Source of the DNA: Microcaldota archaeon
GTDB taxonomy: Archaea > Micrarchaeota > Micrarchaeia > Micrarchaeales > CABMGC01
DNA: 32,867 bases
Assembly (NCBI GenBank): GCA_023256495.1
Contig: JAGDXY010000027.1
Location: forward strand, 6,121-38,987
Direction of reading: 5' to 3'
Shown here one piece after another: positions 1 through 32,867 of the stretch. Under the pieces are notes generated by a model that was not told the DNA's origin, made no database searches, and worked only from the letters and a program-made list of their open reading frames with translations. The position numbers and the translations under genes were made by a program. Every line of letters starts with the position of its first letter. Within the stretch, counting starts at the first letter, position 1.

Positions 1-30
1 TGCATTTGGTGTTAGAGTCTCATCAGCCAT
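1..30 (-). CDS. 5' end of an unidentified gene running off the left edge
   Basis: The complement of the first 30 bases reads ATG followed by codons for MADETLTPNA. On the minus strand a GGTGAT ribosome site lies four bases before this ATG, the arrangement used by many genes in this window, so the start is probably real. Only ten residues are inside the window, too few to identify the protein. It is divergent from the L15e gene at 189 and lies in the compositionally atypical left block. Confidence 0.5.
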   Translation of the reverse strand, partial: MADETLTPNA

Positions 31-111
31 TTTTATCACCTTTATAAATTTACCAATATGTGTTATATTTATAAAATATTTAAATTTTTTTGGACTTGAT
101 TGATAAAAATG

Positions 112-132
112 TGAAGAAAAGTTTTTATAAAA
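112..132 (+). promoter_or_regulatory. BRE/TATA promoter of the first L15e gene
   Basis: A purine-rich BRE-like stretch (112-121) precedes a TTTTTATAAAA box (122-132). Initiation would fall near 155. The resulting leader contains AGGAG at 165-169 and GGTGAT at 179-184, so this mRNA is leadered, unlike the second L15e gene. Confidence 0.5.
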
Positions 133-188
133 AGGAATATTGATCCAAAAAGGGCGATGTTCATAGGAGAAGCCCGATGGTGATATAT

Positions 189-731
189 ATGGTAAAAAAT
201 ATGTACGATTTCATTGGTGAGATGTGGAAAAGGCCAAGGGAAGGTTTGCTAGGAGAGCTGCAGTGGCAAAGGATGATAGAATGGAGGAAGGGTCCTGCGG
301 TGGTCAGGATTGAGAGACCAACAAGGTTGGACCGTGCACGTGAACTTGGATACAAGGCAAAACAGGGTATTATTGTTGTCAGGTCCAGGGTAAGAAGAGG
401 AGGACTTAATAAGCCAGCCATTAGGGCAGGCAGAAGGCCAAAGAGAAAGGGAATACTAAAGATCACCATGAAGAAGAGTACAAAAAGGATTGCCGAGGAA
501 AGGGCAGCAAGGAGATATCCTAACATGGAGGTACTTAACTCCTACTATGTTGGGGAGGATGGTCTCTACAAATATTATGAGGTAATTCTCGTTGACAGAA
601 GCCATCCTGCAATAGTAAATGATAAAAATCTATCATGGATAACAAAACAAAAGGGTAGGGTTTTCAGGGGTAAAACATCCGCGGGTCAGAAGGGAAGGGG
701 CCTGAGGAAGTCCAGGGGTCTTAAAAGTTAA
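189..731 (+). CDS. rpl15e: Ribosomal protein L15e, Thermoplasmata-like second copy
   Basis: L15e is an archaeal/eukaryotic large-subunit protein that binds 23S rRNA. The protein is about 180 residues, basic, and shows the family blocks: [12 protein letters not shown] at the N-terminus, [32 protein letters not shown] and [17 protein letters not shown] chose ATG 189 because GGTGAT lies four bases upstream and MVKNMY matches the usual L15e start. ATG 177, preceded by AGGAG, is the alternative. The gene is odd here. A native L15e follows at 1502, and this copy uses 18 AGG, 7 AGA and 2 CGT for Arg, whereas the native copy uses 21 AGA and 4 AGG. From memory of family sequences it resembles Thermoplasmatales L15e. 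Transfer or an assembly join are both possible. Confidence 0.93.
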
Positions 732-1430
732 ATGAGAATCCTACAGATTTCAGACCTAGCACCTCCGCACATTGGCGGTATTGAAAAGGTGGTCTGGAGA
801 TACTCAAAACTACTGAAGGAAAGAGGGCATGATGTTACAATACTAACCTCAAAACTAAGGGAAACACCTTCAAGGGAGAACTTTGATGGTGTTGATTTCA
901 TAAGGGTTCCAAGATACATTCTATCATTCCCAAACATATATTCAAGAAATTTTGACATAATACACACCCATTCCTATTTTTCATTTTTCTCCCTTGGTCT
1001 GGAGAAAAAATTTACAGAGAAGATAATAATAAAACACGTTCACAGTGTATATGGTGAAGAGCTGGAGGAATTTACAGGATGGTCTTTTTCAAGAATATTT
1101 TCAGGTATTGTTTGGATTCTTATAGGTTTATCTGTATTTCTACCATTTAAAATTCTAATTGCAAGCGTATTTTATATAATAAGAGCGTTTATAGTAAGTT
1201 CTGGTACGTCAGCAAGAAGCGTGATAAGCATAAATGGAATTGATAAAGAAGATTACGGAACAGCTACAAGCATACAAGGTGTAGCTACAAGACTGTTTCA
1301 AACAAGTAGTGCTCTTGATGGTTATCTCCTCGATTTAGATCCAATACTGCCTTTATTCTTTGGTGGATTATTTATAATCTTTAGCGGTCTACTTTACAAG
1401 AAAATTTTCAAAAAAATAAAGCTAGATTAA
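732..1430 (+). CDS. Chimeric ORF: glycosyltransferase family 4 N-terminus joined to MFS transporter C-terminus
   Basis: Residues 1 to about 117 look like the N-terminal Rossmann half of a GT4 glycosyltransferase: MRILQISDLAPPHIGGIEK, LKERGHDVTILTS, IIHTHSYFSFFS and HVHSVYGEEL. From about residue 120 the protein becomes hydrophobic and matches the last part of an MFS transporter: two membrane segments, then an SGTSARSVISINGIDKEDYG-type loop, GVATRLFQTSSALDGYL and a final membrane segment with a KKIFKKIK tail. The GT4 acceptor/donor half and the first MFS helices are absent, so neither activity is likely. Codon style changes near 1080-1110, from the AGG-rich block to the AGA-rich native type. 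The start abuts the L15e stop at 731. It is best treated as a fusion of two gene fragments or an artefact. Confidence 0.75.
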   Translation: MRILQISDLAPPHIGGIEKVVWRYSKLLKERGHDVTILTSKLRETPSRENFDGVDFIRVPRYILSFPNIYSRNFDIIHTHSYFSFFSLGLEKKFTEKIIIKHVHSVYGEELEEFTGWSFSRIFSGIVWILIGLSVFLPFKILIASVFYIIRAFIVSSGTSARSVISINGIDKEDYGTATSIQGVATRLFQTSSALDGYLLDLDPILPLFFGGLFIIFSGLLYKKIFKKIKLD

Positions 1431-1472
1431 TCTCGAAAAGACTTCTATATTATATATTAAACTATTTATATC

Positions 1473-1480
1473 TTTATATA
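1473..1480 (+). promoter_or_regulatory. TATA box of the native L15e-Pcc1-gyrBA operon
   Basis: TTTATATA is centred about 26 bases before ATG 1502. That spacing would start the transcript at or next to the A of the ATG, giving a leaderless mRNA. A second T/A-rich box (1465-1470) lies just upstream. Confidence 0.5.
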
Positions 1481-1501
1481 CAAAATATTATTGTGGTTTA
1501 A

Positions 1502-2071
1502 ATGGGTGCTTCTAAGTATATTTTATCAACAATGCAAGAAGAATATAAGAAAAGAAATGATTTATTAAGAGAAAAGATAGCAAAGTGGAGAAAAGAAGGC
1601 TCTATAGTAAGAGTAAAAAGACCAACAAATATAGCAAGGGCTCATCAATTAGGATACAAAGCAAAACAAGGAGTAATAATAGTAAGAGTAATGGTAAGAA
1701 AAGGTTCTAGTAAAAGAGAAAAGCCAGATAATGCAAGAAAACCTGCTAGAAATGGTAGATTCTTTAATTATAGAAAATCAGCCCAAGCAATAGCAGAAGA
1801 GAGGGCAGCTAGAAAATATAGAAATTGTGAAGTATTAAACTCTTATTATGTAGGTGAAGATGGTGTATATAAGTTCTATGAAGTTATATTATTAGATAGA
1901 GCACATCCTTCAATAACAAATGATAATGAATATAAGCATATAGTTGATAAAAAAGGAAGAGCCTTTAGAGGGTTAACAAGGGCAGGAAGAAAGCATAGAG
2001 GTATATTAAACAAAGGTTTTGGAAGCTATAAGAATAGACCTAGCAAAAGAGAGAATGAGAGGATTAAATGA
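1502..2071 (+). CDS. rpl15e: Ribosomal protein L15e, native copy
   Basis: A 189-residue basic protein of the 50S subunit with the L15e core: [60 protein letters not shown] and GRAFRGLTRAGRKHRG. The first 35 residues diverge from the canonical MYKYIREAWKRP start. Codon use is the AGA/TTA/ATA-rich style of the rest of the window, so I take this as the resident gene. It heads a tight operon: its TGA overlaps the next ATG (ATGA at 2068-2071). A TATA box about 26 bases upstream suggests a leaderless start. The neighbouring copy at 189 makes this organism apparently diploid for L15e, unless the left edge is misassembled. Confidence 0.95.
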   Translation: MGASKYILSTMQEEYKKRNDLLREKIAKWRKEGSIVRVKRPTNIARAHQLGYKAKQGVIIVRVMVRKGSSKREKPDNARKPARNGRFFNYRKSAQAIAEERAARKYRNCEVLNSYYVGEDGVYKFYEVILLDRAHPSITNDNEYKHIVDKKGRAFRGLTRAGRKHRGILNKGFGSYKNRPSKRENERIK

Positions 2072-2289
2072 GAGCTTATCTAGAGCTAGAGCTAGATAAA
2101 GAACCAAATTACTATCTTTCTTTATTTGATAAGATAAAAGAGTATAAGAGAAGCAAGTTATCAATGAGGGGCGAGAATAACAAGCTTATTATAGATATAG
2201 AAGCAAAAGATCTTGTAGCTCTAGCTGCAACTATGAGCAGTATTACAAAACAATTGCTTATTATTTCTAAAGCACAAAAACTCGTGTAA
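2068..2289 (+). CDS. pcc1: KEOPS complex subunit Pcc1-like protein
   Basis: A 73-residue protein with the alpha/beta pattern of Pcc1: an N-terminal strand YLELEL, a helix around SLFDKIKEYKR, then KLIIDIEAKDLVALAATMSSITKQL. The last segment matches the Pcc1 signature of a strand, the A-x-D-hhALxA motif and a long helix. Pcc1 is the dimerising subunit of KEOPS, which makes the t6A modification on ANN-decoding tRNAs in the cytoplasm. The gene overlaps the L15e stop by four bases and ends two bases before gyrB, so it is translated from the same message. The other KEOPS genes (Kae1, Bud32, Cgi121) are not in the window. The short length makes the call moderate rather than certain. Confidence 0.72.
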   Translation: MRAYLELELDKEPNYYLSLFDKIKEYKRSKLSMRGENNKLIIDIEAKDLVALAATMSSITKQLLIISKAQKLV

Positions 2290-2291
2290 AC

Positions 2292-4184
2292 ATGGCCGAT
2301 GAGTATAACGCTTCTAAAATAATAGTATTGGAAGGACCTGAAGGTATAAGGAAAAGGCCTGCAATGTATATAGGCTCAACTGGAATAAATGGCTTGCTAC
2401 ACTTGCTTTTTGAGGTAATAGATAATGCAGTAGATGAGGCATTAGCTGGATATGCAAACAAGATAGATGTTAAAATAGAAAAAGATGTGGATTCTGTTGA
2501 TATAGCAGAAGTAAGCGATAATGGAAGGGGAATACCTGTAGATACTATACCAAAATACAACAAGAGTGCATTAGAAGTAATAATGACAACATTGCACAAA
2601 GGTGCTAAATTCAATAATGATGTTTATAAAGTATCTGGCGGTTTGCATGGTGTTGGCTTAACAGTAGTCAACGCTTTATCAGAATTTGTAGAAGTTACTG
2701 TAAAAAGAGATGGCAAAATATATAGACAAAGATTTTCTAAAGGTAATGTAATATCTAATCTAGAGATAATAGGAGAAACTAATGAAAGAGGTACTACAGT
2801 AAGATTTAAGCCAGATAAAGAGATATTTCAGGTTGTAAACTTTGATTATGAAGCAATAAAAGAGAGGCTTAGAAATACTGCTTTTCTAAATAAGGGCATA
2901 AGATTAACTCTAAAGTATTATGATAAAGAACCAGAAGAATTTTATTCAGAAAAGGGCATATTAGACTTTTTAGACTTATTGTCAAAAGAAAAAACAAAGA
3001 TAAGTAATGATGTATATGCCTATAAAAAAGTAGATGATATTGTAGTTGAGTTTGCATTTAGATATGTAAACTCTTATGATGAGCTTGTAAAAAGCTTTGT
3101 AAATTCTATAGAAACACCAGAAGGTGGTACTCATTTCATAGGTTTTAGATCAGGATTGGCAAGAGCTATAACTAGCTATATGCAAAAAAACCAGATAAAA
3201 AGTGACGCAAAGATAGAAGGTGATGATACAAGAGAAGGTTTAGTAGGCATAATAAGTATATTAATGCCAAATCCAGAATTTGAAGGACAAACAAAAGAAA
3301 AATTAGGCAATACAAAAATAAAGAATATTGTAGAAAGCATAGTATATGATACTGTCTATAGATATTTAGAAGAACATCCAAACGATGCTAAGATGATAAT
3401 AGAGAAGGTAATCAGTGCAGCAATAGCTAGAGAAAGCGCAAAAAAGGCAAGAGAATTAGCAAGGAAAAAGAGTATTTTTGAAAGCAACATATTACCAGGA
3501 AAACTTGCTGATTGTAGTTTAGATGATCCATCAAAGACAGAGCTATTCATTGTAGAAGGTGAGAGCGCAGGTGGTTCTAGCAAACAAGGTAGAGACAAGA
3601 ATATACAAGCAATATTGCCTCTAAGAGGTAAGATATTAAATGTTGAAAAAGCAAGTCCAAATAAGATATTTAACAATGAGGAGATTAGAGCAATAATAAC
3701 AGCATGTGGCACTGGGGTTGGAGAACAATTTAATATAAATAAGCTAAGATATGGAAAAATAATAATAATGAGCGATGCAGATGTAGATGGAAGTCATATA
3801 AGGGCATTGCTTCTAACATTCTTTTATAGATATATGCCAGAGCTAATTAAACAAGGCCATATCTATGTTGCACAGCCTCCATTATATAAGCTAACAAAAG
3901 GAAAAGAGATTTATTATTTCTATAGCGATGATTCTTTACAAAAGAAGTTAAATGAACTAGGAAACAATGTAACTGTGCAGAGATTCAAAGGTTTAGGTGA
4001 GATGAATCCACAACAACTATGGGAAACTACTATGAATCCAGAGACAAGAATAATAAAGCAGATAAATATAGAAGATGCAAAAAAGGCAGATGAATTATTT
4101 ACAATATTAATGGGTTTAAATGTTGCAAAGAGAAGAGCCTTTTTAGAAGAACATGCACATGAAGTTCAATTCTTAGATGTGTGA
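2292..4184 (+). CDS. gyrB: DNA gyrase subunit B
   Basis: ATPase subunit of the type IIA topoisomerase that introduces negative supercoils, acting as A2B2 with GyrA. The 630-residue protein has, in order, the GHKL ATPase with E41, N45 and D48 in [21 protein letters not shown] (about 76-82) and GGLHGVG (about 116-122). Then come the transducer, the TOPRIM domain with EGESAGG (422-428), [12 protein letters not shown], and DADVDG (495-500) for metal binding. The C-terminal [21 protein letters not shown] block binds GyrA. It lacks the large insert of enterobacterial GyrB. ATG 2292 follows the pcc1 stop by two bases without a clear ribosome site, so translation is probably coupled. Gyrase is common in euryarchaea and DPANN and is thought to derive from bacteria. 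Confidence 0.98.
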
Positions 4185-4192
4185 TGATTAAT

Positions 4193-6583
4193 ATGGCAGA
4201 GTTAATAAAATCTAGATTAGAAGAAGAATTACAAAATAGTTATTTAGAATATGCAATGAGTGTTATAGTAGGTAGAGCTATACCAGACGTTAGAGATGGA
4301 CTTAAGCCAGTACAAAGGAGAATATTATATACAATGTATAATCTAAATAATTTTTCAAACCAGCCAACAAAAAAGAGTGCAAAGATTGTTGGCGATTGCA
4401 TGGGAAAGTATCATCCACATGGCGATGCTGCTATTTATGATTCATTAGTAAGAATGGCCCAACCTTTTGCAACAAATTATCTTTTGGTTGATGGTCAAGG
4501 TAACTTTGGTTCAATAGATGGAGATCCGCCTGCAGCAATGAGGTATACAGAAGTAAGATTAACAAAGATTGCAGAAGAAATGCTAGAAGATTTAGAAAAG
4601 AATGCTGTTGATTTTATACCAAACTTTGATGCAACAGAGGAAGAGCCAGTAGTATTGCCTGCAAAGGTTCCAAATCTATTAATAAATGGTAGCTCTGGTA
4701 TAGCAGTTGGTGTAGCAACTAATATACCACCACATAATTTAGCAGAGGTATGTGATGCAATAATATATAGATTAAACAATAAAAATGCAGAGATAAAAGA
4801 TATAATAAATATAATAAAAGGGCCTGATTTTCCTACAGGAGGTATAGCAATAATGAATAAAGATGCTATAGAGGGCTATATAACAGGAAGAGGACAAATT
4901 ACAATAAGAGCCTATGCAGAGATAAATAATGAAAAGAAGATAATAAGAATTACTGAAATACCATATACAGTAAACAAAGCAATGCTAATAAGAAAAATAG
5001 CGGATTTAGTAAAAGAAAAAAAGATAAGCGGAATAGAGGATATTAGAGATGAAAGTGATAAAGAAGGAATTAGCATAATAATAGAATTAAGAAAAGATAT
5101 AGATCCAAATCAAATGCTAAACTTCCTTTATAAAAACACTCAATTAGAGATTACTTATCCTATAATAAACTTAGCTGTATATAAAAATGGAATAAAGCTA
5201 TTCAATATATTAGAGCTTATCGATGCTTATATAGAGCATAGGAGAGAGGTCATAAGAAGAAGAACAGAATTTGATCTAAAGATAGCAAAAGAAAGGTTAA
5301 ATATAGTAGATGGCCTTCTTATCGCTCTAGAACATATAGATGAGATAATAAAGATAATAAGAAATGGTGAAGATGCAAATTCTGTAAAGAAGGAATTAAT
5401 AGAGAAGTTTTCAATAAATGAAAAACAAGCAGAAGCTATATTGGATATGAAACTAAGCAAATTAACAAAATTAGAGAATAAAAGCCTATTGAATGAAAAA
5501 GACGAATTACTAAATAAGATAAACAATTATGAAACAATATTATCTAAGCAAGAGGAGATAGATAACATAATAAAAAATGAATTAGAAGAACTAAAAAAGA
5601 AATATGGACGTGAAAGGAGAACTAGATTATTGTTTGAAGAGTTTAATGAGATAAATGAAGAGGATACAATAATAAATACAGATGTAGTTATATTAATAAC
5701 TAATAAAGGCTATGTAAAGAGATTACCACTTAGCGAATATAGATTACAAATGAGAGGAGGAAAAGGAATAATATCAATGAAAATAAGCGAAGGAGACTAT
5801 GTAAAGCAAGTAATAACAACAAAAAATAGAAATTACTTATTAGCACTGACAAACAAAGGCAGAGCATATTGGATTAAAGCTTATGAGATACCTGAAATGC
5901 AAAGGTATGCAGAAGGCAAAGTAATAAATAATTTGATTAACTTGCAAAACGATGAAAAAATAGTAAAGATTGTCTCATTGGATGATTTCAATTCTAATAT
6001 CATAATACTAACTAAAAAAGGAATTATAAAGAAAATGCCTTTATTATTATTCTCTAACCCTAGAATTACAGGTATAATAGCGATAAAAATAGATGAAAAT
6101 GATGAAGTAAAAGATGCAATTGTTTACAAAGAAAAAGAGAATATAATAATAACTACAAAGCTTGGTATGTCTTTAAGATTTAAAGAAAGCGAAGTAAAAC
6201 AAATGGGCAGAGTAGCAAAGGGGGTAAGAGGTATAAGGCTTAAAGCTCAGGACGAAGCGCAGAATATAATTGCATGCAATGAAAGCGGTAATATATTAAC
6301 AATAAGTGAAAATGGATTTGGCAAAATTACTAATATAGGTGAATATAGACTACAGCATAGAGGGGGTATAGGTATAAAAACAATGAGAATAACTGAAAAA
6401 ACAGGCAGTGTTGTAAAATCATTATTTATAAAAGATGAAGAAGCATTACTAATAGTAAGCTCATCTGGAATATCAATACAAATACCAATATCATCTATAA
6501 GAGAAACCGGAAGAGTTGCAAGTGGAGTAAAGTTGATTAGATTAGATGAAAATGAAAGAGTAGTAGATGCAAGCCTCATTTAA
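4193..6583 (+). CDS. gyrA: DNA gyrase subunit A
   Basis: Breakage-reunion subunit of gyrase. The protein has [30 protein letters not shown], the winged-helix [19 protein letters not shown] and the catalytic Tyr in [10 protein letters not shown] (residue 118 from this start). Tower and coiled-coil regions follow (about 330-480), then a C-terminal six-bladed beta-pinwheel (about 490-796). The pinwheel keeps a GyrA box, QMRGGKG, at about 519-525, one change from the bacterial QRRGGKG. That favours a supercoiling gyrase over a topo IV-like enzyme. I chose ATG 4193 because GTGAT (4181-4185) lies seven bases before it. GTG 4181 and ATG 4184 (overlapping the gyrB stop) are in the same frame. No long acidic C-terminal tail is present. 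Confidence 0.97.
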
Positions 6584-6587
6584 TAAA

Positions 6588-6600
6588 AAAGATTTTTTAA
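6588..6600 (+). terminator. Possible oligo-T terminator after gyrA
   Basis: Five bases after the gyrA stop an A-run is followed by GATTTTTTAATC, a T6 tract inside a weak GATT/AATC stem. Archaeal RNA polymerase stops at T-runs, so this could end the gyrase message. The AT-rich context makes the assignment weak. Confidence 0.3.
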
Positions 6601-6633
6601 TCTATTTGTATTATATATTCTAGAGGCGATAGG

Positions 6634-6912
6634 ATGAGATTATCTGCAATATATAATATGGATATCTATAGTGCAGAAGGTCAATATGTTGGAAATGTGA
6701 AGGATTTAATACTAGACTTACAGGAGGGTGCTATAACAAGATTACTTTTGGTACCTTGGAAAAATATGAAAGGCGATCCAAAAAGAGTATTAAAAGAGCA
6801 AAGCATAAGATATGAAAGCGTAAAGAGCGTTGGAGATGTTGTTGTAGTAAGTGGAAAACAAGAAAGCACTTCACAACAAGCAACACCAGAAGAAATAAAT
6901 GACTTAAGATAA
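6634..6912 (+). CDS. PRC-barrel domain protein
   Basis: A 92-residue protein that is almost entirely one PRC-barrel: LSAIYNMDIYSAEGQYVGNV, KDLILDLQEGAITRLLLVPW, then IRYESVKSVGDVVVVSG, the usual order of beta strands with the YVGxV turn. A short Gln/Ser-rich tail follows. PRC-barrels are small beta barrels used as protein-protein adaptors. In euryarchaea, single-domain versions (CdpB1/CdpB2) link SepF to the FtsZ division machinery, but I cannot tell whether this is one of them. The start is set by GAGGCGAT (6623-6630) three bases before the ATG. The gene follows gyrA by 50 bases and meets the next gene tail to tail, with only three bases between the stops. Confidence 0.82.
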   Translation: MRLSAIYNMDIYSAEGQYVGNVKDLILDLQEGAITRLLLVPWKNMKGDPKRVLKEQSIRYESVKSVGDVVVVSGKQESTSQQATPEEINDLR

Positions 6913-6915
6913 ATT

Positions 6916-7848
6916 TTATAGTCTTCTTTTAATTTCTTTTATTATATAATTACCTTTATTTCTTTCTTCATCTCCTTCTGCAGCTTTATTTAATGCTCTG
7001 CGTAAGTAATTTTCTAGCACTATACCTGGTTTATATGACCACTTACCCATCAAGATTTCATATGATATTACTTTTGCAATTAGGATATTTGTCTCTGGAT
7101 CTAAAATCAGATTAGTAATTGCATTCTTAAACTCTTTATTATCAATATTATCATAAGCATCTTTAATATTATTTATAGATTCTTTAATTGCATTTGCAAT
7201 TAATGAAGTCGCTTCGTCTATCTCTACATAATCAATATTAAGAAGTAAACGCATAGCCCTAGTAGATCTTTTTTCATTTATTGATAGTGGTGTTAGAAAT
7301 GTGGATGCTAATGCTTGGTTATTTAAAACTCTAACCTCTGTTTCAAAACTACACGAACTATCAATTTTTGTATAATATTTTATATAATTACATTCATCAG
7401 AATTAAATTTAATAGATATGTTAGTAGATATGCTGTACTCTGAAAGGATTTCTGTTGGTATACCACTTACTGTAGTAGATGAATTAAAAACATCAAGATC
7501 AAGGTTATAATCAGATAATATGCGCTTACTAAAGACCGTAAAAGGTACAATATTTGCTACTTGCATATTATCTACTATTTTTAATTTATATATTAAAGGA
7601 TATTCCTTATATCCTTTAGAAACAAGCTCCTCTCTATTGTCTTTAGCTAATACATCCAAATCTCTTGTTAGTGGATAAATTAATTTGTATTGAGATCTTC
7701 TCAATAAAGAAATGAAAGCAACACCTCCAATAAGTGTAGGCTCTTGAAGTTCTTCTATGCTTAAGAATGAAAACTTAAAGTGTGACAAATCCCTCTTATT
7801 TAATTTTTCTATCAATTCGCTTCCTAAAACATAATTTTTCACTGACAT
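6916..7848 (-). CDS. Nucleotidyltransferase-fold protein, unknown role
   Basis: A 310-residue protein I do not recognise as a named family. Residues 38-66 contain GGVAFISLLRR followed by PLTRDLDVL. This fits the nucleotidyltransferase (AbiEii/MNT-like) pattern of a GG turn, a helix, and a strand carrying two acids (D63 and D65) for metal binding. The middle is beta-rich, with a possible second half-site around residues 150-175 (SIKFNSDECNYIKYYTK). The C-terminal third is helical, with an RRALNKAAEGDEERN segment and a basic end. Similar folds occur as toxins, antitoxins and sugar- or RNA-modifying enzymes, and I cannot choose between them. No obvious antitoxin partner is adjacent. A TATA-like box at 7873-7888 (minus) predicts a short or absent leader. 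Confidence 0.6.
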   Translation of the reverse strand: MSVKNYVLGSELIEKLNKRDLSHFKFSFLSIEELQEPTLIGGVAFISLLRRSQYKLIYPLTRDLDVLAKDNREELVSKGYKEYPLIYKLKIVDNMQVANIVPFTVFSKRILSDYNLDLDVFNSSTTVSGIPTEILSEYSISTNISIKFNSDECNYIKYYTKIDSSCSFETEVRVLNNQALASTFLTPLSINEKRSTRAMRLLLNIDYVEIDEATSLIANAIKESINNIKDAYDNIDNKEFKNAITNLILDPETNILIAKVISYEILMGKWSYKPGIVLENYLRRALNKAAEGDEERNKGNYIIKEIKRRL

Positions 7849-7872
7849 AAAATGGTTTTTATATAAAAAATG

Positions 7873-7888
7873 TTTTTAAATCTTTCCT
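7873..7888 (-). promoter_or_regulatory. Promoter of the nucleotidyltransferase-fold gene
   Basis: On the minus strand a GGAAAGA BRE-like element runs into TTTAAAAA, centred roughly 30 bases before ATG 7848. It is back to back with the 5S promoter. Confidence 0.4.
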
Positions 7889-7903
7889 ATAAATTAAGGT
7901 AAA

Positions 7904-7921
7904 AAAGAAAGTTTAAATATA
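7904..7921 (+). promoter_or_regulatory. 5S rRNA promoter (BRE and TATA)
   Basis: AAAGAAAG (7904-7911) is followed directly by TTTAAATATA (7912-7921). The box centre is 27 bases before the predicted first base of 5S rRNA at 7944, the classical archaeal spacing. This is the best-anchored promoter in the window because the RNA end is fixed by structure. Confidence 0.75.
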
Positions 7922-7943
7922 TTTAACAATATAATAAAATATT

Positions 7944-8060
7944 GGTCAAACGGCCATAGAAGAGGGGAAACGCCCGAACCCTTACCGAACTCGGAAGCTA
8001 AGCCCTCTTCGCCATGCTAGTACTGCTCTTATGAGTGGGAACGTATGGTGCTGTTTGGCC
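7944..8060 (+). rRNA. rrf: 5S ribosomal RNA
   Basis: A 117-base 5S rRNA. The terminal stem pairs GGTCAAAC (7944-7951) with GTTTGGCC (8053-8060), seven Watson-Crick pairs and one G-U pair. Universal internal segments are present: GGCCATAG near the 5' end, ACGCCCGAACCC, CCGAACTCGGAAGCTAAGCCC for helix III/loop B-C, and TAGTACTG with GTGGGAAC for the helix IV-V arm. It stands alone: no 16S, 23S or tRNA is nearby, and it has its own promoter. Its 3' end is one base short of the stop codon of the convergent idi2 gene at 8062, so any extended transcript would be antisense to that gene. Confidence 0.95.
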
Positions 8061-8061
8061 A

Positions 8062-9129
8062 TTATGACATTGCTTCTATCCAATCTTTTATCTCTCTTTT
8101 TAGAACAAGCTTCTTTTTTCTCAATTCATCTAAATTTCTTGCACCTACTCCAAACATACTTGCCTTAATCGAACTTATTATTAATGACAAATGCTTCTTA
8201 ACTTTATCACTTGATTCTAAGGCATCTTTTAATAATGGCCTTGCCAAAGCAACCATAGAAGCACCTATTGCTAAGGCCTTAGCCATATCACTTCCTTTAT
8301 ATAAACCGCCAGAAGCTATCAGTGGTATCTTAACAGATCTTGCTAATACATATAGAGATGCAGCAGTTGGTATTCCCCAATCCCAATATTCTATAGCTAA
8401 CTTTTCTTTTTCTTCATTCCAGAATTCTTTAGCTCTAATGCCCTCTATACCAATCCAACTAGTACCACCAGCACCAGCTATTTCTATTGCATTAATACCT
8501 GTTTTTTCTAAAGCTAGACCAACATCTTTTGATATACCCATACCTACTTCTTTTACTATTATTGGTATATCAACAAGAGACCTAATCTTTTCTATGTTTG
8601 CTATTACATTTTTATAGTTTGGCTCGCCTTCTGGTTGTATAAGTTCCTGCATAGGATTTAAATGTATATACAAAGCATTGGCTTCTAACATAGAAATAAG
8701 CCTTTCTAAATCTGCTTTGCTTATCTTTTCTAATTGCGCAGCACCTATGTTTGCACCTATATAGATATGTGGCGCTACTTTTCTAGTTATTGAATAAGTT
8801 TCTTCTAATTCTTTTGATACTAATGCTGCTCTCTGACTGCCTACAACCATACCTAAACCAAGCTCCTCTGCTGCCTTTGCTAAATTCTCATTTACTATTT
8901 TTGATTTTTCACTACCACCAGTCATTGCACCTATTATTATTGGTGCATTAAAATCATGATTCAAAAATTTTGTATTTAGACTTATTTCATCATAATTTAT
9001 CTCTGGTAAAGCATTATGTATAAACTCTATATCCTCAAATAATGTTGTCTTTTTTCTCATTCCAACATCTAATAACGCTAGTCTAATGCCATCCTCTTTT
9101 CTCTTTTTTATTATAGAGGTTGTATCCAT
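8062..9129 (-). CDS. idi2 (fni): Isopentenyl-diphosphate delta-isomerase, type 2 (FMN-dependent)
   Basis: Interconverts isopentenyl and dimethylallyl diphosphate, feeding archaeal isoprenoid lipid synthesis in the cytoplasm. Family marks over 355 residues are KKRKEDGIRLAL near the N-terminus, APIIIGAMTGG (about 63-73) in the FMN barrel, MVVGSQRAAL, LYIHLNPMQELIQPEGEPN (about 153-171), PIIVKEVGMGIS, AGAGGTSWIGIEG and IPLIASGGL with the phosphate-binding GASMVALARPLL. Length is normal for type 2 enzymes. GGTTAA precedes the ATG by three bases. The gene ends one base from the 5S rRNA. No other mevalonate-pathway gene is in the window. Confidence 0.96.
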   Translation of the reverse strand: MDTTSIIKKRKEDGIRLALLDVGMRKKTTLFEDIEFIHNALPEINYDEISLNTKFLNHDFNAPIIIGAMTGGSEKSKIVNENLAKAAEELGLGMVVGSQRAALVSKELEETYSITRKVAPHIYIGANIGAAQLEKISKADLERLISMLEANALYIHLNPMQELIQPEGEPNYKNVIANIEKIRSLVDIPIIVKEVGMGISKDVGLALEKTGINAIEIAGAGGTSWIGIEGIRAKEFWNEEKEKLAIEYWDWGIPTAASLYVLARSVKIPLIASGGLYKGSDMAKALAIGASMVALARPLLKDALESSDKVKKHLSLIISSIKASMFGVGARNLDELRKKKLVLKREIKDWIEAMS

Positions 9130-9207
9130 AATTTAACCCCAAAACTCTCTATTTATTTCGATACAATTAAATTTATAAGCTTAAATTCTATGTTGCTTGT
9201 AGCAAAT

Positions 9208-9840
9208 TCATTTAATTGATTCAAAAATCTCTATAGAGCCACGCAATATGATGAAAATAAGTAATAAAGTAGTTAATGCAAAAGTAAATTGATAGAATAA
9301 ACCTGTTTGATATGAAAATATTAGCATTGAAAATGAAGCAATCTTTAGCAAATTTGCTAATGCTCTGCTCCAGTTAGAGGTATAGAATATGCTTGCTAAT
9401 TTTGTTTTCATTTTAGATGATGTGCCTTTACTACCCATTAATGCATCTGCAAAAGAATGGATAAAGAAGCTTATAAGAAGAAATAAGAGAGGTATAAAAT
9501 GAAGGTATACAAAAAGAGAGAATATAGTATATTCTATAATTCTATCTCCAGCTACATCTAATCTGGCACCATACTTTGCTTTTTCTTTAGTTAATAATTT
9601 TAATTTCTTTATTTTTTCTTTCTCTTTTTTATTATTTAACACCTGAGCCTTTATATAAGAAAGAAAACTAAAGCTATTGTCTATCTCCTTTATAGCTAGG
9701 AATCCATCTACACCATCTAATACTATAGCAATTATTAACAAGAATATGTTAAAATAAAGATTGAATTTTATTATTACAAGATAAGCTACAATAAGTATTA
9801 TTATGCTTCTAATTATAGTAGTTAAATCTGCACTTCTCAT
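9208..9840 (-). CDS. CDP-alcohol phosphatidyltransferase family protein with an expanded motif
   Basis: Integral membrane enzyme family that moves a phospho-lipid moiety from a CDP-linked donor to an alcohol, as in archaeal phospholipid head-group synthesis. Here about 210 residues form roughly six hydrophobic segments. The signature D-x2-D-G-x2-A-R-x8-G-x3-D-x3-D is recognisable but split. LDGVDGFLA supplies the first half, YGARLDVAGD the second. The eight-residue spacer is expanded to about 40 residues, very rich in Lys/Glu, and the Arg after Ala is Ile. The four Asp residues are kept. The start is taken as ATG 9840, two bases after the polX stop. TTG 9852 is the upstream in-frame option and would overlap polX. 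The substrate is unknown. Confidence 0.8.
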   Translation of the reverse strand: MRSADLTTIIRSIIILIVAYLVIIKFNLYFNIFLLIIAIVLDGVDGFLAIKEIDNSFSFLSYIKAQVLNNKKEKEKIKKLKLLTKEKAKYGARLDVAGDRIIEYTIFSLFVYLHFIPLLFLLISFFIHSFADALMGSKGTSSKMKTKLASIFYTSNWSRALANLLKIASFSMLIFSYQTGLFYQFTFALTTLLLIFIILRGSIEIFESIK

Positions 9841-9841
9841 T

Positions 9842-11572
9842 TCAATGACCAAATAGCTTTAGTATTTTATCAAGAGGTAAAGTATTAATAACTTGATCTT
9901 TTTCTAACCAACCTCTACGCGCTGTGCCAACACCAAAACGCATAAATGATAGTTCATCTGTTCTATGTGAATCTGTATCGATAGAGAACTTTATACCGTA
10001 TTTTCTTGCTTTTAATATCATCTCATCATTAAGATCAAGTCTTTTTGGATGTGCATCTATCTCCATGATTACATTATGGTCTTTAGCTGCTTCAAATATC
10101 TTATCCCAATCCGCTTCTATAGGCTTCCTCTCATTTATAAGTCTACCCATTGGATGAGCGAGTATATTCATCTTATTACTTGTTATTGCCTTTAATATTC
10201 TATTTGTCATTTCTTCTTTGCTCATATTTGTATTTGTGTGTATTGCTCCTATAACATAATCCATTTTTTCTAAAGTAGAATCTCTTAAATCAAAAGAACC
10301 ATCTTTTAATATATCTACTTCGCCGCTTTTTAGAATTCTTATTTTACCTTCAAATTTGTCATTTAATTTATCTATTTCATCAAAATATTTTAGAAACTCT
10401 TCATCTGACATGCCATTTGCTACATGCTCTGTTTTTGAATGGTCGCTCATCCCTATATATTCTCTATTCAATTTAATAGCGCTCAAAACCATCTCTTCTA
10501 TTTCATTTGCACCATCACTATGCTTGCTATGCATATGTAAATCGCCTCTTATATCGCTTATATCTATTAGCTTTGGTAATCTATGTTCAATAGCAAGCTC
10601 TATTTCGCCCCTATCTTCTCTCATCTCTGGCTCTATATAATCTAGGCCAAGTTTTTCATAAATAAAATGCTCATCTTGATTAAGTGCTACATTTTTATCG
10701 CTACTATCAAAAAGACCATATTCATTTAGCTTATAGCCTTTTTTAATCGCTAATTCTCTCAGTTTAATATTATGCTCCTTGCTTCCTGTAAAGTATTGCA
10801 TAGCAGAACCAAAACTGCCTTTTTCTACTACTCTAACATCACAGCTTAAACCAATATTAAGCCATACTGTTGTCTTTGTTGGTCCTTTTACTATAACGTG
10901 CTCTACGTTACTAAGCTTTGTAACATAATCCATTACTTCTAATGGCTTTTCTGATATTACTAATATATCTAAATCTCCAACAGTCTCCTTCATTCTCCTA
11001 GTAGAGCCGCATACAACTGCCTTATCAACTAAGCCACTACTTAATAATTTTTTTATTAAGTCTTCTGCTTCAGGTAAAGCCTCACCTAAAAGCACTCTTC
11101 CTTTGCTTGCTTCTAATAGCTCTATACCTTTCTCTAATTCCTTCTCGCTCTTTTCTCCAAAGCCGGGAAGCATTCTTATTCTATGCTCTGTTATTGCCTT
11201 TCTTAAATCTTCAAGATTCTTAACTCCTAGAGATACATATAGTTTATATATTCTCTTTGGACCTAATCCTTGAATTTTTGTAAGACCTAAGAAATCTATT
11301 GGATATTTCGCCTTTAATGTTTCATATTTACTTATCTTACCTGTCTCTATATACTCTTTTATTGCATTAGCAATTGTTTTTCCTATGCCAGGCAATTTCA
11401 TTAATCCATCAATGCCTTCTTTTTTGTATATATCTACTACATCTTCTTGCAGTGAGCTTATTGTTATTGCAGCTCTTCTATAGGCAAGAGGTTCAAACTT
11501 AGTTGCATTTGGCTCAAGCTCAAGCATATCTGCTATTTCTTCAAACATCTCTGCAAGTTTTGCATTATACAT
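9842..11572 (-). CDS. polX: Family X DNA polymerase with PHP domain (PolX)
   Basis: A 576-residue gap-filling repair polymerase of the PolX type. The N-terminal 8-kDa-like domain has helix-hairpin-helix motifs at LPGIGKTIA (60-68), QGLGPKRI (101-108) and LPGFGEKSE (135-143). The palm motif VCGSTRRMKETVGDLDILV (187-205) supplies D200 and D202, and CDVRVV supplies the third Asp at 245. A FTGSKEHN block follows, typical of the family. A C-terminal PHP phosphoesterase domain starts at RGDLHMHSKHSDG (342-354), with later GAIHTN, ILAHPMGR, MEIDAHPKR and SIDTDSH metal-binding strands. These indicate 3'-5' exonuclease or AP-site processing activity. It is probably translated with the phosphatidyltransferase, whose ATG lies two bases after this stop. 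Confidence 0.97.
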   Translation of the reverse strand: MYNAKLAEMFEEIADMLELEPNATKFEPLAYRRAAITISSLQEDVVDIYKKEGIDGLMKLPGIGKTIANAIKEYIETGKISKYETLKAKYPIDFLGLTKIQGLGPKRIYKLYVSLGVKNLEDLRKAITEHRIRMLPGFGEKSEKELEKGIELLEASKGRVLLGEALPEAEDLIKKLLSSGLVDKAVVCGSTRRMKETVGDLDILVISEKPLEVMDYVTKLSNVEHVIVKGPTKTTVWLNIGLSCDVRVVEKGSFGSAMQYFTGSKEHNIKLRELAIKKGYKLNEYGLFDSSDKNVALNQDEHFIYEKLGLDYIEPEMREDRGEIELAIEHRLPKLIDISDIRGDLHMHSKHSDGANEIEEMVLSAIKLNREYIGMSDHSKTEHVANGMSDEEFLKYFDEIDKLNDKFEGKIRILKSGEVDILKDGSFDLRDSTLEKMDYVIGAIHTNTNMSKEEMTNRILKAITSNKMNILAHPMGRLINERKPIEADWDKIFEAAKDHNVIMEIDAHPKRLDLNDEMILKARKYGIKFSIDTDSHRTDELSFMRFGVGTARRGWLEKDQVINTLPLDKILKLFGH

Positions 11573-11691
11573 ATTGAAATCTAAAAATTAAAGATTTAAA
11601 TTAATTACTAATAGGCTAAATAGAAAATTGGAAAAGGAATATAAATATTAAGCAATAAAAATTATAGTGTAAATTTACAATAGTCTTAGCT
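11573..11691. promoter_or_regulatory. Divergent promoter region between polX and the PadR operon
   Basis: This 119-base AT-rich gap separates oppositely directed genes. For the plus strand, GGAATATAAATA (11636-11647) gives a TATA box about 50 bases before ATG 11692. For the minus strand, TTTAAATCTTTA reads toward polX about 25 bases from its ATG. PadR repressors usually bind their own promoter, so an operator is expected here, but I see no convincing inverted repeat. Confidence 0.4.
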
Positions 11692-12030
11692 ATGAAGAAA
11701 ATTGGAAAAGAAATAGAGGCTTTTATGATAAAATTGTATATACTAAAAACATTAAATAAAAGAAGTAATTATCCATATGCAATGTATAAGAATTTAGAAA
11801 ATATAATAAAAAAGAAAGTAAAGTTAGATGATGAATTATTAACAAGATTAAAAGATGACTTTTATAATAACATAAAATTGCTAGAAGAAAAGAACTATAT
11901 AAAAAGAAAAAATTCAAAAAATAATAAAACATTCTATTCAATAACAAAGAAGGGTAAAGAAGTTCTAAGTGATATAAAGTCGAGCATTAAGAGGTATATA
12001 GATGAATTAAATGAGTTGATAGGTGTTTAA
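11692..12030 (+). CDS. PadR-family transcriptional regulator
   Basis: A 112-residue winged-helix protein. The N-terminal helix IEAFMIKLYILKTLNKR, the YPYAMYKNLEN recognition region, the wing LLEEKNYIKRKNSKNNKTFYSI and TKKGKEVL fit the PadR pattern, in which the strand with F/YYxITxxGxxxL closes the wing. The C-terminal helix SSIKRYIDELNEL would give dimerisation. PadR proteins commonly repress adjacent multidrug ABC exporters in response to the transported compound. Here the stop codon is directly followed by the ATG of an exporter ATPase, which supports that role. It is somewhat diverged, with a longer insertion between helices around residues 35-55. Confidence 0.82.
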   Translation: MKKIGKEIEAFMIKLYILKTLNKRSNYPYAMYKNLENIIKKKVKLDDELLTRLKDDFYNNIKLLEEKNYIKRKNSKNNKTFYSITKKGKEVLSDIKSSIKRYIDELNELIGV

Positions 12031-13008
12031 ATGAAGGACATTGTTATATTAGATCATGTTACAAAGAGGTTTGGTGACTTTACTGCTGTAGACAATATAA
12101 GCCTAAAAGTAGAAAAAGGCGAAATATTTGGTATATTAGGGCCTAATGGAGCAGGAAAAACTACAACAATAAATATGATACTTGGCATAATACCAATAAC
12201 TTCTGGTACAATTATAGTAAATGGTATAAATGTATCAAAAGATCCATCAAAGGTTAAACAACAAATTGGTTTCATGACACAAGAGACAGTAGTAGATGCA
12301 GATCTTACTGCAAGAGAAAATTTGGAGATATTTGCTGAATTATACCATATACCAGAAAGTTATAAAGAAAAGGCAATAAGAAAAGCGCTAGAAGAAGCAG
12401 AGCTCGTAGAGTTTGCAAATAAAAAAGCGGGTACATTTTCTGGTGGCATGCAAAGAAGACTTAATCTTGTAAGAGCAATGATACACGAGCCACCAATTGT
12501 TATATTAGATGAGCCAACTACAGGCTTAGATGTTTATAATAGGTTACATATGTGGGAACATATAAGAGAACTTAGGAAGAGAGGTACAACAATCATATTA
12601 ACAACACAATATTTAGAAGAAGCAGATGATCTATGTGATAGAATAGCGATAATAGACCATGGTAAAATAAAGGCAATAGGTACTCCATCTGAGTTAAAAA
12701 GACTTGTAAGTGAAGGTAGTTTATTAGAGATAATAGTAAAGAATAGTGATGTAGAAAAGATTACTAACATATTAAATAGCTTAGGCATTGAACCAAAAAT
12801 AGAAAATGAAAGAATAAGAGCTAGCTTACCTCATGGAAAGGAAAAACTTTTATCTAAGATAATTGAGCTAAGTGAAAAAGAAAAAATAGAGATATTATCT
12901 ATAGGCTTGCATTTACCTACATTAGATGATGTTTTCGTAAAGCTAACGGGTTCTGCCCTTAGAGATAGCATAGGTGAGTTCAAAAGCAATTTTGTGAGGT
13001 TTAGATAA
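12031..13008 (+). CDS. ABC transporter ATP-binding protein, drug-exporter type
   Basis: A 325-residue ATPase of the DrrA/ABC-2 export class. It has Walker A GPNGAGKT (37-44), a Q-loop at MTQETVV (about 82-88), signature FSGGMQRR (about 136-143), Walker B VILDEP (157-162) and the H-loop region TTIILTTQYLEEAD. In this protein TTQ replaces the common TTH, so the usual switch His appears to be Gln. The last 90 residues form the C-terminal domain typical of the family, ending in LPTLDDVFVKLTG. Its TAA shares one base with the permease ATG at 13008. It is cytoplasmic and would power export by the following permease. Confidence 0.95.
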   Translation: MKDIVILDHVTKRFGDFTAVDNISLKVEKGEIFGILGPNGAGKTTTINMILGIIPITSGTIIVNGINVSKDPSKVKQQIGFMTQETVVDADLTARENLEIFAELYHIPESYKEKAIRKALEEAELVEFANKKAGTFSGGMQRRLNLVRAMIHEPPIVILDEPTTGLDVYNRLHMWEHIRELRKRGTTIILTTQYLEEADDLCDRIAIIDHGKIKAIGTPSELKRLVSEGSLLEIIVKNSDVEKITNILNSLGIEPKIENERIRASLPHGKEKLLSKIIELSEKEKIEILSIGLHLPTLDDVFVKLTGSALRDSIGEFKSNFVRFR

Positions 13009-14114
13009 TGTCAACAATAAAAGATGCATTGAGTATATATAAAAGAGATATGCTTATCTTTAAAAGTAGATTAAAAGCTAATCTTATAAGATCTATAATA
13101 TTTCCTTTAGTCATATTGCTATTCTTTGGTAATCTAGGACAAACAGCATATCAAGTTCCTATTGGTGTAGTTAACTTAGCAAATAATAAAATGGCTTTTG
13201 ACTTAATATCTTATCTACAATCACAGAATACATTAAAATTGCAAACAATGAGTGAAGCTTTAGGATTTTCTGCACTTTCAAATGGAACTATAGCAGCATT
13301 AATAGTGATACCTCCTGGGGGTAATAGTATTTATATTTATTATAGCCCTACATCATCAAATGCCCAATACGTTTTACCTGCAATAGAATCTGCTGCATCT
13401 AAATTTGAATTAAATATTGAGACAAGAGAACCTACACAATTGCTATATCTTCCACAAAAATCAAATAGCAATATATTTGTAGGTGCCATATCTGGATTAG
13501 AGATAAATTATCTTACATTTTTAATAGCTGGAGTTATTGCAATGGTAGCTGCTTTTAGTTCAATGATGAATATAGGTTTTACTATAATATCAGAAAGACA
13601 ACTAGGTAATCTAAAAGCACTTTTCTTGACTCCTTTGTCATCACTCTCTTATATACTAGGCAAACTTCTTTCTAGTCTAACTCAAGGTCTTATCTATGTT
13701 TCATTAGTAATTATAATTGGCATTCCTTTAGGAGAAATGTTTGCTATGGGATTTATACCAACTGTTTTATTGACTTTGTTCTTATCTTCATTGCTTCTCC
13801 TTGGTTTCAGTGGATTAGCAATCTTATTAGCATTAAGAACCCCAAGAGTAGATATATATGGTATAATAGCAAATACGATAGTATTGCCTTTATGGTTCCT
13901 TAGTGGTGCTTTCTTCCCAACAAGTCTAATGCCGCAATGGATGCAAAGTATTTCTGCAGTTGATCCTTTAACATATGCTGTTAATGGTATAAGAAGTGTA
14001 ATGATCGCTGGAACTTATCCAATATCACAAGCACTTATAGATGTATCTATACTAGTATTGTTTGCAGCTTTTACTATACTGCTTGCTAAAAAGTTATTCA
14101 AACTTAATGTTTAA
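13008..14114 (+). CDS. ABC-2 type transporter permease
   Basis: A 368-residue membrane protein with the ABC-2 layout: an N-terminal cytoplasmic helix, one membrane segment (about 25-42), and a long external loop of roughly 120 residues containing IYIYYSPTSSNAQYVLPAI. Five further membrane segments lie between about 175 and 363. The conserved ISERQLGNLKALFLTPLS cytoplasmic loop and LPLWFLSGAFFPTSLMPQWM followed by VDPLTYAVNGIRSVM are hallmarks of drug/lipid/polysaccharide exporter permeases. Its start overlaps the ATPase stop by one base, so the pair is translationally coupled. The cargo cannot be read from the sequence. Confidence 0.94.
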   Translation: MSTIKDALSIYKRDMLIFKSRLKANLIRSIIFPLVILLFFGNLGQTAYQVPIGVVNLANNKMAFDLISYLQSQNTLKLQTMSEALGFSALSNGTIAALIVIPPGGNSIYIYYSPTSSNAQYVLPAIESAASKFELNIETREPTQLLYLPQKSNSNIFVGAISGLEINYLTFLIAGVIAMVAAFSSMMNIGFTIISERQLGNLKALFLTPLSSLSYILGKLLSSLTQGLIYVSLVIIIGIPLGEMFAMGFIPTVLLTLFLSSLLLLGFSGLAILLALRTPRVDIYGIIANTIVLPLWFLSGAFFPTSLMPQWMQSISAVDPLTYAVNGIRSVMIAGTYPISQALIDVSILVLFAAFTILLAKKLFKLNV

Positions 14115-14123
14115 GGTGAGATT

Positions 14124-15698
14124 ATGAATAAAAAGATCTTAATTTTATTAGGGCTCGTTGCAATAGCAATAGCTAATGCACAAATAGATAATGCACTATC
14201 AATTACAAATCTCAATATATATCCAAACCCAATATTAGCTGGTGATAATGTAACAATTAGCTTTCAATTATATAACTCATATGACCAAAATCTAAATAAT
14301 GTAAATCTTTATTTATATTCAACAAATCCAATGATAATTGTAAAACAACCTGCTCAAACATATGTGCCTTATGAGATTGGTCCAGGGCTTTTTGGTTGTA
14401 ATTATTGTAATGTATTCAATTACCAAATAATTGTACCAAAAAACATACCTAGTGGGGTATATACTTTATATCTAGAAGCAAGCTATGAAAGTTCTATATC
14501 TACATATCCTGGAACGAGTACACATGAAACGGGTATATCACAAATACCTATATACATCTATGTTTATGGAAAACCAAATCTATCAGTAAGCTTTGTACCA
14601 CAAGGTATAATAGAAAGTGGTGAAGTTAACAATGGTGAATTAATAATAAGCAATGTTGGAAATGATGAAGCAAAAAATATAGAAATTGATCTATTTTTAT
14701 ATAATGCTAGCATAATAGGAAGCAATAAATTCTATATAAACAACATAATGCCAAATATGCAAGAAGAGATACCAATAACATTCTATGTACCAAATAATAA
14801 GAGCATAGTTTATATAAAATTAAATGAAAGCTACCAAAACTTATTGAATGAAACATTCAATACAAATAACTCTATAAAAATAAACACATTCCAAGCAAAT
14901 CCAATATTAAATATAAGCGAAATAAGTAGCATACCAAGTGCACTATACGTTGGAAACAATCAAACTATTAATATTGGAATAGAGAATAGTGGAAGCGGTA
15001 CAGCAAGAAATATAAGTATAGATATTTTACCAAGCAATCAGCTTACTATTCTAAGCTCTATAAGAAACTTTTATATAGCAGAATTGCCACCAGGAGGTAG
15101 TGCACAAGAAAGCATACAAATAGGTAGCTCAAAGATTTACAATAATGCAACTATACCAATAAAAATAAGTTATTATAATAACAATTTAAGCAAAGAGTTT
15201 GATAAAATAGTATATTTACCAGTATATATAGCAAACAGCTCAATATTGAATATAACTGCAGTATATAGCAACTTAACTCCTGGTTCTAATTATGCTCCTG
15301 TAACAATAAAAGTAAAGAATATTGGAAATGAACCTGCAGAAGAAATAACCCTTTCATTACAAAGTATGTATCCTATAACACCATCAAATGGAAATGCATA
15401 CTTAAGCTTACTAAATCCAGGGCAAGAAGAAAATGTAACATTTTATGTTAGCGTAGATTCACATGCAGGCAATGGAAGCTACCCTATAACATTATATTTT
15501 GAATGGAAACAGCCTAATGCAAACATAAATCAAGAATTCTATGGAAACGAAAATTACTATGTTATAGTAAAAAATAGCAATAATAACAGTAGTAATGACA
15601 ATAGCGGATTATTGTTAATATTAGCAATAGTAATTATAGCAATATTATATATAGGATTTAAAAGAAGTAAGAATAAAAAAGAGAAAGTAAAGAAGTAG
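14124..15698 (+). CDS. Secreted CARDB/S-layer-like domain protein with C-terminal membrane anchor
   Basis: A 524-residue extracellular protein. A signal peptide (about 1-20, hydrophobic ILILLGLVAIAIANA) is followed by a beta-sandwich array. At least three segments read like CARDB or COG1361 repeats: NGELIISNVGNDEAKNIEIDL, INIGIENSGSGTARNISIDI and VTIKVKNIGNEPAEEITLSL, spaced about 100 residues apart. Many Asn-x-Ser/Thr sites suit archaeal N-glycosylation. A membrane segment near 495-513 and a Lys-rich tail anchor the C-terminus. GGTGAG precedes the ATG by three bases, and the gene follows the permease by nine bases. It is probably the surface partner or adaptor of the exporter, similar to other archaeal ABC-2 loci with a CARDB protein, but its exact role is unknown. 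Confidence 0.83.
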   Translation: MNKKILILLGLVAIAIANAQIDNALSITNLNIYPNPILAGDNVTISFQLYNSYDQNLNNVNLYLYSTNPMIIVKQPAQTYVPYEIGPGLFGCNYCNVFNYQIIVPKNIPSGVYTLYLEASYESSISTYPGTSTHETGISQIPIYIYVYGKPNLSVSFVPQGIIESGEVNNGELIISNVGNDEAKNIEIDLFLYNASIIGSNKFYINNIMPNMQEEIPITFYVPNNKSIVYIKLNESYQNLLNETFNTNNSIKINTFQANPILNISEISSIPSALYVGNNQTINIGIENSGSGTARNISIDILPSNQLTILSSIRNFYIAELPPGGSAQESIQIGSSKIYNNATIPIKISYYNNNLSKEFDKIVYLPVYIANSSILNITAVYSNLTPGSNYAPVTIKVKNIGNEPAEEITLSLQSMYPITPSNGNAYLSLLNPGQEENVTFYVSVDSHAGNGSYPITLYFEWKQPNANINQEFYGNENYYVIVKNSNNNSSNDNSGLLLILAIVIIAILYIGFKRSKNKKEKVKK

Positions 15699-16202
15699 TT
15701 ACTCTACCTTAATTTCTTTCCCTTCAGCCTTTGATTCTTTTTTCTTTATATTTACCTGCAAAATTCCATTATTGTATTTTGCCTTTGCTGTACTTGGATC
15801 AACCTTAGCAGGTAGTTTTATTCTCTTAAAATACTTTGTTTCCGGTGCTTCTCTCTTGGCAGATATTGTTAAATAATCTTGTGTAGCACTTACTTTAATA
15901 TCTTCTTTCTTTGCACCAGGCACTTCTGCTACAATCTCTAGTTCATCATCTTTCTCTATTATATCTACCAGAGGCTCTCTTATATCACTAATTTTAGTAC
16001 CACCAGGCATATTCTTAACATTTCCAAATTCTTCTATTATTGGCTTGCCATCTTTATCAAATCTTAGATTTATACCATAAACTACTGGCTCACCTAAATT
16101 ATCTATATTATTAAATGCACTGCTCATCAATTTTTTTATTATCTTTGCAAAATCTTCATCAAACCCAAAGAAATCATCAAAGTTAAAGTCATCTTCATCC
16201 AT
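15699..16202 (-). CDS. hsp20: Hsp20-family small heat shock protein
   Basis: ATP-independent holdase chaperone that forms large oligomers. The 167-residue protein has an acidic, Phe/Asp-rich N-terminal arm (MDEDDFNFDDFFGFDEDF). The alpha-crystallin domain covers about 75-160: PLVDIIEKDDELEIVAEVPG, KKEDIKVSATQDYLTISAK, and YFKRIKLPAKVDPSTAKAKY followed by NGILQVNIKK. The C-terminal tail ends GKEIKVE, giving an I-x-V anchor. I chose ATG 16202 because GGTGTT lies four bases before it. The TTG at 16214 merely extends the frame. Its stop is the base after the CARDB gene stop. Confidence 0.95.
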   Translation of the reverse strand: MDEDDFNFDDFFGFDEDFAKIIKKLMSSAFNNIDNLGEPVVYGINLRFDKDGKPIIEEFGNVKNMPGGTKISDIREPLVDIIEKDDELEIVAEVPGAKKEDIKVSATQDYLTISAKREAPETKYFKRIKLPAKVDPSTAKAKYNNGILQVNIKKKESKAEGKEIKVE

Positions 16203-16234
16203 AACCAACACCAAATATAATAAAGCATAAAACC

Positions 16235-16249
16235 TATATAAATCTTTTT
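16235..16249 (-). promoter_or_regulatory. Promoter of hsp20
   Basis: On the minus strand a purine-rich AAAAAGA runs into TTTATATA, centred roughly 35 bases before ATG 16202. This leaves a leader of about ten bases, just enough for the GGTG site. Confidence 0.45.
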
Positions 16250-16255
16250 AGACTT

Positions 16256-17119
16256 TCAATTTATAGAAGAACCTCTAGAGAATATAGAATGTAATATAAG
16301 CATTATGTTATGCATTTCTTTCATTCTCCTTATTGTATAATCGATCCATCTTTCACCAAAAGGTATGTATACATAAACATTTTCACTCTTAGCTAATGAT
16401 ATAGCATAGCTATCTATTATACCATTCAAAAATCCAAAAGAAAGATTTCTATTAAATCTCTTATTCATCTTAATTGCTAATCTTATTAATTCTTTATCAT
16501 GTGTTGCTATCATAAATCTCTTTGAATTATTAAATAGATATTTCATTAAATCCTTAAATTCCTTAGTTGCATCTGATCTATTTAAATATATGTCTCCGCT
16601 ATATGCTCCTTTTACTAGCCTTATTGTGCCATTTTTCTTAACTATTTTTTTCACATCTTCTATGCTCCTCTCTAATGCAGATTGAATACATATACCTGTA
16701 TTGTTTAGATTGACATATTTTAAATACATATTTATAGTAGAATCAACATCTGTATAGTACTCCATATCAAGCCATACAAATATATTGTATTTCTTTGCTT
16801 TTCTTAATAGCAATCTATAATTAGAGATTGCATATTCTTTATCTATATGCAAACCAATTTGGGTTGGTTTTATAGATAATGATGAATTAAGTTTGTATTT
16901 ATTTATATATTCTATTAATTTGTAATAGACATGCATAGTAGTATTAACATCTTTCTTATCACTAAAGTCTTCTCCTAAATAGTTTATCAATGCCTTAATA
17001 TTATAATTCTCAAAACTCCTTGCCCTTGATAACGCATCATCTATATATGGGCCTGCTATCCATCTATGTGCTATAAACCTTTCAAGCAATGCAGATACAT
17101 TGCTTATCTTATATTCCAT
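16256..17119 (-). CDS. Proline dehydrogenase
   Basis: FAD enzyme that oxidises L-proline to pyrroline-5-carboxylate, passing electrons to the respiratory chain or a quinone. Barrel marks over 287 residues include SLSIKPTQIGLHID (about 79-92), FVWLDMEYYTDVD, GICIQSALERSIEDV, IRLVKGAYSGDIYL, FMIATHDKELI and SFGFLNG. The C-terminal VYVYIPFGERWIDYTIRRM carries the paired Arg residues that bind the proline carboxylate. Length matches the monofunctional archaeal/bacterial enzyme. The usual partner, P5C dehydrogenase, is not adjacent, so flux beyond pyrroline-5-carboxylate cannot be judged from this window. Confidence 0.9.
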   Translation of the reverse strand: MEYKISNVSALLERFIAHRWIAGPYIDDALSRARSFENYNIKALINYLGEDFSDKKDVNTTMHVYYKLIEYINKYKLNSSLSIKPTQIGLHIDKEYAISNYRLLLRKAKKYNIFVWLDMEYYTDVDSTINMYLKYVNLNNTGICIQSALERSIEDVKKIVKKNGTIRLVKGAYSGDIYLNRSDATKEFKDLMKYLFNNSKRFMIATHDKELIRLAIKMNKRFNRNLSFGFLNGIIDSYAISLAKSENVYVYIPFGERWIDYTIRRMKEMHNIMLILHSIFSRGSSIN

Positions 17120-17154
17120 AAAAACACTTTGTTTATATGATTTGCAGATAAGTA

Positions 17155-17163
17155 TTTAAAATA
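17155..17163 (+). promoter_or_regulatory. TATA box of the M20 peptidase gene
   Basis: TTTAAAATA is centred about 28 bases before ATG 17187, with no ribosome site in between. This suggests a leaderless transcript. Confidence 0.45.
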
Positions 17164-17186
17164 TTAATATGCTATAGCTTCTTTAT

Positions 17187-18380
17187 ATGAATACATTTGA
17201 TGAGATAGAAAAACATAGAAAGGATATGATAGAGTTAATATCTAGGATTGTAGAAATACCAGCTATATCGCCAAAAGGTGGTGGTGAAGGAGAAGAAAAG
17301 AGGGCTTCATTTCTTAAGAAATTTTTAGAAGAAAAAGGCTTTGATGTAAAAGAGTTTATATATAAAGATGATCTCGGCTTCAATAGACCTAACTTAGTAG
17401 TAAACTATGGTAATAAAGATAGAACCATATGGTTTGTAATACATATTGATACTGTTTCACCAGGGGACCTTTCTTTATGGCAGAGTGATCCATTTAAGGC
17501 AGTTGTCAAAGATAATAAGATTTATGGTAGAGGAACTAACGACGATGGCCAGCCTATAGCATCTGCAATATATGCATTAATAACCCTACGCGATTTAAAA
17601 ATGGATCCAAAATATAATTTTGGCATAGCGCTTGTATCTGATGAAGAGTTTGGTAGCGAATATGGAATAAAAAGACTCATAAAAGAAAATATATTTAAAA
17701 ATAATGATATGGTTATAGTGCCAGATGCTGCATTTAAAGATGGCAAGCAAATAGAGATTGCAGAAAAATCTATTTTGTGGCTTAAATTTATAGTAAAAGG
17801 TAAACAAGTACATGCGAGTACACCTCAAGAAGGTATAAATGCTACAAAAGTTATGGCAAAACTAATAAATGATCTAAATCAACTATATGAGAAATTTAAT
17901 CTTGAAAATGAATTATTCAATCCAAGAATATCTACATTTGAACCAACAAAGTGTGAAAAGAATCTAGATACAATAAATATTATACCAGCAAGAAATGAAT
18001 TTTATTTTGATTCTAGAATATTGCCTGAATACAAAGTTGATGAGATAATAGATTATATAAATGAAATCAGAAGAAATGTTGAGAAAGAGACAAAAGCAAG
18101 TATAGATATGGAGATTATAAATAAAGATGAATCTGGACCAACAACAAGAAAGGATTCAGAAATTGTAAAACTATTAAGTAATGCAATTAAGGAATTAAGA
18201 GGATTTGAGCCCGTACCTATAGGCATAGGTGGAGGCACAGTAGCAAAAGATTTCAGAAAGATGAATATAGATACTGTTGTATGGTTTACTGGTGAAGACG
18301 TTGCGCATCAACCTAATGAATATATAAATATAGATGATATGGTAAATGATGCAAAGGTCTTTGCAAAACTATTCATTTAA
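17187..18380 (+). CDS. M20-family metallopeptidase/deacylase
   Basis: A 397-residue two-zinc hydrolase of the ArgE/DapE/CPG2 family. Metal ligands are visible at H86 and D88 (VIHIDTV), D119 (GRGTNDDGQ), the catalytic/metal pair E153-E154 (SDEEFGS), D180 (VPDAAF) and a C-terminal His in EDVAHQPNEYI. The dimerisation lid, residues about 195-315, contains VKGKQVHASTPQEGINA with its substrate-contacting His. The sequence fits the archaeal group annotated as succinyl-diaminopimelate desuccinylase or acetylornithine deacetylase-like. In an organism with few biosynthetic genes, a dipeptidase role is equally likely. No dap or arg genes are near. Confidence 0.9.
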   Translation: MNTFDEIEKHRKDMIELISRIVEIPAISPKGGGEGEEKRASFLKKFLEEKGFDVKEFIYKDDLGFNRPNLVVNYGNKDRTIWFVIHIDTVSPGDLSLWQSDPFKAVVKDNKIYGRGTNDDGQPIASAIYALITLRDLKMDPKYNFGIALVSDEEFGSEYGIKRLIKENIFKNNDMVIVPDAAFKDGKQIEIAEKSILWLKFIVKGKQVHASTPQEGINATKVMAKLINDLNQLYEKFNLENELFNPRISTFEPTKCEKNLDTINIIPARNEFYFDSRILPEYKVDEIIDYINEIRRNVEKETKASIDMEIINKDESGPTTRKDSEIVKLLSNAIKELRGFEPVPIGIGGGTVAKDFRKMNIDTVVWFTGEDVAHQPNEYINIDDMVNDAKVFAKLFI

Positions 18381-18390
18381 ATTAACGAAT

Positions 18391-18400
18391 TATATTAAAT
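18391..18400 (+). promoter_or_regulatory. TATA box of the two-repeat protein gene
   Basis: TATATTAAAT is centred about 28 bases before ATG 18425. This favours that ATG over the TTG at 18404 and predicts a leaderless mRNA. Confidence 0.4.
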
Positions 18401-18424
18401 AGATTGTTGTTAAATAATTCCTTT

Positions 18425-19075
18425 ATGAATATTCTAAAAAAATTATTTAGGGGAAGCAAAAATGAAGTAGATGTATATGCAAATTTTATGGGTAGATGGC
18501 ACCACTTGTTTACTAAAAGATTTAAAGGAAATGAGATAAGCCTAGAGATACCATTCAAAAATAATCTATATGGAGATTTGCCAGATAATATAAAAGGGCC
18601 AAAGATTACTATAAATAATATAAGAAGCGAAAAGCCATTTAATGTAATAGAAATAAAGCCAGCATTGCCAATCACATTAGAATATAATGATAATGTAGTA
18701 TTTAACATAAAATTGAAATCAGAGATAGAGAAATATGTTGGTCCTCTTAGGTTATATTTTGATCTTGCAAATAAGAATATACATATATCAATAAATAAAA
18801 TAATAATTATAGCAAATGGTATTGAAAAAGATATTAATGAGATATTTAGCATAGATACTTTAAGCAATTCTCCATTTTATAGGGATATACAGCTAGGGGC
18901 AATATTTGAAAATGGATTTGAAGTAAAAGAGATTAAAATAAGTGAACCTTTCTCTTTAATCAAAACAGAGCCTGAATTGCCAATAAAAATAGGAGAAGTA
19001 AACACACTAAGATTAAATATAAAAGCACCAGAAGAAAACTATGCTGGTGAACTAATACTATTTATCAATCCATGA
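18425..19075 (+). CDS. Unknown protein with two tandem beta-rich repeats
   Basis: A 216-residue protein I cannot assign. The N-terminus is short and basic (MNILKKLFRGSKN), with no signal peptide or membrane segment. The rest is beta-strand-like and internally duplicated. EKPFNVIEIKPALPITLEY followed by FNIKLKSEIEKYVGPLRLYF is echoed by SEPFSLIKTEPELPIKI followed by LRLNIKAPEENYAGELILFI, about 115 residues later. The repeats resemble the Ig-like or CARDB type of sandwich in which a PALPI/PELPI turn precedes the final strands. ATG 18425 is preferred over TTG 18404 because a TATA box lies about 28 bases before it. Its last 11 bases overlap the end of the convergent EF-2 gene. Confidence 0.75.
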   Translation: MNILKKLFRGSKNEVDVYANFMGRWHHLFTKRFKGNEISLEIPFKNNLYGDLPDNIKGPKITINNIRSEKPFNVIEIKPALPITLEYNDNVVFNIKLKSEIEKYVGPLRLYFDLANKNIHISINKIIIIANGIEKDINEIFSIDTLSNSPFYRDIQLGAIFENGFEVKEIKISEPFSLIKTEPELPIKIGEVNTLRLNIKAPEENYAGELILFINP

Positions 19076-21257
19076 ACTCTTCTGGTTTTGGTGGCTCTTC
19101 TTGTTGACCTTTTCTCTTCCTTATCGCTCTTACCACTTCATTTTGTAGCTCTGGTGGTAGTTTTTCATAACCAGCATATTCTGTATACCACAACGCCCTA
19201 CCACTTGTCAAGCTTCTCATTTCATTTGAAAATCCTTTTATAATCTCTGCAACAGGCATCTTTGCTATTATAGTAACTATATCCTCCTCTTGCTTTATGT
19301 CTAGAATTTGTCCTCTTTTACCTTGTAGGTATTGTATTATAGTTGCCATATACTCCTGTGGTATCTCTATAGTAAACTTTTGCTTTGGCTCCAATAAGAT
19401 TACGCCTGCAAGAAGCATGCCTGCATAAATAGGTCTTTTTATAGCAGGTATTATTTGTGCAGGACCTCTATGCACTGGATCTTCATGTATAAATGCATCT
19501 GTTATCAAGACTTTTATTCCTGTACATTTCTCTCTTGCTAATGGACCATCGCTCATTGCCTCTTCAAAACCCTCTATAACATGTTCCATGACTTCATCCA
19601 TATATTGCACTCCATGAGTTGCATCTATTAATATGCTATTGTTAGATATATCAACTATATTCTTCGCTTGTTCTCTAGGCATACCTGCATTTACCAATGT
19701 CTCAACTATATCTTTGCCTTTTGGTCTACCTTCTCTAATTTGGCCAGATTCAATGAGCTTTACTACCTCGCTTTCTAGCGGCTCTACTGTAATATAGAAC
19801 TTAGAATGTCTATTAGGTGTTTTTCCTTCTATATTCTCTGTCTTGTTCTCTATAGTTTCTCTATACACTACTATTGGCTCACTTGTTACAATAGGTATAC
19901 CAAATTCATCTTTTATCTTTGTTTCTATTACCTCTAAATGAAGTTCACCCATACCTCTTATTATCATCTCCCCAGTCTCTTGGTTTATCTCTACTTTTAA
20001 TGTTTGATCCTCTTTTGATAGTATTCTTAGTGCCTCTATAAGTTTTGTCATATCCATTGTATTCTTTGGTTCAATGGCCTTTGCAACAACTGGTGGCGAA
20101 TAGTATGTTATCTCTTCAAATGGCTCTATAGGTTCTTCGCTTAATGTATCACCAATAGAAACATTATCTAGACCAATTAAAGCTGCTATATTTCCAGCTG
20201 AAACTTCATCTATAACTACTCTATCTGGACCCATATACAAAGCAACTTGCTGTATTCTTTGTTTTGTCTGAGCTCCACTGACATATACCTCTGTTCCTTT
20301 TTTTACAGTTCCAGAAAATACTCTACCTATAGCGATAGTACCACTATGCTTATCATATGTTATACCAAATACTGCAATAACGAGCTTGCCTTTTGCATTT
20401 ACATTAAGCATATCTTGGCCAACTGGCGTATTTATATCACCATGCCATAGGTGAGGTATTCTATATTGCTGCGCTTCTTTTGGACTTGGAAGATGTTCTA
20501 TAATCATTGACAATACTGCCTCATCTATAGGTGCCACTTCTTGCAATTTTGCTTCATTTCCCTCTTGGCTAAGCTTAAATATGTCATTAAAAGTGGTCTT
20601 ATACTTCTCTAATATTCTTACTGATATGGCCCATTTCCTAGAAGCAGAACCAAAACATACACTACCATTATCAACTCTTACCTTCCATTTATCAGCAAAT
20701 TCCTTTGGTGCATATCTTTCTATTAATCTGTTTATATCGTTTATGAGATTAAGAAGCCTTTCATATGTTTGCTGTGGTGTAAGACGCAATTCGCTTATTA
20801 ATCTATCTACTTTATTTACAAATAATACTGGCTTTGCCTTCTCTCTAAGCGCTGATTTCAATACAGATTCTGTTTGAGGCATTATACCTTCTACAGGATC
20901 TACTACAAGCACTACACCATCTACTGCCCTCATTGATCTAGTTACATGCCCGCTAAAATCAACATGGCCTGGTGTATCTATTAAGTTTATTATGTAGTCA
21001 TTGTTATTATAGTTAAATGCCAACGAAATATTAGCAGATTTTATTGTCATCTTTCTTTCTTTTTCTATCTCTTCATAATTTGTATATAAAGCCTCACCTG
21101 CTACTGCTTTTGATATAATGCCTGCTTTAGCAAGCAATGAATCTGTTAATGTTGTTTTTCCATGATGAACATGCGCTATAATAGCTACATTTCTTACTCT
21201 CTCTATATTACTCATAATCTTAGCTACTTCTTCAGCAACAAACTCTTTTCTAACCAT
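19065..21257 (-). CDS. ef2 (fusA): Translation elongation factor 2
   Basis: GTPase that drives ribosome translocation. The 730-residue protein has G1 IIAHVHHGKTT (about 26-36), G3 DTPGHVDFSGH, G4 NKVD, beta-barrel domain II, and domain IV with DAFIHEDPVHRGPAQIIPA. The His of VHRG is the residue turned into diphthamide in archaea and eukaryotes. The C-terminal RALWYTEYAGYE and RKRKGQQEEPPKPEEF blocks are archaeal. G1 is unusual: the Asp of the normal AHVDHGKT or AHIDHGKT is His (codon CAT). It is the last gene of L30e-S12-S7-EF-2, five bases after S7. EF-1 alpha and S10, which often follow, are not here. Its 3' end overlaps the convergent gene by 11 bases. Confidence 0.97.
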   Translation of the reverse strand: MVRKEFVAEEVAKIMSNIERVRNVAIIAHVHHGKTTLTDSLLAKAGIISKAVAGEALYTNYEEIEKERKMTIKSANISLAFNYNNNDYIINLIDTPGHVDFSGHVTRSMRAVDGVVLVVDPVEGIMPQTESVLKSALREKAKPVLFVNKVDRLISELRLTPQQTYERLLNLINDINRLIERYAPKEFADKWKVRVDNGSVCFGSASRKWAISVRILEKYKTTFNDIFKLSQEGNEAKLQEVAPIDEAVLSMIIEHLPSPKEAQQYRIPHLWHGDINTPVGQDMLNVNAKGKLVIAVFGITYDKHSGTIAIGRVFSGTVKKGTEVYVSGAQTKQRIQQVALYMGPDRVVIDEVSAGNIAALIGLDNVSIGDTLSEEPIEPFEEITYYSPPVVAKAIEPKNTMDMTKLIEALRILSKEDQTLKVEINQETGEMIIRGMGELHLEVIETKIKDEFGIPIVTSEPIVVYRETIENKTENIEGKTPNRHSKFYITVEPLESEVVKLIESGQIREGRPKGKDIVETLVNAGMPREQAKNIVDISNNSILIDATHGVQYMDEVMEHVIEGFEEAMSDGPLAREKCTGIKVLITDAFIHEDPVHRGPAQIIPAIKRPIYAGMLLAGVILLEPKQKFTIEIPQEYMATIIQYLQGKRGQILDIKQEEDIVTIIAKMPVAEIIKGFSNEMRSLTSGRALWYTEYAGYEKLPPELQNEVVRAIRKRKGQQEEPPKPEEFMD

Positions 21258-21262
21258 ATTAA

Positions 21263-22024
21263 CTACCTTGCACTTCTAGCAATTCTTTCTAATTCAACCT
21301 TTCTTTTTATAGCAAAACTGTTAGGACTATTATTAGAAGCATTCTCTATTTCCTCTGCCAATGCTTCATACAATCTTTTTTTGCTCTTGAATGAGTTTAT
21401 TAATGCAGCTAGGGCAATATTCCTTAAAGCTACATCAACTCTTCTTTGAGCACTAACACCGACTTCTACATTATATATAATACCTCCATATCTAACTCTT
21501 GTAACATCCTCTATAGGTGCAGCATTTTCTATTGCATCTATTAAAACTTGTAATGGGTTTTTGTTTGTATCCTTGCTTATTTTATCAAATGCCTTCTCTA
21601 CAATCTTAGTTACTTTTAGCTTCTTTCCTTGTAATCTACCTTCTGTTCTTATTACCTTACCACTAACTTTTTCTCCAGTACCTCCTCTCATTAGCTTGTT
21701 TATGAGCCTCTCTACTACACTTACCTTTGCATTATAGTAATATGCATACTTTCTTCTCCCAAATGTATTTGGATATTTTCTGCCATTTATATTTACATAC
21801 TTAAATATACTTGGATCATTTATAGAAACATCTTTTATAGGGTATTTACCGAATAGCATTATGTCTTCTATTGCAATCTCCTCTTTTGTTGTCGCCTTCT
21901 TAGAAACTGCCCTTCTTCTCACTACTTTCTTCTCTTCTTTCTTTTCTTTTTGAACTTCTTCTTTTTTATCAACTTCTTTCTTTTCCTCTGTTGCATTATT
22001 GTTTTGAGTATTTCCATCAACCAT
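21263..22024 (-). CDS. rps7: Ribosomal protein S7 with a charged N-terminal extension
   Basis: Small-subunit head protein that nucleates 30S assembly and contacts the E-site tRNA. The archaeal S7 core is clear: IMLFGKYPIKDVSINDPSI, VERLINKLMRGGTGEKVSGK, KNPLQVLIDAIENAAPIEDV, RYGGIIYNVEVGVSAQRRVD and the basic C-terminus VELERIARSAR. At 253 residues it exceeds the roughly 190-220 common in archaea because of an N-terminal tail of about 50 residues that is nearly all Lys, Glu, Asn and Gln. GGTGAT lies three bases before the ATG, so the extension is probably translated. It is four bases from S12 and five from EF-2. Confidence 0.96.
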   Translation of the reverse strand: MVDGNTQNNNATEEKKEVDKKEEVQKEKKEEKKVVRRRAVSKKATTKEEIAIEDIMLFGKYPIKDVSINDPSIFKYVNINGRKYPNTFGRRKYAYYYNAKVSVVERLINKLMRGGTGEKVSGKVIRTEGRLQGKKLKVTKIVEKAFDKISKDTNKNPLQVLIDAIENAAPIEDVTRVRYGGIIYNVEVGVSAQRRVDVALRNIALAALINSFKSKKRLYEALAEEIENASNNSPNSFAIKRKVELERIARSAR

Positions 22025-22028
22025 TCAA

Positions 22029-22457
22029 TCACCTTCTTGGCTTCTCTTTTAGACCCTTAGCAACTAGATATAAATCTGCACCGTTTACTGCAATGACTCT
22101 ATATTTAAGACCAGGTATCCAACCCATTTGACCTCTTTGAGAGCCACCCATACCTGCTATAGTTACTTCATCATGCTCATCAATAAAGTTTATAGCACCA
22201 TCGAAAGGTACATAAGCTCCAACTACTTTTCCATTTTTAACTAATTGAACCTTAACACATTTTATTAATCCAGAGTTAGGTTTCTTTTGTTGCAGCGAAA
22301 ACTTTTGAAGAACAATGCCTCTAGCCATAGGTGCATCTCCCAATGGATCAAACTTTTCTTTCAACTTAAACTTCTTTCTTTTATACCACTTCTTAAGAAG
22401 ACTATGTCTTTTTCTATCTCTTATCATTTTATGTGCAGCAAATTCACCATTTCCCAA
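22029..22457 (-). CDS. rps12: Ribosomal protein S12
   Basis: Decoding-centre protein of the small subunit. The 142 residues begin MGNGEFAAHKM as usual for archaeal S12 and contain GIVLQKFSLQQKKPNSGLIK, CVKVQLVKNGK, VPFDGAINFIDEHDEVTIAG and the LYLVAKGLKEKPRR end. Two decoding-loop segments differ from the archaeal norm I remember: KPNSG in place of QPNSA, and GGSQRGQMGWIPGLKY in place of the GGPKGRAYGDIPGIRW type. The start codon is TTG 22457. It is supported by the AGGTGAT ribosome site three bases before it and by the conserved N-terminus. The gene lies eight bases after L30e and four before S7. Confidence 0.96.
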   Translation of the reverse strand: MGNGEFAAHKMIRDRKRHSLLKKWYKRKKFKLKEKFDPLGDAPMARGIVLQKFSLQQKKPNSGLIKCVKVQLVKNGKVVGAYVPFDGAINFIDEHDEVTIAGMGGSQRGQMGWIPGLKYRVIAVNGADLYLVAKGLKEKPRR

Positions 22458-22465
22458 ATAATCAC

Positions 22466-22750
22466 CTAATATAAATGAGCATTTCCTTGCTCAATAACTG
22501 CCAAGCAATTTACTGAATAAGGCTTACCGCAAACTCCACCTAAATCTATAGAATTTCCATCGAATTCAATCACTTTTATATTTCCTACTTTACATAAATG
22601 TTTAATATCGTTTATAAGCTCTGCTTTTCCTTTACTGGCAACAACAACTAATTTCGCATTATTGCTTACTATAGCTTTATAAGTATTTCTATATCCTAGC
22701 TCTACGTTACCAGTATCTACAGCTAATCTTAATTCACTATTTAAGTCCAT
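22466..22750 (-). CDS. rpl30e: Ribosomal protein L30e
   Basis: L7Ae/L30e-fold protein of the large subunit that binds kink-turn RNA. The 94-residue sequence reads ELRLAVDTGNVELGYRNTYK, KLVVVASKGKAELINDI, IKVIEFDGNSIDLGGVCGKP and a VNCLAVIEQG strand, matching L30e closely. I chose ATG 22750. The frame extends to a TTG at 22762, but TATA spacing points to initiation near 22750. In many archaea L30e follows the RNA polymerase genes and is separated from S12 by nusA. Here L30e is the first gene of the operon and nusA is absent between it and S12. Confidence 0.93.
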   Translation of the reverse strand: MDLNSELRLAVDTGNVELGYRNTYKAIVSNNAKLVVVASKGKAELINDIKHLCKVGNIKVIEFDGNSIDLGGVCGKPYSVNCLAVIEQGNAHLY

Positions 22751-22768
22751 AATAAAAACCAATATTAT

Positions 22769-22781
22769 TTATTTTAAAGAG
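22769..22781 (-). promoter_or_regulatory. TATA box of the L30e-S12-S7-EF-2 operon
   Basis: On the minus strand CTTTAAAATAAATA is centred about 25 bases before ATG 22750. It implies a leaderless L30e and shows that the ribosomal operon starts here rather than inside an RNA polymerase operon. Confidence 0.5.
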
Positions 22782-22799
22782 AAAAAATTAATAAAGGTT

Positions 22800-22862
22800 A
22801 CAGAATGCTTAGCAGAAGCCCACGATTTAAATCGTGGGATAAATGCAATGCATGCAAAATGA
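22800..22862 (+). mobile_element. Relic of an IS200/IS605-family tnpB 3' end
   Basis: The plus strand holds a hairpin with a GCCCACGATTT / AAATCGTGGG arm pair. Read in one frame across 22800-22862 it gives TECLAEAHDLNRG, then INAMHAK and a stop. EAHDxxRG at the very end of the ORF, coinciding with the right-end hairpin (also the 3' part of the guide omega-RNA), is characteristic of TnpB-bearing IS605/IS1341 elements in archaea and bacteria. This is knowledge from family patterns, not a search. No tnpB body exists upstream, because the L30e gene begins at 22750 on the other strand. Only a tail fragment, or a very short non-autonomous derivative, remains. Confidence 0.55.
22819..22838. repeat. 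Perfect 20-base palindrome
   Basis: CCCACGATTT followed immediately by AAATCGTGGG gives ten paired positions without a spacer. As RNA or single strand it would fold with a small AT loop. It is the hairpin core of the tnpB relic. Confidence 0.9.
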
Positions 22863-22940
22863 TCACTAATATCAAATGGCAAAGCTGGGAATTAGAGCTA
22901 GTATAAACCTTCAAACCAAGTACGCATAAGCCAAAAAGAA

Positions 22941-22958
22941 TCATGAATTTATTCATGA
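22941..22958. repeat. Inverted repeat with 2-base spacer
   Basis: TCATGAAT and ATTCATGA flank TT, an 8-base perfect stem. It lies about 100 bases from the tnpB-type hairpin. It could be the left-end hairpin of a small IS605-derived element, a regulator site for the permease gene, or chance in AT-rich DNA. Confidence 0.7.
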
Positions 22959-22997
22959 AGAATATCAAATATAGATAAAAAAGATGTTTAGCAAATG

Positions 22998-23005
22998 TTT
23001 AAAAC
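22998..23005 (+). promoter_or_regulatory. TATA box of the amino-acid permease gene
   Basis: GTTTAAAA is centred about 26 bases before ATG 23027. It supports that ATG rather than TTG 23006 as the start and suggests a leaderless mRNA. Confidence 0.45.
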
Positions 23006-23026
23006 TTGATTTACCAAAGTAATTCA

Positions 23027-24322
23027 ATGCAAGAGCTAAAAAGAGTTGTAACTTTAAGAGATGCAGTGATGATTAACTTAGGCGCGATAATAGGTGCAGG
23101 TATATTTGTAATAATAGGCTTAGCTGCTTATTACTCTGGACCAGCATTGCCTATAGCAATATTGATAAGTGGTATAATAGCAATGTTTACAGGACTAAGT
23201 TTCTCTTATTTAACAAAATATTCTGGAAAAGAAGGAGGAGTATATGAATATGTGAAAGACTCTTTTAATAAATATGCAGGCTTTATTGCAGGTATTTTAT
23301 GGGTGGCAAGCAATCTAATAGCCATTGCTGCAGTTGCAACAAGTTTTGTAACTTATTTTTACTTATTGTTTGGTGGACATGGTTCTATACTAGTTTCTAT
23401 ACTCATTATCTTATTCTTTGCATTAATAAATATATTAGGAATAAAAAGCTCATCATTAACAACAACTGTTTTGGTAATTATAAATGTATTAACATTAGTG
23501 GTGTTTTCTATATCTTCATTATTCTATTTTAATACAAACAATTTCAATAATATGCTAAACATACCAATAAATAATATTATTTATGGCGCTGCAATAATAT
23601 TCTTTGCATATACTGGCTTTTCTAGAGTAACTACTATAGGCGACGAAGTTATAAATCCAGAAAAGACTATACCATTAGCAATTATAATCTCTATATTAAT
23701 TTCTATAGTAATCTATGCATCTGTATCAATAGCAGCTATAGGTCTTATATCACCTAAAGAATTAGCTTCGAGTGCTGCACCATTAGAGACTGCAATAAAT
23801 AAGATCGGAAATCCGTTACTCTCTATAATAATAGCAATAGGGGGTATAACTGCAACTGCTGGTGTTTTGCTTACTGGTATATTGGGTTCATCAAGGGTTT
23901 TATATGCAATGGGAAGAGACAATGAACTACCAAAGTGGCTTAGCTATCTGGATAGATTCTCAACACCAAAAAATGCTATAGCTATCGCTACGATAATATC
24001 TTTGCTATTTTTAGTATTTGTCTCATTCAATAACATTGTAGAATCTACAAATCTTGCTATATTGCTAGCATATTTGTTAATAAATGTCTCTGCTTTTTAT
24101 GTATCAATAAAAGAGAAAAGAGCAAGTTATTCAATAAATTCTATATTAGGCATGATAACTATAATAATAGTAATATCTACTTTGAATCTTGAAAGCTTTG
24201 AAATTGTATCTATAATATTGCTAATCTCTATTTCTTATCTAATAATAAGAGAGAAACTTGGAAAAAAGGTTAAGGAGGTAGAGAGCCATAGCTTAGTTAG
24301 AGAATTCAAAATAAATAAGTAA
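23027..24322 (+). CDS. APC-superfamily amino-acid permease
   Basis: A 431-residue integral membrane protein with about twelve hydrophobic segments. The first carries the APC signature INLGAIIGAGIFVIIGLAA, the unwound helix that binds the amino-acid carboxylate. KYSGKEGGVYEYVKDSFN follows helix 2. FFAYTGFSRVTTIGDEVINP, then EKTIPLAI, is the helix 6 region typical of cationic or broad amino-acid transporters. RVLYAMGRDNELPKWLSYLD, then FSTPKNAI, is the conserved helix 8-9 loop. It would import amino acids by proton symport or exchange, consistent with scavenging from the environment or a host. The cytoplasmic tail is basic. TTG 23006 is an upstream in-frame alternative start. Confidence 0.93.
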   Translation: MQELKRVVTLRDAVMINLGAIIGAGIFVIIGLAAYYSGPALPIAILISGIIAMFTGLSFSYLTKYSGKEGGVYEYVKDSFNKYAGFIAGILWVASNLIAIAAVATSFVTYFYLLFGGHGSILVSILIILFFALINILGIKSSSLTTTVLVIINVLTLVVFSISSLFYFNTNNFNNMLNIPINNIIYGAAIIFFAYTGFSRVTTIGDEVINPEKTIPLAIIISILISIVIYASVSIAAIGLISPKELASSAAPLETAINKIGNPLLSIIIAIGGITATAGVLLTGILGSSRVLYAMGRDNELPKWLSYLDRFSTPKNAIAIATIISLLFLVFVSFNNIVESTNLAILLAYLLINVSAFYVSIKEKRASYSINSILGMITIIIVISTLNLESFEIVSIILLISISYLIIREKLGKKVKEVESHSLVREFKINK

Positions 24323-24355
24323 AGTATTATTATTTTTCATGTACTAATAAAAATT

Positions 24356-26380
24356 GTGGGCATAGAAACTCTTGTTGATAGAATATTGTATATTTGCAAT
24401 ACAGCAAACGACAAAGAATCTTTGCTAAAATGGATCCAAGAAGAATTGAAAAATGAAACTGGAGTAGAGGAGATAATATTAAAGGATGTGAATGAAAAGA
24501 ATATGTCTAATTCAGATTCATATGTGCTAAATACAAAGAAAATATTGATTGATAATAAGATGAGCGATTACTCGCTTGTTCCTGAATTTATAGAAGCATA
24601 TAAAAAGGGTTATAAAAGTGGGGCAATAGTACCTATAGTAAGTGATGAAGAAAAAATATTAATATATCTATATTCAAGCAAAGAAGAAATTTTTAATGAA
24701 GCGCTAAGAGATGCATTGACAATAATATCAATAATAGTAAGCAAAGACCTCAGTAATAAAGAGCTATATATAAAGCTTAATAGACTAGCAAAATATTTTG
24801 ATATAGCATTTAATAACAATAATATAAAAGCTATTTTAGATGAGAATGGAAAAGCAATAATAAAGAATGATATGGCAAAGAACTTAGATATAAGTAATTT
24901 GTTAGAAAAGAGCAACGTTATAATAAACAATAAGATTTATAATATTGAAAAGAAGAGCATAGACGAAAAATATACATATATAGAAATGAGTGACATATCT
25001 GATAAGATTATAAAAGAAGGAATTGAGAGTTTAATCAATAAAATTGGTTTTTATTTAGTAATAATTAATGATGGAAAAATCTCTTACATAGATAAGAATC
25101 TCATAAATAATATAAATATAGATAAAGATGAAGTAATAGGAAAGAATTTTGATCTATTTTTTAGGATCAATGGAAATAATGAACTTATATTACCACTTGA
25201 TAACAATATATATTCATATGAAAAAGTCTCTTTAAATCAAGGCTTAGAGATTTATATATTATATAAGGATCTAAAAAAAGACTTAGATGCATTGAATAAT
25301 ACATTAATTGAAATAATAAAAAACAGCAATGATATAATAATAAAAACAAACAAAGATGGTTTTATAAAAGAGGTAAATGAATCATTTATAAAAGAAATAT
25401 CAAATGATATACCAATTTCTTCAAATATAATAAGTATATTAAACCCACAAGAAGATGTAAATAAGTTATTCAATTCAAATAATGAAGTTAATTTAAAGAT
25501 CTTTTCGAAAGTAAAGAATTCAGATATTAATGTAACATGTAGAAAAATAACACTCGGAGATGATATATTAATAATATGCAAAAACAATTACTATAAAGAT
25601 GCTGTAGAATTATTAAATAAAGAGATTATAAAAAAAGAAAGAGAAGTTGAAAGATTCAAGAACGAAAGCGACTTAAAAACACAATTTATTTATAATATAT
25701 CTCATGACCTAAAAACACCTCTTACTAATATAAAAGGCTTTTCTACGTTGCTTTTAAATGAGGAATTTGGAAATTTAAATGAAGAACAAAAGAGCTATAT
25801 AAAGATAATAATAGATGAATCAGAGAGACTTATGCAGTTGATAACACAAATACTAGATGTTGCAAAACTTTCATCTGGAAAAATAAAACTTGATTTACAA
25901 AAAGTTAATTTCCAAGACATAAAGAATAATCCAAGCATAAAGGCATTAGAAGAGATGGCAACTAAAAAGGGCTTATTCTTTGTTTTTAATATAGATTATG
26001 ATGTACCCGAGATTATAGCTGATCCAAATAGACTCATCCAAATATTTGTTAACCTGATAAGCAATGCAATTAAATTCACAGATAAAGGAGGTATAACAAT
26101 ACATATATCAAAGAAAAATAAAAATGTAAAGGTAGAGGTAATAGATACAGGTATAGGTATAAGCAAGGAAGATAAAGCAAAATTGTTTAAGAGGTTCTAT
26201 CAAGTTAATAAGACAAGAAATGAAAAGACAGGTACTGGATTAGGTTTATCTATAGTAAAAGGTTTGGTAAATCTTCATGGAGGTAGAATAGGTGTAAACT
26301 CTGAACCTGGAAAAGGAAGTAATTTTTATTTTATAATACCAATAAATGGCCCTAAATCAAAGAAAAAAGTCAAGGAATGA
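24356..26380 (+). CDS. Soluble sensor histidine kinase (GAF-like, PAS-like, HisKA, HATPase)
   Basis: A 674-residue kinase without signal peptide or membrane segment, so probably cytoplasmic. Residues 1-130 look GAF-like (GYKSGAIVPI and IYLYSSKEEIFNEALRDALT). Segments at about 228-300 and 315-405 look PAS-like (FYLVIINDGKISYIDKNLI and NDIIIKTNKDGFIKEVN). A coiled coil (about 415-440) leads to the H-box FIYNISHDLKTPLTN with H450. The ATPase domain has N566 and N570 (VNLISNAIKF), DTGIGI (597-602), the F-box FKRFYQ and GTGLGL (626-631). The start is GTG 24356. Ligands are unknown. The likely output is the response regulator at 27418, separated only by a convergent minus-strand gene. The last 11 bases overlap that gene. 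Confidence 0.95.
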   Translation: MGIETLVDRILYICNTANDKESLLKWIQEELKNETGVEEIILKDVNEKNMSNSDSYVLNTKKILIDNKMSDYSLVPEFIEAYKKGYKSGAIVPIVSDEEKILIYLYSSKEEIFNEALRDALTIISIIVSKDLSNKELYIKLNRLAKYFDIAFNNNNIKAILDENGKAIIKNDMAKNLDISNLLEKSNVIINNKIYNIEKKSIDEKYTYIEMSDISDKIIKEGIESLINKIGFYLVIINDGKISYIDKNLINNINIDKDEVIGKNFDLFFRINGNNELILPLDNNIYSYEKVSLNQGLEIYILYKDLKKDLDALNNTLIEIIKNSNDIIIKTNKDGFIKEVNESFIKEISNDIPISSNIISILNPQEDVNKLFNSNNEVNLKIFSKVKNSDINVTCRKITLGDDILIICKNNYYKDAVELLNKEIIKKEREVERFKNESDLKTQFIYNISHDLKTPLTNIKGFSTLLLNEEFGNLNEEQKSYIKIIIDESERLMQLITQILDVAKLSSGKIKLDLQKVNFQDIKNNPSIKALEEMATKKGLFFVFNIDYDVPEIIADPNRLIQIFVNLISNAIKFTDKGGITIHISKKNKNVKVEVIDTGIGISKEDKAKLFKRFYQVNKTRNEKTGTGLGLSIVKGLVNLHGGRIGVNSEPGKGSNFYFIIPINGPKSKKKVKE

Positions 26381-27284
26381 ATGCGCCACAAGCACCAATC
26401 TTTACTTCTTGTTCATAAGAATTATATAAAGTAGTGATATTTTGTCCATAAAAAGGACCTGTAAAGATTTCATTATTAATAGAGCTTTGGTTCACATTTA
26501 TATAGACTAATATGCTATTTTCTTTTGTGCCATTTCTAAATATTGCATAGTAATCAAACATAATGTTGCCGTTCTTTCCTATTGTGTAGTTATATGCTAT
26601 CTTTATTGGTGTAGCATTAGTTATATTATAATAAGAATTAGGTCCTGTAGGTTGCTTGTTGAATTGGGCAAAGAATGTTTTGTTATATAATGATTCTGTG
26701 CAATTATAATATGCATTTTGATATAAGAAATTCAATTCATTAACTAGTTTTGGTATGTTTGTTGAATTCAATATAGGTAATGCCTTGCTTAATATAACAT
26801 TTGTTTGAGATATCGTAGTAGATATAGATGTAGCTATAGACGTTGTTGAAGTACTAATAGTGGTTGTGTTCTTAGTAGTTGTGATATTTTGCTTTGGTTT
26901 TATTGTGGTTGTTGTATTTAATGTTTTTGTTGCAAACATTTTCTGTGTAGAATTTGTAGTTTCTAATAGTTCTAACTTAATTGGCGAGAGCATTATTTTA
27001 TAAGAGATATTGTTTATACTTACTATAGAACCATTAGTAATGTTTTCTATAATAACATTGTTTAAAGGAACGGGCCATTTCTCTATTTCTAAAGTAGCGT
27101 GTGTTCCATTAAATGATAAATAGCTCAATACATAACCATCTATAAATCTGCTGCCCCCTAGGGGTATATAATTATTGTTTTTTAAAGAAAAATACAAAAT
27201 TGCTACGACTAGAACTAGAAGTAATAATATCAATATTGCTATAGGCAATCTCTTTTTCTTTTTATGGATTTCTTTTTCATTCAT
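26370..27284 (-). CDS. Membrane-anchored extracytoplasmic protein with Ser/Thr stalk
   Basis: A 304-residue protein of unknown function. A basic cytoplasmic tip (MNEKEIHKKKKRLP) and one membrane segment (about 15-33) are followed by a small beta-rich domain (35-115). A low-complexity stalk of Thr, Ser, Ile and Asn covers about 122-160. The C-terminal domain of about 140 residues is rich in Tyr and Asn, with two Cys (YNCTE and IGACGAFIP) that could form a disulfide. The orientation rule places the large part outside. Many N-x-S/T sites suggest glycosylation. It sits between a histidine kinase and a response regulator but on the opposite strand, and its 3' end overlaps the kinase by 11 bases. 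It may be a surface sensor or binding protein; that is only inference. Confidence 0.78.
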   Translation of the reverse strand: MNEKEIHKKKKRLPIAILILLLLVLVVAILYFSLKNNNYIPLGGSRFIDGYVLSYLSFNGTHATLEIEKWPVPLNNVIIENITNGSIVSINNISYKIMLSPIKLELLETTNSTQKMFATKTLNTTTTIKPKQNITTTKNTTTISTSTTSIATSISTTISQTNVILSKALPILNSTNIPKLVNELNFLYQNAYYNCTESLYNKTFFAQFNKQPTGPNSYYNITNATPIKIAYNYTIGKNGNIMFDYYAIFRNGTKENSILVYINVNQSSINNEIFTGPFYGQNITTLYNSYEQEVKIGACGAFIP

Positions 27285-27417
27285 CTATGAAAGTTAAATA
27301 TTGAAACTTAAATATTTTTCGTTAGATCATAGATAATTAAGAACTAAGAAGAGAATACTAGATAATTTAAGAAATCTTAAAAAATTTAAATGAGCTAAGT
27401 AAATTTGGTGTTCTTGC

Positions 27418-28611
27418 ATGCAAACATTAGAAGATGTCGAATCACAAATTCTTACTATTTTATCTGATAAGCAGCAAATAGATTATAGTGACTTAGAGGC
27501 TTATGCAAAAGAGAATAATATAGATAAAGGGCTATTAGATAAGGCATTATCTGAGCTAGAAAAGGCAGAGGTAATTGCATCTAGAGATAGTGGGGGTATA
27601 AAAGTATTTTATATATTAGAAGAAGAGAGCTCAATAAAAAGGGTTTTTATTGTAGAGGATGATAAGAACATAAATAAGCTAATGGCTCTAACATTAGGAA
27701 AAAACTATGATATTACTCAAATATATAATGGTAGAGAAGCACTAGATGCAATTATTAGAGAAAAACCAGATCTAGTAATACTAGATCTTATGCTACCTGA
27801 AATAGATGGCTTAGAGATATGCCAAAAAATAAAGAGTAATCCTGCTACACAAGATATTATAGTAATAATAGTAAGCGCTATGGATCCAACATCAAATAGA
27901 TTCAAAGGAATAAAGTATGGTGCTGATTATTATATAAAAAAGCCATTTGATCCATTAGAATTAAGAAATCTAGTTACTATATTTCTAAAGAAAAAAGGCA
28001 AAAAGTTTGATCCTTTAATAAATTTGCCAAATGAATCAAAAATATCACAAGCTGTAGAAGAAGTACTGAAAAGCAATTATGAGATAGGTAGAATAAAAAT
28101 AGAGGGCTTAGCAGAATTTGCACAAAAGTTTGGAATTGATGAAGGCTTAACAATACTAAGATTAGTATCCCAACTTTTACAAGATGCAGTAAAAGAGGAA
28201 AAAGAGGCAAAGGTATTTCTGGGCTTATTAGATAGTGGTGATTTTGTCATTGCAGGAGATAAAAAAGGTGTAGAAGAGACAATAAGCAAATTAGATAAGG
28301 AATTCAATGCTGTTTTGCCATTTATATATCAAGATGCTGGTGACTTCTCTTCTTTTGGAATAGAACCTATTGGATATATAAGCAAAGTAAAATTAGGTAT
28401 AAAGTATATAAGTATAGGAAAAAACCAAATTGCAGAAAAGAAAGAAGAAATTATAAAGGAGAGAAAATTAAAAGAGAATCTCTCTTATTCAATAGGCTCC
28501 TATACCTATGAGGAGCTAAGAAAATTGTTAGGAAGTGAAGATTTAGATATAAGTATAACAAGAGGGCCTGGAGGAGTAAGATTATCTGTTGGCAAAAACA
28601 AAAAGGAGTAA
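27418..28611 (+). CDS. Response regulator: winged helix, receiver and degenerate GGDEF-like domain
   Basis: A 397-residue three-part regulator. Residues 1-66 resemble a small winged-helix domain (LTILSDKQQIDYSDLEAYAK, ALSELEKAEVIASRD). Residues 74-193 are a complete receiver: acidic pair D81-D82 after FIVE, phospho-acceptor D123 in LVILDLMLPEIDG, S153 in VSA and K175 in IKKPFDP. Residues from about 197 start DPLINLPNESKISQAVEEVL, parallel to the DPLTGLPNR opening of GGDEF diguanylate cyclases. The active-site GGDEF position reads LLDSGDFVIAG (270-280), so two Gly and the catalytic acids are not preserved and c-di-GMP synthesis is unlikely. The C-terminal 60 residues are charged and unassigned. 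TATA-like TTTAAA (27385-27390) lies upstream. The kinase at 24356 is the probable partner. Confidence 0.88.
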   Translation: MQTLEDVESQILTILSDKQQIDYSDLEAYAKENNIDKGLLDKALSELEKAEVIASRDSGGIKVFYILEEESSIKRVFIVEDDKNINKLMALTLGKNYDITQIYNGREALDAIIREKPDLVILDLMLPEIDGLEICQKIKSNPATQDIIVIIVSAMDPTSNRFKGIKYGADYYIKKPFDPLELRNLVTIFLKKKGKKFDPLINLPNESKISQAVEEVLKSNYEIGRIKIEGLAEFAQKFGIDEGLTILRLVSQLLQDAVKEEKEAKVFLGLLDSGDFVIAGDKKGVEETISKLDKEFNAVLPFIYQDAGDFSSFGIEPIGYISKVKLGIKYISIGKNQIAEKKEEIIKERKLKENLSYSIGSYTYEELRKLLGSEDLDISITRGPGGVRLSVGKNKKE

Positions 28612-28851
28612 TTATTCTTTTTTCTTCTTTGATTTTTTCTCTACTTTATCAAATAATTCCTCCCCCATAACGTTCTCTGCTTTATCCTCACCACCAGCTC
28701 TAGATATAGCTTCATTTTCTAATATATTCCTTTCTAATATTTTATTAATTCTCTGCGCTTCCTTTAATGCCTCTATCTTCTTATTGCTTTTTGGCTTAGT
28801 TTGCTTTTCTTTTTTTGTAGTTTTAAAAGATTTTTTCTTTTTACATGCCAT
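28612..28851 (-). CDS. Small Lys-rich protein, unknown
   Basis: A 79-residue, very basic protein (MACKKKKSFKTTKKEKQTK) with a predicted helical middle (IEALKEAQRINKILERNILE) and a KKSKKKKE tail. It has no membrane segment or recognised domain, and its composition suggests nucleic-acid or ribosome association. It ends one base after the response-regulator stop on the other strand and is divergent from the helicase at 28918. Low complexity makes it less certain than its neighbours, but it fills the gap exactly and has no competing frame once the helicase start is set at 28918. Confidence 0.6.
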   Translation of the reverse strand: MACKKKKSFKTTKKEKQTKPKSNKKIEALKEAQRINKILERNILENEAISRAGGEDKAENVMGEELFDKVEKKSKKKKE

Positions 28852-28917
28852 AAATACAACCTTCGATATAGTTTTTATATTTTTAATGTAAATATTTTTA
28901 ATAATTGCGGTGGAATT

Positions 28918-31587
28918 TTGATATTGTATTCTAATAAACCATTTACAAAAGAAGATAGCCTAAATGCTCTAAATCCTAAGATTAGAGAATGGTTTGAATC
29001 AAAGTACAAAGAGCTTAGCCCACCTCAATTATTTTCATTCAAACTTATAAAAGAAGAAAAGAATATACTAATAACAGCACCTACAGGTAGTGGAAAGACA
29101 TTTTCCGCATTTATGGCTATATTAAGTTATTTATTTGATCTAGCAGAAAATAACAAATTAGAAGATAAGGTATATTGCATTTATATATCGCCACTAAGAG
29201 CTCTTAATAATGATGTTTATAGAAACTTATCTGAACCACTAAATGAAATTTATAGCAAATACAATATAGAAAATAAAATTAGAGTAGGAATAAGAACTGG
29301 TGATACGCCAGCAAGCGAGAGACAAAAGCAAAATGCAAAACCACCACACATATTGGTTACTACCCCAGAAAGCCTAGCTATAATATTAAATACTCCTCGT
29401 TTTATAGAACATCTGAAAAATGTAAGATATGTTGTAGTGGATGAAATTCATGAACTAGCAAATAATAAGAGAGGTGTACATTTATCATTATCACTAGAGA
29501 GATTAAATGACCTAATAGGCCATGATTTTATAAGGATAGGTTTAGGTGCAACATTAAATCCATTAGAAGAAGCAGCTAGATTTCTTGTTGGATATGATGA
29601 AAAAGGTAGTGAGAGGGATTGTATAATAGTAGATGCAACTTGGGACAAAAAGATGGAATTTATAACAATATCTCCAGTTAAAGATATAGTTAATGAAACT
29701 GATGAAAAAATAGAAGAAAGTATATATAAGATACTAGATTCAATAATAAAGAGTAATAGGACTACTCTAATATTTACAAACACAAGAAGTGGAACAGAGA
29801 GAGTTGTATACAATCTAAAGAGGAAATATAACTACAAAGATGAAGAGCTTGCTGCGCATCATGGTTCTCTTTCAAGAGAAGTAAGATTAGGAGTAGAAGA
29901 GCAACTAAAGCTAGGTAAATTAAAATGTGTTGTTTCATCTACCAGCTTAGAATTAGGCATAGATATAGGATCAATAGATAATGTTGTTCAGATAGGCTCA
30001 CCAAAGAGCATTACTAGAGCAATACAAAGAATAGGAAGAAGTGGGCATAGCTTTAATGCAATCGCTAAAGGAGAAATTATAGTAATAAATAGAGATGATC
30101 TAGTAGAATGTACTGTTATGTTAGATAGGGCTAAGAAAAGATTCTTAGATTCTTTTAATGTGCCTAAAAACCCTTTAGACGTATTGGCGCAGCATATAGT
30201 AGGCATGGCTCTAAATAAAAAATGGAAGATAGATGAAGCACTCAATGTAATAAGGAGAGCTTATCCTTATCATAATCTAGATAAAAAAGATTTCATAAGT
30301 GTAATTGCTTATCTTAGCGGTATGTATGTTGGATTAGAAAGCAGAAGAGTATATGGAAAAATATGGTATGATGAGGCTAAAGGTGAATTTGGAAGAAGAG
30401 GAAAGTATACTAGAGTAATTTATTATTTAAACTTAGGCACTATACCTGATGAAGTATCTATAGATGTATATACATTAGATAAAAAATGGATTGGTGATAT
30501 AGAAGAAGAATTTCTAGAAAGGCTAAAGCCAGGAGATGTTTTTGTATTAGGTGGTAAATTATATAGATTTGAAAGAGCAGTTGGTATGAAGTGTTTTGTC
30601 ACAAAAGCGGAGGCACAAACACCTACTATACCTCCTTGGTTTTCAGAGCAATTGCCTTTAACGTATGAACTAGCCCTAGAGATTGGAAAATTTAGAGAAG
30701 AATTTGCTAATGCCGTAAAAAAAGATTTAGAAGAAGCAAATAAAAAGGCATTAATATCAATGATAAGATTCAATAAGTTCTCAATAGGTAAAAATGCAAA
30801 GGAAATACTTGACAAGATGCCAATAAATGAAGATGCAAAATTAGCAATATTTAACTATTTTATAGAACAATTGCTATATGCAAAAGAGATACCAAATGAT
30901 CATTATATACTTATAGAAAGAACAAGAGATCTAGAAAACAAAAGAAATTATATAATATTTCATAGTCTATATGGAAGAAGAGTGAATGATGCTCTATCAA
31001 GAATATTTGCTATTGCCTTTGGAGACATATTTCAAACTGATGTTGGAATAATAATAAATGATAATGGTTTTGTTTTAGTATTTGATCCAGTAGTTGATAT
31101 AGAAGATGAGGATATAAAAGAGATTATAGATAATATAACCAAAGTAGATGTTTCAAGATTAATAAAAGAAAATATTAAAAGAACAGAAATGATGAAAAGA
31201 AGGTTTAGATACTGTGCAGCAAGAGGCTTTATGATATTAAAGAACTATAAAGGAGCAAAGATAAGTGTAAACAAGCAACAGATAAATGCACAGGCATTGC
31301 TAAAAACTACTGAATTAATAAGCGAGGATTTCCCTATAATAAAAGAGACTTATAGAGAAATATTAGAAGATGTAATGGATCTATCAAATGCAAAAAAGAT
31401 ATTGCATAATATTAGAGATAAGATAATATCATATAAAATAATACATACAGACTTGCCATCGCCATTTGCCCATGTGTTGATAACTTTTGGAGAAGCAGAT
31501 ATAGTAATGATGAAAGATAGAAGGAAGAGATTAAGAGAGTTGCATGAGATGGTAATGAAGAAAATAAAAGAAAAGATAAAGGATTGA
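28918..31587 (+). CDS. lhr: Lhr-type superfamily 2 DNA/RNA helicase
   Basis: An 889-residue ATP-dependent helicase. It has the Q-motif LSPPQLFSFK, Walker A APTGSGKT (54-61), YISPLRALNNDV (Ia), TTPESLAIIL (Ib), DEIH (175-178), GATLNPLEEAARFL (III), LIFTNTRSGTERV (IV), VVSSTSLELGIDIGSID (V) and AIQRIGRSGHS (VI). A winged helix and the Lhr-specific beta domain follow, with GDVFVLGGKLYRFERAVGMKCFVTKAEA split by RF and ending TPTIPPWFSEQLPL. Archaeal Lhr unwinds forked DNA or DNA-RNA hybrids in repair or restart. I chose TTG 28918, four bases after GGTGG. The frame stays open back to 28801 but would run over the convergent small gene. The phosphoesterase start lies one base after this stop. Confidence 0.95.
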   Translation: MILYSNKPFTKEDSLNALNPKIREWFESKYKELSPPQLFSFKLIKEEKNILITAPTGSGKTFSAFMAILSYLFDLAENNKLEDKVYCIYISPLRALNNDVYRNLSEPLNEIYSKYNIENKIRVGIRTGDTPASERQKQNAKPPHILVTTPESLAIILNTPRFIEHLKNVRYVVVDEIHELANNKRGVHLSLSLERLNDLIGHDFIRIGLGATLNPLEEAARFLVGYDEKGSERDCIIVDATWDKKMEFITISPVKDIVNETDEKIEESIYKILDSIIKSNRTTLIFTNTRSGTERVVYNLKRKYNYKDEELAAHHGSLSREVRLGVEEQLKLGKLKCVVSSTSLELGIDIGSIDNVVQIGSPKSITRAIQRIGRSGHSFNAIAKGEIIVINRDDLVECTVMLDRAKKRFLDSFNVPKNPLDVLAQHIVGMALNKKWKIDEALNVIRRAYPYHNLDKKDFISVIAYLSGMYVGLESRRVYGKIWYDEAKGEFGRRGKYTRVIYYLNLGTIPDEVSIDVYTLDKKWIGDIEEEFLERLKPGDVFVLGGKLYRFERAVGMKCFVTKAEAQTPTIPPWFSEQLPLTYELALEIGKFREEFANAVKKDLEEANKKALISMIRFNKFSIGKNAKEILDKMPINEDAKLAIFNYFIEQLLYAKEIPNDHYILIERTRDLENKRNYIIFHSLYGRRVNDALSRIFAIAFGDIFQTDVGIIINDNGFVLVFDPVVDIEDEDIKEIIDNITKVDVSRLIKENIKRTEMMKRRFRYCAARGFMILKNYKGAKISVNKQQINAQALLKTTELISEDFPIIKETYREILEDVMDLSNAKKILHNIRDKIISYKIIHTDLPSPFAHVLITFGEADIVMMKDRRKRLRELHEMVMKKIKEKIKD

Positions 31588-31588
31588 T

Positions 31589-32320
31589 ATGAGATTGAAT
31601 GATGATGTTGAATTAGGAGATGGATCCCCAATTATATATATAAGGTCTTTATCATTGATAGCATGCGCAGATTTACATTTAGGTTATGAAGGTGTATTGG
31701 CAAAAGAAGGTGTTTTCTTACCAAAATATAATCTTAGTTTTATAGAAAATGAAATAAAAAAAGCTATAGAAAGGTATAAGCCAAAACAGATATTAATTGA
31801 TGGTGATATAAAAAATGAATTTTCAAAGGTATATGTAGAAGAATTCAATGAATTCATGGATTTTATGAAGTTTCTAAATTATTATAAGGTAAAGGTAATA
31901 TTAGTAAAAGGAAATCATGACAATTTTATAGATAGATTAAAAGAACCTTTTGGATTTGAGATGTATAAACAAGAGCATTTAATTAAGAATTATCTATTCT
32001 TTCATGGAGAAGAACTTCCAAAGAGTAAAAAAGGAAATTTTCTAATAATGGGCCATATACACCCAGCAATAGCTATATATAATGCAATAACAAAAGAAAA
32101 GCTACGCTGCTTTTTATATGGAAGATTTAATGGAAAAGAAATATTAATATTACCTGCATTGAGCTACTATGCAGAAGGAGTAGAAGTAAATAATTTAGCA
32201 AACAACTTAAATGAAATATCACCTATATTTAATATAATTGATTTTAGAGAATTAGAAGCATATTGCTTAGGAGAAGACGAAACATTATATTTTGGTAAGA
32301 TAAAAGATTTAGTTTTTTAG
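31589..32320 (+). CDS. Calcineurin-like phosphoesterase, COG1407 (Lhr-associated) type
   Basis: A 243-residue metallophosphoesterase. The dinuclear metal motifs appear in order: ADLHLG (D28, H30), LIDGDIKNEFSK (D71/D73), KGNHDNF (108-114), FFHGEELP (His 139) and MGHIHPAI (155-162). The DGDIKNEFS and LGYEGVLAKEGVFLP blocks are typical of the COG1407 family, which lies beside lhr-like helicase genes in many prokaryotes and is proposed to act as its nuclease or phosphatase partner. Its ATG is one base after the helicase TGA, so co-translation is likely. It ends one base before the stop of the convergent pilin-like gene. Confidence 0.92.
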   Translation: MRLNDDVELGDGSPIIYIRSLSLIACADLHLGYEGVLAKEGVFLPKYNLSFIENEIKKAIERYKPKQILIDGDIKNEFSKVYVEEFNEFMDFMKFLNYYKVKVILVKGNHDNFIDRLKEPFGFEMYKQEHLIKNYLFFHGEELPKSKKGNFLIMGHIHPAIAIYNAITKEKLRCFLYGRFNGKEILILPALSYYAEGVEVNNLANNLNEISPIFNIIDFRELEAYCLGEDETLYFGKIKDLVF

Positions 32321-32321
32321 A

Positions 32322-32798
32322 TCATTGATAAGTCAAAACTACTTTGCCATAAGCAAAATGCGCAAAACCTGAAAGAGTATCTGTATAATTTATTATTAAA
32401 ACACCTTGAAATTCTGTACCAACAGAACCAGTAGCTATGTTATTTCCATTATAACAATAAAGAGAAAATGTATAATTAGAGGATATAGGCATACTAATCT
32501 GGTTGCTAGGTGGATTGTATATTGGTGTCATTACTATATTGTTTGGTGTTGAGCTACAACCTATTGCAGTAACATTTATAGGTGATTGTGTAGCTTGAAA
32601 TAAGTTTATTACAAGAAGCCCATTAGAATATAAGGTTGTAGAATAACAATTAAAACCTGCAGGTAATATGCATTCATTGCCGATTATTCTAAAAGGTGAT
32701 AATATACCTGCTGCAATAAATACACCAATAATAATAGCAAGTATAAGAAATGCCCAGCCATATGTAGTTAAATATTCTATAGCACTTTGTAATTTCAT
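32322..32798 (-). CDS. Type IV pilin-like protein with class III signal peptide
   Basis: A 158-residue surface protein. MKLQSAIEYLTTYGWAFLIL is a class III (archaeal type IV pilin) signal: the Q-S-x-x-E-Y-L box after a two- or three-residue basic tip, then a hydrophobic helix (about 10-32). Prepilin peptidase would cut before the Gln, leaving the helix for filament or membrane assembly. The exposed domain has four Cys (NECILPAGFNC, IGCSS and LYCYNG) and several N-x-S/T sites. QSAxEYLxTYGWAxL proteins are abundant in Micrarchaeota and related DPANN archaea, which supports the taxonomic reading. No pilus ATPase or peptidase gene is nearby. Confidence 0.88.
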   Translation of the reverse strand: MKLQSAIEYLTTYGWAFLILAIIIGVFIAAGILSPFRIIGNECILPAGFNCYSTTLYSNGLLVINLFQATQSPINVTAIGCSSTPNNIVMTPIYNPPSNQISMPISSNYTFSLYCYNGNNIATGSVGTEFQGVLIINYTDTLSGFAHFAYGKVVLTYQ

Positions 32799-32867
32799 TA
32801 TTTAATAATAAAAATAAATAAAATTAAATTATTTTCCAATGATCATTAATCAAACACATATTAATCA

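Follow-up and report, generated by a model that had tools for sequence, protein, structure and literature searches.

The protein examined here is a response regulator in which a winged helix, a receiver domain and a GGDEF-fold domain that has lost its active site are followed by a conserved tail; this identification, taken apart from any mechanism, is regarded as nearly certain. Its gene lies in the window, the whole 32,867-nucleotide stretch of DNA from a Micrarchaeota archaeon that was analysed (Table 1). The most likely predicted function is that of a phosphorylation-switched transcription factor in which the dead GGDEF domain serves for dimerisation or partner binding. We put the probability of the whole mechanism, with its predicted steps of phosphotransfer, dimer or partner switching, DNA binding by the winged helix and a divergent promoter as target, at roughly 60%.

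Table 1. Features of the regulator locus, in coordinates of the window.
Feature	Position	Strand	Basis or detail
Response regulator gene	27418..28611	+	397 aa, ATG to TAA; wHTH - REC - degenerate GGDEF - alpha-beta-beta tail
N-terminal winged helix, residues 4-67	27427..27618	+	AF2 secondary structure; weak HTH family matches
Receiver domain, residues 74-191	27637..27990	+	PF00072 match; catalytic residues invariant
Codon of predicted phospho-acceptor Asp123	27784..27786	+	Asp123 invariant, 57 sequences
Linker/DxLT segment, residues 191-205	27988..28032	+	Most constrained segment, dN/dS 0.007
Degenerate GGDEF domain, residues 198-352	28009..28473	+	Orthologue Pfam matches, hhalign, PDB profile search, model, Foldseek
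Lys227, replaces first metal-binding Asp of GGDEF domains	28096..28098	+	hhalign and family alignment
DSGDF, replaces GG(D/E)EF signature	28231..28245	+	hhalign and family alignment
C-terminal alpha-beta-beta tail, residues 358-392, conserved extra element	28489..28593	+	Model and family alignment
Soluble histidine kinase, 674 aa, predicted cognate kinase	24356..26380	+	HisKA 25676-25879, HATPase_c 26021-26344
304-aa single-pass membrane protein, predicted outer domain, divergent from regulator	26370..27284	-	Conserved position
Divergent intergenic region between membrane-protein and regulator genes, candidate operator region	27285..27417		Locus comparison

Domain layout of the response regulator

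An earlier note, made from the sequence alone, had described a winged helix, a receiver and a degenerate GGDEF domain in this protein, and all three were borne out by Pfam searches, profile comparisons and structure prediction. The full-length AF2 model, for which 49 orthologues were used as input, had a mean pLDDT of 86.7 and a pTM of 0.69, and a separate model of residues 195-397 only (pLDDT 87.5, pTM 0.83) agreed with it. The receiver was the only strong Pfam domain of the window protein (PF00072, residues 76-186, E = 1.4e-24). Its catalytic residues E80, D81, D82, D123, S153 and K175 were invariant in 57 of 57 family members, with the acidic pair, the phospho-accepting Asp, the Ser/Thr and the Lys of a response regulator all present.

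The AF2 model places the winged-helix elements at H4-18, E20-22, H23-32, H37-49, E53-58 and E61-66 with high pLDDT. The window copy matched Pfam HTH families weakly, and a class-level homologue (L134) exceeded the HTH_IclR cut-off; the modelled fold and this match place the protein among the wHTH regulators. As modelled, the winged helix would be suited to DNA binding, which is itself predicted from the fold. Domains of the wHTH type are also able to bind proteins in place of DNA.

Elsewhere in the window, adjacent genes resembling gyrB and gyrA (2292-6583) were observed, a gyrase of bacterial type in an archaeal genome. A short ORF (732-1430) with a glycosyltransferase-like N-terminus and membrane segments at its end could be a gene that has been truncated or fused.

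The C-terminal unit is a GGDEF-fold domain

On its own, the window copy did not reach the Pfam GGDEF model (PF00990). PF00990 matches were obtained for 32 of the 49 orthologues, the best at 5.3e-5, and a few exceeded the gathering cut-off in the genome scan. Comparison by hhalign of the C-terminal profile of the family with 16 intact archaeal GGDEF domains resulted in an E-value of 6.7e-6, and the alignment paired FDPLINLPN with TDSLTGLGN and LDSGDFVIAG with RTGGDEFVVIL. The strings DPLINLPNESKI and LDSGDFVIAG, on which the earlier note had based its assignment, are both present in the window protein. When the family profile was searched against PDB with hmmsearch, GGDEF chains ranked first (best E 0.0035).

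In terms of structure, residues 206-351 of the model form an alpha-beta-alpha-alpha-beta-beta-alpha-beta-alpha unit, which is the GGDEF topology, and residues 364-391 form the additional alpha-beta-beta tail. Foldseek searches with the full-length model gave WspR, PleD and DgcR, all of them REC-GGDEF proteins, as the top solved structures, while matches 1-31 of the isolated domain were GGDEF-containing proteins, followed by Thg1 and adenylate-cyclase palms. The TM score of the isolated domain reached only about 0.5, which indicates that the C-terminal half and the tail are divergent. FimX and DosP appeared as weak matches in this search and the PDB profile search.

A CRISPR Cas10-type palm, the other candidate fold, was not supported by Foldseek, since GGDEF domains ranked first and Cas10 was absent from the top 50 matches of the isolated domain; the structure comparison proposed in the earlier note thus gave a GGDEF palm and not one of the Cas10 type. 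Palm fold and profile similarity together make the C-terminal unit a member of the GGDEF domains by homology. The degenerate GGDEF identity therefore stands on several lines of evidence, namely the orthologue PF00990 matches, hhalign, the PDB profile search and Foldseek.

The active site is lost and the domain remains constrained

Positions of the active site were anchored via the hhalign alignment, with N335 and D344 taken by us to be the guanine-contacting residues in PleD numbering. Lys or Arg replaces the first metal-binding Asp in most of 57 sequences, and an acidic residue is found there in one. The equivalents of N335 and D344 are Ala/Val/Ile and Ile/Val/Met/Leu, respectively, in members from the order of the source genome, and neither Asn nor Asp in members found only at the level of the class. 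Members of the order mostly carry N[SG]DDF at the signature and class-level members G-x-GEF; the window copy, with DSGDF, is more degraded than its order-level relatives. No RxxD inhibitory site, which occurs in many but not all diguanylate cyclases, is conserved before the signature in the family alignment, where the equivalent column is mostly gap.

The protein accordingly lacks the signature, the metal-binding Asp and the guanine-binding Asn and Asp that define a diguanylate cyclase. An active cyclase, or catalytic acids conserved after a corrected alignment, was rejected, as neither the first metal Asp nor either of the guanine ligands is retained, and the same losses support the suggestion of the earlier note that c-di-GMP is not synthesised. 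Some other residual activity, such as palm-type nucleotidyl transfer, might be sought in the remaining acids, because Asp or Glu occurs at position 274 in 40 and at position 275 in 39 of the 49 members from the order. However, a Gly occupies position 274 in the window copy and in each of the 8 class-level members, and with the first metal Asp replaced by a basic residue in most members we consider such activity very improbable.

Over 16 close pairs of sequences, dN/dS was 0.056 for the pseudo-GGDEF domain, 0.045 for the receiver and 0.007 for linker residues 191-205, ratios that are approximate because dS was high in these pairs. Judged by these sequence comparisons, the dead GGDEF domain evolves under purifying selection. 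In helix alpha2, R248, S251, Q252 and Q255 form an invariant polar patch in the family alignment, and this patch could be a ligand or partner site instead of a dimer interface.

An apparently single two-component system and absent c-di-GMP partners

HisKA was found exactly once in 58 of 59 genomes of the order. PF00072 gave 58 matches in 56 of the 59 genomes, and 57 of these matches belong to the regulator family, with two copies in one genome; the sole match outside the family fell below the cut-off. On the basis of the PF00072 and PF00512 searches of these 59 genomes, the kinase and the regulator appear to form the one two-component system present in the order, and in the source archaeon itself no response regulator besides this one was detected. 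Of 57 regulator copies, 45 have the kinase no more than 5 kb upstream on the same strand, and for nearly all others the two genes are on separate contigs. The same upstream placement was seen in 59 of the 76 loci having enough upstream DNA. Relatives at the class level also have the kinase close by, encoded on the other strand. The N-terminal sensor part of the window kinase had weak GAF/PAS matches, and no transmembrane segment was predicted in the kinase. The kinase core (residues 436-674) was about 50-70% conserved in the order, and the sensor half was mostly not recognisable by tblastn.

The partners of a c-di-GMP network were absent. EAL, HD-GYP and PilZ were each found in 0 of 59 order genomes in searches that detected their positive controls, so that the genome search suggested in the earlier note yielded neither phosphodiesterases nor PilZ receptors. 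No intact GGDEF was found in the window's own genome, which is about 88% complete.

These results bear on the proposal that the pseudo-GGDEF domain is a receptor for a nucleotide or cyclic dinucleotide, through which phosphorylation would be integrated with a second messenger from intact Micrarchaeota GGDEFs. Such enzymes exist in many Micrarchaeota, degenerate GGDEF domains can serve as receptors (PopA and PelD), and the domain is conserved and carries the polar patch in helix alpha2. Against this, the metal and guanine ligands and the RxxD site are missing, PilZ, EAL and HD-GYP are absent, and the window's genome keeps the regulator without an intact GGDEF. We judge the receptor proposal distinctly improbable. 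The earlier note had offered nucleotide sensing beside dimer switching as a role for the domain; sensing at the active site is not supported, given the family-wide loss of ligands, and the option is weakened further because no intact GGDEF accompanies the regulator in its own genome. Nucleotides might conceivably be bound elsewhere, for example at the R248/S251/Q252/Q255 patch.

Neighbouring membrane protein and divergent region

The 304-aa protein encoded beside the regulator carries a single membrane helix at its N-terminus and an outer part rich in Thr and Asn, and a Pfam search with it gave nothing significant. In most loci, a relative of it is encoded at this position and in divergent orientation to the regulator gene, usually with 100-150 bp between the two, and the order of kinase, membrane protein and regulator genes is conserved across two families. 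A search of 57 divergent regions yielded no operator motif, and the only elements it detected were TATA-like ones and, beside the start codon, a GGYGAYC that resembles a ribosome-binding site. Most orthologues (L031-L110) have this GGYGAYC-like motif (GGCGATC or GGTGACC) immediately ahead of the start codon, and the window copy lacks it; by its sequence, it may be likened to an extended ribosome-binding site.

Divergent gene arrangements are often seen at autoregulated promoters, and the conservation of such an arrangement, together with the canonical wHTH fold, argues against a regulator that acts mainly via protein-protein interaction, with the winged helix and the pseudo-GGDEF domain as adaptors that do not bind DNA. 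This alternative would agree with the lack of an operator motif in the divergent regions and with the prevalence of protein interaction among archaeal regulators argued by Galperin et al. 2018 (PMC5847659), and we hold it to be unlikely, though of some weight.

Distribution and descent

The domain profile matched 115 of 246 sampled genomes of the class. The order, with two families, contributed 101 of its 109 genomes and the rest of the class 14 of 137; the matching frames were almost always about 400 aa long. The genomes are mostly metagenome-assembled, and these presence counts are thus lower bounds. Carriers include single-contig genomes and the complete genome of Ca. Micrarchaeum sp. A_DKE (NZ_CP060530.1). 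Amino-acid identity to the window protein was mostly 52-61% in the family, 47-56% in the order and 41-46% in the class, and this drop with taxonomic distance is expected under vertical descent. EF-2 and ribosomal proteins are among the archaeal neighbours encoded in the window.

Galperin et al. 2018 (PMC5847659) described a regulator with a receiver and an inactivated GGDEF domain from two genomes of Ca. Micrarchaeum acidiphilum. They could not exclude contamination for these first examples; for the only Micrarchaeota genome complete at that time, they noted a single two-component system, with an HTH-containing regulator. In our literature search, this was the only paper found naming both 'Micrarchaeota' and 'GGDEF'. 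Bacterial contamination, the doubt raised there, is refuted by the presence of the gene across the lineage, including single-contig genomes and the complete A_DKE genome, by the pattern of identities and by the archaeal neighbours, and we regard contamination or recent transfer as scarcely credible. The published question is thereby answered and can be considered settled: the protein is genuinely archaeal. An ancient transfer of the regulator from bacteria is possible.

The statement of the earlier note that GGDEF domains are rare in archaea holds in general and fails in this lineage, where 100 of 196 class genomes have PF00990 matches. The regulator family itself accounts for several dozen of these matches, and many of the remainder are intact enzymes. 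Intact GGDEF domains, stand-alone or sensor-linked and with catalytic residues present, were observed in many Micrarchaeota genomes (L112-L130, e.g. L116, L117 and L128), and it is possible that they represent an unexplored archaeal synthesis of c-di-GMP or another nucleotide.

Proposed mechanism

In the mechanism that we favour, the adjoining cytoplasmic histidine kinase would phosphorylate the receiver at Asp123, and phosphorylation would change the oligomeric state of the regulator. The dead GGDEF domain and the near-invariant linker would act as a dimerisation or partner-docking module that relays phosphorylation, and the changed dimer or partner state would control DNA binding by the winged helix. 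The first candidate target is the divergent promoter common to the regulator and the outward-facing membrane protein. The dimer switching suggested in the earlier note is plausible as a prediction for this regulator.

The mechanism is supported by the complete receiver site and the single HisKA domain, by the linked kinase, by the wHTH and REC-GGDEF folds, by a domain that is dead yet constrained and by the missing EAL, HD-GYP and PilZ. It is weakened because no operator motif was found, wHTH domains may bind proteins, the TM score of the domain alone is modest, and the invariant polar patch could be where a ligand or partner binds.

Signalling proteins are very scarce in nano-sized archaea that depend on a host, and here one regulator and one kinase are seemingly the whole two-component repertoire of an order. 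The global response of the order could thus be tested with two proteins, and the lineage has a co-culture (A_DKE). The regulator is also a clear example from nature of a GGDEF domain that has lost catalysis and is still kept under purifying selection. As a broader and tentative view, which we think possible rather than probable, a diguanylate-cyclase fold was repurposed as the regulatory or dimerisation core of an archaeal transcription factor in the order's only two-component system, coupled to a conserved outward-facing membrane protein and possibly forming the principal switch for contact with the host or for sensing of the environment.

Comparison with known systems

WspR, PleD and DgcR, the top structural matches, likewise have a receiver followed by a GGDEF domain. 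In contrast to the window regulator, they are active bacterial enzymes with GG(D/E)EF, metal and guanine ligands and an I-site, and they have no N-terminal wHTH. PopA, PelD, FimX, CsrD and DosP use a GGDEF fold without diguanylate cyclase activity as a receptor or interaction domain. These proteins work inside bacterial c-di-GMP networks, and PopA and PelD keep the I-site, unlike the family of the window regulator.

Among archaeal proteins, FilR1 and LtrR likewise combine an N-terminal (w)HTH and a receiver in one protein; as described by Galperin et al. 2018 (PMC5847659), they differ in having no GGDEF domain and, in FilR1, in having DUF1724 between the two domains. FilR1 and LtrR are known from methanogens, and the LtrR type also from haloarchaea (PMC5847659). 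The closest counterpart in that paper is the WspR-like regulator of Ca. Micrarchaeum acidiphilum, which comes from the same lineage, has a receiver and an inactivated GGDEF domain, and very probably belongs to the family of the window regulator. Relative to the passage on that regulator (PMC5847659), what is added here is the winged helix and C-terminal tail alongside the GGDEF domain, the family-wide residue changes, the locus of kinase, membrane protein and regulator, and the distribution of the family.
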